DNA from: Maridesulfovibrio sp.
GTDB taxonomy: Bacteria > Desulfobacterota > Desulfovibrionia > Desulfovibrionales > Desulfovibrionaceae
Direction of reading: 5' to 3'
DNA: 64,000 nt
Assembly: GCF_963676065.1 (NCBI RefSeq)
Contig: NZ_OY780933.1
Coordinates: 3,388,122 to 3,452,121 of the forward strand
Shown: positions 1-64,000 of the stretch, piece by piece
Layout of the letters: the number at the start of each line of letters is the position of its first letter
How positions within the stretch are numbered: position 1 is the stretch's first letter
The notes under the pieces: model-generated
What the model saw: only the letters and a program-made list of their open reading frames with translations
Database searches by the model: none
Told to the model about the DNA's origin: nothing
Made by a program: the position numbers and the translations under genes

Positions 1-165
1 TTGGATGTGACATTATGCAAGGGTTCTATTACAGCCCCCCTGTACCAATCGATAAATTTTCGACCCTGCTTTCAGATTCATTATAAAGCAGACTAGAAGT
101 ATTCCATCTACTTTGAACAAACATTGCAACCTGCATTGTAAACTAAAAAAAGCTCACTAATGATG
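1..165. other. No gene seen at left edge
   Basis: AT-rich sequence downstream of the minus-strand gene that ends at 166. I see no convincing ORF, RNA gene or strong terminator here. Confidence 0.5.
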
Positions 166-594
166 TTAGCTCAGTGCTTTGCAGGTCAACCTGTTCTGCG
201 CCTCTTTAAGAATATCTGAATAGTCAACCGTCATTCCAGGCTTATACTTATCAGTAATACACAAATATTCCGCATCTTTTTTTTCAACTACACCATAGCA
301 GCACAAATATTTACTTGCATGATGAATCAAACAAATTATGGTCGTCGGGTGTTCTCCTCTGGGTTGCATGAGGCAGGAATGGGTCTTTTCTGACGGGCAG
401 AGCATATTTATAACTTCATCACTAATTTGAGTGATATGGGCTTCACCGCCAAGGGATTCAAGCGCCCTGAGAACTGGAGTCATCAAATCATAAAATTTCG
501 GAACACGCACGGCAAACACCTCGATAATATTTTGATAATCAGTACATAACAAAGATTGCTCCAATAGACTAATCGTTTTTGAAAAATAATCCAT
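166..594 (-). CDS. Small Mrr-N-like winged-helix protein
   Basis: A 142-residue protein. Residues 30-60 (VPKFYDLMTPVLRALESLGG, then a helix starting AHITQISDEV) match the pattern of the N-terminal winged-helix domain of Mrr-type restriction proteins, which normally precedes a PD-(D/E)XK nuclease domain. No nuclease domain follows here, so this is an orphan DNA-binding-like domain with a Cys-containing C-terminal half of unknown role. The start ATG at 594 has a weak purine-rich site just upstream. It stands alone in its orientation. It could be a remnant of a restriction gene or a small regulator; the domain call is by pattern recognition only. Confidence 0.5.
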   Translation of the reverse strand: MDYFSKTISLLEQSLLCTDYQNIIEVFAVRVPKFYDLMTPVLRALESLGGEAHITQISDEVINMLCPSEKTHSCLMQPRGEHPTTIICLIHHASKYLCCYGVVEKKDAEYLCITDKYKPGMTVDYSDILKEAQNRLTCKALS

Positions 595-1126
595 CTCTCA
601 TTTATAGATATTATAAATATCGCAATCTCCATTAAATTACCTGTTCCTATTGATTCCGCCCTACCATTGACAGTCTTCGCAGCCCTATTAGGAGAAGGTC
701 CCATTAAAAAGATAGACACAACAGGTGTAAAACATTTCTCAGAGAGCATAAGCATAGCAAAGAGTGATAGAATCGCTTTCCTCCCTTATATAACCTAATA
801 TCTCACAGCCGAGCGGGCGCATTAAGAATCAGAGCACAAAGGAACCTAATGGTTACAACTGTCGATAATGCATGATCGTTGGACGAGAAAAATCGGTGCC
901 AATACGAAGGTAATACCCTAACCACAACAAAAACATACTAACAAATCAAAGAAACGCCTGCTTTGAGATAAAGCGTTTCGTCCCGATTCATTTTCAAGTT
1001 TTATTGACGCAAGAAAGGTATGCGCGTAGATTATAAGGTGGATTTTTATAACTTAATGCTGTCGTAAAAAAGTATCCGTTGCCGACACAACAGTCCTGTA
1101 ATAACTCTTTAAAATAGGAGTGAAAA
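595..1126. other. Intergenic region, only a promoter recognised
   Basis: About 530 bases between divergent genes. Small ORFs on both strands lack codon bias or ribosome sites. The only element I can support is the sigma-70-like promoter at 1004-1032. Confidence 0.5.
1004..1032 (+). promoter_or_regulatory. Sigma-70-like promoter for the BON lipoprotein
   Basis: TTGACG (1004-1009), a 17-base spacer, and TAGATT (1027-1032) make a good housekeeping promoter about 95 bases ahead of the ATG at 1127. A ribosome site (ATAGGAG) precedes that ATG. Confidence 0.5.
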
Positions 1127-1690
1127 ATGGCTAAATTAATTATTCAAATCTTGTTGATCAGCATTATGACCGTGATGACCGCCGGTTGCGGCACTATATA
1201 CAAGGCTGCAATGGATGAGAGAAGCCTTGGCCAGCAAACCGCAGACGCATCCATCTCGGCCTCTATCATGAAGGCTTATCTTGATGACGATGATGTTTCA
1301 GTGCTGGGAATTGAACCCTACACATTCTCAGGTAACGTATTCCTCGTCGGTGAATATGAAAATTCGACCCAAAGAAACAAAGCCGTTTCAATCGCGCAGA
1401 ATGTTGAGGGTGTAACGGACGTAACAACATACTTTTTGCCGAAAAAAGACGACCCCAGCTGCGGGACATCCGACAATCTGGGCATTCTCGCCAACGTCAA
1501 AAAAGATCTGATCGGAGACAGCGACATATGGTCAACCAATGTTGAAGTTAAGGTCGTTCAGTGCAGGGTTGTATTGCTCGGTTTGGTTGGGTCCAGTGAC
1601 GAGGTAAGCAAATCAATCGCCCATGCCGAGGCAGTTGATGGGGTTCGCTCAGTGAAATCATACCTACGCGTATCAAAAAATCCGCATTAA
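1127..1690 (+). CDS. BON-domain outer-membrane lipoprotein (OsmY/DolP-like)
   Basis: A 187-residue protein. A hydrophobic leader ends in a lipobox with Cys21 (MTAGC), so it should be a lipoprotein with no inner-membrane retention Asp at +2. Two BON modules follow: residues ~45-100 (valine-rich, with G-N-V-F-L-V-G and EGVTDV) and ~115-185 (VVQCRVVLLGLVG and VDGVRSVKSYL). BON domains bind phospholipid and occur in envelope-maintenance and stress proteins such as DolP and OsmY. It is a single-gene unit between its own promoter and the hairpin at 1751-1792. The exact physiological role is not visible. Confidence 0.85.
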   Translation: MAKLIIQILLISIMTVMTAGCGTIYKAAMDERSLGQQTADASISASIMKAYLDDDDVSVLGIEPYTFSGNVFLVGEYENSTQRNKAVSIAQNVEGVTDVTTYFLPKKDDPSCGTSDNLGILANVKKDLIGDSDIWSTNVEVKVVQCRVVLLGLVGSSDEVSKSIAHAEAVDGVRSVKSYLRVSKNPH

Positions 1691-1750
1691 CTTTACGACG
1701 AACAAATTATCAATTAAAATATTATATTTATTGGTTTTTTTTCGCAGAAT

Positions 1751-1792
1751 GCCCTCCCCCTACGGAACAATTTTCACAGGGGGAGGCTTTTT
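1751..1792 (+). terminator. Rho-independent terminator
   Basis: GC-rich inverted repeat (GCCCTCCCCC at 1751-1760 against GGGGGAGGC, with one bulged base) followed directly by five T residues. It ends transcription of the BON lipoprotein gene. Confidence 0.75.
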
Positions 1793-2002
1793 GACTCCCG
1801 TAACCGCATCTCGGATTGTTCGCCACTTCCATCAGACAATTCAAGTCCATCCCTCGCATTGTGACATAGCATTCAACAAGATGATCTTACCTATGGAACT
1901 CCCCTATGGCATAGAACAAAAAACCGATAATACTTTCAAATAAGTTTAAAATGATCTATAGGTTAATTAAATAAACCTTACTCGAGGACGAAAGGAGATG
2001 TA

Positions 2003-4258
2003 ATGAATCTTAAATCCATCAAAACAAAAATTGTGCTGAGTTCCGCGTTCTGCATCGCGATCCTTGCTGTTTCAATTATTTCCTTACAAATTTGGGAACA
2101 AAACAGTTCGAGTAAATTTGTCGGAACCAAAGTTGATAATTTAATTGAAAAATCAACAGCTGAAGGCTTGTTGGGAATTGCCAAAGGTGAAGCTGGTGTT
2201 ATCCGCGCCAAACTGGAAAAGAATATTGATACCGCAAGAACCATTGCCAGCGCATTCAAATCCATCCGTTCCGACGATGCAACCAGACACAGCATCGACA
2301 TCCGCAAGGTTTTTAATGATATACTGCTCACAACACTTAAAGATAATCCCGAGTTTTTAGGAACATACAGTGCTTGGCAACCCAACGGCATAGACGAAAA
2401 CGACATAGCGTACCAAGGTAAAACAGAAGAAGGTTATGACGAATCCGGACGTTTTATAACCTACTGGAATAGAGATAAAAAGGGCGACATAGCACGGCAG
2501 GCCCTTGTGGGTTACGAGGATGACAGCCGTCACCCCAATGGAGTCATCAAAGGCGGATGGTTTCTAACCCCTAGAAAAACCGGCAAGGAAAATATTCAGG
2601 ACCCATTTCCTTATATAGTTCAAGGCAAACAGGAATGGCTGACAACAATGTCTGTTCCCATCAAAGTTAATAATAAATTTCTAGGCATTGGCGGCACAGA
2701 CCTACGCTTGGACTTTGTACAGAAGCTTGCCGAGGATGTAGCTAAGGGACTTTATGACGGTAAAGCGATTGTACAGGTGATCAGTTACATGGGCATCATT
2801 GTTGCCGACAGTTCAAATAGCAAAAACGTCGGTAAGCCTATAGGGCAGACCAAGAATAAATATGCAGAAAAAATAAGCCAAAAAGTAAAAGCCGCAGATA
2901 CATACATAAATCTGGGTAAAGAAGACGGAACTGTGTTAGCCCTGTCTCCAATTGCTCTCGGGAACACCGGAACTCCATGGGCTGTACTCATAGAAGTGCC
3001 TAGGGATGTTGTTTTTGCCGGGGCCAATCAACTTGATATAGATATGGCCGAGAATGCCCGGAGCAGCTTTCAAACAGTGATTTTTACCGGTGTCGGGATT
3101 ACTACCTTGGCCTGCATACTCCTTTGGTTTATCGCAGGAGCAATCGTCACACCGATCAAGAAATCCGTGGACTTCGCAGAAAATGTTGCCAATGGAGACT
3201 TTGACCAGAATCTGGACATTAATCAGGCAGATGAAATTGGAGTTCTGGCTGACGCTTTAAAGAAAATGGTTGAAAACCTTAAACAAATGATCCTTGAAGC
3301 TGAAGATAAGAGTAAATCGGCAGCAGAAGAAGCCGCACGCGCCAATGTAGCTGTCGAAGAAGCAACAGCAGCCAAAGAACAGGCCGACAGAGCTGAAAAG
3401 GAAGGAAAACTTCAGGCTGCGCGGGATCTGGAAGAGGTGGTCAGTATTGTAACATCCGCTTCGGAACAGCTTGCCGCGCAAATCGAACAATCAACGACCA
3501 GCACCAAAGACCAATATGACCAGATAAGCGAAGCCGCAACAGCCATGGAAGAAATGAATGCAACAGTTCTTGAAGTTGCTCAAAATGCTTCCAGATCAGC
3601 TGAAACAGCGGATATGACTAAAGAAAAAGCGCAAACAGGTTCAAATATAGTAAGTCAAGTACTAAGCAGCATGGAAGATGTACAGAACGTGGCTGAAAAG
3701 CTCAAAGAAGATGTCACCGCGCTCGGTAAGGATGCGGAGGGAATCGGTCAGGTAATGGAAGTTATCTCGGATATCGCCGATCAGACCAACCTTCTGGCTC
3801 TGAATGCAGCGATTGAAGCGGCCAGAGCAGGGGAAGCAGGAAGAGGCTTCGCCGTTGTCGCAGATGAGGTCCGTAAGTTAGCTGAAAAGACCATGACTGC
3901 TACTCAGGAAGTCGGAACAGCCATCAATAATATTCAAAAGGGAACCCGCGACAACATCGACCATGTCGAGACTGCTGTTGAAAAGATTAACGAAACAACA
4001 GAGCTTTCAGGCCAATCAGGCGAGGCACTGAGCGCAATCGTATCATTCGTGGATGAAACATCAGAACAGGTTCAAAGCATTGCCACTGCTTCCGAAGAGC
4101 AATCGGCAACAAGTGAAGAGATCAACAGATCACTAGGTCAGGTTGCCAAATTATCTTCCGAAACAACACAGGCTATGCAGGAATCAGCAAAAGCTGTTGA
4201 TGAAATGGCAAAACAAGCGCAGGTCTTGCAAAACCTTATCAATCAGATGAAAAACTAG
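2003..4258 (+). CDS. Methyl-accepting chemotaxis protein with dCache sensor
   Basis: A 751-residue transmembrane chemoreceptor. TM1 is at ~10-29, a large periplasmic double-Cache-type domain spans ~40-345, TM2 lies at ~357-380, and a HAMP domain runs to ~433. A long Ala/Glu-rich coiled coil leads into the signalling hairpin, whose highly conserved tip ([20 protein letters not shown]) starts near residue 595. No C-terminal CheR/CheB tether pentapeptide is seen. A strong AAAGGAG ribosome site supports the start. The ligand is unknown; dCache domains commonly bind amino acids, amines or organic acids. It is transcribed alone and ends at the hairpin at 4321-4354. Confidence 0.95.
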
Positions 4259-4320
4259 AGCAATTACATGCAGTCCTGATTTAGTATTAAAACTGAACAG
4301 GTCATAAAGCTTAACTGAAA

Positions 4321-4354
4321 ACAGCCAATCTCAACCAAGATTGGCTGTTTTTTT
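4321..4354 (+). terminator. Rho-independent terminator
   Basis: An 11-bp perfect stem (ACAGCCAATCT / AGATTGGCTGT) followed by seven or more T residues, downstream of the chemoreceptor gene. Confidence 0.85.
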
Positions 4355-4502
4355 ATTCTGGCCTGCCCAAAAACAAGGGATTGATGACAGCCGCAACACT
4401 TTGACGACAGCGCTAACTATAGATTAATATTTTAAGATGATAGTTCACTTAAAGCCTATACGGAACTTACTGCAGGATGTATGATGAATTAGGAGATTAC
4501 TA

Positions 4503-6266
4503 ATGGGCTATGCTTTGCAAAAATTTAGGTTTGCCAACTGGCCTCAGCACGCGCGCTGGCTGGTGCTAAGTATCGCGGTGGGAATTGTTGCCGGTGTCGG
4601 GGCTGTTTTTTTTGATCATCTTCTGGATAAGGCTCTTGAAATTTTCATAAAACTGCCAATCTGTTTTTTTGAACCGAACGTTGGGAATCCGCTTGAAGTT
4701 AACGTTGCAAAAACAGGATTTTCCCTCTGGATCATCCCCATCGCAACAATAGGCGGGCTTTTGTCCGGTCTGCTTGTTTTCAATGTCGCGCCTGAGACTG
4801 AAGGACACGGTACGGATGCCATGATCGATTCTTTCCACCATCAAGGGGGATTCACCCGCAAGCGCACACCTTTCATTAAAATTATAGCTTCGGCCCTGAC
4901 CATCGGCAGTGGAGGCTCGGCAGGTAAGGAAGGACCTATCGCGCAGATAGGATCAGGCTTCGGTTCCCTGCTGGCAACATGGCTTGACCTGAAGCCTAAA
5001 GAAAGACGCATTCTCCTTCTTGCCGGCGCCGCAGGTGGCATCGGAGCGATTTTCCAAGCCCCGCTAGGCGCTGCGCTATTTGTACCCGGCGTTCTCTACA
5101 GAGAAACTGAATATGAATACGAGGCGATTCTGCCTTGCATCATATCTGCAATAATGGCTCATGCTGTTTTTTCAGAAATTTATGGCAGACACGCCCTCTT
5201 TCAGCCCGGTAAGGTAGCATTTAATATGCCTATGGAGCTTATTCCATATACCATTTTCGGAATAGTTTGCGCCTTGGTAGGGTTCATATATATAAAGTTC
5301 TTTTATGGAATGCGGGACCATTTTTTCTTAAAACTGCCCATCCCGCAAATGTTCCACCCCGCCATAGGTGGATTCATGCTCGGTTGCATTGCTTTTTTCT
5401 ATCCTCAGATTATCGATGGCGGATATGTTTGGATTCAACTGGCTCTAGAGGGGAAAATTCTCTGGAGCACAATGTTGGTACTGATTTTCGTCAAAATTGT
5501 CGCAACCTCCTGCACTATCAGTTCAGGTGGAAGCGGCGGTGTTTTCGGGCCGTCTGTCTTCATTGGGGCCATGCTTGGAGGTGCTTTTGGCGGCATAGGA
5601 CACATGATCGTTCCGGACTGGATAGTCAATCCAAATTCCTTTGTGCTGGTCGGCATGGGTGGGTTCTTTGCCAGTGTCGCGAAAGTCCCCATCGCTTCAA
5701 TCATTATGGCTTGTGAAATGAGCTCCAGCTATACTTTATTGGTGCCGCTTATGCTCGTTTCAACCATATCCTATTTAATTCTCGGCAAAACGAGCCTGTA
5801 TGAAAAACAATCAAGCAGCCGGCTTGACTCCCCTGCCCATATCAATGAATTTGCAAGAGGAGTGCTTTCCATGCTGCGTGTCCGTGACGCCCTGAATAAT
5901 GAACATGTAAGCACTCTGGAAGAGAATCTACCTATCGGTACAGTAGTTAAAATTGTAACTCAATCACCTGAGTCATATTTTCCGGTTGTCAACGCAGATG
6001 GCGATCTTACAGGAATCTTGACCATCAATGACATCAGAGAACTGATGTTTGAAGATTCCGAATCCAACGTACTTGTTGCCAAAGATGTGGCGACCACAAA
6101 CGTCGTTACGGTAGTTAAAGATGACACCTTGCAAGTTGCACTGGAAAAGATGATTGCCTTGAATGTTAATGAATTACCAGTTGTTTCCCGTGACGAGCCT
6201 AAAAAACTAGTGAGCCTTCTTTCCAAGCAGGATCTTATAACCTGCTACTACAACCGGGAAGATTAA
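4503..6266 (+). CDS. ClC-family chloride channel/antiporter with CBS pair
   Basis: A 587-residue polytopic membrane protein. The ClC selectivity-filter signature GSGGSAGKEGP is at residues 135-145, with the gating glutamate at E143, and the second conserved segment SGGSGGVFGPS lies near residue 345. The last ~130 residues (455-587) form two CBS domains, which bind adenine nucleotides in relatives and may gate transport. ClC proteins move chloride, often as H+/Cl- exchangers. Whether this is a channel or exchanger cannot be read from what I checked. A GGAG site precedes the ATG. The next gene starts 29 bases downstream, so they are probably cotranscribed. Confidence 0.93.
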   Translation: MGYALQKFRFANWPQHARWLVLSIAVGIVAGVGAVFFDHLLDKALEIFIKLPICFFEPNVGNPLEVNVAKTGFSLWIIPIATIGGLLSGLLVFNVAPETEGHGTDAMIDSFHHQGGFTRKRTPFIKIIASALTIGSGGSAGKEGPIAQIGSGFGSLLATWLDLKPKERRILLLAGAAGGIGAIFQAPLGAALFVPGVLYRETEYEYEAILPCIISAIMAHAVFSEIYGRHALFQPGKVAFNMPMELIPYTIFGIVCALVGFIYIKFFYGMRDHFFLKLPIPQMFHPAIGGFMLGCIAFFYPQIIDGGYVWIQLALEGKILWSTMLVLIFVKIVATSCTISSGGSGGVFGPSVFIGAMLGGAFGGIGHMIVPDWIVNPNSFVLVGMGGFFASVAKVPIASIIMACEMSSSYTLLVPLMLVSTISYLILGKTSLYEKQSSSRLDSPAHINEFARGVLSMLRVRDALNNEHVSTLEENLPIGTVVKIVTQSPESYFPVVNADGDLTGILTINDIRELMFEDSESNVLVAKDVATTNVVTVVKDDTLQVALEKMIALNVNELPVVSRDEPKKLVSLLSKQDLITCYYNRED

Positions 6267-6295
6267 ACACAGATAAGGAAGTACGGAGGACTGTC

Positions 6296-7189
6296 GTGAA
6301 GAAAATTTTGGGGCTATTTAGCTTAATAATATTAATTGCTGCACGATCAGCTTTTGCACAAGAGACTCTGCAGGTTATCCTGCTTGTAGATCGCCCTCTT
6401 ACGGCAGATACGTACATTTATAGGGTTCTCGACCTCGCACTAAAAAACCAGATCATACCGTATAGCCTGGAAATACAGGTAGTAAATGCATCTGAACCAC
6501 GAAGAGTAAGAATAGTAAATTCGTCACCCAAAAATTACATTATCGCCCTTGGAAATCGAAAAGAACAGGAAGAAAAACTACTGCCGATCTATGTACCTAT
6601 TCAACTAGGATTGGGACTCGGGCAAAGGATAATGCTCACTCGTGCTGAGGTAAAAGAAAAACTCAAAAAGGTAAAAAATATCGAAGATCTTACTCAGTTT
6701 GTTTTTGCACAAGGACTGGGCTGGTCAGATGTTAAAATCTTACGAGATGCAGGGTTTAAGGTCCAAACTCCTGCAAAACCGGCAAATATACCCAAAATGA
6801 TAATGTATAAAAGAGTGGACTTATATCCTCGCGGATTGTTTGAAATAGACCTTGAATATGAACGATATGCAGCGGAACATCCGGGGTTGGTTATTGATGA
6901 CAATATAGTCCTCACATACCCTCAAGCTTCTTTCTTCTATGTCAGAAAAAACAACCACAAACTGCATGATGCTATTAAAGATGGAATGGAAAAGGCATAC
7001 AAATCTGGTCAGTTACAGAACCTGATCATGACTGACCCAGTATTTAGCAAGGCTCTTAAGGAAATTAATTTGGGTGAACGAGTAAGGATCAACATCCCTG
7101 CCCAAAATATAAGCAAAAAATCATCGGAAGCTTTAAAAAAACATCCATTCATCTTTAATAAGAAAAAAGGAAAAACTATCAATAAATAG
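6296..7189 (+). CDS. Secreted periplasmic binding-fold protein, no transporter
   Basis: A 297-residue protein starting at GTG behind a GGAGGA ribosome site. A Sec signal peptide ends near residue 21 (SAFAQ). The body has the layout of a type II periplasmic solute-binding protein, but no ABC or TRAP partner is nearby. It is clearly related to the protein at 51745-52593: both share R-x-D-x-x-PRGL-x-EI, then an aromatic block ahead of (K/P)xN-x-x-L and a C-terminal helix ending in GxL or GxF. It probably senses or binds a small ligand. The companion ORF begins four bases after its stop. Confidence 0.7.
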   Translation: MKKILGLFSLIILIAARSAFAQETLQVILLVDRPLTADTYIYRVLDLALKNQIIPYSLEIQVVNASEPRRVRIVNSSPKNYIIALGNRKEQEEKLLPIYVPIQLGLGLGQRIMLTRAEVKEKLKKVKNIEDLTQFVFAQGLGWSDVKILRDAGFKVQTPAKPANIPKMIMYKRVDLYPRGLFEIDLEYERYAAEHPGLVIDDNIVLTYPQASFFYVRKNNHKLHDAIKDGMEKAYKSGQLQNLIMTDPVFSKALKEINLGERVRINIPAQNISKKSSEALKKHPFIFNKKKGKTINK

Positions 7190-7192
7190 TTC

Positions 7193-7645
7193 ATGCACAG
7201 TATAAGTTTGTCTGCCATCTGTTACTACAATACAAATTTATCTGTAAAAAGTTCAACTAGCATTCTGGATTTGCCTGATGAAATCAATGTAGCATTCATA
7301 ATTGCAGAAGAGATTGAAGACAACAGCTGCACAAAAATCCATGAATTACTTCAACGGTGTTTACGAAAACATAAAGACGCTATCTATGTTTTTATACCGA
7401 CAAATGTACCATCATCACCTTTGTTGGTTGAACAACTGGAAAAGGTAGGATTTTCATTTTCAGGAATTATGCCACACATCCATGATGGACACGATAGAAT
7501 AACCCTGCAATGGATAAACAAAACAATCGATCTTGAGGCTATTAAAGTGTACGGAGATAATGGCAGAAAAATTTTCGACTACGTTAAATCAGAATTAAAA
7601 CGAGTAAAAGACTGTAATTACAAAAGCCCCATTTCTTCTGTATAG
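7193..7645 (+). CDS. Stand-alone GNAT-associated C-terminal domain protein
   Basis: A 150-residue protein starting four bases after the preceding stop, so translation is probably coupled. Residues ~70-140 align by eye with the last ~75 residues of the GNAT-like proteins at 36986-38035 and 46421-47440: a beta strand, a helix ending in (E/L)GF, the turn GIMPHIHDGHDR against GLLPLWYERDA and GFIPRWFDDDG, then a strand and an amphipathic helix. There is no N-terminal acetyltransferase half. I infer a single-domain relative of that C-terminal module. Function unknown; it could be a pseudogene fragment, but it is intact as an ORF. Confidence 0.6.
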   Translation: MHSISLSAICYYNTNLSVKSSTSILDLPDEINVAFIIAEEIEDNSCTKIHELLQRCLRKHKDAIYVFIPTNVPSSPLLVEQLEKVGFSFSGIMPHIHDGHDRITLQWINKTIDLEAIKVYGDNGRKIFDYVKSELKRVKDCNYKSPISSV

Positions 7646-7967
7646 CCTCTACTTTTCAGATCCCCTAAGAATGGATGGACTACCATCATCGCAGTTAATT
7701 AGATTTTTTTAAGCGACTGAAGATAACAATATATTATGCTTTCTCACAAATTCGGGAATTAAAACCATAAAAGATCCAAAGCAGATCCAAGAACCGTTCT
7801 ACTTTTATATATTTATTTGCAAACATCATTAGCGGCTGTTACAAATCAGTTCATATAACAGACCACAGTTAAATACAGTATATTCTTTAACGATACGGTC
7901 AGAATATCTTTGCTTTTCCAAAAGCTTCAATCAAGATTTGGAATAATCCAGCAAAGGAAAGGTTGAT
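7646..7967. other. AT-rich intergenic region
   Basis: About 320 AT-rich bases ahead of the sensor-kinase gene. It presumably holds that operon's promoter, but I cannot name convincing -35/-10 boxes. An AAAGG ribosome site lies before the ATG at 7968. Confidence 0.4.
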
Positions 7968-9593
7968 ATGCGCTCACATAGACTCCTGACTATTATCAAA
8001 CCCAAAACCATACAGCATTACCTTGCGTACATGGTTGCCGGGCTGGTTCTGATCCAACTGTTCATTACATGGTTTCTCATCTCCGACCTGACTTCCAATC
8101 TACTCAAAGAACAAATAGGGCTGCGCGCTCTCCAAACAGCGCAATCCATAGCCCATATGCCAATAATCCGTAAGGAACTCCTGCGCAACGACCCTAAAGG
8201 AAAAATTCAGGTCCTTGCAGAAAACATCCGCCTAAAAACCGGTGCCACCTTCATCGTGATCGGCGATGTTAATAACAAACGTTTTTCTCATCCGGTTGCG
8301 GAAAGGATCGGACAGACCTTTGTCGGAGGAGATACCGGCCCGGTCATCAAAGAAGGCCGATCCTACGTCTCGGAGGCAGTCGGCACTCTTGGCCGGTCCA
8401 TACGCTCGTTTGTACCCATTTTCTCCGGGGACGGCGCTATTATAGGATTTGTTTCGGTAGGCTACCTTTCGACCAGCGTAAAGAAAAGCATTGCCGATCA
8501 CATGAACCGACCGCTTATCTTCATAATATTTATGGCCCTGTTCGGATTCATAATAACGGCCTGCATCACCCGCCACCTAAAAAAAATCACTCTCAACCTT
8601 GAACCGGCTGAAATTACCAACCTCTACCTAGAAAGGGGAGCGGTACTGGAAACCATCAGGGAAGGCGTCATCGCCACAGACCACAAGGGGGAAATCCGCC
8701 TGGCCAATAATGCGGCACTGAAATATACCTGCTTCTACTCCGCGGAACTCGTCGGGAAACATATTGACGATGTGATCCCCTGCGCCGGCCTCAAGCATGC
8801 CCTTACCACAGGAGAAAGCGAATTCGACCAAGAACGCATCGTCAACGGACAGGAACTGATCTTCAACATTGTCCCCGTTCTCAATGACGGGACCATTAAG
8901 GGGCTGGTGGCCAGTTTCCGGCGTAAGGATGAACTGGACCGCATTTCCCATGAGCTATCCAGCATTCAGGAATATTCCGAACTACTACGTGGCCAGACCC
9001 ACGAATACTCGAACAAACTCCATACCATAGCCGGACTGATCCAGATCGAAGCTTATCAGGAAGCACTGGATTTAGTAGCCCATGAATCATCCGGCTACGA
9101 AGACATCATCAGGTTCCTGAACAAAGCCGTACCTCATCCGGTAATAACGGCCATTGTTCTTGGTAAATATAATCGGGCCAAGGAATTGAAGATAAACTTC
9201 CAAGTTGACCCCGAAAGCACAATGGTAGATGTTCCTGATTGGATTAAGCAGGAGAAAATAGTTACTATTGTCGGTAACTTACTGGACAATGCATTTGAAG
9301 CAGTGCTGGAACAGAATAAAGAGAATCGCAACGTCTTCCTTTCCTTTACCGACCTTGGAAACGACATCGTATTTGAAGTGGAAGACTCCGGTCCCGGAAT
9401 TCCTCCGGACCAAATCGAGAAAATCTTCGAAAAAGGAATATCTTCCAAAGGAAGCACGCGCCGTGGTCTGGGACTTTACCTGGTCCACCAGCGTCTTGAT
9501 GAACTTGGCGGGTTAATTACCGTTTCGGCAGCCAACTCAGGTGGAACAATCTTTTCAGTTATAATCCCAAAAGTCAGGTGTATAATAGTATGA
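7968..9593 (+). CDS. DcuS/CitA-family sensor histidine kinase
   Basis: A 541-residue membrane kinase. TM1 is at ~20-42, a single Cache/PDC-type periplasmic domain covers ~45-175, TM2 is at ~182-202, and a cytoplasmic PAS domain follows at ~220-310. The dimerisation segment carries the phospho-accepting His345 in QTHEYSNKLHTIAGL, the pattern of SpoB-like kinases such as DcuS, DctS and CitA. The ATPase domain has NLLDNAFEA, EDSGPGIP and RRGLGLYLV. These kinases sense external C4-dicarboxylates or citrate. Its stop overlaps the regulator start (ATGA at 9590), and dctPQM follows, so dicarboxylate sensing is the likely job. Confidence 0.9.
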   Translation: MRSHRLLTIIKPKTIQHYLAYMVAGLVLIQLFITWFLISDLTSNLLKEQIGLRALQTAQSIAHMPIIRKELLRNDPKGKIQVLAENIRLKTGATFIVIGDVNNKRFSHPVAERIGQTFVGGDTGPVIKEGRSYVSEAVGTLGRSIRSFVPIFSGDGAIIGFVSVGYLSTSVKKSIADHMNRPLIFIIFMALFGFIITACITRHLKKITLNLEPAEITNLYLERGAVLETIREGVIATDHKGEIRLANNAALKYTCFYSAELVGKHIDDVIPCAGLKHALTTGESEFDQERIVNGQELIFNIVPVLNDGTIKGLVASFRRKDELDRISHELSSIQEYSELLRGQTHEYSNKLHTIAGLIQIEAYQEALDLVAHESSGYEDIIRFLNKAVPHPVITAIVLGKYNRAKELKINFQVDPESTMVDVPDWIKQEKIVTIVGNLLDNAFEAVLEQNKENRNVFLSFTDLGNDIVFEVEDSGPGIPPDQIEKIFEKGISSKGSTRRGLGLYLVHQRLDELGGLITVSAANSGGTIFSVIIPKVRCIIV

Positions 9594-10306
9594 GCGAAGT
9601 CAAAGTTGTTATCGTCGAGGATGATGGCCGAATTGCAGACCTCCACCGCCGCTTTACAGAAAGAGTGCCCGGATTCAGCGTAGTAGCCATAGCTCAAAGT
9701 CTTGAAGACGCCAAAACCATAATTGAATTATACAAGCCGGATCTGATCCTGCTCGATCTCTATTTTCCCGAAGGTACCAGTCTGGATCTGTTACGTGAAA
9801 TACGTGCCCAAGGCATGGAAACCGATGTAATCCTGATCACCGCAGCCAAAGAAATGGGACCGCTTAAGGAAGCTCTGCGTGGAGGGGTCTTTGACTACAT
9901 CATCAAGCCGGTCATTCTTGACCGCTTCGTAACCTGCCTTGAAAAATTCGGTGAATATTTTCGACGCCTGCATTCAGAAGATGCCATCGAGCAAAAAGAT
10001 GTGGACAATATCCGCAATCTCAACCCGGCCTCGTCCATGTCGGAATCAAGCCCTGAGAACCTGCCGAAAGGCATTGATCGGCTGACATTAAAAAAGATCA
10101 AGGCCGTATTCGGAAAGAAAAACATTAATTGGCAGGAAGGAATCAGTGCCGAAGAAATGGGTGAAATCATAGGGGCCAGCAGATCCACGGCCCGACGTTA
10201 TCTGGAATACCTGGTTTCCATCGGCAGAATCTATCCTGATGTGGTGTACGGAACAGTCGGACGACCGGAACGCAAATATTTCAGTACCAATGCAGTGGGC
10301 TCATAA
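9590..10306 (+). CDS. DcuR/CitB-family response regulator
   Basis: A 238-residue regulator. I place the start at the ATG that overlaps the kinase stop (ATGA at 9590-9593), not at an in-frame GTG 12 bases upstream. The receiver domain has the acidic pair D11-D12 region (VEDD), the phospho-acceptor D56 in LILLDLYFP, and the conserved Lys in IIKP. The C-terminal half has a helix-turn-helix (EEMGEIIGASRSTARRYLEYL) typical of the CitB/DcuR/DctR family. It should activate dctPQM, which starts 320 bases downstream; the inverted repeat at 10450-10477 is a candidate target. Confidence 0.9.
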   Translation: MSEVKVVIVEDDGRIADLHRRFTERVPGFSVVAIAQSLEDAKTIIELYKPDLILLDLYFPEGTSLDLLREIRAQGMETDVILITAAKEMGPLKEALRGGVFDYIIKPVILDRFVTCLEKFGEYFRRLHSEDAIEQKDVDNIRNLNPASSMSESSPENLPKGIDRLTLKKIKAVFGKKNINWQEGISAEEMGEIIGASRSTARRYLEYLVSIGRIYPDVVYGTVGRPERKYFSTNAVGS

Positions 10307-10449
10307 CGGAATGCCTCCGGCCCCCCTGCTGGAGCATTAACCACTATGAAAATGATTTAAGAATCCCAAACTTTTTAGCTGCCTTCTGCGCTTCGAAGCA
10401 CTGATCTTCCTGAATAAATCTCATCTATCCCCTGCAAATCCGACCTAAT

Positions 10450-10477
10450 TTGTTCACATTTTCTCATTCGTGAACAA
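10450..10477. promoter_or_regulatory. Inverted repeat upstream of dctP, possible operator
   Basis: TTGTTCAC at 10450-10457 and its exact reverse complement GTGAACAA at 10470-10477 are separated by 12 bases, about 150 bases before dctP. Position and symmetry fit a binding site for the adjacent DcuR-like regulator. This is inference only. Confidence 0.4.
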
Positions 10478-10626
10478 TATGCACAATATCAGCATAAAGC
10501 ACAAAAAACACATTAAGCAGATAATAACACCCCCTGCTTTTTTTCATATAGATTCTACTCACTGTAATAATTGGGAAGCAGCTGTATGACTAAATTTTGA
10601 AAATCTGCCTAAGCAGAGGAGGGTTT

Positions 10627-11604
10627 ATGAGACGTTTATTCGCAGTGATTTGTGCACTAGTACTTATTGCGGGCATGTCGGTTCCCGCATTTGCCGGAAA
10701 AGTAGTTCTCAAACTCGGGCATATTGCCGAATCCGTGCATCCGTATGGACAGGGTGCCGAAAAATTTGCCGAGCTCGTAAAGGAAAAATCCGGAGGCGAA
10801 ATCATCGTCAAGGTTTTCCCCTCCTCCCAGCTGGGCGGACAGAAAGACCTGATTGAAGGGCTCATCTTCGGAACCGTTGATATGGCTCTGGTTGGTACAG
10901 CCGTTCTCGGCCAGTTCCAGCCTCAGATTTCAATCTTCGATATGCCTTTCCTCTTCCAGGACCGTGAACATGCTTACAAATCCCTCGATACCGTAGGTAT
11001 GGACCTCGGCAAAGCGCTTGAACCGAAAGGCATCAAACTCCTAGGATATATGGAAAACGGTATCCGCCACCTGACAAACAACGTCCGCGAAGTCAAGACT
11101 CCAGCCGATATGAAAGGACTCAAAATCAGGGTCATGACCAACAAAATCTACATTGAAATGATGAAATCCCTCGGAGCGTCCCCCACTCCCATGGCTTTTG
11201 GTGAACTCTATTCCGCCATGCAGCAGGGAACCGTTGACGGGCAGGAAAACCCCAGCGCCCACATCTGGACCAAACGCTTTTTCGAAGTACAAAAATTCGC
11301 ATCCAAGACCGCCCACTCCTACGCTCCGGAACCGCTCGTAATGTCCATGATCAGCTGGTACAGACTTAACCCTGCCCAGCAGAAGATCATCAAGGAAGCA
11401 GCCAAAGAGGCTGTCGACTGGCAGCGCAAGTTCTCCACACAAAAGGACGAGGAATACTGGGATCTTATCGAAGGAACCGGAATAATAAAGATCACCGAAG
11501 TTGACCGTGAAAAATTCGCGGAAGCCACTAAGCCCGTATATGAAAAATTCGCCGAAGTCGTAGGACAGGATAATATTGATAAAATTAACGCCCTGAAAAA
11601 ATAG
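10627..11604 (+). CDS. dctP: TRAP transporter substrate-binding protein DctP
   Basis: A 325-residue protein. I use the ATG at 10627 because AGAGGAGGG sits just before it; an upstream TTG in frame has no such site. The signal peptide ends at AFA-GK near residue 23. The mature protein shows DctP-family hallmarks: KLGHIAESVHPYG at the N-terminus, then LGGQKDLIEG and the segment LGASPTPMAFGELYSAMQQG with the ligand-contacting region around it, and DGQENP. It captures a C4-dicarboxylate or similar organic acid in the periplasm and delivers it to DctQM, encoded immediately downstream. Confidence 0.95.
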   Translation: MRRLFAVICALVLIAGMSVPAFAGKVVLKLGHIAESVHPYGQGAEKFAELVKEKSGGEIIVKVFPSSQLGGQKDLIEGLIFGTVDMALVGTAVLGQFQPQISIFDMPFLFQDREHAYKSLDTVGMDLGKALEPKGIKLLGYMENGIRHLTNNVREVKTPADMKGLKIRVMTNKIYIEMMKSLGASPTPMAFGELYSAMQQGTVDGQENPSAHIWTKRFFEVQKFASKTAHSYAPEPLVMSMISWYRLNPAQQKIIKEAAKEAVDWQRKFSTQKDEEYWDLIEGTGIIKITEVDREKFAEATKPVYEKFAEVVGQDNIDKINALKK

Positions 11605-11661
11605 CCGTTTCATCCGGAGCCGTGGAATTCCCCGGCTCCGGATTATCTGGGAGGATTCCTG

Positions 11662-12183
11662 ATGGATAAACTATTCGAAAAACTTCGTGCGGTCCTGTAC
11701 TGGATATCCGTAACCTCAATGACCGTAATGCTCGGCCTGATCTTTTTTCAGGTTGTTACCAGATATTTTTTTGGACATACTTTTGAGTGGTCCGAAGAAC
11801 TTGCGAGATTTCTTTTTGTCTGGGTCGTATTCCTTGGTTCAGCCCTGATCATGGGCGAAAGCGGACACCTTGCGGTACAGATCCTTCCCAGCAAGTTGAA
11901 AGATACTGCTGCCGGACTGGTGCTGGAAACCGTCATCAATCTTTGTAGCTATGCATTCACCATGCTCCTGTTGATACAGGGTGCCAAGATGACCTCGGTT
12001 ATGACTTTTCAGATCGCTCCGGGGCTAGGTATATCTATGAGCGTGGTCTACTCCATAATCCCGGTCAGTGCCTTTCTGATGATTCTCTACCTTGTCAAGG
12101 ACACTGTACGGATATTCAAACAGATCAAGGAACGTTGCGGATCGTCCGTAGGTGCTGAACAGAAAGTTGAAGTCGGGAGATAA
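11662..12183 (+). CDS. dctQ: TRAP transporter small permease DctQ
   Basis: A 173-residue membrane protein with four predicted helices. The family signature EWSEELARFLFVWVVFLGS is present at ~45-65. DctQ helps assemble the TRAP membrane complex with DctM. It starts behind GGGAGG and ends two bases before the dctM ATG, so it is tightly coupled in the dctPQM operon. Confidence 0.95.
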   Translation: MDKLFEKLRAVLYWISVTSMTVMLGLIFFQVVTRYFFGHTFEWSEELARFLFVWVVFLGSALIMGESGHLAVQILPSKLKDTAAGLVLETVINLCSYAFTMLLLIQGAKMTSVMTFQIAPGLGISMSVVYSIIPVSAFLMILYLVKDTVRIFKQIKERCGSSVGAEQKVEVGR

Positions 12184-12185
12184 TC

Positions 12186-13460
12186 ATGGAAATAGTATTA
12201 CTCAGTTCATTTCTGGGCCTGACTTTTCTGGGAGTTCCAGTCGCCTACGCGCTGGGTCTTTCCGTATCAATAATTCTCTACTATTATATGCACATACCGC
12301 AGGTCATGATTACTCAAGTCATGTACTCCGGCATTGATTCCTTTTCATTTATGGCTGTGCCTTTCTTCATGCTGGCCGGTTCATTCATGTCCGCTGGCGG
12401 GGTAACTTCCAGGCTGGTCAATTTCGCGCAGGCTCTGGTTGGATCGTTCACCGGAGGGCTGGCTCAGGTTGTAGCGGTTTCCGGCATGTTCTTTGCCGCT
12501 ATTTCCGGGTCATCGGCAGCTACCACTGCAGCCATCGGTTCCACTATGGTTGATGAAATGGAAAAGAAAGGATACCGACGCGCACTAGCCACCGGCATTG
12601 TCGCTGCAGGTGGAACAGTCGGCATCGTAATTCCCCCGTCCATCACTTTGGTGGTCTACGGAGTAATAGCCGGGGCATCCATAGGCGACTTGTTTATGGG
12701 TGGAATGGTACCGGGATTACTAATGGGCCTGACCATGTGTCTGGTCAGCTATGCCATTGCCAAAAAGGAAGGGATTCCCGCAGAAGGATCTTTCTCATTT
12801 ATCCATCTATTAAAATCATTTAAGGACTCATTCTGGGCCTTAATGACTCCGGTTATTATCATTGGTGGAATTTATGGTGGCATATTCACTCCCACCGAAG
12901 CTGCCGCCGTTGCAGCCGTGTATGGTATTTTCGTCGGTTTCTTCATCTACAAGGAACTGACTCTCAAGGATTTTCCGCGCATCATCTTTCAAGCCGTCAT
13001 GGGAACAACAATGATCATGTTCATTGTCGGCGCCGCCAAAGTCTTTGGCTGGATGCTTACCAACCTTGAAATACCGCACCATATCGGAGAATACATCGTG
13101 TCCCTCACCGATTCTCCGGCAATGTTCCTGATCATGATGAACGTGCTCTTGCTCTTCATCGGTACTTTGATTAACGCCTCGGCTGCGGTGGTCATTCTGA
13201 CCCCCATCTTCCTTCCCGTCGCAGTAAAGCTGGGAATCGATCCGCTTTTCTTCGGCGTGTTAATGGTCATCAACCTTGCGATCGGATGCATCACGCCTCC
13301 CGTAGGTTTGGACCTGTTTGTAGCCAGTGCCATCACCAAAGTTCCACTGGAAAAAGTTATGAGGGCATCATTCCCCTATCTGATAGCCTTACTGGCCGCT
13401 CTGCTACTGATGACCTTCTGCCCACCGATTATCACTTTCCTGCCCAATCTACTGCACTAA
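12186..13460 (+). CDS. dctM: TRAP transporter large permease DctM
   Basis: A 424-residue polytopic permease of normal family length. Recognisable DctM segments include FFMLAGSFMSAGG, FFAAISGSSAATTAAIGS and GIVIPPSI in the N-terminal repeat, and GCITPPVGLDLFV in the C-terminal repeat. It carries the sodium-coupled transport path for the substrate bound by DctP. It is the last gene of the operon, and a long hairpin follows at 13491-13528. Confidence 0.96.
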   Translation: MEIVLLSSFLGLTFLGVPVAYALGLSVSIILYYYMHIPQVMITQVMYSGIDSFSFMAVPFFMLAGSFMSAGGVTSRLVNFAQALVGSFTGGLAQVVAVSGMFFAAISGSSAATTAAIGSTMVDEMEKKGYRRALATGIVAAGGTVGIVIPPSITLVVYGVIAGASIGDLFMGGMVPGLLMGLTMCLVSYAIAKKEGIPAEGSFSFIHLLKSFKDSFWALMTPVIIIGGIYGGIFTPTEAAAVAAVYGIFVGFFIYKELTLKDFPRIIFQAVMGTTMIMFIVGAAKVFGWMLTNLEIPHHIGEYIVSLTDSPAMFLIMMNVLLLFIGTLINASAAVVILTPIFLPVAVKLGIDPLFFGVLMVINLAIGCITPPVGLDLFVASAITKVPLEKVMRASFPYLIALLAALLLMTFCPPIITFLPNLLH

Positions 13461-13490
13461 CAAGAAGAACAAAAACGCAATTCTGAATTC

Positions 13491-13528
13491 TGAATCCCTC
13501 GTAACCGTTGACGGTTGCGAGGGATTCA
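13491..13528 (+). terminator. Hairpin after dctM
   Basis: An 11-bp outer stem (TGAATCCCTCG / CGAGGGATTCA) and an inner stem (AACCG / CGGTT) around a four-base loop. The T-run that follows is interrupted, so it could be a terminator or an mRNA-stabilising hairpin. Confidence 0.6.
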
Positions 13529-13582
13529 GCTTATTATCTTAATTAAATCTGAAATAGACGGGAACACCCACCCCTTTTCCAA

Positions 13583-13607
13583 ATTCTATACTTATCAAGT
13601 ATAGAAT
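13583..13607. promoter_or_regulatory. Perfect 25-bp palindrome, operator-like
   Basis: ATTCTATACTT at 13583-13593, ATC, then the exact reverse complement AAGTATAGAAT at 13597-13607. It lies in the 390-base gap between dctM and the diguanylate cyclase gene and is not followed by a T-run. It looks like a repressor binding site. The rest of this gap, apart from the preceding hairpin, holds nothing I recognise. Confidence 0.45.
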
Positions 13608-13853
13608 AATCTGGTCTTCAGGGAATGTATTATTAGAGAGGGCAAAATCGGTTGAAGGCTGATCCACCAATGAAAAATGCTGAAGCGACTCATTCTTTAA
13701 TTTTTAAATTACAAACCATCGCCATTGCTTCAAAAAAACATAATCGGTTACAATACTCACTCGCAACGAATTTAACTAACATCTTAATTTCTATATTTGA
13801 CTAATAAATTTCAACGCCAATCTGAAAAAGAACAGTAGAATAGAGCGAATACG

Positions 13854-15254
13854 ATGAATCAATTTTCGGAACTTATACAAGAAAATGAAAAATGGCTTAT
13901 GGAACGAATTATTTCATATGCTAAGCTCCACAACTTTACTAAATATACTTCCACACTCTTGGACGCTTGGCGCTTATCAATCTCAGGACTATCAAGTGCT
14001 CTGTGTCTTGCCAGCCAGACAAACGGAATAGAAGAACCCCAATTTGACCCAGATGAAGATTATAAATCAGATCCCATGACCCATTTTGGACGGCTTGAGG
14101 CCCAAAGACACAGAGAGAGAGGAATTAGTATCTCAATGTTTCTAGGGCTCCTTAAGTATTATCGCGATGCTTATGTTGACTTAATTTTAGAAAAGGGAAG
14201 TGAACAGTATACTGAGCCGTGGATTAGATTTACTATCCACAGCTTCGACAGAATTGAAATTTCATTATGCCTTGAATGGGTAAGTACTGAAAATCCAGAA
14301 CATATAACTGAGATTGAAAAAGCAAACCGTAGACTATCTAATGAAAAGAACAAATATTTAACTATTTTTGAAAGCACTCCCAGACCTGTTTTTATTGTAG
14401 ATAAAGATGGCTTATTAGATACAATAAACCTTGCTGCATCTAAATTGCTTGGCTTGAGCAACACAGCAGGCAAAATGTACTACTCTGGAGGGCATAGCAC
14501 TCTAGACCGTAAAGCAGAAGGACTTTGTACTCCTATTGTGGACTACCTACCCTGGCTAGAGAATGAAATAAACAACTTTTCTAATACTGATAGCCGTTCA
14601 CATAGGATCGAATTAGATACACATCATTTTGGTGATCACAGGTACTTCAATGTATTCTTCGCCCGTATGCAAGATGTTTCTGATAAATATTCTGGAATAA
14701 TTATAATTCTTGATGATATTACAAAAAGGAAAATGCTTGAAGATCAATTAAACTATTTGGCAACAACAGATGCCCTTACTGGTGCACATAACCGTCATCG
14801 TTTTTTGGAACGAGGTAAAGAGGAAGTAACACGATCGGAACGATATAAAAGACCTATTTCTCTGTTAATGCTTGATATTGACTACTTTAAAAACATTAAT
14901 GATACATTTGGACATGCTGTTGGAGATGATGTTTTACGGGCTCTTTCTGCTAAGTGTCAAAGCATGCTTAGGCAAACAGATATTTTTGGTAGAATTGGAG
15001 GCGAAGAATTTGCCGCAGTTTTACCAGAAACAACACTTGATGAAGCAAAACAGGTTGCAGAAAAAATACGGGTGGCTTTGTCCCAAATTAAAGTTAACAG
15101 CTCAGAAGGACAGGTTTCATTTACAGTTTCTATCGGAGTGGTTGAGCGGAAGGATAAGCAAGAGTTGTCTAACATTTTGTACTACGCAGACATAGCTATG
15201 TATGAAGCCAAAAATATGGGAAGAAACAGAGTAGTATCCAAGAGACCAGAGTGA
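13854..15254 (+). CDS. PAS-GGDEF diguanylate cyclase
   Basis: A 466-residue soluble protein. Residues 1-150 are an all-helical region resembling RsbRD-type N-terminal sensor domains (low confidence), followed by a PAS domain at ~165-290 and a GGDEF domain at ~300-462. The catalytic signature is GGEEF at 382-386, which is an active variant. The inhibitory I-site RQTD at 373-376 has the right spacing, so product inhibition by c-di-GMP is likely. It makes c-di-GMP from two GTP. No membrane segment is seen, so it should sense an intracellular signal. It is monocistronic, ending at the hairpin at 15406-15442. Confidence 0.9.
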   Translation: MNQFSELIQENEKWLMERIISYAKLHNFTKYTSTLLDAWRLSISGLSSALCLASQTNGIEEPQFDPDEDYKSDPMTHFGRLEAQRHRERGISISMFLGLLKYYRDAYVDLILEKGSEQYTEPWIRFTIHSFDRIEISLCLEWVSTENPEHITEIEKANRRLSNEKNKYLTIFESTPRPVFIVDKDGLLDTINLAASKLLGLSNTAGKMYYSGGHSTLDRKAEGLCTPIVDYLPWLENEINNFSNTDSRSHRIELDTHHFGDHRYFNVFFARMQDVSDKYSGIIIILDDITKRKMLEDQLNYLATTDALTGAHNRHRFLERGKEEVTRSERYKRPISLLMLDIDYFKNINDTFGHAVGDDVLRALSAKCQSMLRQTDIFGRIGGEEFAAVLPETTLDEAKQVAEKIRVALSQIKVNSSEGQVSFTVSIGVVERKDKQELSNILYYADIAMYEAKNMGRNRVVSKRPE

Positions 15255-15405
15255 TCCTATATAATCATTTATTTACATACAGTTAACGTAAAATGCACTC
15301 CTTCATGGTTGTCTTTAGCAGAAATAGCTACCTTTAGCTGAGCCTAATATACGGGAGAGCTACAACATAAATTACCTTTAAAAAAATATTACACTTACTA
15401 CAAGA

Positions 15406-15442
15406 AAAAGGGTTTATGGACTAAATCCATAAACCCTTTTTT
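15406..15442. terminator. Bidirectional rho-independent terminator
   Basis: A 15-bp stem (AAAAGGGTTTATGGA and its complement) with a five-base loop, flanked by A-run on the left and T-run on the right. It can serve both the cyclase gene and the convergent surface-protein gene that ends at 15527. Confidence 0.85.
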
Positions 15443-15526
15443 CGAGGCAAAACTATTTTTTGTAATCAGCTTTGCGCGTTTTTAAACACACATCTGCAAT
15501 TTACATTAATAATTATGATTAGAGAG

Positions 15527-18046
15527 TTACTTCAAACCCTGATCAGTTTTTATCTTACTTCTGGACCGAATGATTGCAACAAACACTGCTAGCATAAGAA
15601 TTACTACCAAGCTGGAATCAGATGTTCTTCCTACAGTACAGCCAGAATTATTATCAGAAGAAGCTCCGGGGGTTAATGAAGAAGAGGCTCCCACACCAAA
15701 TACGGAAAGATGGTTTACCGTAAATGTGATCGTTCCAGCCACAGGATCAATCAGCTTAATATCACTTACTGGCACCAGAATAAGATTATCAAGGGTCTCG
15801 AAATCGCTCAAGTTAGAACTATGATAGACTCTATAGACTCCATTTTCGATATCTTCAACTGAAACTTGGGAACTGTCATAAGGTATAGTTATTAACAGTT
15901 CTTTAAGGGCTCCGGCATTAGGATCAACAGGACCGCTGCAATCGGTAATATCGAGGCTTATTTCCGCTAATGAGCTAAAAGACCCTTTAGTCCTTGCAAT
16001 AACATCTGACGAAGCTGTCTCACTTAACTTATAAACATTAACTTCGAGAAATGCCTTTGCTGAAGAGCCGCAACTCTCATTCAAACCAGACGTATCAATT
16101 CCGCCGGAAGGAAGAACTACCTCAATTCCAGTCATACCTGTAGACGCAGAATCCTTAGCTTCGATTGCTCCGCCGGACTTTACATCAACAGATCCGATGG
16201 CATGAATTGTGTTTGTAGCTTTGTCACCGATCTGTTTACTGGAAAGCCAAGTATTCATTAACACAATGGCGCTGCTACTATTTTCAGAAATATTCAACAA
16301 TATTCCTGTCTTAAGAACATGACTACCACCAGAATCAGTACATACTACGTTAAAACTTTTTTCATCATTATCTGTAACGCTCACAGACAATTTTTTTAGT
16401 GACCCAACTTCATAAGCACTGATAGTGTAATCTGACTTTTTAATGGCAGAGCTATCTATCGCCGAGACCGTGAATATAACTTCTCCAGAATCTTTGACTT
16501 CAGGCGTGTTTCCGACTTTAAGCTTGAGAACGTCCTTGACCCGACTCTTTAAAGTAATTGCCTCTGGCACATCCTTCACAACAAGGAGTTGAGACTCAAA
16601 CCCTTCCGCAATAACACTGATGGAGTCACTCTGAGATTTATACCCGAAAGATGCCTTAACGTGGCCATCTTCTCCGGGAGTCAAGGACACTTCAGGGCTA
16701 TGGCTTCCGTCTTTATAATCTGTAGAAACACGCACAACTGAAGGCAATTTTCCTGAATCTGGAAGTATATCTATATCGATGCTTAATTCCGCAGGGGTCA
16801 GTGTTATTTTATCCCCTCCCTTTACTTTATCTGCTACAAAAGTTTTAGGCAGGGAATTCTTGTCTAGAATTACAAATTCAATATTTTTGATGCTTGCGGG
16901 AATTTTAGGAAGTGTAAATTGCCCAGATGCATCGGTTGTAACAGATACAGGCTTTCCATCTACCTGATAATACATAGATGAAATTATCGCATCAGGGACA
17001 GGAGTAGTTCCATCCATACGCACAACTGTTATTGCTGAAGAAGGAACTACATCGGAAAGAGTTTTAACTTGCCCATTTGTTCCATACTGTACAGTATCGT
17101 CATCAAACTTAACATAGGCACGGTAGTTATACTCTGAACCAGCACTAAGTCCCGTAACTTTTACTGTCGCTGTAGCTGTACCTGCTGTACTCTTCGCAAC
17201 ATTATCACTTAAGCTTGGAGAAGCTTCTGTACCAAGGCAAATTCCCAATTCTGAGATTGTCCGGCTTTCCGCATTTGTAACTTCAACATTGAAGGATACA
17301 CTTGTCTTAGCAGGTTCTTTAGATTTTACTTCAATCTTAACAGGTTTGATTTTATCAAGAGCAAGTGCAGAACTGTAATATGTACTTCCTTCAGCGGTGC
17401 AATATGTACGCACATAAAGCCGAGAGGCCGTTGTAAACTGATCAGTTAAATCAACGGTATCTTCCTTCAGCTCAGACTGGATAGTTTTTTTGGCATCCGA
17501 AATAGTAGGTTCAGTTGACTCGCTCCAGCAGACCCCCCATTCAGTAATAGATGAATCTGAACGTGAAGCTTTCACTTTCATTGTGCCAGCAATGTTCTCT
17601 ATATACGCCCCTGAATCATATAAGGAGGAAGCAACAAAAACAGGAAGCCCAGGAGAAGCAATTCCGTCAAAAAGGTCGCTAACAAACTTAGATTCAGCAC
17701 CACTCGTTCCTGGATTGAGTATCCGCACAAGTGCTCCGTTTATACCAACCATTGCGTAAATATTTCCGTCCATCGCAAGCTGTAAAGCAGCAAACATAGG
17801 AATTGATTCTGACTCGGGCAGGCCAACAAGAGTTAATGGTTTAAGAGATTCCAGACTTAACCCCAAAGCAATCCAATCAAGATCACCACAGATCGGTGCA
17901 AGCAAATCAATCCGTGAGGGGATGCAGCGGGATAACGTGAACCTCAATAATGAAGCCGCTGATGAAGTGCTCCAGTTCCTGACCCAAAAACCGAGAAGAC
18001 ATATGCGGTATAGGAAAGGTAGTAATACTATTTTTTTCAAAAACAA
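15527..18046 (-). CDS. Large surface protein with FnIII-like modules and sorting tail
   Basis: An ORF of 839 residues, all beta-rich and Ser/Thr/Asp-rich after residue ~90. Repeated modules of fibronectin-III type are seen (for example TVKVTGLSAGSEYNYRAYV and ITEWGVCWSES with paired Cys). A carboxypeptidase-regulatory-like segment (ASGQFTLPKIPASI) follows. The C-terminus has a Ser/Asn linker, SGCTVG, one hydrophobic helix and a basic end, resembling cysteine-containing sorting signals (Synerg-CTERM or JDVT-CTERM type; which one is uncertain). The first ~60 residues look unlike a normal signal peptide and no ribosome site precedes 18046, so the 5' end may be truncated or the true start lies further in. 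Confidence 0.65.
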   Translation of the reverse strand: MFLKKIVLLPFLYRICLLGFWVRNWSTSSAASLLRFTLSRCIPSRIDLLAPICGDLDWIALGLSLESLKPLTLVGLPESESIPMFAALQLAMDGNIYAMVGINGALVRILNPGTSGAESKFVSDLFDGIASPGLPVFVASSLYDSGAYIENIAGTMKVKASRSDSSITEWGVCWSESTEPTISDAKKTIQSELKEDTVDLTDQFTTASRLYVRTYCTAEGSTYYSSALALDKIKPVKIEVKSKEPAKTSVSFNVEVTNAESRTISELGICLGTEASPSLSDNVAKSTAGTATATVKVTGLSAGSEYNYRAYVKFDDDTVQYGTNGQVKTLSDVVPSSAITVVRMDGTTPVPDAIISSMYYQVDGKPVSVTTDASGQFTLPKIPASIKNIEFVILDKNSLPKTFVADKVKGGDKITLTPAELSIDIDILPDSGKLPSVVRVSTDYKDGSHSPEVSLTPGEDGHVKASFGYKSQSDSISVIAEGFESQLLVVKDVPEAITLKSRVKDVLKLKVGNTPEVKDSGEVIFTVSAIDSSAIKKSDYTISAYEVGSLKKLSVSVTDNDEKSFNVVCTDSGGSHVLKTGILLNISENSSSAIVLMNTWLSSKQIGDKATNTIHAIGSVDVKSGGAIEAKDSASTGMTGIEVVLPSGGIDTSGLNESCGSSAKAFLEVNVYKLSETASSDVIARTKGSFSSLAEISLDITDCSGPVDPNAGALKELLITIPYDSSQVSVEDIENGVYRVYHSSNLSDFETLDNLILVPVSDIKLIDPVAGTITFTVNHLSVFGVGASSSLTPGASSDNNSGCTVGRTSDSSLVVILMLAVFVAIIRSRSKIKTDQGLK

Positions 18047-18419
18047 ATATTTTTATACTGTTATGATACTTTTTTTATGTATATTTTTATGGCATACAAA
18101 ATAACAATATTACATTTTAAGTTTTACACAAATATTAAGCATCATGCTTACACAAGACATGAACATTAGCTGACGCCTATCCATGGTGTACAATTCAGCA
18201 GATCGACTCAGGACTGTTCCAGATATGCACATTGATTAACAAACACCAGCTAATTATCAGCATGTCCGATGCAAAACCATTAAACAGATAGAAAATACAC
18301 ATAATCTCTGAATTTTAAAACGGAAGCATAAGTTATGAAAGGACGGTTTCATAATCGTATTTGTAAAGAGCGTAAGTTCTGGAAAACAGTATGTTGTTTT
18401 CAAGAGGAGGCATAATAAT
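18047..18419. other. AT-rich intergenic region
   Basis: Divergent region of ~370 bases. Nothing recognisable apart from the GAGGAGG ribosome site just before the regulator ATG at 18420. Confidence 0.4.
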
Positions 18420-20441
18420 ATGTATCCTGATAGAAAATTTGAACCGTCAGGCTCTGCGTTAAAAGAATCATGGGAGAAATTCATTCTCACCGGGAATCTG
18501 GATAGTTTCAGGGGCAGAACAGAAATATCCCAGTCATGGACGAGGTGCTACAGGGCAAGAGTAGATCCTTACAGTAAAGGCTGCACCCATATCCTGAATA
18601 ATAAAAAGGTTGAAGAGTTAAAAAAGCGCCACTCCGAACTGCTCGATATAGCAAGACCTTTCATGGACAAGCTCTATGAATTCACCGCAGGATCAAGACT
18701 TATAGTTTTTTTATCAGATGAGACAGGTGTAATACTTGAGAACATAGGCGACTATGAAGTGAGAGACAGTGCATCGAAAGTCAATCTCGTAACAGGAACC
18801 AACTGGCAGGAAGAAGAAGTCGGTACAAACGGGATAGGCACTGCACTAAAATTGAAAGTTCCTATACAAATATCCGGCAAAGAGCATTATTGCGCCAACC
18901 TTCACCACTGGACATGTTCCGCAGCTCCCATAATTAGCGATGATGGCACAATCATTGGTGTGCTGCAGGTTTCCGGTCCCTCGGACGAAGTCCACCTGCA
19001 CACCCTCGGTATGGTTGTTGCCGCAGTGGAAGCCATACGCGACCAAATCAGGATTAAACGAAAAAACAGAGAACTGAACAGGCTTAACCACAGCCTGAAC
19101 AAAATTTTCCACACTATGTCGGACGGAGCGCTGATAACAAACAAGGAAGGAATAGTCTGCCAGATAAACAAAGCCGGTAAAAAAATTCTGGGTGATGACA
19201 TAGAAGGTCTCTCAATTAAGAAAATATTAAACAGCAACCCCGGTATGTGGCAGGACCTGAACAGAGGAACGGGATATTCAGATGCTGAAGTCATGCTCGA
19301 GACCCAAAAAGGATTATTCCACTGTCTGGCAACAGGCACACCACTTAAAGATGAAACAGGCAAAACAGACGGCGCGGTTATATTTTTAAATCAGATAAAC
19401 AATGTAAAAAAGCTTGTTAACCGTTTCACCGGCGCTCAGGCCTCCTTCAATTTTTCCGATATAATAGGATCAAGCCATGAGATGCAAAAAGCAATAAAAA
19501 CGGCCAAGGGAGCTGCACCGAGTTCCAGCAACATATTGATTTCCGGAGAAAGCGGTACCGGGAAAGAGCTTTTCGCCCAATCCATCCATAACCACAGCCC
19601 TCGCCGCAATGGCCCTTTCATAGCAATGAACTGTGCGGCTTTTCCACGGGAACTGATAGCCAGCGAACTATTCGGCTACACGGACGGCGCTTTCACCGGG
19701 GCCAGAAAGGGAGGAAGGCCCGGAAAATTCGAAATGGCCGACGGCGGAACCCTGTTCCTTGATGAAATCGGCGACATGCCTCTGGACCAGCAGGCCATGC
19801 TCCTGCGTGTGCTTCAGGAGAAAAAAATCAACAGGATAGGCGGAGACCACGTTATTCCCGTTAGTGCCAGAATTGTCTGCGCCACGAACAGGAATCTTAT
19901 GGAGGAGGTCCAGAATGGGAATTTCCGGGCGGACCTCTACTATAGACTGAATGTTATTCAGGTCCGTATTCCTCCCTTGCGGGACCGCAGCAACGACCTG
20001 CGGGAGCTTTTCAATCATCTATTGGACAAGATCTGCAAAAGGCAGGACCGTTGCATCGGATTTGTATCTGAAAAATTAATGCAGCATCTGCAACGGCATG
20101 ACTGGCCCGGCAATGTCCGAGAGCTGGAAAATGTTGTTGAAAAAATGCTCAGCTCCGATCTGGAGGCAATAAATCTGGGTATAGAACACCTGCCCGAAAG
20201 AATTGCCGCTAAACAAAAAGGCCCTGCAGTCTGCTCCTCTCCATTTTACCCCAATCCCGACCGCGACAACAAAAAAAAGGAAATGTCGGACCTTATCATT
20301 GAAAAGGAACTGATCATCCTGCTTCTTACTACACACCGAGGCAATGTGAGCAAGGTTGCCAGAGAAATGAATCTTTCACGCAACACGGTATACCGTAAAA
20401 TGAACTTCTATAACATAACTAAAGAACAGCTTTTCAGTTAA
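18420..20441 (+). CDS. AcoR-like sigma-54-dependent activator
   Basis: A 673-residue regulator. The N-terminal GAF-type sensor region spans ~60-210 (GTNWQEEEVGTNGIGTAL is typical of AcoR relatives), followed by a PAS domain at ~225-330. The AAA+ domain at ~345-575 has Walker A GESGTGKE at 376-383, the sigma-54 contact loop GAFTGA at 423-428 and Walker B GTLFLDEIGDMP. A Fis-type helix-turn-helix ends the protein (GNVSKVAREMNLSRNTVYRK). AcoR-type activators respond to small organic compounds and switch on adjacent catabolic genes. The sigma-54 promoter and repeats upstream of the aldehyde dehydrogenase are the obvious target. Confidence 0.93.
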   Translation: MYPDRKFEPSGSALKESWEKFILTGNLDSFRGRTEISQSWTRCYRARVDPYSKGCTHILNNKKVEELKKRHSELLDIARPFMDKLYEFTAGSRLIVFLSDETGVILENIGDYEVRDSASKVNLVTGTNWQEEEVGTNGIGTALKLKVPIQISGKEHYCANLHHWTCSAAPIISDDGTIIGVLQVSGPSDEVHLHTLGMVVAAVEAIRDQIRIKRKNRELNRLNHSLNKIFHTMSDGALITNKEGIVCQINKAGKKILGDDIEGLSIKKILNSNPGMWQDLNRGTGYSDAEVMLETQKGLFHCLATGTPLKDETGKTDGAVIFLNQINNVKKLVNRFTGAQASFNFSDIIGSSHEMQKAIKTAKGAAPSSSNILISGESGTGKELFAQSIHNHSPRRNGPFIAMNCAAFPRELIASELFGYTDGAFTGARKGGRPGKFEMADGGTLFLDEIGDMPLDQQAMLLRVLQEKKINRIGGDHVIPVSARIVCATNRNLMEEVQNGNFRADLYYRLNVIQVRIPPLRDRSNDLRELFNHLLDKICKRQDRCIGFVSEKLMQHLQRHDWPGNVRELENVVEKMLSSDLEAINLGIEHLPERIAAKQKGPAVCSSPFYPNPDRDNKKKEMSDLIIEKELIILLLTTHRGNVSKVAREMNLSRNTVYRKMNFYNITKEQLFS

Positions 20442-20625
20442 ACCAGCTTCCGGCCTTTACATTGGCTGCCATTTTAAAGCCCCTAGCTGCCTAGAGCCCT
20501 CCTTAGCACACCTTCACGGTAAAGGTTAAGGACGGTTTTCTCCTGCCCGATAATCTACCGCACTTAAAAAACCTTAAGAATGACTATTCGAGTTCCCGCA
20601 AATTAATGCCGAACAACAGAAATGG

Positions 20626-20677
20626 GACACAACTGTCATGTGCGCCATAAAATGTAACACCTGTCATAAAGTGTAAC
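20626..20677 (+). promoter_or_regulatory. Candidate upstream activator sites
   Basis: Two CTGTCAT elements (20633-20639 and 20661-20667) are 28 bases apart. Two near-identical 13-mers, CATAAAATGTAAC (20646-20658) and CATAAAGTGTAAC (20665-20677), also occur. They lie 90-140 bases upstream of the sigma-54 promoter, the normal distance for an enhancer-binding protein such as the AcoR-like regulator next door. Confidence 0.5.
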
Positions 20678-20764
20678 TTTAAATTAAACACAATGGACAG
20701 GCACTAAAATCGGTACAATTGTTTTAATTAAGTGTTTAAGCCAAAATTTTCTATTTTAAACTTT

Positions 20765-20781
20765 GCGGCATCATTATTGCT
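20765..20781 (+). promoter_or_regulatory. Sigma-54 promoter for the aldehyde dehydrogenase
   Basis: GCGGCATCATTATTGCT has the invariant GG (20767-20768) and GC (20779-20780) exactly 10 bases apart, and the -12 box TTGCT is perfect. The ATG at 20859 is ~65 bases past the expected start site. Confidence 0.7.
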
Positions 20782-20858
20782 GTCTCTTGTGACATAATTG
20801 AGCCGGCCGGTTCGACTGCAGTACCAATTAATTACTTAACCATTTCGGAGGAACGTTA

Positions 20859-22334
20859 ATGCAGAAGCCAATTGATAAGAATTACAAACTGTATGTAGAC
20901 GGCAAATGGGTGGATAGTAAGGACGGTAAAACATTCAAAGCGTATTGTCCTGCCAACGGGGAAGAGTTGGCAACATGCGCCAATGCAAGCAAAGAAGATG
21001 TCGATATGGCCGTGGCTGCTGCTCAGGAGGCTTTCAAAACATGGAAAGATGTCTCGCCACAGGACAGAGCCGCAGTTCTTCTCAAGATTGCCGATCTCAT
21101 AGATGAAGAAACCGAAAAGCTGGCCATGGTGGAAACACTGGATAACGGCAAGCCCATCCGGGAAACAAGAAACATTGATGTTCCCCTTGCTGCAGATCAT
21201 TTCAGATATTTCGCAAGCGCCATCCGGACCGAAGAAGGTTCTGCGGTAATGATCGACAAGGATACTATGAGCATTATCCTCAACGAACCTATCGGCGTTG
21301 TCGGACAGATCATCCCCTGGAACTTTCCCTTCCTCATGGCAGCATGGAAAATAGCCCCGGCTCTTGCCGCAGGAAATACCGTAGTAATCAAGCCCTCCTC
21401 TGAAACATCCCTTAGTATGCTTGAATTTGCGAAAATACTCGACAGAGTCCTGCCTCCGGGAGTCGTAAACGTAATCACCGGCGGAGGCTCCACCACCGGT
21501 AACTACATTCTGGAGCACGAAGGCTTCAGCAAACTTGCTTTCACAGGATCCACCGACATCGGCTACATGATCGCAGACGCAGCTGCAAAGAAGCTTATCC
21601 CGGCAACCCTTGAGCTTGGTGGTAAGTCGGCCAACATTTATTTCCCTGACTGCCCCTGGGAGAAGGCTGTGGAAGGAGCCTTGCTGGGCATTCTATTCAA
21701 TCAGGGACAGGTCTGTTGCGCCGGGTCCAGAATCTTCGTGCATGAAGATATTTATGACCGCTTCCTATCAGCCATAACTGAAAAATTCGAAAACGTTAAA
21801 GTCGGTCTCCCCTGGGAAGAAGACACCATGATGGGCAGTATTATCAGTGAAAATCAGCTCAAACAGGTCATGGAATGTGTGGAAACAGGCAAAAAGGAAG
21901 GCGCCAAGCTGGTTACCGGCGGCACTAAAATCACTGATGGAGAACTGGGCAAAGGCAGCTTCCTGCGCCCGACAATTTTCGCCGATGTGAATAACTCCAT
22001 GGAAATTGCCCAGCAGGAAATATTCGGCCCGGTTGTCTGCGTCATCAAATTCAAAGATGAAGACGAAGTAATTGCCATGGCCAACGACAGCGAATTCGGT
22101 CTCGGAGGGGCGGTCTGGAGCAAGGATATCAACTGCGCCATGAGGGTGGCACGCAATGTCGAAACCGGACGCATGTGGATTAACACCTATAACCAGCTTC
22201 CGGCACACAGCCCATTCGGTGGATACAAAAAATCCGGCATAGGCCGTGAAACTCATAAAATGATGCTGGCCCACTATAGCCAGACTAAAAACATATTCCT
22301 GAGCATGGATGAAGGAGCCTACGGCTTGTACTAA
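20859..22334 (+). CDS. NAD(P)-dependent aldehyde dehydrogenase
   Basis: A 491-residue enzyme of the ALDH superfamily with normal length. The general base is E252 in LELGGKSAN and the catalytic nucleophile is C286 in GQVCCAGSR; the coenzyme-binding region (IIPWNFPFLMAAWK) and the C-terminal NTYNQLPAHSPFGGYKKSG are intact. It oxidises an aldehyde to the acid; the AcoR-like regulator and sequence style suggest acetaldehyde or another short aldehyde formed from alcohols. GGAGG precedes the ATG. Downstream is a structured region and then nfnAB, which may receive the reducing power. Confidence 0.94.
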   Translation: MQKPIDKNYKLYVDGKWVDSKDGKTFKAYCPANGEELATCANASKEDVDMAVAAAQEAFKTWKDVSPQDRAAVLLKIADLIDEETEKLAMVETLDNGKPIRETRNIDVPLAADHFRYFASAIRTEEGSAVMIDKDTMSIILNEPIGVVGQIIPWNFPFLMAAWKIAPALAAGNTVVIKPSSETSLSMLEFAKILDRVLPPGVVNVITGGGSTTGNYILEHEGFSKLAFTGSTDIGYMIADAAAKKLIPATLELGGKSANIYFPDCPWEKAVEGALLGILFNQGQVCCAGSRIFVHEDIYDRFLSAITEKFENVKVGLPWEEDTMMGSIISENQLKQVMECVETGKKEGAKLVTGGTKITDGELGKGSFLRPTIFADVNNSMEIAQQEIFGPVVCVIKFKDEDEVIAMANDSEFGLGGAVWSKDINCAMRVARNVETGRMWINTYNQLPAHSPFGGYKKSGIGRETHKMMLAHYSQTKNIFLSMDEGAYGLY

Positions 22335-22389
22335 CACTTCAGCATAACATGCTGAAAAAAAACTTAACTGCTGTTTTATTATGCTCGGA

Positions 22390-22459
22390 GTGAAAGTCCG
22401 CGGTGAAAACCTGAGTGCCAAGACCATCCCGCACAGGACGGTATACCGCGGGCCTTCAC
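22390..22459 (+). ncRNA. Candidate structured RNA between ald and nfnA
   Basis: Bases 22390-22404 and 22445-22459 pair in 14 of 15 positions, including one G-U pair, enclosing a 40-base loop that can fold further (CCTG with CAGG). This is too long and stable to be chance in an ordinary spacer. It does not match the FMN, TPP, cobalamin or GEMM consensus as I know them. It could be a riboswitch-like leader of nfnA, a small RNA or a processing site. Confidence 0.45.
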
Positions 22460-22469
22460 AAAACCCATC

Positions 22470-22497
22470 AGGCCTCCAGATGCGACTGGAGGCCTGT
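22470..22497 (+). terminator. GC-rich hairpin before nfnA, attenuator-like
   Basis: Perfect 11-bp stem CAGGCCTCCAG / CTGGAGGCCTG with a six-base loop, followed by TTCTTTGG. The weak T-tract could make it a regulated attenuator working with the structure just upstream. Confidence 0.55.
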
Positions 22498-22526
22498 TCT
22501 TTGGACTCTCACCAATCAGGCGGTAT

Positions 22527-23366
22527 ATGATGAATAACACCATTATTAAAAAAAGAGCGCTGATTCCTGGGCAGACAAGTATGCTGATTATCGACGCTCC
22601 CCAGATAGCCCGAAAAGCCAAGCCGGGAAATTTCATAATTCTACGCGTATCCCAAAACGGGGAACGCATTCCCTTGACCATAGCGGATACGGATCCTCAG
22701 GCCGGAACCATAACCATCGTCTACCTTGTAGTCGGTAAAAGCTCGGCTCTGCTTGAAACCCTTAACGAAGGAGATTCGATCCTCGATCTTTGCGGACCAC
22801 TTGGCAAAGCAACCCATATAGAAAAATGCGGTACCGTTGTCTGCGTAGGCGGAGGAACAGGAATTGCCGCAATGCATCACATTGCAAAAGGACACCACAT
22901 GGCCGGCAACCATGTTGTCGCTATCGTGGGGGCAAGGAGCAAAGATATGCTTCTATTTTGCGATGAACTTAACGGTTTCTGCCCCGAATTGATCATCGCT
23001 ACAGATGACGGAAGCAGCGGACGCAAGGGATTTGTCACGGATGTTCTGCGGGAACGTCTGGAAAAAGACCAAAACGTCGCTGAAGTCGTAGCCGTCGGAC
23101 CTGTTCCCATGATGGAGGCTGTAGCAGGTGTAACAAAGCCATTCGGAGTTCGTACGGTTGTAAGCCTGAACTCAATTATGGTCGACGGAGTCGGTATGTG
23201 CGGCGCATGCCGTTGCAACATAGGAGGCGAAACCCGATTCGCCTGTGTGGATGGGCCGGAATTTGACGGGCACAAGGTGGATTTCAACGAACTGAGGATG
23301 CGCCTTACCCAGTACAAAAATCAGGAAAAGCAATCAATGGATTTGTTCAGGAGGGAACATGGCTAG
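22527..23366 (+). CDS. nfnA: NfnA-like FAD/NAD-binding [2Fe-2S] subunit
   Basis: A 279-residue protein of the ferredoxin-NADP reductase/dihydroorotate dehydrogenase electron-transfer family. It has an FAD-binding barrel (GERIPLTIAD, GPLGKATHI), a nucleotide-binding half starting VVCVGGGTGIAAM, and a C-terminal cysteine set (GMCGACRCNIG ... FACVDGPEFDGH) for a [2Fe-2S] cluster. This matches the small subunit of NfnAB, which couples NADH, NADPH and ferredoxin by flavin-based electron bifurcation in anaerobes. The stop overlaps the nfnB start by eight bases. Older annotation calls it a sulfide dehydrogenase subunit. Confidence 0.88.
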   Translation: MMNNTIIKKRALIPGQTSMLIIDAPQIARKAKPGNFIILRVSQNGERIPLTIADTDPQAGTITIVYLVVGKSSALLETLNEGDSILDLCGPLGKATHIEKCGTVVCVGGGTGIAAMHHIAKGHHMAGNHVVAIVGARSKDMLLFCDELNGFCPELIIATDDGSSGRKGFVTDVLRERLEKDQNVAEVVAVGPVPMMEAVAGVTKPFGVRTVVSLNSIMVDGVGMCGACRCNIGGETRFACVDGPEFDGHKVDFNELRMRLTQYKNQEKQSMDLFRREHG

Positions 23367-24771
23367 AAAAAAATTCAACCCTATCCGCACTCCGATGTCC
23401 GAACAACCGGCAGATGTGCGTAAGAACAACTTCATGGAAGTAGCCTGCGGATACACTCGGGATCAGGCGATAATCGAAGCATCCCGATGCCTGCAATGCA
23501 AGGAACCTCCCTGCCGCAAAGGCTGTCCCGTTGAAATTGATATCAAAGGGTTTATCGGCCATCTTGCAGCCGGAGATGTTCCCTCGGCATATAAGGTAAT
23601 CAAGCAGACCAACGCTCTTCCTGCTGTCTGTGGACGAGTCTGTCCGCAGGAAACCCAGTGTGAAGGTTCGTGCATACTGGGCAAAAAACATGACCCTGTA
23701 GCAATAGGTCGACTGGAAAGGTTCGTTGCCGATACTTTTGACAGTGACTCAGCATGTGAAATCATAACCGGAGACACTGCCTGCAGCATGCCCAACGAGC
23801 ATCTCAAAGTTGCCTGCATCGGCTCTGGACCTTCCAGCCTTACGGTAGCCGGCTACATGGCTGCAAGAGGTGTCCCTGTCACCGTTTATGAAGCTCTTCA
23901 TGAAGTAGGAGGCGTTCTTATCTACGGAATTCCGGAATTCAGACTGCCCAAGTCTATAGTGGCACGAGAAGTCGGAGCATTGTGGAGCAAGGGAGTCAAA
24001 TTTCGTCCGAATTGGGTTGGCGGAAAAACAATCACCATTCAGGACCTCATGGAGGAAGGATTCAATGCGATATTTATAGGCGTAGGCGCAGGACTTCCTA
24101 AATTTCTCAATATTCCAGGAGAAAATCTTGTAGGGGTATATTCATCGAACGAATACCTCACTCGTGTCAATCTGGGCCGGGCATACAGTTTCCCGGACCA
24201 CGACACACCCGCTCCCAGACCTCGCAATGTAGCTGTTGTCGGTGGCGGAAACGTCGCCATGGACGCAGCACGCACAGCCCTGAGGCTGGGGGCTGAAAAC
24301 GTGTACATAACCTACCGCCGTACCAAGGGGGAAATGCCGGCACGTCAGGAAGAACTGCACCATGCAATTGAGGAAGGTGTTAAGCTGAACCTGCTGACCT
24401 CGCCTATCTCCATAAATGGAGATGAAAATTCGCAGGTGAAATCCATGACTCTGCAGGTGATGGAACTCGGTGAACCAGACGACTCCGGTAGGCGCAGGCC
24501 CGTACCGGCAAAAGGGATAACCAAGGAACTTGAGGTGGATATGGTTATCATGGCCGTTGGAACCGGAGCTAATCCGGTGCTGCTTGAAGCTACTCCCGGA
24601 CTTGACTTGAACAAATGGGGCTATATTGAAGCTGATTCGGAAACCGGCGAGACATCTATTCCAAATGTTTTTGCTGGCGGCGACATTGTATCCGGTTCAG
24701 CGACAGTAATATCCGCCATGGGTGCAGGTCGCAGGGCAGCAAAAACAATTGCCGAACGTCTGGGAGTGTAA
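23359..24771 (+). CDS. nfnB: NfnB/GltD-like glutamate-synthase-type flavoprotein
   Basis: A 470-residue protein. The N-terminal domain carries two [4Fe-4S] cysteine sets (CLQCKEPPCRKGC and CGRVCPQETQCEGSC). Two Rossmann folds follow: FAD-binding (IGSGPSSLTVAGYMAARG) and NADPH-binding (VVGGGNVAMDAARTALRLG with TYRRTKGEMPARQEE). This is the GltD/NfnB family. The immediate pairing with nfnA points to the electron-bifurcating NfnAB transhydrogenase rather than to glutamate synthase, since no GltB large subunit is present. CAGGAGGG precedes the ATG. It ends before the hairpin at 24816. Confidence 0.9.
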   Translation: MARKKFNPIRTPMSEQPADVRKNNFMEVACGYTRDQAIIEASRCLQCKEPPCRKGCPVEIDIKGFIGHLAAGDVPSAYKVIKQTNALPAVCGRVCPQETQCEGSCILGKKHDPVAIGRLERFVADTFDSDSACEIITGDTACSMPNEHLKVACIGSGPSSLTVAGYMAARGVPVTVYEALHEVGGVLIYGIPEFRLPKSIVAREVGALWSKGVKFRPNWVGGKTITIQDLMEEGFNAIFIGVGAGLPKFLNIPGENLVGVYSSNEYLTRVNLGRAYSFPDHDTPAPRPRNVAVVGGGNVAMDAARTALRLGAENVYITYRRTKGEMPARQEELHHAIEEGVKLNLLTSPISINGDENSQVKSMTLQVMELGEPDDSGRRRPVPAKGITKELEVDMVIMAVGTGANPVLLEATPGLDLNKWGYIEADSETGETSIPNVFAGGDIVSGSATVISAMGAGRRAAKTIAERLGV

Positions 24772-24815
24772 AACAGCCGCCACTGTAATCACTCCATATT
24801 AATATTCTTTATTCC

Positions 24816-24845
24816 AGCCAGACTCTTTGCAGTCTGGCTTTTTCA
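24816..24845 (+). terminator. Rho-independent terminator after nfnB
   Basis: Nine-bp stem AGCCAGACT / AGTCTGGCT followed by five T residues, between the convergent nfnB and kinase-like genes. Confidence 0.85.
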
Positions 24846-24921
24846 TGACAGTACACACCCATTAATATCATTCACGCCTAGAAAAATCCCGTAAACATAA
24901 TGTCCGATTCAAGAGAAGCGG

Positions 24922-25758
24922 TTAATTAATGTTATGGAACGGATTAACCATGTTGTGCTGCCTTGCATCGGCCCCGAGAAGAGTTACAGATTTCACCCCG
25001 TCAATTTTCATTGCGATGGCTTTGGTATTATCAAGTTGTTTATTGCTGAAAGTGCTTATCGGCTGTGGAAAATGTATAGTTACGTGACCGTCAACACATG
25101 ACACCAAAGCATGAGAAGAAATTTGTATGATCCCAATCTGAACAGATGAAGCTATGGCTATGTTATCGATATTCTTTTTATCTTCAGCAGTAATTTTAAA
25201 AGCATCCTTTTGAGCTGTATTACAAATTATATTCACAGCATCATCAACCGACAGAGATCCGATATGGAGAACCATATCGTAAAGCCTGCTGTCCCATGTA
25301 TCGATACCGTAAACCTGAAGCCCCCATCTTCTGCGCTCTTCATCATCTTTCTTTAATATATATCTGGCCTGATCTTTAGATATGTTTTCTCTCTGACTTT
25401 CTTCGCAGACTCTATCTTCCATATTCGCAGTAATCCTGACTTTAAAGATATGTGGAATATTGGATAAAAAGTATTGTCCCGCCAAGCCGTGGTAAACAAG
25501 ATTATCCTTCTGGGCATGCTGCAGAAGAGAACTGCGAATATGTGCCAGATACTTTTCCTTTCCATGTGTAAACCGCTCAAGAATTGAAGGAGAATCATGA
25601 AGGGCCCTGACCAACTTTACTTCCGGTATGTCAAACTCCTTCGATGATTCCAAAAGAAGATCTCGTGAAACACATCTGTAGTGCATAATTTCAGCTACTT
25701 TTTCAGCTATCTCTTTTCCGCGGCTGTAAGATCCTCTTGAAATAGTAATTATGGACAT
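24922..25758 (-). CDS. Cytidylate-kinase-like protein with C-terminal BON domain
   Basis: A 278-residue protein. Residues 1-180 belong to the cytidylate-kinase-like family (start MSIITISRGSYSRGKEIAEKVA with a P-loop variant SRGSYSRGK, and a lid-like RENISKDQARYILKKDDEERR). Such proteins are common in deltaproteobacteria and their substrate is not established. Residues ~195-265 form a BON-like module (VDGHVTIHFP, then KIDGVKSVTLLGAD). The combination of a cytoplasmic kinase fold with a BON domain is unusual. A GGAGAAT ribosome site precedes the ATG. It is transcribed alone. Confidence 0.75.
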   Translation of the reverse strand: MSIITISRGSYSRGKEIAEKVAEIMHYRCVSRDLLLESSKEFDIPEVKLVRALHDSPSILERFTHGKEKYLAHIRSSLLQHAQKDNLVYHGLAGQYFLSNIPHIFKVRITANMEDRVCEESQRENISKDQARYILKKDDEERRRWGLQVYGIDTWDSRLYDMVLHIGSLSVDDAVNIICNTAQKDAFKITAEDKKNIDNIAIASSVQIGIIQISSHALVSCVDGHVTIHFPQPISTFSNKQLDNTKAIAMKIDGVKSVTLLGADARQHNMVNPFHNIN

Positions 25759-25923
25759 AATATTCTCCTGAAGTTGATCCTCGAAATTAAATATGAATTT
25801 GCAACGACTGGTAACATCAAAAAGGAATAATTATTTTTACCACGATTATATCCTAACAGCCATATCTTGTTAAGAGATATGTTACTGATACAACCAACCC
25901 CTAATCCCAAAAACCCCACTGAT

Positions 25924-26019
25924 TCACTACACGTCGATTAAATTTCCGTCTTCGATTGCCTGCTTACTGGTATATGAAAAGATTACGCCCCACAGTGAAT
26001 CGTCAAGTCCGTGCATCAG
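25924..26019 (-). pseudogene. 5' fragment of a DUF6573-like gene (copy 1)
   Basis: On the minus strand an ATG behind AAGGAGA opens a 31-codon frame containing [20 protein letters not shown] and IDV before a stop. The same peptide block occurs at 28171-28346, 51326-51523 and 52616-52714. Family members (phage/plasmid proteins labelled DUF6573, by my recollection) run to about 120 residues, so this is only the N-terminal quarter. The DNA similarity runs over 25934-26100 and includes the ribosome site and upstream sequence. Confidence 0.6.
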
Positions 26020-26151
26020 CAAATCTCCTTCAATTTCATATTGTTAAATAATCATGAAAATTGAAGAAGATACTGATTGGTTTGATTTGGTTACTGGGGG
26101 CTGCACAAAAGATCGTTACAGACGAAATTGAGCAAATATTGGAGGCAACTA

Positions 26152-27771
26152 CTAACTTAACTCCTCAACGACATTCTTAAAAGCCTGCTTACCGCCAACA
26201 AGAACACCGCCATAACCTCCACCTGGATTTCCCCAGGCACTTGCTAGAAACAAACCCGACACCGGGGTTTTATTGGATATACGGGTCATGAAGGAATTAT
26301 TCAGGCTTTGATTAAAACCGTAGATTGATCCGGAAGCATTTAGCGTGTACCTACGATTAGTCAAGGGAGTAGCACTTTCCTGCATCACAATCATTTTGGA
26401 TAAACCGGGAATGGCAAGTTCTTCAGCACGTGATATTAATTGTTCCGTAAGTTCATTTTTCAACTTGAGATAATTTGGACGGTTACTCTGTTCATATTCC
26501 TTCTCCCAAGGTTTCCATAGATCATACCCGCATAACTTTACAAGGCAGACACTTGAACACCCCTTTGGCGAAAATCCCGGAATAAGATTATCATAAGCCA
26601 TTATAGAAAGGCCTTCATTTTCAAAATTACACCGCATTGATTCCCGGTAAGAGGCATCAAGATCATAGCTGCTGTAATATGAAGCTTCAGGTAATTTAAA
26701 ATCTAAAGAAATATTTCGGTCAAGTCCAAGCCAGACGATAAAACTTGAGGGACTATCAGAATAAGTCTCGATCTTCTCACGTTCTTTTACGGGAAGAGTG
26801 CCTTTCGGTAAAAGATCATTATAAAGCTGAGGAACATTCGCATTACAAACAACAGTCCTTGATTTAAAAACACTGCCATCAGAAGTTTTTACGCCAACAG
26901 CTTTATTCTTTTCAATCAAAACTTCCTTAACACGTGAACCGTAAATGATCTCCCCGCCAGCATTAGTGATCGATTCAGCAAGAGCATCGGACAAAGCTTG
27001 AGAGGTTCCTTTTATATAACTCCCACCGTGCTCGAGATAATTCCCAGTAGGTAAAAGGTAGTAAAAAGCTGACAACCGGGACGGTGGAAGACCGTAATAG
27101 CCACAGCTCTGTGCCAGTACCGCCTTAAGTTTTTGGTTACTAATGCGTGCATCAATAATCTGGGCCACAGTTTTATCATGAATTTCCCATAAAAATGGAA
27201 ACATTTCAGGAAATCTCTTTCTCTGTGAGCGAGACACACCGTGGTTCAACTGGTCACAATCAGCCATAACACCATTCCAAAGTTTGAAATACTCGGCTAG
27301 GCCTTTTGCTTCATCAGGAAACAGATTCAATAGTTGTTTATGAAAACCGTTTAATCCACATTTAGCAGGAACTTCCAATTTAAAATCTGAGAAATTCGAA
27401 CACCAAGCATGTGGCTGATCCACAAATGTAAGCTTATTCCAGACGTCAAGATCTTTTAAAATCTTTTTGGTGGCCCCTGCCTTCAAAACAGAAGAATGAA
27501 GAGAGACTTCGCAGGTAAATTTACCACTGTCAGTATATCTGGAAAACGACGTCGCATATCCACCGGGAATATTATACTGCTCAAGCAACAATATTTTGAA
27601 ACCGTGTCTCGCTAAATATGCAGCACAGGTAAGCCCGCCTAACCCGGCTCCAACTACCACAGCGTCATACATACCATCTCTGGTAACCTGAGCTGCTTTG
27701 GCAAAATTCCAACCGACAAGAGTATTCATAGCGGCCAGTGCTGAAATCTGTAAAAAAAACCTTCGATTCAT
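26152..27771 (-). CDS. Tat-exported FAD oxidoreductase, phytoene-desaturase family
   Basis: A 539-residue flavoprotein. The N-terminus has a twin-arginine motif (NRRFFLQ) and hydrophobic stretch ending near AKAAQ, so it is probably exported folded with its cofactor. The dinucleotide-binding motif VVVGAGLGGLTCAAYLARHG follows at ~37-56, and the C-terminal FAD motif is GLFLASAWGNPGGGYGGVL. This layout fits the CrtI/CrtISO/retinol-saturase family of NAD(P)/FAD-dependent oxidoreductases. Periplasmic location is unusual for carotenoid enzymes, so the substrate is probably something else. It is monocistronic. Confidence 0.85.
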   Translation of the reverse strand: MNRRFFLQISALAAMNTLVGWNFAKAAQVTRDGMYDAVVVGAGLGGLTCAAYLARHGFKILLLEQYNIPGGYATSFSRYTDSGKFTCEVSLHSSVLKAGATKKILKDLDVWNKLTFVDQPHAWCSNFSDFKLEVPAKCGLNGFHKQLLNLFPDEAKGLAEYFKLWNGVMADCDQLNHGVSRSQRKRFPEMFPFLWEIHDKTVAQIIDARISNQKLKAVLAQSCGYYGLPPSRLSAFYYLLPTGNYLEHGGSYIKGTSQALSDALAESITNAGGEIIYGSRVKEVLIEKNKAVGVKTSDGSVFKSRTVVCNANVPQLYNDLLPKGTLPVKEREKIETYSDSPSSFIVWLGLDRNISLDFKLPEASYYSSYDLDASYRESMRCNFENEGLSIMAYDNLIPGFSPKGCSSVCLVKLCGYDLWKPWEKEYEQSNRPNYLKLKNELTEQLISRAEELAIPGLSKMIVMQESATPLTNRRYTLNASGSIYGFNQSLNNSFMTRISNKTPVSGLFLASAWGNPGGGYGGVLVGGKQAFKNVVEELS

Positions 27772-27945
27772 CTGGTATTCCTGAATGTATTACAACAATT
27801 ACAATGGCTAACTCAACGAAATGAATAAATAATTCTAAACAAGCAATATTAATTAATCAATCAAAATTGTTATAATTAGAAAAAGTAAAAAATTTAACAT
27901 ATTATAATAAGAAATAAACGAAAAACTGAACACATAGTCAATAGA

Positions 27946-28170
27946 CCCGGTTGGCGCCAAAGGTTGGCAGCACACCAAAAAAAACCGCAAATAAACGCAA
28001 AAAAGGGAAACTGTATTAACAGCCTCCCTTTATAATAATCAATAACCCTTAGTACTACTTAGCAGCCTTAACCTCACACCGCTTGGCATGCAGAATAGGC
28101 TCGGTATATCCGCTAGGCTGTTTGCAGCCTTTAAAAATAAGGTCGCAAGCAGCTTGAAAAGCAATGCTCT
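27946..28170. repeat. Displaced copy of the glcB 3' end (direct repeat R1)
   Basis: These 225 bases match 34454-34677 almost base for base: the last ~115 coding bases of malate synthase G, its terminator hairpin (~28000-28031), and the downstream CCCGGTTGGC... block. R1 is in the same orientation as R2. It ends within GCTCT, where the sequence switches to the DUF6573-like fragment. The intact gene is the R2 copy; R1 is a duplicated end. Confidence 0.9.
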
Positions 28171-28441
28171 GCCCTTCGCCTTCAAGCCCTTTCGGTGGTG
28201 TGATGTATCTTTCGTACAGATTCAGTGACACAGCTACTGGAACCTTGAATCCGTTCTGTTTCGCCTGTTCGGTCACATCGATTAAATTTCCGTCTTCGAT
28301 TGCCTGCTTTCTGGTATATGAAAAGATTACGCCCCACAGTGACCGGGGTTGAAATTGTGGAGCTGGCGATGCCGTAGCCATAGAATACACCAGAGTGAAA
28401 CAGACGCAGGGTTCTGCGCATAGAAAACGCTGACGTTCCAA
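28055..28441 (-). pseudogene. Chimeric ORF: DUF6573 fragment fused to glcB C-terminus
   Basis: A 128-codon open frame that is a patchwork rather than a gene. Codons ~31-91 (minus strand, 28171-28346) encode the DUF6573-like block ([40 protein letters not shown]). The last ~37 codons are the exact C-terminus of malate synthase G ([19 protein letters not shown] onward). The junctions fall at short shared sequences (GCTCT and CAGTGA). The first ~30 codons derive from a third source, in part matching the 3' end of the gene at 59503. Confidence 0.75.
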
Positions 28442-28642
28442 AGAAAACCATCTCTGAACTTACTGGTAGCTGGTACTGAAAATCGGAAGGTTGGTATACC
28501 AACTTTCTGGAACATAGCAGATCAACTCGAAACTCTTACAATTTACTGTCAACAGTTAGGTGGTGCTTTTCTTGATTCTTTTGACAGTCGTTGAAGCCCG
28601 TTTGGCTTTAAGGATTTCTTTTGTGGCAGCTTCGTTCTGAAC
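28442..28642. repeat. Degenerate spacer related to 61427-61484
   Basis: Noncoding. Bases 28503-28560 resemble 61427-61484 next to the integrase (shared CTTTCTG, CAGATCAA.TCG.AACTCTTAC, GTCAACA). It looks like another fragment of the mobile mosaic. Confidence 0.4.
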
Positions 28643-29674
28643 CTAGTCATCTTCAGAGTATTGCTCTTTGATTATAAGGATCGTATCTAAACTATCTTTG
28701 AAGGCATCCACCAGTCGTGGATCAAAATGACTCCCTCGTTCCTTCCAAATATAATCACAAGCTTCATCAACCGACCAGGCTTCTTTATACGTGCGTTTCG
28801 AAGTCAAGGCATCAAAAACATCTGCAACAGCCGAAATCCTTCCTTCTATCGGAATAGCCTCCCCCTGCAGTCCGGCAGGATAGCCAGAACCATCCCATTT
28901 TTCATGATGATTCAGAGCTACCCGTTTTGCTACATTCATCAAATCGTAATCGTGATCGCCGAGAATTGCTCCGCCGATTGTTGTATGAGTTTTCATAATC
29001 TCCCATTCTGCTTTATCAAGCTTGCCTGGCTTAGTAAGAATGGAATCGGGTATGCCGATCTTACCGATATCGTGCATGGGAGCGGCATTGAGCAAAATAT
29101 TTCCTTCAGATTCCTTCATACCTATATTTTTAGCAATAATCTGGCAGAATATGCTCATACGCATAATATGCGATCCGGTTTCGTTATCCTTGTATTGTGC
29201 GGCAATACCGAGGCGGCGAACAATATCCTGACGCGTCGCATAAATTACTTTAGTTCGATCCTGAACCAGTTCTTCCAGGTGCTGGCTTTGATTATACAGC
29301 GCAAGCTGAGTCTTCACCCTTGCTAGAACTATAGCTGGATTAATCGGTTTTGTTATATAATCAACGGCACCAAGTTCAAATCCATATGTTTCATCCTGCT
29401 CTTCTCCCATAGCTGTTACAAAGATCACAGGAATTTTCACGCTGCGCAAATCCGCCTTTATTTTTTTACACACCTCATATCCGTCCATTTCGGGCATCAT
29501 GACATCAAGCAACACAATATCCGGAGGTTCGCTGGAAAAGATGATGTCCAAGGCCTTAATTCCGTTTAGGGCTGCCTTCACTCTGTAGCGGTCTTTAAGC
29601 ACTTCATACAGAAGATCCAGGTTTTGAGGAACGTCATCCACAATTAACACTGTTTGTTTTTCGTGAGAATTCAT
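28643..29674 (-). CDS. Response regulator with HD-GYP phosphodiesterase domain
   Basis: A 343-residue protein. I use the ATG at 29674 because AGGGAGA precedes it; an in-frame start 14 codons upstream lacks a site. The receiver domain has D11/D12-type acidic residues in IVDDVPQN and the phospho-acceptor D57 in IVLLDVMMPEMDGYE. The C-terminal HD-GYP domain has HDIGKIGIPD, the GYP motif in HHEKWDGSGYP, and RISAVADVFDALTSKR. These enzymes hydrolyse c-di-GMP. It is divergent from the big hybrid kinase across 160 bases and is probably its partner. Confidence 0.95.
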   Translation of the reverse strand: MNSHEKQTVLIVDDVPQNLDLLYEVLKDRYRVKAALNGIKALDIIFSSEPPDIVLLDVMMPEMDGYEVCKKIKADLRSVKIPVIFVTAMGEEQDETYGFELGAVDYITKPINPAIVLARVKTQLALYNQSQHLEELVQDRTKVIYATRQDIVRRLGIAAQYKDNETGSHIMRMSIFCQIIAKNIGMKESEGNILLNAAPMHDIGKIGIPDSILTKPGKLDKAEWEIMKTHTTIGGAILGDHDYDLMNVAKRVALNHHEKWDGSGYPAGLQGEAIPIEGRISAVADVFDALTSKRTYKEAWSVDEACDYIWKERGSHFDPRLVDAFKDSLDTILIIKEQYSEDD

Positions 29675-29838
29675 CTCGGTCTCCCTGCAGAAAGTCTTTG
29701 CGCTATGGCTGAGCATGCAAGCCTTAATATAGAGTATTGCTTATTGAAGTTCTCCATATCGTTTTTTTACACCAAATCATAGCCCTATATTAATTAGTTT
29801 GCTATACTTATATAAACTTTACTCTACACGAGAATTAA

Positions 29839-32800
29839 ATGAAAAAGTCACATTCTGTCTTTCCGATTGATTTGCGCAGTTTCCTGACCGTTACTATCTT
29901 ATTTACCAGCCTTTCTTTCTGGGCGATATTTTATTTGCATAGTCAGGAAGTAGCTTCCGTTGCACAAACCCGAAGCATCGAAGAAAGGATGCACAACGAA
30001 ATAAGCTCAAAGACTGCTGGCTTTAACTTAAAAGATGTATTTATTGAACTCAGAATTTTTTCCAACCACTTTGAGGCCAAACAATTTTTGTTAAACAGAA
30101 ACCAGAAAAACCGGCAACGGGTTGAAGTGGAAGCCCTCAACTTATGCAAAGCAAGTAAACACTTCGATCAGGCCAGATTGCTAAGTAATGATGGAATGGA
30201 GCTTGTCCGCGTCAATTACAATAACGGTAATCCCGTTATAGTTTCCCAGGATAAACTACAGGACAAAAGCAGCCGCTACTATTTCAAGGAATCGTTAAAA
30301 TTATCCTCAGGAGAAATATATACATCACCTTTGGATCTTAATATTGAAAACGGCAAAATAGAACAACCTATAAAACCGATGATTCGTATCAGTACTCCAG
30401 TCTATAGCGATTCAGGAGAACGCATCGGCATTGCTATTTTGAATTATCTTGCCCAAAATTTACTGAATCAGATCAAACAGGCTAACCAGTGCTGTTCTAA
30501 GACGATACTGCTGAATAAAGAAGGATATTGGTTGATTTCTCCGGATAAAGAGCTGGAATGGACCTTCATGTATGATGATAAAAAATCTATTTCATTTGCT
30601 TCGAGGTATCCAGAAGCCTGGGCAAATATTTCTTCATCTCCACAAGGTCAGTTTTGCTCTCCGGAAGGGGCGTACACTTTCTCCACTGTACAGACTTCCA
30701 GTGATCCCTCTGAAGCTGCCGTTCTCGATGCTCTTTCATGGAAGCTTGTCCATCTCTACCCTACTTCCTTGATTGAAACGAAAAATTACTCAATTTTAGA
30801 TAAATACGTTGTAATCTTTACAGTATTATTTTTAGTCATTCTTTTCGCAGCGATAACTCGCGCTCGCTTTGTCCGTAGCAGAGAGTTGGCACGCATAAGC
30901 TTAAAGCAGGCAAAACAGGAAGCGGAAGATGCCAATAGAGCCAAAAGCGATTTTCTTGCAAAAATGAGTCATGAGATACGGACTCCTATGAATGCCGTTA
31001 TCGGCCTGACACATCTAGCTCTTAAGACGACTCTTTCCCCAAAGCAGAGCGACTACCTGACCAAAATATCAATGGCTGCGAACTCACTGCTGGGAATCAT
31101 TAATGACATTCTTGATTTTTCCAAAATTGAAGCCAACCAGATGGAAGTAGACTCTATCGAATTCAATATTGATGACGTTCTGAATAATTTAACCAGCATG
31201 TTGAGCATAAAAGCAGAGGAAAAAGGGATCGAACTTCTGCTGCAGGTAATAAGCAACGTGCCCAGTCGACTTATTGGCGATCCATTACGTCTTGGGCAGG
31301 TCCTGCTTAATCTGATTGGAAATGCAATCAAATTTACGGAAAAAGGCGAAGTATTCGTTACCGTAGAGCTTGTTGAACAATCAAATGATAGAGCTGTAAT
31401 CAGGTTTTCCATTGAGGATTCCGGTATAGGAATTTCGGAGGAACAGCTTGGCAGGCTATTTCAACCGTTCGGTCAGGCAGACGGCTCAATCACCCGTAAA
31501 TTCGGAGGCTCCGGATTGGGGCTGGTCATAAGTAAAAAGATGATCGAATTGATGGGCGGGACCCTGCAATATGAAAGCGTTATCGATGAAGGAAGTACCT
31601 TCAGCTTTACAATTCCATTTGCGTTTCAGGCCGTTCATAAGGATAGTTTTTTCAATTATCCTAAAGACATTCGTGAAATGCGGGTGTTGATTGTAGATTC
31701 CAGCAAAGCATCGGGATGCGTAGTTGCAAAGGTCATGAAATCGTTTTCATTTGATGTAACCATTGCAGAAAGCGGAAAACAGGCACTGAAGCTGCTTCAT
31801 GATAATGACACCAACTCTCCATTCCGGATGGTTATTACGGCCTGGAAGATACACGACATTAATGGAATTGAATTAACCCGCAGGATAAAAACAAGTAAGG
31901 ATCTGCAAAATAAGCCAAAAGTAATAATGTTAACAGTTTATAGTTATGCAGATGTGCGTTTTCAAGCTGAACAAGCAGAATTAGATGGCTTTATGCTTAA
32001 ACCCTTCAACCGTTCCATTCTTTTTGACACCATTATGGAAATTTTCAACGAAGATCGGCACACGGCCAAAATACAACATGAGTCTTCTACGTCTAATAAT
32101 CTTCCCGAAAACATTATCGGAGCAAAAGTGCTTCTTGCAGAAGATAACCTCATCAACCAGCAAGTTGCGCAGGAAATATTGGAGGATGCCGGAATTGATG
32201 TCGATATCGTAAACAATGGGAAGGAAGCGATAGAAAATCTTGAGAACAACGTTTACGACGCAGTACTCATGGACATTCAAATGCCGGAGATGGACGGTTT
32301 TCAAGCAGTCAAGATAATTCGCAACAGACTAAAAATCAAAGATATTCCGATCATTGCTATGACCGCTCACGCATTAGTAGGGGACAAGGAAAAAAGTCTG
32401 CTTATGGGGATGGACGACCATATAACAAAACCTATTGATCCGGATTTTCTCATAGAAACACTCTCCAAATGGCTTCCGAACAAGACAAACCATTCAGGCA
32501 GGTTTTCCGAGAAGCCACAGTTGACTGATGTCCAGGCCACAGACATTCCAAGTCTTCCCGGAATCGATACTGAAAAAGGAGTGCGCAGAGTTAGGGGGAA
32601 TACAAAATTATACTTAAAGCTACTTGGCGACTTTGCAAAAAACAGCTCAGACAAACAAACGGAGCTGTTGGAATCGATCAGAAACAAGACATACGTGGAC
32701 ACTCGCGCTATGGCTCATGGCATGAAAGGTGTGGCCGGTAACCTTGGAATCGATAATCTGCACGGAATCCTTCAGAAAATGGAAGCCTTATCTGAACAGG

Positions 32801-33147
32801 AAACGGACATTGAAGAACCGATCATCCAAAAATTTAAATACGAAATTCAGCGTGTCACAGAGGGGATACTGGAGTTTTTACCCCAACAGGATGAAGACAC
32901 GACAATTGCTGTTTCGATCAATGTTAAAGCCATCGACAGCCTGCGTCTGGAATTGGAGCAGATTGCTGACCTCCTGGAGCAGCATGACGTAGAAGCCAAA
33001 GCTCTCTTCGCCACATTGAAGCCGTCTCTGGCAAAGGCTGCACCTGTCGAGACAGCCGAATTAGCCGGTCTTCTGGATAGGTTCGATTTCGCGAAAGCAC
33101 ATCAAAAAATCAAAGAACTTTTTCAGCAATGTCAAGGGAAGGAGTAG
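29839..33147 (+). CDS. Hybrid sensor kinase: Cache-HisKA-HATPase-REC-REC-HPt
   Basis: A 1102-residue membrane kinase. TM1 is near 15-35 and TM2 near 328-348, enclosing a Cache-type periplasmic domain. The phospho-accepting His378 is in KMSHEIRTPMNAVIGL; the ATPase domain follows (NLIGNAIKF, GIGISEEQ, GSGLGL). The first receiver (from ~614) is degenerate: Ala668 (VITAWKIHD) replaces the phospho-acceptor Asp. The second receiver (from ~763) is intact with D812 in LMDIQMPEMDG. A C-terminal HPt domain has His960 in MAHGMKG. The route is therefore His378 to D812 to His960 and on to an external receiver, probably the HD-GYP regulator or the protein starting five bases downstream. Confidence 0.95.
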   Translation: MKKSHSVFPIDLRSFLTVTILFTSLSFWAIFYLHSQEVASVAQTRSIEERMHNEISSKTAGFNLKDVFIELRIFSNHFEAKQFLLNRNQKNRQRVEVEALNLCKASKHFDQARLLSNDGMELVRVNYNNGNPVIVSQDKLQDKSSRYYFKESLKLSSGEIYTSPLDLNIENGKIEQPIKPMIRISTPVYSDSGERIGIAILNYLAQNLLNQIKQANQCCSKTILLNKEGYWLISPDKELEWTFMYDDKKSISFASRYPEAWANISSSPQGQFCSPEGAYTFSTVQTSSDPSEAAVLDALSWKLVHLYPTSLIETKNYSILDKYVVIFTVLFLVILFAAITRARFVRSRELARISLKQAKQEAEDANRAKSDFLAKMSHEIRTPMNAVIGLTHLALKTTLSPKQSDYLTKISMAANSLLGIINDILDFSKIEANQMEVDSIEFNIDDVLNNLTSMLSIKAEEKGIELLLQVISNVPSRLIGDPLRLGQVLLNLIGNAIKFTEKGEVFVTVELVEQSNDRAVIRFSIEDSGIGISEEQLGRLFQPFGQADGSITRKFGGSGLGLVISKKMIELMGGTLQYESVIDEGSTFSFTIPFAFQAVHKDSFFNYPKDIREMRVLIVDSSKASGCVVAKVMKSFSFDVTIAESGKQALKLLHDNDTNSPFRMVITAWKIHDINGIELTRRIKTSKDLQNKPKVIMLTVYSYADVRFQAEQAELDGFMLKPFNRSILFDTIMEIFNEDRHTAKIQHESSTSNNLPENIIGAKVLLAEDNLINQQVAQEILEDAGIDVDIVNNGKEAIENLENNVYDAVLMDIQMPEMDGFQAVKIIRNRLKIKDIPIIAMTAHALVGDKEKSLLMGMDDHITKPIDPDFLIETLSKWLPNKTNHSGRFSEKPQLTDVQATDIPSLPGIDTEKGVRRVRGNTKLYLKLLGDFAKNSSDKQTELLESIRNKTYVDTRAMAHGMKGVAGNLGIDNLHGILQKMEALSEQETDIEEPIIQKFKYEIQRVTEGILEFLPQQDEDTTIAVSINVKAIDSLRLELEQIADLLEQHDVEAKALFATLKPSLAKAAPVETAELAGLLDRFDFAKAHQKIKELFQQCQGKE

Positions 33148-33151
33148 CGAT

Positions 33152-34306
33152 ATGGAAAAAGCGCGCGTGCTGATAGTTGATGATATGCCTGCAAATATTG
33201 AAATGCTAAGTGAACTGCTTTCCCACGAATACCGTGTAAGCGTTGCGTTAAATGGATTTGATGCTATTGAGCTGGCTAAATCCTCCCCCATGCCGGACCT
33301 CATCCTGCTGGACATAATGATGCCCGGTATTGATGGATATCAGGTATGTAAAATTCTGAAAGAGAATGAAGATTCACGCCATATTCCTGTTATTTTTGTG
33401 ACTTCAAGAGCCGAAGTACAAAGTGAGGAAAAAGGATTTGAATTCGGAGCGGTCGATTACGTGGTTAAACCATTTAACCCGGCTGTTGTTCTCGCGAGGG
33501 TGAAGACACATATCGCATTATATAATCAGACAAGACTATTGCAGAATCTGATCAAAGAGCGGACAGCCGAACTTGAAAAAGCCAAAAATGAAGCTGTAAT
33601 GGCAAACAAGGCAAAAAGTAATTTTCTGGCTAATATGAGCCATGAATTGCGTACCCCTCTGAACGGAATCATGGGAATGACACAGATCCTGACTAATTCC
33701 GACCTATCAAAAGAGAACAGAGAATTTCTTGAATATGCCCACCAATCGTCGACACATATGCTTGATATGGTAAATGACCTGCTCGAAATATCTAATGTAG
33801 AAGCCGGAAAAATTAAACTTTCTCCGCGTGATTTCAACGTGCGCAGCAGTCTTGAAGGCGTTGTTGCTCACTATAGCAAGCGGGCAACTGAGAAGGGCCT
33901 AAAGTTGACCTTCAATATAGAAGATGACTTTCCATTAAATCTCAATGCCGATATAACAAGAATTAGGCAGGTCCTGATAAACCTGCTGAATAATGCTATT
34001 CAGTTCACCGAACAAGGTTCCATTGAGATCTCGGTCTCGGCAGTCGCCGACAGGCATGATACAGTTAAAATGTATTTTACAATAGCAGATACAGGAATAG
34101 GCATTGCCGAAGATCAATATGAAAAGATTTTTGAACCTTTTACCATTGGCGAAGACTACATGACCAAAAAATATGGAGGAGCCGGTCTTGGACTCTCAAT
34201 ATCCAAACAGATCGTTACGCTCATGGAGGGTAATCTCTGGTTGGAATCAAGTGTCGGTAATAATACGGTCTTCAGTTTCTTTGTTCCATGCAGAAAAGCA
34301 AAATAG
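33152..34306 (+). CDS. REC-HisKA-HATPase soluble kinase
   Basis: A 384-residue cytoplasmic protein. An N-terminal receiver has D54 in LILLDIMMPGIDGYQ and the conserved Lys in VVKPFNP. A short coiled coil leads to HisKA with His164 in NMSHELRTPLNGIMGM, then an ATPase domain (NLLNNAIQF, DTGIGIAEDQ, GAGLGLSIS). Receivers placed ahead of a kinase usually let an upstream phosphorelay gate its activity. It starts four bases after the hybrid-kinase stop, so the two are cotranslated. Together with the HD-GYP gene they form a c-di-GMP-linked phosphorelay. Confidence 0.93.
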   Translation: MEKARVLIVDDMPANIEMLSELLSHEYRVSVALNGFDAIELAKSSPMPDLILLDIMMPGIDGYQVCKILKENEDSRHIPVIFVTSRAEVQSEEKGFEFGAVDYVVKPFNPAVVLARVKTHIALYNQTRLLQNLIKERTAELEKAKNEAVMANKAKSNFLANMSHELRTPLNGIMGMTQILTNSDLSKENREFLEYAHQSSTHMLDMVNDLLEISNVEAGKIKLSPRDFNVRSSLEGVVAHYSKRATEKGLKLTFNIEDDFPLNLNADITRIRQVLINLLNNAIQFTEQGSIEISVSAVADRHDTVKMYFTIADTGIGIAEDQYEKIFEPFTIGEDYMTKKYGGAGLGLSISKQIVTLMEGNLWLESSVGNNTVFSFFVPCRKAK

Positions 34307-34453
34307 GCTGAATAATGCGATCTCACACTTAACTATAGCACAACCATGCTTTGATAATTTACGCTCTGAAATTGATCAAACTTCATCAAAATAAATTACG
34401 CATCAGTTCCAATATCTTCAACTATACAAACAATCACAATTTAACTCATTTAC

Positions 34454-34677
34454 CCCGGTTGGCACCAAAGGTTGGCAGCACCCCAAAAAAACCGCAAATA
34501 AACGCAAAAAAGGGAAACTGTATTAACAGCCTCCCTTTATAATAATCAATAACCCTTAGTACTACTTAGCAACCTTAACCTCACACCGTTTAGCATGCAG
34601 AATAGGCTCGGTATATCCGCTAGGCTGTTTGCAGCCTTTAAAAATAAGGTCGCAGGCAGCTTGAAAAGCAATGCTCT
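34454..34677. repeat. glcB 3' end and downstream DNA (direct repeat R2)
   Basis: The native partner of R1 at 27946-28170. It contains the end of glcB (34562-34677), its terminator and the CCCGGTTGGC-rich block at 34454-34515. The ~6.3 kb between R1 and R2 carries only the HD-GYP gene, the two kinase genes and the mosaic fragments. Confidence 0.9.
34508..34538 (-). terminator. Rho-independent terminator of glcB
   Basis: On the minus strand AAAGGGAGGCTG pairs with CAGTTTCCCTTT around a short loop and runs into a T-tract. The same hairpin is duplicated in R1. Confidence 0.75.
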
Positions 34678-36730
34678 TTTCATAGTCAGGAGCCATATTA
34701 TGATAGTGCGGATCGCCATCATTCTGGCGGTCAACCACGGCAGCCATCTGCTGCAAAGCCTGCATGACCTGAGCTTCGGTACAGAGCCCATGATGCAGCC
34801 AGTTAGCCAGATACTGGCTGGAAATACGCAGTGTTGCCCTGTCTTCCATGAGTCCCACATCATTGATATCAGGAACCTTTGAGCAACCGATGCCCTGCTC
34901 TACCCAGCGGACCACATAGCCCAGAATGCCCTGACAATTGTTTTCTATCTCACGCTGAATGACTTCGGGAGTTAATGTTCCTTCCAAAAGAGGAATCGTC
35001 AGCAGATCGTCAAGAGTTGCTCTGGATGCCCCTGAAAGCTTGGCATGCTGCTTAAAAACATCCACGGTATGATAATGCATGGCATGCAACACCGCAGCAG
35101 TTGGCGATGGAACCCATGCGCAATTAGCTCCGGCAAGAGGATGGCCTTGCTTGGTTTCCACCATTTCACGCATGCGATCCGGCATAGCCCACATTCCTTT
35201 ACCTATTTGCGCTTTACCGGAAAAACCGCAGGCAAGGCCCACATCAACGTTCCAGTCTTCATACTTGCTCATCCAGCGTGCATTTTTCATGTCCGCCTTA
35301 CAAACCATGGGGCCGGCTTCCATACTGGTATGGATTTCATCCCCTGTGCGATCAAGGAATCCGGTATTGATAAAAATAATCCGATCTTTTGCCGCACGGA
35401 TGCATTCTTTAAGGTTAACTGTAGTACGCCGCTCTTCATCCATAACCCCGATCTTCATCGTTCCGGCAGTCATGCCCAGAGCTTTTTCAACTCTCGCAAA
35501 AAGCTCGCAGGTAAAGGCAACTTCTTCCGGTCCGTGCTGCTTGGGCTTAACTATGTAAACACTTCCGGTTTTACTGTTTTGAAAGCGGCCCAGCTTTTTT
35601 ATGTCGTGCAAAGCAATAAGCCCGGTCATCATCGCATCAAGTATGCCTTCAGGAATTTCTGTTCCATCGGCAAGCAGCACTGCATCGGTTGTCATGAGCA
35701 GTCCTACATTACGAATCAGCAGCATAGACCTACCGGACAATGAAAAAGTCGTACCGTCAGATCCGGTGTATTCACGGTCCGCAGCCATACGGCGCACAAC
35801 CTCTTTACCGCCTTTCTTAAAAGTTGTTTCAAGATCACCGCGGATAAGTCCCAACCAGTTACTGTAGGCCAGAGCTTTATCTTCGCCATCTACAGCTGCA
35901 ACGGAATCCTCGCAATCCTGAATAGTGGTGACTGCAGCTTCCATCACAACATCTTTTACTCCGGCAGGATGATCACGCCCGATAATATTTTCTGGATCAA
36001 TATGGATTTCAATATGAAGACCATTGTTACGGAAAAGAAGTAAAGAGCCATTCTGCGCGTACCCTACAAACTGAGCAGAATCAGCAAGCAAGGATTCTGA
36101 TCCATCTTTCAGCACCGCACTGAACTCAACATTTTCTTTCGACGAGATTTTGTATTCCACAACATCAGCATGCTTTCCAGCGGCAAGCGGGACTGCGCTA
36201 TCCAAAAATCCAGAAGCGTATTCCATGACCTTACGGCCGCGAACGGAGTTGTAACTCTTACCCTTTTCTGCGCCGCCATCTTCAGGAATTACGTCTGTTC
36301 CATAAAGAGCATCATAAAGACTGCCCCAGCGGGAATTGACCGCATTCAGCGCGTAGCGGGCATTGGTAATAGGCACTACGAGCTGCGGTCCGGCGATGGT
36401 TGCCAGTTCAGGGTCCACCCCTTCTGTTTCAATGGCAAAAGGCTCACCTTCAGAAAGAATATATCCTATATCATAAAGAAATTTTTTATACTCGGCAGCA
36501 TCGTGAGCTTGCCCCTTACGGGATAAATGCCACTTATCAATACGCGCCTGAAGCTCTTCACGCTTTTCGAGCAGTTCCCTGTTTCGAGGCATCAGATCAG
36601 TCAGAATAGATTGCAGCTCTTCCCAAAAAACAGTGCATGAAGAAATTCCTGTCCCCGGTATAATCTTATTTTCGACCAGCTCATACAAAGGTTTGGCAAC
36701 CTTGAGTCCGCCAACTGTAATGTGTTCCAC
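34562..36730 (-). CDS. glcB: Malate synthase G
   Basis: A 722-residue enzyme, the normal length for the G isoform. It condenses glyoxylate with acetyl-CoA to malate. Family-specific stretches include [20 protein letters not shown] near the N-terminus, [12 protein letters not shown] and [11 protein letters not shown]-type segment ([15 protein letters not shown]), [19 protein letters not shown], and [17 protein letters not shown] near the C-terminus. No isocitrate lyase is in the window, so glyoxylate may come from glycolate or purine breakdown. It is monocistronic. Its 3' end is duplicated 6.5 kb away at R1. Confidence 0.97.
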
Positions 36731-36985
36731 AATCCTTCCCTCACTGTTCTCTAATTATTCGCGCATCAAAACATTTTCCATTGGTCAGACCAATTAAACA
36801 TCCGAGTATTTCTCTGTCAATGCGTATAGATAGAGACTGAATACAGTATATAAATTATCATGCTGGTTTAGAAAGTCAGGATAGCGGCTTAACCTTGTGT
36901 CCACAATCTTGTAGCAGGATCACTCAGATAATCCCCATACGGGCAGACTGGAACGGGCTGTTTCGCATATGTTTTAGCCACAGTC

Positions 36986-38035
36986 TCAGCCATGCAAATC
37001 ATTCCAGTCGGCTTCAACCATGTTCAGCAACGCCTTGCTTTCCTTCACCAACAGGCTGGGCTTACTAAAATCCGGGGTTCCGGCCAGCTTTTGCAGCAAC
37101 AAAGCGTCCCTTTCATACCACAAAGGCAGCAGGCCTCCGAAGAAAAAGCCCTCCGCACGAGCAGCTTCAACTGCTACAGAAATACTGTAACACCATAACG
37201 GCAGATAGATATGATACTTATGCATACCTTGATGTTCTCGAAGCACTCCTGCAAGACATTCTGCGAAATCGCTGCCGATGGATTCAACTTCAACCTTTAC
37301 CAGCCCGGCTTCATCAAGAAGCTTTACTGACAGATTTGTTTCACCTGCGGAAGCAAGTTCCTCTGCTCCGAACGTGTCCGGAAGAAATGAACGGTTCAGC
37401 CCCATCCATTCATAAATATCACGCAGCTGTGAGTCATAGCGAAAAGGGAGAACAACTTCATCCGAGCTATTTCGCAGCACTATCATACCATCCAAAAGTG
37501 AAATATAGCCGTAGGATTCCTCCTCTCCCGATCTGGGCGGCATTGACTCGACTTCAAAGGCACACGGTAAGGCTTTAAACTTCTTGCAAAGTTTTTGCGA
37601 AGTTAAGTGATCGCACACACTCTGTCCGAAAAAACCGTCAAACTCCAAATCTTCTGGAGGACGATGATGAAATCTGCTCACCATCCGCAGACCGAGGGAC
37701 GTACCTCTATAATCCGGATGAACAATCCATGACCCGCCTTCCATAATTTTAGGATTGGGGGCCGCTTGAAACAAAGCATACAGCCCCACCACGTCTCCCT
37801 TAGGAGTACGACCGACAATCTGAATCAAATCATCACCTTTGTTGATGCGGACCAGTTCATCAGGATCATAGACATGATCCACTGGAAAATTTTCACCATA
37901 AACAGCGTAATAGAGCCGCGCTATACCTACAGCATCCTCATGTTTGAAATAATCAACCTCAAACTTCTGATCAGGTTCTACTATGTATGAATCTTCCCTC
38001 AAACGGGCCAAATTCTGCTCTCTGCTATTATTCAC
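36986..38035 (-). CDS. GNAT-like acyltransferase, two-domain family (paralogue A)
   Basis: A 349-residue protein with a GTG start at 38035 behind TGGAGA; longer in-frame starts have no ribosome site. Residues ~25-160 have a GNAT layout (GIARLYYAVYGENFPVDHVY, then VGRTPKGDVVGLYALF and a PDYRGTSLG turn for the acyl-thioester pyrophosphate). The C-terminal ~75 residues form the module also found at 7193 and 46421 (EGFFFGGLLPLWYERDALLL). It is paralogous to 46421-47440. In a cluster with a carrier protein and AMP ligase, it could transfer an acyl group to an amine. Downstream partner of the aminotransferase. Confidence 0.7.
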   Translation of the reverse strand: MNNSREQNLARLREDSYIVEPDQKFEVDYFKHEDAVGIARLYYAVYGENFPVDHVYDPDELVRINKGDDLIQIVGRTPKGDVVGLYALFQAAPNPKIMEGGSWIVHPDYRGTSLGLRMVSRFHHRPPEDLEFDGFFGQSVCDHLTSQKLCKKFKALPCAFEVESMPPRSGEEESYGYISLLDGMIVLRNSSDEVVLPFRYDSQLRDIYEWMGLNRSFLPDTFGAEELASAGETNLSVKLLDEAGLVKVEVESIGSDFAECLAGVLREHQGMHKYHIYLPLWCYSISVAVEAARAEGFFFGGLLPLWYERDALLLQKLAGTPDFSKPSLLVKESKALLNMVEADWNDLHG

Positions 38036-38165
38036 CGTTATTCTCCATACGCACATCATCTTCAAAACTGCGGCAGTATATTCCCCAGAAAAGGACTCCA
38101 AACCGGGGCACAAAAAAACTGTGAAATAAATCGTTCTCATTTCACAGCCGGTTACATTTATAAAA

Positions 38166-39275
38166 TTATCTGAACACACTTTTCAGGATAGAAATGAACT
38201 CCTCCAGCACCTGCACTTCTACCAGACTGACGCGAATCCAGTTCGGAAAACGGAACCCGGTCATGGTACGAACCAAAAATCCACGACGCAGAAGTTTACG
38301 TTGCAGCAGGGTATCGGAAATCGGCGTTTGAATCATGGTGTAGTTTCCTTCGCCGATAATATGATTAAAGCCTAATTCCGCACATGCCGCGCCGATGATT
38401 TCACGCCCCCGACGCACCATCTCCAGCGTCTGCCCGATGAATGGAGACTGATCCAGCAGTGCCGCTCGAGCGGCCACCTGGGCCGTAGTGTTGACGGAAT
38501 AAGCTACATGAGCACGGCTTATTATGTCGGTGACTTCCTCGCCCGCACAAAGATAGCCCACGCGCAATGCGGCAAGAGCATACATCTTCGAAAAAGTTCG
38601 AAAAACCACAACATTGGGGTATTCATCCAGCAGCTTAATGCCGTCCGGGTAATCAGGACGTTCCACATATTCGAAATAAGCCTCGTCCACCACCACGATG
38701 CACCGCCCGTCCACCGCATCCAGAAAACGACACATGGTTGCCTCGTCCCAGTAGCTTCCCGTAGGATTATTAGGATTGCAGACAAAAACAATCTTGGTCC
38801 GGCCATCCATGGCGGCCAGCATGGCTTCAGGATCAAAGCGATAGTCACTATCCAACGGAACCAAACGCGCTTCAATACCGGAAAACTCGGCAACCCATTC
38901 ATAGACCGCAAAAGTTTTATCCGCTGTGATTATATTGTCACCCGGCTCACAGAAAGCTTTAACCACGCTGGAAATCAATTCACAGGAACCGTTACCCACT
39001 AGAAACCGGGACGGGGCCGGACCAAGAACCTGAGAAAGAGTCTCCCGCAGAACCTTACTGTCACCGTGCGGATAAACGGGCATGAACCCGGTATCCATGC
39101 CGGACAAGAGTTCACGGACAGCGGGCGATGGGCCTAAAAAATTTTCATTGTTATTAAACCGGTGCAAATGGTCGAGGCCGAAAAGCTGCATCAGTTCAGC
39201 GTCCGGAGGACTCGGTCGGTACGGGTCGAAGAGTCGGATGTGAGCCGGGATGAGAAGATCAAGATTCAGCGGCAT
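38166..39275 (-). CDS. Histidinol-phosphate-type aminotransferase
   Basis: A 369-residue PLP enzyme of fold type I. The Schiff-base Lys is K230 in RTFSKMYALAALRVGY, NPNNPTGSYW is at ~167-176 and VVVDEAYFEY at ~194-203 carries the PLP-contacting Asp and Tyr. The family includes HisC and CobD-like threonine-phosphate decarboxylases. It overlaps the upstream gene by 17 bases, and its position inside this cluster rather than a his operon suggests a specialised role: making or consuming an amino donor for the product of the cluster. Confidence 0.9.
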   Translation of the reverse strand: MPLNLDLLIPAHIRLFDPYRPSPPDAELMQLFGLDHLHRFNNNENFLGPSPAVRELLSGMDTGFMPVYPHGDSKVLRETLSQVLGPAPSRFLVGNGSCELISSVVKAFCEPGDNIITADKTFAVYEWVAEFSGIEARLVPLDSDYRFDPEAMLAAMDGRTKIVFVCNPNNPTGSYWDEATMCRFLDAVDGRCIVVVDEAYFEYVERPDYPDGIKLLDEYPNVVVFRTFSKMYALAALRVGYLCAGEEVTDIISRAHVAYSVNTTAQVAARAALLDQSPFIGQTLEMVRRGREIIGAACAELGFNHIIGEGNYTMIQTPISDTLLQRKLLRRGFLVRTMTGFRFPNWIRVSLVEVQVLEEFISILKSVFR

Positions 39276-40566
39276 AACGAAAAATCAATGTATCTGACTG
39301 CCCTCCATGGGGCAGAAGAAGTTCGGGACGGAATCCGCTACGGAGCAGATATTCGCCCATGGCGGCGTGCCAGCCTTTGGCAAGGTCGATTTCAAAAAAA
39401 ATGTTTCGGTATCCTGCGGATACAAGTGAAGCCACATGTTCGGATATATTTTCACCTATGTCCGCACCGTTCAGTTCCGGGTAAAGAAAGACTTCACTCA
39501 GCACAGGGGTAAAGCGCGCGCCTATAACAGAACTCGTATGAACGGTCTCACCAAGGTTGCTCACCGGACGCAGATCACGCAGCAATTCCAGCGACTCGTA
39601 ACAACTGCGCAGAAAATCGGCAAATCCTTCATGAGTCCAAGCTGTTGCACCGTAATCCTCCTGAAGCATTCTACCCCAGACAGAATGTATAACCGGGGCA
39701 GTTTCTCCCTCAAGCATATACGGAAGTTCTGCCAGCAGCTCAAAACCATAGTCGGCCAGCGGTTGCGTCGCCAGACTGCTGAATATATTTTTAGTTTTGG
39801 TCCGTCCCACGGCCTGCAGCATGGAATTGATCAATCCCCCGGCAACAGAGCCGTCAAAGGAAAAATCGTAGGGGCCGAAAAAAGTGACGCTCTGCTCAGA
39901 GCGCTTCTGCCAGAAAATGATTCCGCACAGACGTCCTGTCTCGTCGCGGGCTTCCATGGCATTGAGTTCTCCGGCCCGGACGAGGTCCGCAGCTTTGCCC
40001 GGACAGGCACACCACACCGGCACCACGTGAGGAGAATGTAGTGCGGAGATGGAACTGCAGGCTTCAAGCAACGCCCCCGAATCTTCAGTCACGGAAAACG
40101 TTATCTGCCCCTGCACCAGGAAGCTTTCTACCGGGAACAGATCAGGCTCAGGATATGTCTTGTCCACCCGCAGGGCAATCTCCATGCGTCTGCCCTCCAG
40201 CCCGACACGAAAACCGTCCGACATACGCGCGGCCAGCAACAAAGGCAGAGAGGTCCAATCCCGGTCATCCCCACACGAATCCGGGGAGAAAGCCAGATTC
40301 ATAGCCGAAAGGTCGACACCTTTCGAATCGAAAAAGACCCCGATCTCCACTCCGGTGCATATAGGCCTGAAGATTGCTTCTATTGCGTCAGTTTCAGCAG
40401 AGGCAAGATAGAGCAGCAGTTCTTCGGCACAGTGAACCAGACGCAAAGTTCTGGCGCTGTCCAGCCCGAAGACTCGGCCGCTATGCTCGGCAGCAGCCTG
40501 CATAAGTCCGGCCCAGGCTGCATCGGCAGGAAGATGAATACGAATGCACTGTGCGTCGGTGCTCAC
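39259..40566 (-). CDS. HATPase-like N-domain fused to GNAT-family C-domain
   Basis: A 435-residue protein. Residues 1-130 resemble RsbW/anti-sigma ATPase domains (LRLVHCAEELLLYLAS, then GVEIGVFFDSKGVDLS), but the nucleotide-binding boxes are degenerate. Residues ~150-260 include an N-acyltransferase-like stretch (AMEARDETGRLCGIIFWQ). The last ~75 residues (YRNIFFEIDLAKGWHAAMGE, SGFRPELLLPHGG) have the layout of the C-terminal module of the two GNAT paralogues. It overlaps the aminotransferase start. Likely a regulatory or accessory member of the same pathway; function unknown. Confidence 0.55.
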   Translation of the reverse strand: MSTDAQCIRIHLPADAAWAGLMQAAAEHSGRVFGLDSARTLRLVHCAEELLLYLASAETDAIEAIFRPICTGVEIGVFFDSKGVDLSAMNLAFSPDSCGDDRDWTSLPLLLAARMSDGFRVGLEGRRMEIALRVDKTYPEPDLFPVESFLVQGQITFSVTEDSGALLEACSSISALHSPHVVPVWCACPGKAADLVRAGELNAMEARDETGRLCGIIFWQKRSEQSVTFFGPYDFSFDGSVAGGLINSMLQAVGRTKTKNIFSSLATQPLADYGFELLAELPYMLEGETAPVIHSVWGRMLQEDYGATAWTHEGFADFLRSCYESLELLRDLRPVSNLGETVHTSSVIGARFTPVLSEVFLYPELNGADIGENISEHVASLVSAGYRNIFFEIDLAKGWHAAMGEYLLRSGFRPELLLPHGGQSDTLIFRYAAES

Positions 40567-40711
40567 AAAAATCCTCGCTAATAAATTTGATTAAATGGCG
40601 CAGTCCTGTCAGAAAAACTTTACAAAAGGTCCATCAAAACGATAATCGCAAGCAAAGATAAGTACTCTTGCATCCGCGAAACATCTAATACTATTATTTA
40701 GATCTGCAACT
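40567..40711. promoter_or_regulatory. Divergent promoter region
   Basis: The 145-base gap between the divergent 40566 and 40712 starts must hold both promoters. No clear boxes are visible. Confidence 0.35.
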
Positions 40712-41923
40712 ATGCTTCTTTTTTCCCGAAATGACAATTCCTTGTTGACCCCTGAGTTCTGCCTGCTCATGACGGTTACATTTCTGGCCTTCTGTAACAT
40801 TTCCCTGTTCTACGGGTTGAACGCATATCTTGAAACACAAGGTATTCCCTCATTCTGGCGTGGAGTTCTGCTGGGTCTGGAACCATTCACTGCCCTTGCA
40901 GTCAGACCGTTAATCAGTCCCTTTCTGACCGTACGCAACAGCATCTCCGTAGTCGCAGTCTCCCTGATAATCCTTATGGGCGCGTTGTGTTCCTATTCCG
41001 TAGCCGACACCATCTGGGCCTTGTCCTTGGTTCGGATCGCCCACGGATTGGGATTAGTACTGCTGATTTCGGCAATGGTAATACTGCTGGTGGCATCCAT
41101 TCCCCCCGCGCGGGCAGGTCAGGCATTCGGCGTATTTGCCATAGCAGGACTGCTGCCTTACGCAGTACTGCCACCGCTGGTGGAAAAACTTCTGCCCCTG
41201 GCCGGCAGTGAACCGCATGTCTACGCACTGTTCTCTCCGGCACTGCTTATAGCCATGCCCGTGCTCCCTTACCTGCGTAAACGCATTCTCAGTTCGGAAA
41301 ACAACAGAGGAACCTCACATAGCCGCCCTTCATTCTCCGAAATCAAAACGAATCTCCGCGCACCGGGAGTAGGACGCCTTCTGGCCGCCAATGGCCTGCT
41401 TTTCACCGCCACAACAGTAGTCTTCTTTTTCATGAAAGACCGGCTGACATTACTCGATACGCTTAATGCGGGACTTTTCTTCAGCGTTTCCACTGCCGCA
41501 ACCATCGGAGTACGGGTATTCTGCGGTAAACTAATGGACGGTATGAACCGCTTCACCATGCTGTTTGCCGTTATGCTGGCACTGGCGACAGTCATCGCTC
41601 TTTTCAGTTTCGCAGGAGAGGCCTCAGCACTTCTGTCTCTGGCCGGGGCCTATGGAATTTGCATGGGATTCGCCATTCCGCAGTTGAACGCGGCCATGTT
41701 CGAAATCTCCCCGCCGCAATTACGGGGATTCAATACCAACATGATGTTATTCACCATGGATGCAGGGTATGTATTCGGACCGTTACTGGCCGGTGGGCTA
41801 CTGGCAGCAGGAACATCAACGGCCCATCTGTTCGCATGGTTTGCGGTTTGCCCGCTGCTGGGAGGGATTCTGGCCGGCAGTATGCACCGCCGAAACTCAC
41901 ACAGATATAATCTCCCCGGATAA
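40712..41923 (+). CDS. MFS transporter, probable exporter
   Basis: A 403-residue membrane protein with 12 predicted helices in two halves joined by a basic loop near residue 190-215 (LRKRILSSENNRGTSHSRPS). The first-half pattern LVRIAHGLGLVLLISAM and second-half FCGKLMDGMNRFTML are typical of the major facilitator superfamily. The substrate cannot be inferred from sequence. It is divergent from the aminotransferase operon and converges on the molybdenum hydroxylase genes, so it probably exports the product or imports a precursor of this cluster. Confidence 0.85.
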   Translation: MLLFSRNDNSLLTPEFCLLMTVTFLAFCNISLFYGLNAYLETQGIPSFWRGVLLGLEPFTALAVRPLISPFLTVRNSISVVAVSLIILMGALCSYSVADTIWALSLVRIAHGLGLVLLISAMVILLVASIPPARAGQAFGVFAIAGLLPYAVLPPLVEKLLPLAGSEPHVYALFSPALLIAMPVLPYLRKRILSSENNRGTSHSRPSFSEIKTNLRAPGVGRLLAANGLLFTATTVVFFFMKDRLTLLDTLNAGLFFSVSTAATIGVRVFCGKLMDGMNRFTMLFAVMLALATVIALFSFAGEASALLSLAGAYGICMGFAIPQLNAAMFEISPPQLRGFNTNMMLFTMDAGYVFGPLLAGGLLAAGTSTAHLFAWFAVCPLLGGILAGSMHRRNSHRYNLPG

Positions 41924-41927
41924 AAAA

Positions 41928-42767
41928 CTAATCCGTCCCCTGCCCTGCCAACCTGAGCACCAGATTGGCAGCCACCTGCCGTCGATATTCTACGGAGGCG
42001 CGTATATCACTGATGGGCCGGACCGCATGCCTTACGCTTTCCCCTACTCTAATGAAAGTCTCCATGGTCGGCTCACGCCCCATGAGCAGGGCTTCGGCCT
42101 CGGGGCAACGGACGACTGTAGGTCCTACACTACCCCACGCCAAACGGGCCTCAGCGATGACTCCTTCCTCAATACGAAGCAGTGCAGCCAGACTGACAAC
42201 AGAAATGGCCAGAGCCTTACGCCGACCTACCTTTTCGAAATGCTGAATACAATTTTTCAGGGGCACGGGCACAGTCACGGCACCAAGCAACTCTCCCGGA
42301 ACAAGAGCCGTCCGACCGGGAGCGGTGATAAAATCGGCGATAGACATATGACGTTTTCCAGTAGAAGAATAAATCTCCACTTCCGCACCCAGCACATAGA
42401 GAGGCGGAAGGGAATCCGCTGCCGGAGACGCAGTACAGATGTTGCCGCCGAGTGTAGCCATGTTGCGCACAAGCGGGGATGCAAAAAACTTCAGAGCACT
42501 ATGCAGCAGAGGCAGTTGTTCCCGGACGGCCTCGTTTTTCAATAAGGCTGTCATGGTCGTTGCAGCCCCGATACGGATTCGGTCTTCCAGAATCCCGACG
42601 CCCATAATGTCCGCAACCTTCTCCAGACAGACAATGCAGCCCGGAGCTGGTGAACCGGCGCGCCGCTTCACCAGCAGGTCTGTCCCCCCGGCCATGACCT
42701 TTGCATCCGGGTTGGCCTGTAAAGAGTCCAAAGCTTCCTCTACTGTGACCGGGAATAGAATATTCAT
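41928..42767 (-). CDS. Molybdenum hydroxylase FAD subunit
   Basis: A 279-residue protein of the CoxM/XdhB family. The FAD-binding loops AGGTDLLVKRRAGS near residue 27-40 and LGGNIC (in RNMATLGGNICTASPAAD) at ~103-120 are intact. It carries electrons from the iron-sulfur subunit to NAD or another acceptor. It overlaps the preceding iron-sulfur gene by four bases (ATGA) and is the last of three genes in the operon. Confidence 0.93.
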   Translation of the reverse strand: MNILFPVTVEEALDSLQANPDAKVMAGGTDLLVKRRAGSPAPGCIVCLEKVADIMGVGILEDRIRIGAATTMTALLKNEAVREQLPLLHSALKFFASPLVRNMATLGGNICTASPAADSLPPLYVLGAEVEIYSSTGKRHMSIADFITAPGRTALVPGELLGAVTVPVPLKNCIQHFEKVGRRKALAISVVSLAALLRIEEGVIAEARLAWGSVGPTVVRCPEAEALLMGREPTMETFIRVGESVRHAVRPISDIRASVEYRRQVAANLVLRLAGQGTD

Positions 42768-43243
42768 CGCTGCACCTCACACTCTTTTTGCAGCCGTTTT
42801 GCAGCGTCTTCCACGGCGTCGATGATCTTATGATAGCCGGTACAGCGGCAGAGATTGCCGGAAAGGGCTTCGCGAATCTCCTCACGGCTGGGATCGGGAT
42901 GACGCTCAAGAAATTCGGCGGAGGTAACAGCCATGCCCGGTGTACAATAACCGCACTGTACCCCGCCAAGCTCCACCAAAGATCTCTGGACCGGATGCAC
43001 CCCGTCCTTATCCAATCCCTGCGCTGTGGTCACAGTGTGTCCTTCCAACTGGGCGGCCAGCATCAGGCAGGAAAGTCTGGTCACGCCATCGACCAGCACG
43101 GCACAGGCACCGCATTCCCCGGTACCGCAACCCTCCTTGGGGCCGGTCACTCCGCAGTGTTCCCGCAGGACATCCACAGCACGCAATCCGCCGTCCACTT
43201 CAAGGGTCCGGGATTCGCCGTCCAACACAAAAGATATGATCAT
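42764..43243 (-). CDS. Molybdenum hydroxylase [2Fe-2S] subunit
   Basis: A 159-residue protein of the CoxS/XdhC family. The plant-ferredoxin-type cluster is held by C39, C44, C47 and C59 (GCGTGECGACAVLVDG), and the second cluster by C97, C100, C132 and C134 (CGYCTPGM, GNLCRCTGY). It passes electrons from the molybdopterin centre to the FAD subunit. It overlaps both neighbours by four bases, so all three subunits are translated together. Confidence 0.96.
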   Translation of the reverse strand: MIISFVLDGESRTLEVDGGLRAVDVLREHCGVTGPKEGCGTGECGACAVLVDGVTRLSCLMLAAQLEGHTVTTAQGLDKDGVHPVQRSLVELGGVQCGYCTPGMAVTSAEFLERHPDPSREEIREALSGNLCRCTGYHKIIDAVEDAAKRLQKECEVQR

Positions 43244-45525
43244 AATTTTCCGCCTCCGAGCGCGGCCAGAATTCTTTCCGGAGTAAAAGAAGCTTCAGTC
43301 ATGGGCATCCCCGAGTGCAGCAGCGCAGAGGCTACAGCCGGAAGAGGACCGTTCATGCCCACTTCGCCTATACCCTTCATGCCGAAAGGACCGGACTGCT
43401 CTTCCGTATTCACCGCATGGGACTCGATATCGGGAAGATCTCCGGCTCCGGGGATGACGTAGGTACTCAGGTCCGTGGTCAACAAGCGTCCTTCATCTGA
43501 GACACAATCCTCCCAGAGAGCGAAACCCAACCCTTGAGCTACCGCGCCCTGCACCTGCTGTTCAAAATTCTGCGGGTTAAGCACCTGTCCTCCATCGGTG
43601 AAGGCCACGTAGTCGGATACGGACACAAGACCGGTAAGTTCATCCACCTGAATACGCACCAGATGGGCTGCATAGGGAAAAATCAAATGGGGGAAGCCGA
43701 GCCTGAAATTTTCACCGCCCTCAGGCATATCCTGCGTTACGGGCATCATCGCCTCCCCGATACAGAACCTGTCCTCGCGGTGAAGCATACCTGCCAGCGC
43801 GACCAAGGGAAATTTCCGCCCGGAAGCTGCATGGAAAACCGCACCGGACACAAGCTCAAGGTCCGCGACGTCATCGACCATCATAACCATAGCCGCCCGA
43901 TGCAGGAGTTTGTCCCGCATGGCTTTGCAAGCCTCGATCAATGCTTTGCCGTAGGTATATGTCGTTCGTCCGGCGGACGATGATCCTGAAGGATGGGTAC
44001 GATCAGTATCGGGCTGAACCAACTCCATCAGGGACTCATCCTGATTCAAAATTTCACAGGCCATCTGCACAAAGGTAGGACTGTTGCCCTGACCCATATC
44101 GCTAACGCCGTTGTATACCCTGAAGCGTCCCTCTTCGGTCATCCGAATTTTTGCCACAGCCGCATCAGCAAGCCCCCGACCATAGCCCATTCCATTATAT
44201 ATCGCGGCAATGCCCACACCCCGCCGGGTAAAAGAAGGAGCATTACGCACCCATTCATTCCGCGACAGCCAAAGAGGATGGTTTTGCAGTCCGGCCAGAC
44301 ATTCCACCATGCAGGTGGAACGGGCCATAGTCACACCTACTCCATTTTTATCCCCCTGACGGATGGCATTTTTGAGCCGCAATTCCAAGGGGTCCATACC
44401 GAGCCTTACAGCCAGACGATCCATCATGCCCTCAAAGGCAAAACAGACCTGAGCCACTCCAAAACCGCGAAACGCTCCGGCTACAGGATTATTGGTGTAG
44501 ATACATCGGCCGTTGGCCTCCAGATGCTCCACCCGATAAGGACCGCTGGCATGCTCCAGACCGAGAGCCATAATTTCCACCCCGAGGTGGGCATAGGCTC
44601 CAGTGTCGTAGTCCAGATCACAAATCAGGGCCCTCAGGGTTCCGTCCGCCCCGGCTCCGAGCCGGAAATGCATCCGTGCCGCATGCCGTTTGTATCCGGC
44701 AAGCATACTCTCCTCACGGCTCCACCACATTTTTACCGGACGTCCGCCAGCATGCATGGCGGCCAGAGCCAAAAGACATTGGACGGTGGCTCCGTCCTTA
44801 CCCCCGAACCCTCCACCGAGAAACGGGGCGGTGATGTGCAACCTGTTCGGCGGCAGTCCCAAAGCCCGTCCTATCTCGAATCGGTCACGAAAGGGAGCCT
44901 GAGTGGAGACGGTCATATGCAGAATGCCGTCCTCATCCATACGCGCCGTGCCGTTTTCGGTTTCCAGAAAACAATGTGCCTGCTGGGGAGTAAAAAAAGT
45001 TTCTTCGATGACTACATCACACAGGCTCAGGGCAGCCTGAGCATCACCCTTGCGCAAGGTGGCCTGCTTAAGAACGTTGCCTGTTTCAAGGTCATGAATC
45101 TGGAGTGCATCAGGCGCCAGAGCCTTATCCAATGTGTCCACAACAGGAAGGGGTTCAATATCAAGAACGATGGCCCGCAGTGCCTCGGCCAGAATCTCCT
45201 TCGTCTCGGCTACCACCAGAGCCACGGCATCACCTGCGTGGCGCACCTTGTCCATGCATAACACAGGCATATCCCAATAGATGAAACCCTGCCGATTTTC
45301 ACCGGGCACGTCCTCAGCGGTAAGAACCGCCACAACACCGGGTATCTTTCGGGCTGCCGAAGTATCCAAACTGCGAATTAGACCATGAGGTACTCCGGCA
45401 CGCAATGCTCCTGCCCAAACCATATTTTCAGGGTATTCATCCGAAGCAAATATCTCCCTGCCGAGAGCCTTAGCGGGAGCATCAAAACGAGGTGAGCGAG
45501 AGCCCAATTTATGCGCTGAGGACAT
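43240..45525 (-). CDS. Molybdenum hydroxylase large subunit
   Basis: A 761-residue molybdopterin-binding subunit of the xanthine dehydrogenase/aldehyde oxidase family. Characteristic segments are QAHCFLETENGTA, the FLGGGFGGKDG loop, AFRGFGVAQ, SDMGQGNSPTFVQMA and the terminal active-site region GIGEVGMNGPLPAVASAL, which carries the catalytic Glu (GEVG). It hydroxylates an aldehyde or N-heterocycle using water. The substrate is not clear: cluster context favours a pathway intermediate, while purine or nicotinate-type substrates remain possible. It is the first gene of the operon. Confidence 0.92.
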   Translation of the reverse strand: MSSAHKLGSRSPRFDAPAKALGREIFASDEYPENMVWAGALRAGVPHGLIRSLDTSAARKIPGVVAVLTAEDVPGENRQGFIYWDMPVLCMDKVRHAGDAVALVVAETKEILAEALRAIVLDIEPLPVVDTLDKALAPDALQIHDLETGNVLKQATLRKGDAQAALSLCDVVIEETFFTPQQAHCFLETENGTARMDEDGILHMTVSTQAPFRDRFEIGRALGLPPNRLHITAPFLGGGFGGKDGATVQCLLALAAMHAGGRPVKMWWSREESMLAGYKRHAARMHFRLGAGADGTLRALICDLDYDTGAYAHLGVEIMALGLEHASGPYRVEHLEANGRCIYTNNPVAGAFRGFGVAQVCFAFEGMMDRLAVRLGMDPLELRLKNAIRQGDKNGVGVTMARSTCMVECLAGLQNHPLWLSRNEWVRNAPSFTRRGVGIAAIYNGMGYGRGLADAAVAKIRMTEEGRFRVYNGVSDMGQGNSPTFVQMACEILNQDESLMELVQPDTDRTHPSGSSSAGRTTYTYGKALIEACKAMRDKLLHRAAMVMMVDDVADLELVSGAVFHAASGRKFPLVALAGMLHREDRFCIGEAMMPVTQDMPEGGENFRLGFPHLIFPYAAHLVRIQVDELTGLVSVSDYVAFTDGGQVLNPQNFEQQVQGAVAQGLGFALWEDCVSDEGRLLTTDLSTYVIPGAGDLPDIESHAVNTEEQSGPFGMKGIGEVGMNGPLPAVASALLHSGMPMTEASFTPERILAALGGGKL

Positions 45526-45745
45526 GAAACCTCCTAGTTAATTACCAGAAACGATGATATAGCCGTTAAGGTTTGTCAATTAAAGGAAAGCGAAGAAATC
45601 GACCATATCATAATAGAAACATTCACACGTATATGCTTGGACAAAAAGTACTTTTCCCAACAAATGAATCCCCTACGGGATCACCGTATTGTGAACTCTA
45701 AATCTTTCTATCTGTCTTCAGGACAGCATTAATAGGTATTTTTAC

Positions 45746-46336
45746 ATGACCAACAATATTATGGCGCTGGCTGAGAACAATCAACAGCGCGCCAAACGTG
45801 TTCTTGACGAAACGAAAATCTTGGAAATCTGGGCTGCTGCTGGGCTGCAAGCCGAATTGGTAGGCTCCGTACGTATGGGGCTTTTAATGCGCAATCCCGA
45901 TATCGACATGCATGTATACTGCAATCCTTTCTCCCTTACTGCCGGATTTGAAGCGATCTCACGCCTGGCCCTTAATCCGCGTATTCGCCGCATTGAATAT
46001 ACCAATCTTTTGGACGCTGAAGACCAGTGCATTGAATGGCATGCATGGTACGAAAACCCTGACGGGGAAACATGGCAGATCGATATGATACAAATTCATA
46101 TGGACTCTCCTTACGCCGGATACTTTGAGCGTGTTGCGGATGCCATCCGAGACAAACTGACCCCCGAAACCAAACAAATCATTCTGGAGATAAAATACGC
46201 TGTTCCCGACGGACAGAAAGTCATGGGGATCGAAATCTATCAGGCAGTACTCCGTGACGGAATCCGTAACTATGAGGAATTCATGGAGTGGAAAGAAAAA
46301 AATCCGCAACAGGAAATCATCACATGGATGCCATAA
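45746..46336 (+). CDS. Nucleotidyltransferase-fold protein
   Basis: A 196-residue cytoplasmic protein. The motif VGSVRMGLLMRNPDIDMHVY has the GS...DxD layout of the DNA polymerase beta-like nucleotidyltransferase fold, and a third carboxylate may sit in WQIDMIQIH. This suggests transfer of a nucleotide to a small molecule or protein. It converges on the acyltransferase gene and is divergent from the molybdenum hydroxylase operon. Its role in the cluster is unclear. No strong ribosome site is seen before the ATG, and an alternative ATG lies five codons in. Confidence 0.6.
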   Translation: MTNNIMALAENNQQRAKRVLDETKILEIWAAAGLQAELVGSVRMGLLMRNPDIDMHVYCNPFSLTAGFEAISRLALNPRIRRIEYTNLLDAEDQCIEWHAWYENPDGETWQIDMIQIHMDSPYAGYFERVADAIRDKLTPETKQIILEIKYAVPDGQKVMGIEIYQAVLRDGIRNYEEFMEWKEKNPQQEIITWMP

Positions 46337-46420
46337 TTACGCAGGATTAATTCCTTCAATCGGGGTCTTCAGCACTTCCCGGACTGTCCGGCATATAGAA
46401 GGCCCTGCTTATACTCATCC

Positions 46421-47440
46421 CTATTTCGGATAGAATCCGCGCAGACGGTTAAGGATTCCCTTGGCCCGATCCGAGTAAAGCTGCAACCGCTCCCACTCCG
46501 GTTCAACTGTCAACTTCTGGAGAAGCAGACCGTCATCATCAAACCAGCGGGGTATAAAGCCTACCGGGAAACAGCCGAGTCCAAGCAGGATTTCCGCAGC
46601 GGCCCCGCATTCCGGGACCCCCAAATTCAAAAACCACTGAATATTAACGCATCCCTTACGGCTACGGCTCGCGTCTTCTTCCATGGCCCGGACATAATCC
46701 ATGAAATCCATACCGGGGCGTACAACACTAACCCGCAAAACCCCGGCAAACTCAAAATATTCCACAGTCGCATCCGTGGCAGGTGCCACCAGATCGGCAT
46801 CGGCCGAAACCGTGACTCGTTTCGGTTCATACCCATCCATGAAGAAGGCTAAAGCATCCTCCAATCCTGCTGGCTCATGCACTATGCGCTGGACAGTTCC
46901 GCTTTCCCTGCTTTGATAGAGGCATGAAACACGGCCCTCGCCTTTGTCCGGCAGCAAATCCAGCTCAATGCCGGTCTCCATGAAACCATACAGAGAACTC
47001 AGATGCTGGGTGGCAATGGTATCACATACAGCTTCACCGTAGAGAGCAGGCACCTCTTTGGCCGGCCCCTCAATAAGTTCCTTGAACAGAAAAAAGAGCA
47101 TAAAGGAACTGCGGTAATGAGGGTGGATCATGCCCATCCCGCACTCCAGTAATCCTTTGAACGGAGCTGAAGAATGATACAGGGCCATATGCCCTGCTAT
47201 CGATCCATCTTCCAGAACGGCCACCATGGAACAGACATTGCCGCGCTCCTGCTCTGCACGGATGGCATCGGGAATGTAATAGGCATCAATGGGATAGGCA
47301 TCACCGTAAATAGTCAGGAACAGTCGGGCCAAACCTTCTGCATGCTCCGGTCGAAAAGGCACAACCTCGAATGGCAAATCCGGCAGAACCGGGTCTGGGA
47401 TTGCACGCAAGGTCTCGATAGCCTGATCTCTGCTGGACAT
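46421..47440 (-). CDS. GNAT-like acyltransferase, two-domain family (paralogue B)
   Basis: A 339-residue protein paralogous along its length to 36986-38035: GLARLFLTIYGDAYPIDAYY matches GIARLYYAVYGENFPVDHVY, both have EGG/ECG...HP.YR and (Y/F)G..VCD blocks, and both end in the same C-terminal module (GCFPVGFIPRWFDDDGLLLQ). The start lies one base after the acyl-carrier-protein stop with AAAGGGAAG as ribosome site, so carrier and enzyme are cotranslated. GNAT enzymes of the FeeM type take acyl groups from ACP to amino acids. That makes acyl-ACP a plausible donor here; the acceptor is unknown. Confidence 0.75.
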   Translation of the reverse strand: MSSRDQAIETLRAIPDPVLPDLPFEVVPFRPEHAEGLARLFLTIYGDAYPIDAYYIPDAIRAEQERGNVCSMVAVLEDGSIAGHMALYHSSAPFKGLLECGMGMIHPHYRSSFMLFFLFKELIEGPAKEVPALYGEAVCDTIATQHLSSLYGFMETGIELDLLPDKGEGRVSCLYQSRESGTVQRIVHEPAGLEDALAFFMDGYEPKRVTVSADADLVAPATDATVEYFEFAGVLRVSVVRPGMDFMDYVRAMEEDASRSRKGCVNIQWFLNLGVPECGAAAEILLGLGCFPVGFIPRWFDDDGLLLQKLTVEPEWERLQLYSDRAKGILNRLRGFYPK

Positions 47441-47441
47441 G

Positions 47442-47678
47442 TCACTTCCCTTTCGCGTTGATGAAGTTCACAATGTCATTAACAGTCCGCAGGGCAATAG
47501 TATCGGCAATGGTCAGTTCTATGGAGAACTCCCGCTGCAGAGCCACGGCCAGAGTGGTCAGTGCAAGCGAATCCACACCCTGAGTCAGCAGAGGCTTATC
47601 AGGATCTATCTTGTTCAAGGTTTCAGGGGGAACGACGGAGGCAAACAATTCTATGACATTGGCGACAGTTACAGACAT
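47442..47678 (-). CDS. Acyl carrier protein
   Basis: A 78-residue four-helix carrier protein. The phosphopantetheine attachment Ser37 lies in GVDSLALTTLA, the standard DSL motif, followed by an acidic second helix. It is separate from fatty-acid genes, so it is probably a dedicated carrier. It sits between an AMP ligase (64 bases upstream) and a GNAT-like transferase (one base downstream), which fits loading of an acid by the ligase and offloading by the transferase. Confidence 0.92.
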   Translation of the reverse strand: MSVTVANVIELFASVVPPETLNKIDPDKPLLTQGVDSLALTTLAVALQREFSIELTIADTIALRTVNDIVNFINAKGK

Positions 47679-47742
47679 GAAAAACTCCCTTTATCTATTA
47701 TGAATATACGAACTAAACCGGACGCGATATAAAATATCCAGC

Positions 47743-49233
47743 CTACCGCAAGACGAAACGCTGAATCTTTCCAAGCGGAGTCATGGGCATATCCTTACGA
47801 AATAGAATTTCATTGGGGACCATGAACTCTGGCAGATGTTCAGCAGCATATTGCCTCAGTTCATCCATCAAGCTCCGATCCGCTTCGGTATTAGGACTGG
47901 TCACCACATGAGCGCGCACCATGGTAAACGCTCCCGCAGATCCTCCGGTAACAGCACATTGAGCCACAGCAGGATGTCCAAGCAATACATTTTCCACCCT
48001 GATAGGCGAAACCCACTGGCCACCGGCTTTGAACATGTCATCCTTGCGGCCCAGCACGCTAACCACCCCATTTTCCATCCGGGCCAGATCGCCAGTAAGC
48101 ATCCACCCGTCTGCAGAGAACAGGGCAGCAGTTTTACCCGGCATATTCAGGTAGCCTTTAGTCATGGTCGGTCCTTTCAGAGCCAGTTCACCTTCGATTC
48201 CGTCCTGGACGGGCATATGGCCGTCATCAAGGACCGCAACCTCAAACGGAGGAATAGGCCTCCCGATTGTGCCGGGGGTAAAATCAGGTGATTTGGTGCG
48301 AATATTTACGGTCATGGATTCGCTGGAGCCGTAGCCCTGCCGAATATCAATGCCCATCTGTTCCTTCCACGCGTTCTGAATAGCTTCCGGCAGTCCCTCC
48401 CCAGAAGACATGCACAGGCGGAGACCGGCAAAGAGCGTCGTGTCTGTAACGCTCATGAGCAGCATGGCGTAAAATGTAGGTGAGGAAGTGAAAACAGTAA
48501 CCCCATGGTCTGCAAAGGCATTAAGGATGGACAACGTATCCGGTTTACCACCGAAAAGAACGGTTGCGCCGCCGCTCCAGAGCGGAACGCACAGAGAAGA
48601 ATAAAGTCCGTATGCATGGAACAGCTTTGCTGTACTAAGGACGACGTTGCCTGATTCCAACTCAAGATCATCATAAGCGGATTCAGCAACAATACGAAAA
48701 TCGGAATGGGTATGAGGGATACCCTTAGGGTGCCCTGTACTCCCCGAGGAATAGAGAATCACAGCCTCTCCCCCGCCGAAGGCAGGATGAGGTATGAAAT
48801 CATCCGACTCATTTTCCAGAAATCGGGCAAGGCCGTCATCGTCCAACGCAATATTCCGACATTCGACGGAAGATGCCGCGTCCAGAGCGGGATGACCTTC
48901 GTTGGCAACTACCAGCTTCGCTCCACAATCTTCCAGAAAGGCCTCATAATCAGATAACATTACGCGATTATTAACAAATGATGCGCTCACTCCTGCCAAA
49001 AGTCCCCCGAGAAAAACTGTCATGGAGGTCATACTGTCCGGCATGGCAATAAGGATACGCTCCCCATGCAGGCCCCCCTGATTTCGTATCGCTGAAGCCA
49101 TTCGCCTGACCATCGCACCCAGTTCGGCATATGTTGCTGTGCGCTCACCGCAGATCAGTGCAGTCCTATCCGCCCAACGAGTACCACGATGCAACAAATC
49201 CGCCGCAAAATTATATTCGGATTGTTTACTCAT
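47743..49233 (-). CDS. AMP-dependent acid ligase, benzoate-CoA-ligase-like
   Basis: A 496-residue adenylating enzyme. I use the ATG at 49233, preceded by GGAGG at eight bases, rather than the longer frame. The P-loop-like motif VILYSSGSTGHPKGIPHTHS is intact, as are GYGSSESM, GWMLTGDLAR and the catalytic Lys near the end in MTPLGKIQRFVLR. The N-terminus (EYNFAADLLHRG) and overall pattern resemble benzoate-CoA ligases, so an aromatic or short acid is a plausible substrate. Next to an ACP, it may load the acid onto the carrier rather than CoA. First gene of the ligase-ACP-GNAT operon. Confidence 0.88.
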   Translation of the reverse strand: MSKQSEYNFAADLLHRGTRWADRTALICGERTATYAELGAMVRRMASAIRNQGGLHGERILIAMPDSMTSMTVFLGGLLAGVSASFVNNRVMLSDYEAFLEDCGAKLVVANEGHPALDAASSVECRNIALDDDGLARFLENESDDFIPHPAFGGGEAVILYSSGSTGHPKGIPHTHSDFRIVAESAYDDLELESGNVVLSTAKLFHAYGLYSSLCVPLWSGGATVLFGGKPDTLSILNAFADHGVTVFTSSPTFYAMLLMSVTDTTLFAGLRLCMSSGEGLPEAIQNAWKEQMGIDIRQGYGSSESMTVNIRTKSPDFTPGTIGRPIPPFEVAVLDDGHMPVQDGIEGELALKGPTMTKGYLNMPGKTAALFSADGWMLTGDLARMENGVVSVLGRKDDMFKAGGQWVSPIRVENVLLGHPAVAQCAVTGGSAGAFTMVRAHVVTSPNTEADRSLMDELRQYAAEHLPEFMVPNEILFRKDMPMTPLGKIQRFVLR

Positions 49234-49598
49234 CGAATTATCCTCCATGTTGCTGATCATTCAGCAGGTCAACACCTGCAGCTGATACTCGGAACTGATC
49301 CGAATAACGTAGGAAGATATAAGCCTAAATGGACTAATCTCTCAACCTATAACTGATACACCGCCCCCCGCCGCCCACCATTTTCCGAGATGCACAGGGA
49401 AACGGATCTACATCCGGCCCCTTTTACATATCTCTGTTCTCGTCCATAATTTTCCTTTTACCTAACTTGAGCGATCCACCAGCCTAAATTGCATTATCTC
49501 TAGCGTATCAATCTGTTTTTGTTTATAATTTTATCCAGCAATTGACCAAAATAATTTCACCAATTTGGTGGAGGGCTACAAGACGGCTACCTTGCTGA
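49234..49598. other. Intergenic region, left end of accessory segment
   Basis: Upstream region of the ligase operon followed by sequence of no clear coding potential. A GGTGGAGGG-rich stretch at ~49568 leads into the broken Rhs frame. No repeat or terminator is certain. Confidence 0.4.
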
Positions 49599-50627
49599 AA
49601 AAACGATCCCAGCGGCACTACCCGCTATGCTTATCTGGAATCCGGTCAGCTTTGTGAAATACTGCTGCCCGATGGCAAAACCATTGAATACCGTTTCGAT
49701 GAAGACGGTTTCCGCTCAGAGAAATATATCAACGGCAAGCTGGTCCAGCGTTATCATTGGAAAGATTTGGTTACCCTTTCAGCTATGGAAGACGGCAGCG
49801 GAACCACTGTGTCCAAGTACAACAAAGCAGGAAAAGCGGTCGGCATGATCCACCGTAAACAGACCTACCTGCTCGGCACCGATCAATTGGGTAGCGTCTT
49901 TGCAGTTGCGGATTTGTCGGGAAACAGCATACAGGAAGTCCTATACGATTCTTTCGGTAGAAAGATAATGAACAGCAACCCTGAATTCAACATCCCGCTT
50001 GGATTTGCTGGCGGTCTTTATGATGAAGATACAGGCTTGATCCATTTCGGCTTCAGGGAATACGATCCGGTCATTGGTCGTTTCATTTCACCTGATCCGC
50101 TGGGATATGCCGGTGGCGATGTGGATGTATATGCTTATTGTCAGGATGAACCGGTGAATGGAACTGATCCGCTGAGGTTGTTTCGATTCGGTAAGAGACG
50201 ACTTGGAGCACTGAAATTTCTCGACACCAAATAAGCCCAAAAAGTCAAAGAAGTCATCCAAAAAACACCCCCTGGTAAACTGGGATCAGCTCTGGCCGAA
50301 GCAGTTGGTGATGATGTAGAAGAAGCCATGGATGAAGAGAATGTCGAACCTAAGCATGAGCATGGCTTCTATGAAGATGGCAGCGGTGACAACGTTGGAT
50401 TCTTCAAAAAAGGCAAAAAGCGTAAAGAAAATAAAGATGAATACGAACTCGAAGAAAAACAATATGACGACAAACGCATGGATAGGGCTGAAAAAAGCGT
50501 AAAAGAGGGAGAATACTCACTTTTGGGCAATCCTATCACAGGGAAGAAAAAGAACAATTGTCAGGACTATGCAGACAAACTTCGCAAACGATATGAAGAA
50601 TTGGAACGCGGAGATCGAATGAGATAA
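49599..50627 (+). pseudogene. Rhs core remnant with toxin-like C-terminal tip
   Basis: Rhs/YD-repeat coding starts abruptly at ~49599 (RYAYLESGQLCEILLPDGK) with no start codon and a stop just upstream in frame. The conserved core end is complete: YLLGTDQLGSVFAVADLSG, then LIHFGFREYDPVIGRFISPD and VDVYAYCQDEPVNGTDPL. An in-frame TAA at 50232-50234 interrupts the variable tip, which resumes in the same frame to 50627. That tip is Lys/Glu-rich and ends with NPITGKKKNNCQDYADKLRK, a pattern seen in papain/NlpC-like toxin tips. Rhs tips are polymorphic toxins; this one is a displaced, 5'-truncated cassette. Confidence 0.8.
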
Positions 50628-50675
50628 AATGAATGGTTCAGGAGGGGCATCGCCCCTCCGAATCCAGAGTTAATA

Positions 50676-51200
50676 ATGAGAAAATTCATATTTCTAGGCA
50701 TAATAATCTGCCTACTGGCAATCTACAATAGCAACATCTTTCAATCCTTTATTTTTCCAGAGAAATTCTATGCGCCCATCATCGAAAAAAAATTTGATGT
50801 GACCAAGAATGGGACTACAATTGTTCTTCCGGTGAAGCACAAGTACATTGAACCCCATTGTTTATATATATCTGTCCCAGATCCTGATGCTTTTACCCAA
50901 TTAATAATTCGAAACAACACACTTGATTTCAATTTCAGTAAAGAAACAGGAACCTTAAAATACAAATTTATTTCTGATGGCGTTACTCTAGATGAAGGAA
51001 TTACCATTCAGCCACAAAGAAAATATTTGCTAGAATCAACTACTAGCTCATCCATTTCTATTCTTCAATTTAACCTTCCATACAAAAACAGTAGTGACAA
51101 CCTTGAACTACATCTTCAAGTAATAGAACCGATGACCTTTTTGTCTAAGTATTCTGGAGAAATAACATGCAATATTCGACCAGAAACCGACTACAAGTAA
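50676..51200 (+). CDS. Membrane-anchored protein, candidate Rhs immunity protein
   Basis: A 174-residue protein with one N-terminal membrane helix (residues 4-22) followed by a beta-rich extracytoplasmic domain. I do not recognise the family. It starts 49 bases after the Rhs tip, is much lower in GC than the Rhs core, and is in the same orientation, which is where cognate immunity genes sit. A toxin acting in the periplasm would fit a membrane-anchored antidote. This assignment rests on position only. Confidence 0.5.
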   Translation: MRKFIFLGIIICLLAIYNSNIFQSFIFPEKFYAPIIEKKFDVTKNGTTIVLPVKHKYIEPHCLYISVPDPDAFTQLIIRNNTLDFNFSKETGTLKYKFISDGVTLDEGITIQPQRKYLLESTTSSSISILQFNLPYKNSSDNLELHLQVIEPMTFLSKYSGEITCNIRPETDYK

Positions 51201-51206
51201 AAAACT

Positions 51207-51331
51207 ATGCAAGACATCTTCGACATCACAGAAAAAGAAATCCAAGAATTATCCGACTCCGACCTTCGCACACTCATTGGCCTTCTGTGCGAGGCTGAGC
51301 TTGAGCGTAACGACCGACCAGTAACGCTCTG
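51207..51331 (+). pseudogene. N-terminal fragment of a nuclease/NTPase-type gene
   Basis: An ATG six bases after the preceding gene opens about 40 coding-like codons (DITEKEIQELSDSDLRTLIG, LLCEAELERNDRPV). From memory this resembles the N-terminus of large restriction/STAND-type defence proteins (LSDxDLRxLIxxLCxAE). The frame runs at 51325 into the antisense DUF6573 fragment, so the gene is cut off. The family link is tentative. Confidence 0.35.
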
Positions 51332-51523
51332 CCCTTCGCCTTCAAGTCCTTTCGGTGGAGTGATGTATCGTTCATACAGGTTTAAAGAAACAGCCACTGG
51401 AACCTTGAATCCGGTTTCTTTCGCCTGCCCGGTCACATCGATCAGGTTTCCGTCTTCGATTGCCTGCTTACGGGTATAGGAATAAATCATCCGAAACAGT
51501 GGATCGCAGTTAATTACCATCAA
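51326..51523 (-). pseudogene. DUF6573-like gene, N-terminal half (copy 3)
   Basis: Minus-strand ATG at 51523 behind GGAGATTCTTG. The first ~64 codons ([48 protein letters not shown]) are intact and then run into unrelated antisense sequence at the GCTCT junction. The C-terminal half is missing. It is the longest of the four copies in the window. Confidence 0.65.
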
Positions 51524-51636
51524 GAATCTCCTTCAATTTCATATTGTTAAATAATCATGAAAATTGAAGGTTATCCTGATTGGTTTGATTTGGTCACTGG
51601 GGTCTTGTGATTTTTTGGGGTGATTCTGTGGATCAG
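51402..51636. repeat. Direct repeat D1 flanking a binding-fold gene
   Basis: About 235 bases from ACCTTGAATCCGGTTT to GATTCTGTGGATCAG, matching 52595-52828 with few differences. It contains the 5' part and upstream region of the DUF6573-like gene. Confidence 0.9.
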
Positions 51637-51744
51637 ATGCGAAGATAATTTTATTTACTATTGGGTACAGAAATAGATTTACAAAAAAAACAACAATATG
51701 CTACGGAGAAGATAAGAAAAAAATTTAACTGGACGAATATCAAC

Positions 51745-52593
51745 ATGGTTAAAAAGATTATTTTAGCACTAATCACATGCATAGTTTTGCCGACTCATCT
51801 ATATGCAGATGATGTTCTAAAATCCTTTATTCCTGAATCGCAATATGACCCAAGATCACTATATGACATTGAACTGTACTATAAAGTAATGGAAGCAACT
51901 AAAGACGAATTTGGACCATTTAAAATCGACCTCATTCAACGAGAAGCATCTCAGAACCGAGACTTACGTGAAGTAGCATCTGGTAAAGCGGTAAACGTTG
52001 ACATTGTAGCTGCACGTACAGAATGGGAAAAAGAAACAATCCCTATAAGAATACCCATTTTAAAAGGACTGTTAGGAATCAGGCTATTTTTGATAAAACA
52101 AAACAAGCTGGACTTATTCTCTAATACCGACAGCCTAGCTGAGTTAAAAAAACTACGACTTGGTTCTGGAAAAACATGGAGTATTACCCAAGCACTGCAA
52201 AGACAGGGATTTAATATTGTATCTGGGAATAACTATGATGGATTATTCAAAATGCTGGTCATAAATCGATTCGATTACTTCCCAAGAGGACTTAATGAAA
52301 TATATAAAGAGTTGGAATTAAGAAAAACTGAATATCCTGAGATAACGATTGAACCAACTATTGCGTTAAAAATTCCTTTACCTACATTCTTCTTTGTTTC
52401 ACCCCAAAATCCACGTTTAGCAAAACGCATTGAATGTGGCTTAAAAAAAATCATGCAGAATGGTGTATTTGATGAACTATTCCAGAAACATTTTGGAAAC
52501 CTGTACCAAAGAGCACAACTCAATAAGAGAAAAATTTTTATGCTGGATAACCCTTGCTTATCACAACAGACTCTTAAAGCTTTGAAACAATAA
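51745..52593 (+). CDS. Periplasmic binding-fold protein, paralogue of 6296-7189
   Basis: A 282-residue secreted protein. I start at the ATG 51745, which opens a signal peptide (VKKIILALITCIVLPTHLYA); the longer frame begins at TTG without a signal. The fold is that of a type II solute-binding protein. Family resemblance to 6296-7189: NRFDYFPRGLNEI against KRVDLYPRGLFEI, PTFFFVSPQNPRLA against ASFFYVRKNNHKL, and the same C-terminal helix. No transporter genes are adjacent. The gene sits between ~235-bp direct repeats with nothing else, is AT-rich, and looks recently acquired. Confidence 0.7.
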   Translation: MVKKIILALITCIVLPTHLYADDVLKSFIPESQYDPRSLYDIELYYKVMEATKDEFGPFKIDLIQREASQNRDLREVASGKAVNVDIVAARTEWEKETIPIRIPILKGLLGIRLFLIKQNKLDLFSNTDSLAELKKLRLGSGKTWSITQALQRQGFNIVSGNNYDGLFKMLVINRFDYFPRGLNEIYKELELRKTEYPEITIEPTIALKIPLPTFFFVSPQNPRLAKRIECGLKKIMQNGVFDELFQKHFGNLYQRAQLNKRKIFMLDNPCLSQQTLKALKQ

Positions 52594-52594
52594 C

Positions 52595-52828
52595 ACCTTG
52601 AATCCGGTTTCCTGCGCCTGCCCGGTCACATCGATCAGGTTTCCGTCTTCGATTGCCTGCTTACGGGTATAGGAATAAATCATCCGAAACAGTGGATCGC
52701 AGTTAATTACCACCAAGAATCTCCTTCAATTTCATATTGTTAAATAATCATGAAAATTGAAGGTTATCCTGATTGGTTTGATATGGTCACTGGGGGGATT
52801 TGATTTTTTTGGTGATTCTGTGGATCAG
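52595..52828. repeat. Direct repeat D2 flanking a binding-fold gene
   Basis: Second copy of D1, same orientation, starting just after the stop of the binding-fold gene. Its DUF6573-like frame (minus strand, from 52714) has GTG instead of ATG and only ~35 codons before the repeat ends. The remaining bases to 52908 hold nothing recognisable. Confidence 0.9.
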
Positions 52829-52908
52829 TGTTGGGGTGTGGAGTTGTAGTGGATTCTTCGGTTGACCGAAGACGGTGACGTGTTCTAAAGGCTAATTCAT
52901 ATTTTAGA

Positions 52909-55359
52909 TTACGGGATTACTTTTTCAACAAACCAGACGGGTTTATCAAAAAGCTGTGGATGAGTCTTTTTGATAACTTGTTCTAACTGTATTGGCAGAG
53001 TTGTCTGATATAGAGTTGCAGCACCGGTAAAATCAGTGTTTTTTATTATTGCATTACTAAAATCAGAACCAATTAATGTCGCATTAGTAAAATCTGAACT
53101 TATAATTTTTGAGTTATCGAATGAACAGTTACTCAAATGAGCATTACTAAAATTCACCTTATTTAGATATGCATTTTCAAAAACCGCATGTTCAAGATTA
53201 GAATTCATCATTTTTACAAAAACTAAACTTGCTCCACTAAGATCAATATCTTCTAAATTAGCTTCTGAAAATATAGCAAAATTTAAATTTTCATTTTTCA
53301 ACACGGAATTCATTAAATTAGCTTTGCGAAAACATACACCGACTAAACTACTATTCTTAAACATACTTTTGTCCAAATTGGCATTCTCTAAATTAGCCCC
53401 TTGCATATTTGAGTTATAAATAGTCACGCCTTCTAAATTTGAATTAACAAAATATGACCTTAAATCAGTAGCATTAAATACCACTTCTCGAAAATCTGCG
53501 TCCTCAAAATTAACATTATAAAAACTGGAATTACAAAAACTTGAACCAGACAAACTTGAATTAGTAAAAGTAGAATTATTTGCGTTAACAAATAAAAATG
53601 TAGCAGCATTCATATCTGCGTAATCAAAATATGAGCTTCGGAGTGTAGCTTTTTTGAATTTTGATTTAGTACAATTAGATTTAAAGAAAATAGCATGATC
53701 TAAATTTACACTTTCAAAACAAGAGTTCGATATATCAGAGCTACTGAAGTTAGTATATTTAAACTCTCCACCGCTAATAAAATTGTCAGTAAAAACAGAC
53801 GACCAGATATAACAATTACTAAAATTAGAATCAGCAACTCTACTCGCATCAAAAACTACATCGTAAAATAAATTTTCACCAAAAATAGCATCTTGAACCT
53901 TAATACCACTTAAATTAACTGAGTTATAATGAGATTTATAGACTTTTGTTCCATTAAATAATGATCCTTCAAGATTTGAATTAACAAAAGTAGAATTAAA
54001 AACCGATGTTTTTTTAAAACCAGCATTAGTCAAAGAACAGTTCTGTACTCCCACATTCAACCAATTCGCTCCACTTAAATTAACATTAGCAATATCAGAA
54101 TCCTGAAAAACGAATCTATTTAACTGCTGACCATTAAACGAACAATCCGTAACACTAGAGCTATGAATTGTTGAATTAAAGAACCTACTGTAATCTAGGC
54201 TTACCCTATTCATATCACATCCATAAAAACTGGTGTTATTAGCAACTAATCTATTTAGAGAAGCACCATTTAAATCAGAGTTAAAAATAGCAGAAAAACC
54301 CCAAGTAGAATTACTTAGACTAGCATTATGAAATCGACACTGAAGAAGAAGGGTCTTGTTGAAATAAGATTCATCCATTTTAGCACAGTCGAACGTTGCA
54401 TTAACAGCTTGAGAATTATTAAAATCAACTCCGACCATACTAGCGCCATCAAAAATTGTATTATGCAACGAAGCTCTTCTCAAGCTAGTTCTTTTTAAGG
54501 GCCTTAAATTGAAATTTGACGGGTCAAATTCAATGGCAACATTCCTTCTCCAATCTTGCGCAGCTTTGTGTATTTCTTCTATCTCTGAATATAAGTCATT
54601 TTTTGCCTTACACCACATAAGAGAAGCATTATTAAAAGTAGCCCCATTTAAATTTGCAGATGTCAAATCGGCACCATCAAGAGTAGATTTGTTAAAATTC
54701 GCTCCATTTAACTTAGCTTTTACTAAACTTGCTTCTCGTAAATTTGTTGAGTTTACACTTGCATCTGTAAGATTAGCTTCATTCAAATTAGATAATGATA
54801 AAACACTATTATTTAAATTGCTTTTAATAAGGCTAGTGCCATTCAAATTTGCGCCATATAAATTAAGACTGTGTAAATCTATTTGGCTTAACCGCGCATC
54901 ATGTAATTCTTTTTTGTATGCTTCAATTGATTGCTTAACGACCTCACGAACAGCATCGGGCTCTTCATTCATGCTGAAAGAAGCAATTGTTTTCCAAAAA
55001 AAAAGCAAATCTGGCTGAAGAGGTACTCGCTTCTGTTGTAAATAAAAAATACCAGAACAAGCCTCGTTTTTATTATCTGTTGCCATCCTTGATTGAAATG
55101 CCAATAGCTGAGTCTCCAGAGAATCAATTGCTTGCCCATAACGAGTTGTCGCTATACCAAACAGCACAATGTAAATACTCACAAGCCATGGCATGAAACT
55201 ACTTGGCTTGGTGTAGTTTATATCGTCCTCTTCTCCTTTAGTTCGTGGGAATAATTTTTCACAAACAAGACGAGCCCCAGAATAATTATAAAACTTGGGA
55301 TATTTCCTACAAAGAAGAACAAAGAGGACAGTGTAAACAATGATAATCGCGACTTGCAC
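52909..55359 (-). CDS. Giant pentapeptide-repeat membrane protein
   Basis: An 816-residue protein. Two membrane helices lie at ~1-18 and ~53-73, then a linker with a paired helical region to ~155. From ~160 to ~800 it is an almost unbroken run of five-residue repeats of the A(N/D)LXX type (LYGANLNGTSLIKSNLNNS, SGASLVFVKMMNSNLEHA), with many N/S/F variants. These fold as a right-handed quadrilateral beta helix. The length would give a very long rod, probably facing the cytoplasm or periplasm from a membrane anchor. Function unknown. AT-rich composition suggests transfer. It is on its own between the direct repeats and the tRNA fragment. Confidence 0.85.
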   Translation of the reverse strand: MQVAIIIVYTVLFVLLCRKYPKFYNYSGARLVCEKLFPRTKGEEDDINYTKPSSFMPWLVSIYIVLFGIATTRYGQAIDSLETQLLAFQSRMATDNKNEACSGIFYLQQKRVPLQPDLLFFWKTIASFSMNEEPDAVREVVKQSIEAYKKELHDARLSQIDLHSLNLYGANLNGTSLIKSNLNNSVLSLSNLNEANLTDASVNSTNLREASLVKAKLNGANFNKSTLDGADLTSANLNGATFNNASLMWCKAKNDLYSEIEEIHKAAQDWRRNVAIEFDPSNFNLRPLKRTSLRRASLHNTIFDGASMVGVDFNNSQAVNATFDCAKMDESYFNKTLLLQCRFHNASLSNSTWGFSAIFNSDLNGASLNRLVANNTSFYGCDMNRVSLDYSRFFNSTIHSSSVTDCSFNGQQLNRFVFQDSDIANVNLSGANWLNVGVQNCSLTNAGFKKTSVFNSTFVNSNLEGSLFNGTKVYKSHYNSVNLSGIKVQDAIFGENLFYDVVFDASRVADSNFSNCYIWSSVFTDNFISGGEFKYTNFSSSDISNSCFESVNLDHAIFFKSNCTKSKFKKATLRSSYFDYADMNAATFLFVNANNSTFTNSSLSGSSFCNSSFYNVNFEDADFREVVFNATDLRSYFVNSNLEGVTIYNSNMQGANLENANLDKSMFKNSSLVGVCFRKANLMNSVLKNENLNFAIFSEANLEDIDLSGASLVFVKMMNSNLEHAVFENAYLNKVNFSNAHLSNCSFDNSKIISSDFTNATLIGSDFSNAIIKNTDFTGAATLYQTTLPIQLEQVIKKTHPQLFDKPVWFVEKVIP

Positions 55360-55519
55360 TTAACTACCTCATCAGAAAAACAAAACACTCTGACTTACAC
55401 AAACTTTATATTTAGCTCATAACGACACCATTAGCTACACTTACTATCTTTGGTCAATACACATGTTTGACAAAACACACAGTTAATTATAACAACAATC
55501 AAAACGCCACTCACCCAAC

Positions 55520-55579
55520 CCCGGTTGGCACCACAGGTTGGCAGCACTCCAAAAAAACGCAAATAAACACAGAAAAGGG
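55520..55579. repeat. Third copy of the GGTTGGCA repeat block (R3)
   Basis: About 60 bases matching the outer ends of R1 and R2: two GGTTGGCA units, then GCAGCAC, an A-run, CGCAAATAAAC and AAAAGGG. Here it lies 50 bases from the tRNA fragment. Another ACAGGTTGGCA occurs on the other side at ~55758. These may be recombinase arm-type sites. Confidence 0.7.
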
Positions 55580-55631
55580 TTAACCCAAACAATGAGCTAA
55601 CCATTTAATATTGTACTACTTTTGTACTAGA

Positions 55632-55680
55632 TGGTGACCCCGGCAGGAATCGAACCTGCGGCACCAGGATTAGGAATCCT
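55632..55680 (-). tRNA. 3' half of tRNA-Arg(CCU), attachment-site remnant
   Basis: Reading the minus strand from 55680: AGGATTCCTAATCCT (anticodon arm, anticodon CCT), GTGCC variable loop, T-arm GCAGG-TTCGATT-CCTGC, acceptor strand CGGGGTC, discriminator A and CCA. Pairing in the anticodon arm breaks at position 27 and there is no D-arm or 5' acceptor strand upstream, so this is only the 3' 49 nucleotides. That is the footprint left by a tyrosine-recombinase element integrated in a tRNA gene. Confidence 0.8.
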
Positions 55681-55811
55681 TTCTGTTGGTCGTAACTCAC
55701 TGAATTAATTGAACTTATTTTTAATATAATTATAAGTAAGCACTCACATTTGTTGACACAGGTTGGCATATGGTTGACATGAATGTACTTTTTTGAATTA
55801 TTAAATCATTG
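55681..55811. other. Spacer next to attachment remnant
   Basis: AT-rich sequence with TTGTTGACACAGGTTGGCAT and a GGTTGAC repeat at ~55750-55780. No gene seen. Confidence 0.4.
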
Positions 55812-57968
55812 CTATTTAGCAATATTAATTAAAGCTGCTACAAGTTGCTCCTGCTCAAAAGGTTTAGTAAGGTATTCCGTTACACCTACATGTAAAGCTT
55901 TATCTCTAAATTTTAATGTTGCATGTGCGGAGAGTCCTATAATCGGAATTTTTGAAATTTTTGAAAATTCATGGGCTGTTCGTATTATACTGGTAGCTTC
56001 AAGCCCATCCATTATAGGCATTTGCATGTCCATTAAAATTAAATCAAAACTATCTTTCTGCAATATATTTAAACATTCTTTTCCATTGTTAGCACAAGTT
56101 ACTGTATGCCCCATTTTCTCTAAAGTACGTTTTGCCATAATCTGATTAACTTTTTCATCTTCTACAAGTAAAATTTTTAACGAAGTTAAGCTGGCTGGGC
56201 TAATGGGATCTGATATATCCGTGTTTAATTTTGTGTCACACTCTTTCACTAAGACACTAAAATACAATGTCGTTCCTACGCCTTCCTGACTTTCAATGCG
56301 TATACTTCCACCCATCAGCTCAACTAAGTGCTTAACAATTGACAAGCCCAGTCCAGTTCCTTGGTGTTTTTTAGACAAAGAGTTGTCCGCTTGAGTAAAA
56401 GAATCAAACATTTGGTCAACCTTGTTTGTTGGAATACCGACTCCTGTATCTTTTACTTCGAAAAATAACATGATGTGACCTGTTTCATCGTAAGGTCTAG
56501 AGTGAACTTTAATATCGATAGTTCCTTTTTCTGTAAATTTAATAGCGTTACTGATCAAATTTACAAGAATTTGACTGATTCTCCCTCCATCGCCTAAATA
56601 TGCTGCTATCATATTTTGGTCTAAAGAAACATTCAAAATAATTTGCTTTTCACTCAATTGCTTTTGAAAAATATTTACGCATTGGTCAATTGTTTCGGAT
56701 ACGTTAAATGGTGCAGCCTCTATATCAAGTTTTCCTGCTTCAATTTTAGAGAAATCTAAAATGTCATTAATTACTTGCAATAGATGTTTTGAAGAATGTA
56801 AAGCAGTCCTGACATAATTGGTTTGCTCTAGATTGAGTGACGTGTCGAGTAGAAGCTGTAGCATTCCCATAACCCCATGAAGTGGGTTTCTAACTTCATG
56901 ACTCATATTTGCTAGAAACATACTTTTTGCTTCATTTGCTGACACAGCTTTTGCTTTCGCTATTTTTAGCAAACGCAATAAAATAATCATGGAGATGAAA
57001 AGAATACTTATTAAAGTAATTTCAATCCAATATTTTTTGATAACAGCAGATAATGAAATTTTCCCATAGTTCGTGTACGGACCATAGTTTAAATCTTTTA
57101 GACAGTTATGGACTGTTTGATAGTTTAGTGGAATTGTCCACCCAAAACATGATGCGGCTTTTGCTGCTACTGATTCTGGTGACATTTCAATTAGCTTTAT
57201 AGCAACTTTCTCGGCTAATTCTTGTTTAGTTTTTTTAAGTTTGGCAATTGGCCATTCTGGGTAGCTAGGAGTAGATTGACGAAAAAATCTTCCTGATGTT
57301 CCTTGTATATTCTTATTAAGAATTGAAAAACTATTTATATTTATAATACCTTTTTTATCCATTTCTTCCAGTATTTCAGTTCTCACTGTGCCAGCATCAG
57401 CTTTTCCTTCGACTACAGCATGTACAACTTCATCATGTGTTCCCCCGAACTTGAGAGATGAAAAATGTTGGCTAGGATTTATTCCTGCAACCTTTAATTC
57501 ACGCCATGCTGTTAGCCATCCGCCAAACGAATTTTCTTTTACAGCGATAAAGTGTTTTCCTTTAAGATCTTTAAACTGCTTAATGTTATTCTTCTTAAGA
57601 GAAAAAACAACTCCTCCGAATTCTGTGTGCGGCTTCCCTAGTCGATTACTTTTTAATGTTGCAATTCTGTTTACGCCAAAATTTATTTCTAAATCTACAT
57701 AAATTGCTGGATTTACTAAAATAAAGTCAACCATATTATTAGCTACATATTTTTTTACCTGACCAAATTCAATTGGAACAATAGTAAATTTTATATGCGG
57801 TATGGAATCCGTTAAATATTTTGCAGTAGGTGACCAACGATCAACACATATATCTTTACCTCTATTAGCTAAAACACCAATTTTGACATCTGAATTGGCT
57901 GCTTCAGATATTTTCGAGAACCAAAGTAATGCAAAAAACGCAATGATTAGTATTGTAATTCTATACAT
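55812..57968 (-). CDS. TtrS-like hybrid histidine kinase with periplasmic binding domain
   Basis: A 718-residue kinase. A signal/anchor helix at 1-22 is followed by a PhnD/TtrS-type binding domain at ~25-300 ([36 protein letters not shown]), then TM at ~312-332. The dimerisation region carries His357 in [17 protein letters not shown], followed by the ATPase boxes ([26 protein letters not shown]) and a receiver with D647 in [13 protein letters not shown]. TtrS senses tetrathionate; this relative may sense a sulfur oxyanion or another small ligand. The partner regulator lies ~120 bases upstream in the same orientation. AT-rich, within the integrated element. Confidence 0.9.
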
Positions 57969-58086
57969 AAATTATTTTTGCTTTTTTGAGAATTGCCAAC
58001 ATGATAGATTTTAATATCAAAGAGGGTGTTCTGTAAACTGCGAATCAAGAGGATTAGCTGACCAGTCCGGTTGACCAAAAACTTGC

Positions 58087-58449
58087 TCACCTGTAAGAGT
58101 TTAAGACTCTCTTTACATCTATTATTTCTATAGGTTTAATCATAATATCATTAAAACCAGAATCTATAATTCTTTTTTGCTCAGTTAGATCATGCGCTGT
58201 GCAAGCTATGATCGGTATTTGAATATTATCTACACCTGCCTCCCCACCACGAATACGTTTAGCAGCTTCTTTACCATTCATGATCGGCATATTTACATCC
58301 ATGAAAACAAGATCGATTGCGTTTAAACTTAATATTTCAATTGCAAGATAACCATTGCCTGTAACAATGACTTCACATTCCATTTTTTCTAACAACATCT
58401 TGAGGAGCAATTGGCTTGTCGGATCATCTTCTACAACTAAAACTTTCAT
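58087..58449 (-). CDS. CheY-like single-domain response regulator
   Basis: A 120-residue receiver with no output domain. Acidic residues are in VVEDDPTS, the phospho-acceptor is D51 in LVFMDVNMPIMNGKEAAKR, and the conserved Lys is in IMIKPIE. It precedes the TtrS-like hybrid kinase in the same orientation and probably acts in a phosphorelay with it. An AAGGATTAGT ribosome-type site lies before the ATG. Confidence 0.9.
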   Translation of the reverse strand: MKVLVVEDDPTSQLLLKMLLEKMECEVIVTGNGYLAIEILSLNAIDLVFMDVNMPIMNGKEAAKRIRGGEAGVDNIQIPIIACTAHDLTEQKRIIDSGFNDIMIKPIEIIDVKRVLNSYR

Positions 58450-58559
58450 ACTAATCCTTATAAATAAAACACTAGCTGACCAATCAAAACGACAAACACA
58501 TGCTATTACTCATAAAATATGCTGCATTTGATTGCTATGTAAAAATATAAATCTCAATT

Positions 58560-59333
58560 TTAGTGGCACAGATCTACAATTGCCGAATTAACCCTATCGA
58601 TAATTTCCTGCGACACCGACCTTGAATACATAATATACCGTTTGTTTCCACTCGGTATATCATTCATTGGCAGCAAGGAAAATGAATTCAAATTAACTTC
58701 TGCTTCTTTAGTGAGTTCGCCTACTTCTTCGGGGGGTAACAATATAAAATCGAAGCGCCCCGCCACCAACATCCGAATCAATTGAACTTGCTTTCCTGTA
58801 ACAGAAACAACTTGATGTTGATATTTTTTAATCAGCCCATCAACAAAATCTCCTTCGGATTGTCCATCTATTACTCCTATCTTAAATTGCTTACTATCCA
58901 TAATATCTTCGAGTGATGAAAAGATCATTATTTCATCTGCGACAGCATTTAATGCAAAAACTCCTACCGGCTTATTCGTATAAATGGGTAATGAGAATTT
59001 AGCATACTTCTCTCTTTCTTTCGTTTTAAACCAACCAATAGAAGCAACTTCTTTATTACTTTTTATAGCACGTAAAATGCGTTTAGCTGGAAAACAGGTA
59101 TAATTAACAACGACACCTGCTTGTTTCATAATTTCATTAACACGACTCACTAACAAACCTGTAGCCTCTCCTCCTTCTTTCAAATAATACGGAGGATAAT
59201 CTATATACCATATATTTAACCGTTCTCTCGCCCAAACACTAGGACTACCGAGAACAATTACAGCTAGCACAGTAAAAAAAGATATAGCTTGCTTGGTATT
59301 TAAATTAAACTTACTGTACACATTTTCTCCCAT
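58560..59333 (-). CDS. Free periplasmic amino-acid-type binding protein
   Basis: A 257-residue secreted protein with a Sec-like signal ending near SVWA-RE (residue ~36). The body matches bacterial extracellular solute-binding family 3: LNIWYIDYPPYYLKEGGEAT, GLLVSRVNEIMKQAG, and GRFDFILLPPEEVGEL. No ABC permease is nearby. Next to a sensor kinase, it could hand a ligand to a receptor. It is a diverged relative of the family at 60631. Confidence 0.75.
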   Translation of the reverse strand: MGENVYSKFNLNTKQAISFFTVLAVIVLGSPSVWARERLNIWYIDYPPYYLKEGGEATGLLVSRVNEIMKQAGVVVNYTCFPAKRILRAIKSNKEVASIGWFKTKEREKYAKFSLPIYTNKPVGVFALNAVADEIMIFSSLEDIMDSKQFKIGVIDGQSEGDFVDGLIKKYQHQVVSVTGKQVQLIRMLVAGRFDFILLPPEEVGELTKEAEVNLNSFSLLPMNDIPSGNKRYIMYSRSVSQEIIDRVNSAIVDLCH

Positions 59334-59502
59334 TCACATTAACGATCTATCACCCTAGTGAGTCAAAAAAACTTTCATCTTCTATATTCAACAAGTTCAA
59401 TTCTTTTTCAAGTTTTTTCATTCATACAACCCATAATTACTTAAAATTTGTAACAATCGAAATCTTCGGTCAACCGAACTTCACCGTCACAGGAGAAATC
59501 AA

Positions 59503-60051
59503 ATGAAAATCATAAAATCAATAATTCTAATAGCATTGATCTTGAGTTGCATCCTTCTGGCTAACACAGCAGGGGCAACAACCATCGATGAAGTAATATC
59601 TTTTACCACCAAAGAACAGTTTCTGGAGCTGACATTGACCACCGCAGCTGAATCTCAAACCATACCAGTAATTCTCAATGACAACGAAATCGAAGTCAGC
59701 ACAGGAAAAGGATTCCAGCATATCACCTACTCCCCTGCATCAAGAACCATCTCAATTACCACTGACTGGCCTGATTCATCAGATTACGTGGAAACCTTTC
59801 TGGTGAAACTGAAGGACGGGCGCAGGCTGAAACTGTCCACTGTTTATGAATTCGAGGATAACCAAATCCTCAATATAGAAGTCGGTGCTACCAGTCGTAG
59901 AAACCGGATTCAGTCATACCTGATGGATCAAACTGCCGGATCGATAGACTCCGAAAATGGAAGGATGATGTTGAAATCCCATATACGCTGGATCGCCAAT
60001 GAAGTAGCTTTCAGGAATCCAGTGACCGGGGTTGAAGTTGTGGTGCACTAG
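59503..60051 (+). CDS. Secreted protein of unknown function
   Basis: A 182-residue protein with a clear signal peptide ending near AGA-TT (residue ~26). The rest is beta-rich without recognised motifs. GGAGAAAT precedes the ATG. Its 3' end (CAGTGACCGGGGTTGAAGTTGTGG at 60020-60043, read in two parts) recurs with one mismatch at 28337-28360, so a relative once lay in the glcB-side mosaic. Confidence 0.55.
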   Translation: MKIIKSIILIALILSCILLANTAGATTIDEVISFTTKEQFLELTLTTAAESQTIPVILNDNEIEVSTGKGFQHITYSPASRTISITTDWPDSSDYVETFLVKLKDGRRLKLSTVYEFEDNQILNIEVGATSRRNRIQSYLMDQTAGSIDSENGRMMLKSHIRWIANEVAFRNPVTGVEVVVH

Positions 60052-60152
60052 GCCATGACACACCAACAAATTAAAATACTTGAAACATAGAAAGATAAAA
60101 TGGCATACTGAGCATGCGGATGTTTTGAATCACCTTGGCGAGGAGATCTAAA

Positions 60153-60545
60153 ATGCCTTTTGCTGCATGGAAGAATAAATACAGTGTTGGAAACGAACGA
60201 ATTGACACACAGCATAAATCTCTTTTCCAGACGATTAACGAACTGGCTGATGCTAGCTCTGAAAATAAAGAAAACGCATTATATAAGTGTCTTGGCAAAA
60301 TGGAAAAATACGCTCAAGAACATTTCCGAGACGAAGAAGATTTCATGAAAGAAAATGGTTACCCTGACCTTGAAAAACATATTGATGAACATAAGCAGTT
60401 CGTCAACAAAGTTAAGGACTACCAAGAGGCTGTATTTAGTAACTATATTCCATTTCAGGATATGCTTGAATTTTTAAATAATTGGCTGGTCGAGCACATA
60501 ATTACAAGTGACCAAAAAATAATGAAGTATATCAAAAGCAAATAA
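60153..60545 (+). CDS. Bacteriohemerythrin
   Basis: A 130-residue di-iron oxygen-binding protein. I use the ATG at 60153 behind GAGGAG. All iron ligands are in place: H21 (DTQHKSLF), H57 and E61 (HFRDEEDFM), H76 and H80 (HIDEHKQF), H115 and D120 (VEHIITSD). In anaerobes such proteins bind or sense O2, often near chemotaxis or signalling genes. It is single-domain, so it is probably an oxygen scavenger or carrier rather than a receptor module. Confidence 0.96.
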   Translation: MPFAAWKNKYSVGNERIDTQHKSLFQTINELADASSENKENALYKCLGKMEKYAQEHFRDEEDFMKENGYPDLEKHIDEHKQFVNKVKDYQEAVFSNYIPFQDMLEFLNNWLVEHIITSDQKIMKYIKSK

Positions 60546-60630
60546 TTTTTGAAAACCAGCCATCACAGTAAAAAATATAGTATACATTCTAAACTTGACA
60601 AACAGGCTAAATCAATCGATTTAAGGATTT

Positions 60631-61368
60631 ATGAAATACTTTGCAGCTATAGTAATTTTTATGCTGTGCTTTGTCAGCAGTCATGTATGTGCAGGCGAAA
60701 AGATATACCGCATATCCACTTCATATAAAACACTCTTCTCTACTCCAGATCAAGCAGGTATGCTAGATCGTATTGTTAATGAAGCCTTTAGACGGATCGG
60801 GCTCAAATCCAAAGTTGTGTTTACTCCTAATGAACGCTCATTGATTTCAGTCAATGAAGGAATGTTTGATGCTGAAATAAATAGAGTAGCAGGTATGGAA
60901 AAGAAATTTCCTCATTTAATCCAAGTACCTGAACCTAATATGACGATGCATTTTGTAGCCTTTGCAACCAAAGACATACCAATAAGTGACTGGGAAAGCC
61001 TTCGTCCGTACAAAATAGGACTTGAAAAAGGTTGGAAAATATTAGAGCAAAATACCCATAATTTTCCTCATGTAAAACGGCTCATGAGTGCAAATCAGCT
61101 CTTTTTGATGCTTGATAAAGAACGGCTCGATGTTGCTCTTTTTTCCAAAATGCTTGGATATGAATGGATAAAAAAATTAGATTGTAATCGTATCAAGCAC
61201 CTTGAACCACCTTTAGCAAGTAAAGATATGTTTCTTTATCTCCACAAAGACAATAAAGAATTGGCTAAACCTCTAGCAAAAGCTTTGCGCGAGATGAAAC
61301 GCGACGGAACATATGATCGAATAGTACAAGAAACGACAGGCTTCTTACTTGATAAAAACCGAAAATAA
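60631..61368 (+). CDS. Free periplasmic binding protein, family 3 type
   Basis: A 245-residue secreted protein with a signal ending near VCA-GE (residue ~22). Solute-binding family 3 hallmarks: LDRIVNEAFRRIGLKSKVVF, ERLDVALFSKMLGYEWIKKL and the C-terminal REMKRDGTYDRIVQET. No transporter is linked. AGGATTT precedes the ATG. It is the fourth binding-fold protein in the window that lacks a permease (with 6296, 51745 and 58560). Confidence 0.8.
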   Translation: MKYFAAIVIFMLCFVSSHVCAGEKIYRISTSYKTLFSTPDQAGMLDRIVNEAFRRIGLKSKVVFTPNERSLISVNEGMFDAEINRVAGMEKKFPHLIQVPEPNMTMHFVAFATKDIPISDWESLRPYKIGLEKGWKILEQNTHNFPHVKRLMSANQLFLMLDKERLDVALFSKMLGYEWIKKLDCNRIKHLEPPLASKDMFLYLHKDNKELAKPLAKALREMKRDGTYDRIVQETTGFLLDKNRK

Positions 61369-61505
61369 AAAAAGGCTAAGAAAAAATTACAAAGAACTGA
61401 AGAAGAGAAGTCAGCTGTTAGCACACCTTTCTGAAATCTGTCAGATCAAGTCGGAACTCTTACACCTTATGGTCAACACAGCAGGAGCGTTCTGTAACAG
61501 TCACA

Positions 61506-62657
61506 CTAATCCCCATCAAAGAATGCATACCCCTTCTTTGTAACTTTAGACCTTTTCTTCTTTTTCTTTTTAGGATTAGCAGCTTCTCTATCTCGCTTTT
61601 TCTTTTCAGCAAGCTTTCTTGACCGCTCTCGTGATCCATCAACATCAAGTTGCGGTAGCAAGTTTGCTGCCCTGGCCTTCTCTTTCTCCATCGGCTGATA
61701 GTAGGTGTTCGCTGTCAGGGAAATATCACTATGTCCAAGATTGGCACTGACAGCAGCAAGGTCACCTCCTTGGGTCATCATCAATGTGGCATACATGTGC
61801 CTGAGATCGTATAACCTGAACGACTTGGTGATCCCTGCTTTCTCCTTCGCAGTCTTAAGGGCAGTATCTACACGCAACACAGGTTTACCATTATATTCAA
61901 TTACATACTCAGTCTTGGCTTTACGCTTTGCTTTCTTAAGTATGGGAATCAAGATGTCAGGTATCGGAACATATCTGTTCTGCTTAGTCTTAGTAGCGAA
62001 AACAAAAACTCTGCGGTTCTCAAAATCTACGTCATCCCACTTCAGCTTGAACAACTCAGATTTTCCGGGCCTGAGCCCCAGATAAAACGTCATCTCAATG
62101 ATCAGCTGCAAATGCGGCGGACTGTGCCTGATTATCTGTGTAAGCTCCTCCAAGCTTATTTCGAATTGTCTGGGAGCTTCTTTACTCATCTTCCATTTCT
62201 GGAGCGGATTTACCGTGATATAGTCGTGGGCGATCCCCCAATTAAACACAGCGCGAAGATATGCGAAGTACCTGTTCTTGGTGCTTTGGTTAAGCTTTGG
62301 ATAATGCTCCAACATATTCAGCAGGTCTGCATAAGTCAGCCTGTCAACTCGCTTGTTAGGCAACTTTGGAATAATCTTACTCTCCATAGTCCGCCTTATG
62401 TTGTAGGCTTGGGCAGCACTCTGACCCCTCAGGCCATAATCCTTCAGATAAAGATCGAGTAGTTCCTGTAACTTCACATCCGACTCCGACAGCATCACCA
62501 CTTGCTGCTTCTTCTTTTTGGCAAGCTTGACCTGAAGATCAAATTCCTCAGCCTTCGACTTGCCAGCTTTACCGACACCGAAATGCTTATTCCGTTGTTT
62601 TCCAGATTGATCCCGGTATCGAACGAAATAACTGTTACCACGTTTGTGGACACTCAT
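61506..62657 (-). CDS. Tyrosine-type phage/ICE integrase
   Basis: A 383-residue recombinase. An arm-binding N-terminus (GNSYFVRYRDQSGKQRNKHF) and a core-binding domain (~60-150) precede the catalytic domain. Catalytic positions: R196 in LGLRPGKSELFKLKW, a Lys at ~223, Y283/R286 in RLYDLRHMYA (Tyr where His is usual), H309 in ANLGHSDISL and the nucleophile Y319. The C-terminal tail is very Lys-rich. It is the likely integrase for the tRNA-Arg element whose left end is the 55632 fragment. Confidence 0.92.
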   Translation of the reverse strand: MSVHKRGNSYFVRYRDQSGKQRNKHFGVGKAGKSKAEEFDLQVKLAKKKKQQVVMLSESDVKLQELLDLYLKDYGLRGQSAAQAYNIRRTMESKIIPKLPNKRVDRLTYADLLNMLEHYPKLNQSTKNRYFAYLRAVFNWGIAHDYITVNPLQKWKMSKEAPRQFEISLEELTQIIRHSPPHLQLIIEMTFYLGLRPGKSELFKLKWDDVDFENRRVFVFATKTKQNRYVPIPDILIPILKKAKRKAKTEYVIEYNGKPVLRVDTALKTAKEKAGITKSFRLYDLRHMYATLMMTQGGDLAAVSANLGHSDISLTANTYYQPMEKEKARAANLLPQLDVDGSRERSRKLAEKKKRDREAANPKKKKKKRSKVTKKGYAFFDGD

Positions 62658-62741
62658 GTGTACTCCCCTTTTATATCAGCGAATTAAAAAAGAAAAGGAG
62701 TACCCGTATACCAAGTATACAGACACTCCATAGAAGCAGCA

Positions 62742-63305
62742 TTAAATGTTATTGAGAAGGATGGATTCGACTTCCTCGTCCTGTACCCCGATATACCTTC
62801 GAGTTACGCTCGGACTGGAATGGTTAAGACGCTTGCTCAGCAATTCCCATGACACCCCGAAATGCACCCGTTGCTGGTAGCAGAACGTTTTTCTCAGGCT
62901 GTGAGCACCGTAGTTTCCCTTCAGGTTTATCGCACTGGTCCACTCCTTCAAAAGCCCTGTCACCCTGTAGGTTGTTATGGGATAGTTCTTGCCTTTACGA
63001 CTCTGGAACAGGAACTGGCCTTCATCAGCTTCGCATTCGTAATACTCCAGATACTTCTGGAAGGTATCAGCGATTTCCTTATTGATGATCGCAACATTCT
63101 GTTTCCCGGTTTTCTTCTCTGTGACCACGATCCGGTCACCGACCCTCTTGTCCAGTAGGTCTACTACTCGCAGAGTCAGAATATCCTGCGCCCTCAGACC
63201 TGAGTTAATACCCATAATGAACAGCAACAGGTTTCTGGGATGATCCTGAAGCAGCCGCTTAATGTTTTTTACATCCTTCATCGAAGTAATAGGTTCAACT
63301 TTCAT
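62742..63305 (-). CDS. Short tyrosine recombinase, catalytic domain only
   Basis: A 187-residue protein; the ATG at 63305 follows GGAGGAAAA. The catalytic set is complete: R38 in NSGLRAQDILTLR, a Lys near 65, H135 and R138 in AHSLRKTFCY, H162 in LNHSSPSVTR and Y171. It lacks the N-terminal core-binding domain of XerC/D-like enzymes, so it may act with the neighbouring integrase or as an excision factor. It is encoded just upstream of the larger integrase in the same orientation. Confidence 0.85.
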   Translation of the reverse strand: MKVEPITSMKDVKNIKRLLQDHPRNLLLFIMGINSGLRAQDILTLRVVDLLDKRVGDRIVVTEKKTGKQNVAIINKEIADTFQKYLEYYECEADEGQFLFQSRKGKNYPITTYRVTGLLKEWTSAINLKGNYGAHSLRKTFCYQQRVHFGVSWELLSKRLNHSSPSVTRRYIGVQDEEVESILLNNI

Positions 63306-64000
63306 TTTTCCTCCTGAATGTACGAAATTATTGGTATTATGGTAAAACCAACCATTCAAAACGGCACGGCTGAAACTGAAATTTCAGATTCGCCTGTAAC
63401 CCGTTCAAGTTCGTAGATTTTTTGGGATTGAACACTGGAATGTACGATTCTCCTAGAAAACGTACATTGGTTCGGTGGAGGAAAATATCTATATTGGTTC
63501 AGAGTAGATGTCGGGGGGTGTTGGCTGGCAATTCCGCCGTTCAAAAGAGCTATAAACGTAAAAAAGAAAAGACTACCCACGAAGAGCAGTCTTTTCCAGA
63601 TAATGCCCAATTAAACTTTTCTTCGTATGAATACGATTAAAGCAGCTTTAAGCATTTCACGGGTCAATGGTGATCTAACTATCCGCAAAAGTATTTGAAT
63701 GACTTTCACTTTTAGCATCTTCCATAGCACCTCCAATGTTAAAGATGTAGCTACACTGATTAACAGTGGTATTATATATCTTTATATCTTGAACAATATG
63801 AAAAAACTATAGTGTATTCATCTTATGATGACTAAACGCTACATATTGTGCATCTACTGAGAAAGATACAGTTCATAAGAATCAGATGGATTCATTCATG
63901 AGAAGATTTGAGAGATATTTAGAGATATTTTAGAGGTATTAAATAAGTATCTCTCAACGATAACTAATTAATTTTATTTGAAAAAGTAGCATTTTGAGAG
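63306..64000. other. Right edge, no gene supported
   Basis: Short overlapping ORFs on both strands (63356-63640) have no ribosome site or recognisable product. A hairpin AAAAGACT / AGTCTTTT lies near 63570-63600 and could be a terminator in either direction. From ~63640 the DNA is AT-rich, with short repeats of AGATATTT near 63900-63950. Confidence 0.4.

Follow-up and report, generated by a model that had tools for sequence, protein, structure and literature searches.

What is left of an Rhs toxin gene that has lost its start and carries a stop codon, and can the gene behind it still protect the cell? This question is raised by positions 49599-51200 of a 64,000-nucleotide stretch of Maridesulfovibrio sp. 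contig NZ_OY780933.1, hereafter the window, to which all coordinates refer unless another contig or locus is named. The window's genome (G000) is a single contig of 4.23 Mb. An initial annotation, made from the sequence alone, had described the locus as a displaced Rhs tip with an in-frame stop and a candidate toxin and immunity pair.

The Rhs gene is a pseudogene

The reading frame is open from 49599, with a TGA just 5' of that position, to a TAA at 50232-50234 (plus strand), beyond which it continues unchanged for another 130 codons to a stop at 50625-50627. The first part of the frame (49599-50231, plus strand, 211 codons) is a 5'-truncated Rhs core remnant. It matched the Rhs_assc_core model TIGR03696 with an E value of 6e-21 (74.7 bits, cut-off 32.5), and residues 281-474 of two intact Rhs proteins from the same genome (675 and 692 aa) aligned to it with 69% and 66% amino acid identity, respectively. 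Because the window core aligns only from residue 281 of the intact proteins, about 280 N-terminal codons are missing. The comparison with full-length rhs genes had been proposed in the initial annotation, and it bears out the lost 5' part described there; the TAA at 50232 is likewise present.

With no start codon, some 280 codons gone and a TAA at 50232, the window copy is not an intact ORF with an N-terminal part and a core shell; it is a pseudogene of an Rhs and no working member. Since the start and the N-terminal part are lost and a stop is present, the toxin cannot be made or exported whole. The TAA lies in the linker between the core and the toxin domain, as placed by the reading frame and the tip profile listing. 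Among 14 tips of the genus, 12 were reported without a stop codon, the window copy has its one TAA, and the tip of genome G014 has a TGA. Programmed readthrough of the TAA was considered and rejected, given that the start and the 5' part of the gene are missing as well.

The core-to-tip boundary had been called well preserved. It is in fact imperfect, as the core end, usually D-x-x-G-L, reads DPLRL in the window copy. It had further been suggested that such cassettes serve as reservoirs for recombination with full Rhs genes. For the window copy this role looks weak, with a core that shares about 71% DNA identity with the resident rhs genes, an altered core end and a stopped tip.

The toxin tip is conserved

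Behind the TAA lies the C-terminal toxin tip (50235-50627, plus strand, 130 codons plus stop), a candidate permuted papain-like enzyme that was characterized by alignments, profiles and a leave-one-out test. It contains the NNCQDYADKLRKRY motif, whose Cys codon is at 50559-50561, and it retains both this Cys and the conserved His (codon 50355-50357). An internal ATG opens a 99-aa ORF in the ORF list (50328-50627, plus strand) that spans the two residues and could conceivably be produced separately.

Homologues of the tip occur in other species of the genus. A profile search of 17 genus genomes found 14 tip loci in six of them, where two rows from genome G008 were counted as one locus. Named records with close relatives are Pseudodesulfovibrio and Desulfovibrio assemblies. 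Full-length relatives with a tip of this type have 616-630 aa and consist of a Teneurin/Rhs shell and Rhs core and a C-terminal tip domain of about 120-150 aa; no convincing match to an N-terminal domain was found in them. At four loci in the Pseudodesulfovibrio/Desulfovibrio assemblies (L054, L056, L059 and L060), Rhs cores are followed by an array that comprises several tips as well as tandem immunity genes.

We aligned 13 tips (alignment A1) and a further set of 13 (A3), which has some loci in common with A1. The alignments reveal a conserved H-E, an H/Y-x-D-D stretch and an N-N-C-Q-D close to the end. N53, G55, Y94 and Q110 do not vary in either alignment. H41 and E42 are invariant in A1, with conservation of at least 90% in A3, and for C109 the reverse is true (invariant in A3, at least 90% in A1). 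The His of the H/Y-x-D-D stretch, present in many relatives, is Gln in the window tip, at a position where other rows vary too. In the leave-one-out test the window tip had zero substitutions at strongly conserved columns, and the 2 of 15 columns that it missed lie upstream of the piece.

Outside the genus, two of 297 genomes of the phylum besides the window's own carry the tip (G145 and G186). That of G145 sits on a long Rhs frame, and both are followed by overlapping small hydrophobic proteins (78 and 75 aa). The tip was also found on a Desulfocapsaceae contig and a Vampirovibrio plasmid. In L065, a Vampirovibrio chlorellavorus plasmid, a displaced copy from the same family lies at about 4001-4186 and beyond and is apparently split over two frames. 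Among viral contigs, 75 stretches fit the search patterns and none encodes a relative, while the plasmid records gave no match to the immunity protein and none to an outgroup tip. The window's genome holds no intact toxin of this tip family.

The tip is a putative permuted papain-like enzyme

The Peptidase_C97/PPPDE profile (PF05903) matched 10 of the 13 A1 tips (best E 4.2e-5) and the LRAT profile (PF04970) three of them (best E 0.0072); in A3 the counts were four and two of 13. The matches fell near the C-terminal end of both profiles, at the Cys motif. Among the matches listed with scores, the bit scores for both families were below the Pfam curated cut-offs, and the window's own tip matched neither profile. 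The PPPDE and LRAT families have permuted papain-like folds, in which the Cys comes after the His. The tips show the same order, with conserved H41 before conserved C109, and in a low-confidence model Cys109 opens a helix spanning residues 109-129. A permuted fold would fit because the His precedes the Cys and the matches lie near the C-terminal end of the profiles.

The AlphaFold model of the tip is poor (pLDDT 58.5, pTM 0.37), so the fold assignment rests on sequence. A Foldseek search with this low-confidence model returned one insignificant row (best E 5.8), and a sequence-profile search of the PDB with the tip returned chance-level rows only, with no papain-like match. LRAT and PPPDE members across 148 genomes of the phylum included too few good ones for a profile-profile comparison. 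We regard the tip as very probably a permuted papain-like enzyme (PPPDE/LRAT, permuted NlpC/P60). The earlier suggestion that the NNCQDYADKLRKRY motif marks a Cys-based toxin agrees with its presence and with the Peptidase_C97 matches of the aligned tips. A disordered tip without toxin homologues had been named as the case against it; the homologues speak otherwise, and the tip model is too poor to bear on order.

The candidate immunity gene is intact and linked to the tip

The next gene (50676-51200, plus strand) is intact and encodes a candidate immunity protein of 174 aa, described from its ORF, homologues and structure model as an N-terminal membrane anchor and a beta-sandwich. The initial annotation had called it an AT-rich membrane protein. 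It is AT-rich, with a G+C content of 0.37 and 0.34 in the two 500-base intervals covering it, but 'membrane-anchored' is more accurate because one N-terminal helix is followed by a beta domain. The model is of good quality (pLDDT 87.2, pTM 0.81) and places the helix at residues 2-17, with the beta-sandwich thereafter. Its best fold match was 3nkg_A (Z 10.9, rmsd 3.1, 128 residues aligned, 12% identity), a structural-genomics protein from Sulfurospirillum deleyianum whose entry title gives no function. No family in Pfam, NCBIfam or PADLOC matched the protein, and PDB sequence profiles gave chance-level rows only. With basic residues ahead of the helix, a periplasmic position of the sandwich is expected, and such an anchored beta-sandwich would be fitting for an immunity protein that acts outside the cytoplasm.

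Linkage of the two genes is consistent within the genus: at 13 of the 14 tip loci, a homologue of the window's immunity protein is encoded directly behind the tip, in keeping with the immunity-type gene proposed initially. The exception is G008, whose tip has an internal gap and carries Ser where the Cys would be. Conversely, a tip precedes 13 of the 15 immunity matches in the genus; of the other two, the one in G014 follows another immunity gene in tandem, and the last is a fused fragment. Absence of the downstream gene beside homologous tips, the other case held against the pairing, is thus not seen among the tips of the genus; beyond the genus another gene takes that place, as with the small hydrophobic proteins behind the G145 and G186 tips. 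Among 294 genomes of the phylum, only the window's own was found to encode the beta-sandwich immunity protein.

The fused fragment is in the window's own genome (L039 14369-14629, G000:C1 ~3342.4 kb), where a tip linker is joined in-frame to the last ~40 immunity residues as a C-terminal fragment. It is a second remnant of the same tip-immunity pair, shaped by deletion. The window's immunity protein, whose closest paired homologue shares 42-46% identity, differs at 2 of 17 strongly conserved columns in the leave-one-out test, and both changes are conservative. Since the tip and the immunity protein keep their conserved columns, the damage is limited to the 5' part and the stop. A similar arrangement exists in G014, where the tip with an internal TGA adjoins two complete immunity ORFs. 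Because no intact toxin of the tip family is left in the genome, the window's gene is a candidate orphan immunity gene. From its intact ORF and kept conserved columns it is reasonable that it may still guard against sibling toxins, as the initial annotation had supposed; the low identity of its closest paired homologue and the loss of every intact toxin of the family from the genome weigh on the other side. Experiments on a Serratia Rhs have demonstrated orphan immunity (PMC10539506).

A positioned hairpin precedes the immunity gene

Folding of the spacer between the tip and the immunity gene revealed a perfect 8-bp G+C-rich hairpin with a 3-nt loop (50641-50659, plus strand), the stem of which ends 16 nt before the immunity start. 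The spacer has a minimum free energy of -22.1 kcal/mol and a z of -4.60 in a shuffle test. We compared 21 spacers, namely the window's and those of other tip loci, which are not 21 independent events because some are close relatives. In a search for stems of at least six pairs that end 6-20 nt upstream of the immunity start, 19 of the 21 had one, at distances of 8-17 nt, compared with a hairpin within 6-20 nt of the next start in 2 of 43 control gaps. The controls were same-strand gaps in four genus genomes, taken from 20 evenly chosen stretches of 20 kb each, for which the first start codon of each ORF was used and may be misplaced. A folding energy of -17 kcal/mol was reached by 19 of 21 spacers versus 2 of 19 length-matched controls.

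Shuffling was applied to 19 of the 21 spacers, two near-identical ones (the second of L045, and L053) being dropped, and to one immunity-immunity control; z was -2 or less in 17 of the 19. The control, a tandem gap in L049, has no hairpin and a z of -0.26. The first L056 spacer likewise has no hairpin, the L052 hairpin was missed by the strict search, and the L048 spacer folds no better than its shuffles (z -1.10). The stems are G+C-rich, and their sequences vary among loci. Of the 19 spacers, 14 have a Shine-Dalgarno-like tetramer between the stem and the start codon; the window copy has none there. A classical terminator was considered and rejected: among the 19 spacers that have a positioned hairpin, the fixed-stem search found a single one with at least five T in the eight bases past the stem. 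It should be noted that in L043 a T-run pairs within the stem, which is terminator-like.

At least three other Rhs tips (L040, L052 and L061) likewise have a hairpin ahead of the ORF that follows them. The element is thus not unique to tips of the window type and may be a habit of Rhs cassettes in the genus. Its likeliest role would be to shield or insulate the immunity message. More tentatively, it could be a dedicated RNA element, free in sequence, fixed in position before the immunity ribosome-binding site and usually without a terminator U-tract, that sets immunity output independently of the toxin gene, through protection of a processed mRNA or through an open start site, and travels with the cassette. 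If so, it could explain how cells keep immunity ahead of toxin. No description of such an element was found in the titles and abstract openings of the literature searched, and a literature search for Rhs in Pseudodesulfovibrio yielded no paper.

Genomic neighborhood

Upstream of the Rhs core remnant, on the opposite strand, is an AMP-ligase gene. Downstream of the immunity gene, at about 51207-51326, lies a fragment that shares 89% identity, over ~119 nt, with the 5' end of a gene of 1260 aa (G000:C1:3513480), which itself matches PADLOC PD-Lambda-4_A (E 4.5e-270). Two copies of a 218-nt direct repeat (51402-51619 and 52595-52812, 96% identical), both carrying fragments of a DUF6573-type gene on the minus strand, flank an SBP_bac_3-like gene (51661-52593), and related pieces occur elsewhere in the genome. 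Farther along, the minus strand encodes an 816-aa protein that is largely pentapeptide repeats with a hydrophobic N-terminal part (52909-55359) and a tyrosine recombinase (PF00589, 61506-62657). Because of this recombinase, the region may belong to an integrated island.

Discussion

We consider it likely that the locus is a dead Rhs effector gene with a surviving immunity gene, the tip being of a permuted papain-like kind and the immunity protein anchored and periplasmic. Homology, the break, the pairing, the conserved residues and the immunity fold model were computed. For the enzyme class, target, delivery and present-day protection, we infer the following. In intact relatives, a short Rhs protein would carry a C-terminal permuted papain-like domain with a catalytic His in the HEHGF region, followed by a catalytic Cys (NNCQD) at the start of the last helix. 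The tip would be delivered into a rival bacterium, where its substrate would lie at the inner membrane or outside it; phospholipids are the likeliest candidates, as they are what Tox-Act1, the nearest analogue studied by experiment, attacks. The downstream protein would be anchored by its one N-terminal helix, and its periplasmic beta-sandwich would bind and neutralise the tip. Of the pair in the window, the immunity ORF alone is whole, and the most it might do is guard the cell against sibling toxins. Regarding delivery, VipB was found in the window's own genome, G008 and G012 (G014 was outside that search) and not in G004 and G006, which carry intact Rhs of the window-tip kind; no PAAR match was found in four intact Rhs scanned against Pfam.

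A doubtful alternative is that the whole locus is inert debris, in which the tail and the downstream gene are both decaying and the immunity ORF is intact only for lack of time. The locus is solitary and bordered by scraps (the PD-Lambda-4-type fragment and the duplicated DUF6573 fragments), the genome contains the fused remnant of the same pair at another site, and the window copy lacks the Shine-Dalgarno-like tetramer. However, its immunity ORF is full length with its conserved columns kept, and G014 likewise pairs a TGA-broken tip with two complete immunity ORFs. A further reading, that the 99-aa ORF from 50328 is a stand-alone expressed domain and the cassette a working two-gene module rather than a pseudogene, is highly improbable. 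That ORF does cover the His and Cys, and in L055 a tip likewise occupies an ORF separate from its core, but promoter-like sites are at shuffle level (6 found, 6.1 expected), and the predicted immunity domain would lie across the membrane from any protein made without an export signal.

As to the substrate, a lipid is a credible target by analogy, at a little under an even chance. That peptidoglycan or protein is the substrate instead, and the tip a peptidase or amidase, seems to us rather unlikely. In its favor, the strongest family match, PF05903, is named a putative peptidase, and a full-length sister Rhs in the same genome bears a tip of Tlde1, a peptidoglycan-directed family, which PMC12994826 names as periplasm-targeting. 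On the other hand, PMC12994826 describes permuted members (LRAT, YiiX and Tox-Act1) as directed at lipids and the canonical ones as peptidases of peptidoglycan, and a membrane target would suit membrane-borne immunity proteins.

Under the preferred reading, of a dead effector gene with a surviving immunity gene, the locus is a relic of a known kind and fairly ordinary. It is a clear case of an immunity ORF that outlives its toxin. It also contributes a further Rhs tip family, whose target is probably lipid or membrane, and an immunity family with no Pfam, NCBIfam or PADLOC match. The hairpin is the new feature here and the part worth following.

Comparison with known systems

Like Rhs polymorphic toxins with 3' tip-immunity cassettes, the locus combines a conserved core with a variable C-terminal toxin and, just behind it, an immunity gene, and it has leftovers elsewhere in the genome; an orphan Rhs toxin is known in Salmonella, as described in PMC3967940. 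It differs in that the intact relatives here have 616-692 aa and no PAAR match, and in that the window copy is truncated and stopped. PF05903 and LRAT (PF04970) relate to the tip family through weak, repeated profile matches at the C-terminal Cys motif, with the window tip itself unmatched. The closest functional parallel may be Tox-Act1, described in PMC12994826 as a Salmonella T6SS effector and permuted NlpC/P60 phospholipase that is toxic only in the periplasm and cleaves PG and PE. The likeness, drawn from the published description of Tox-Act1, lies in the predicted permuted NlpC/P60 core, the His before the Cys, a membrane-associated immunity protein and, presumably here, action outside the cytoplasm. 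Imm-Act1, its immunity protein, has two transmembrane helices (PMC12994826), whereas one helix and a beta-sandwich are predicted here; the small hydrophobic proteins that follow the tip outside the genus may be compared with Imm-Act1.
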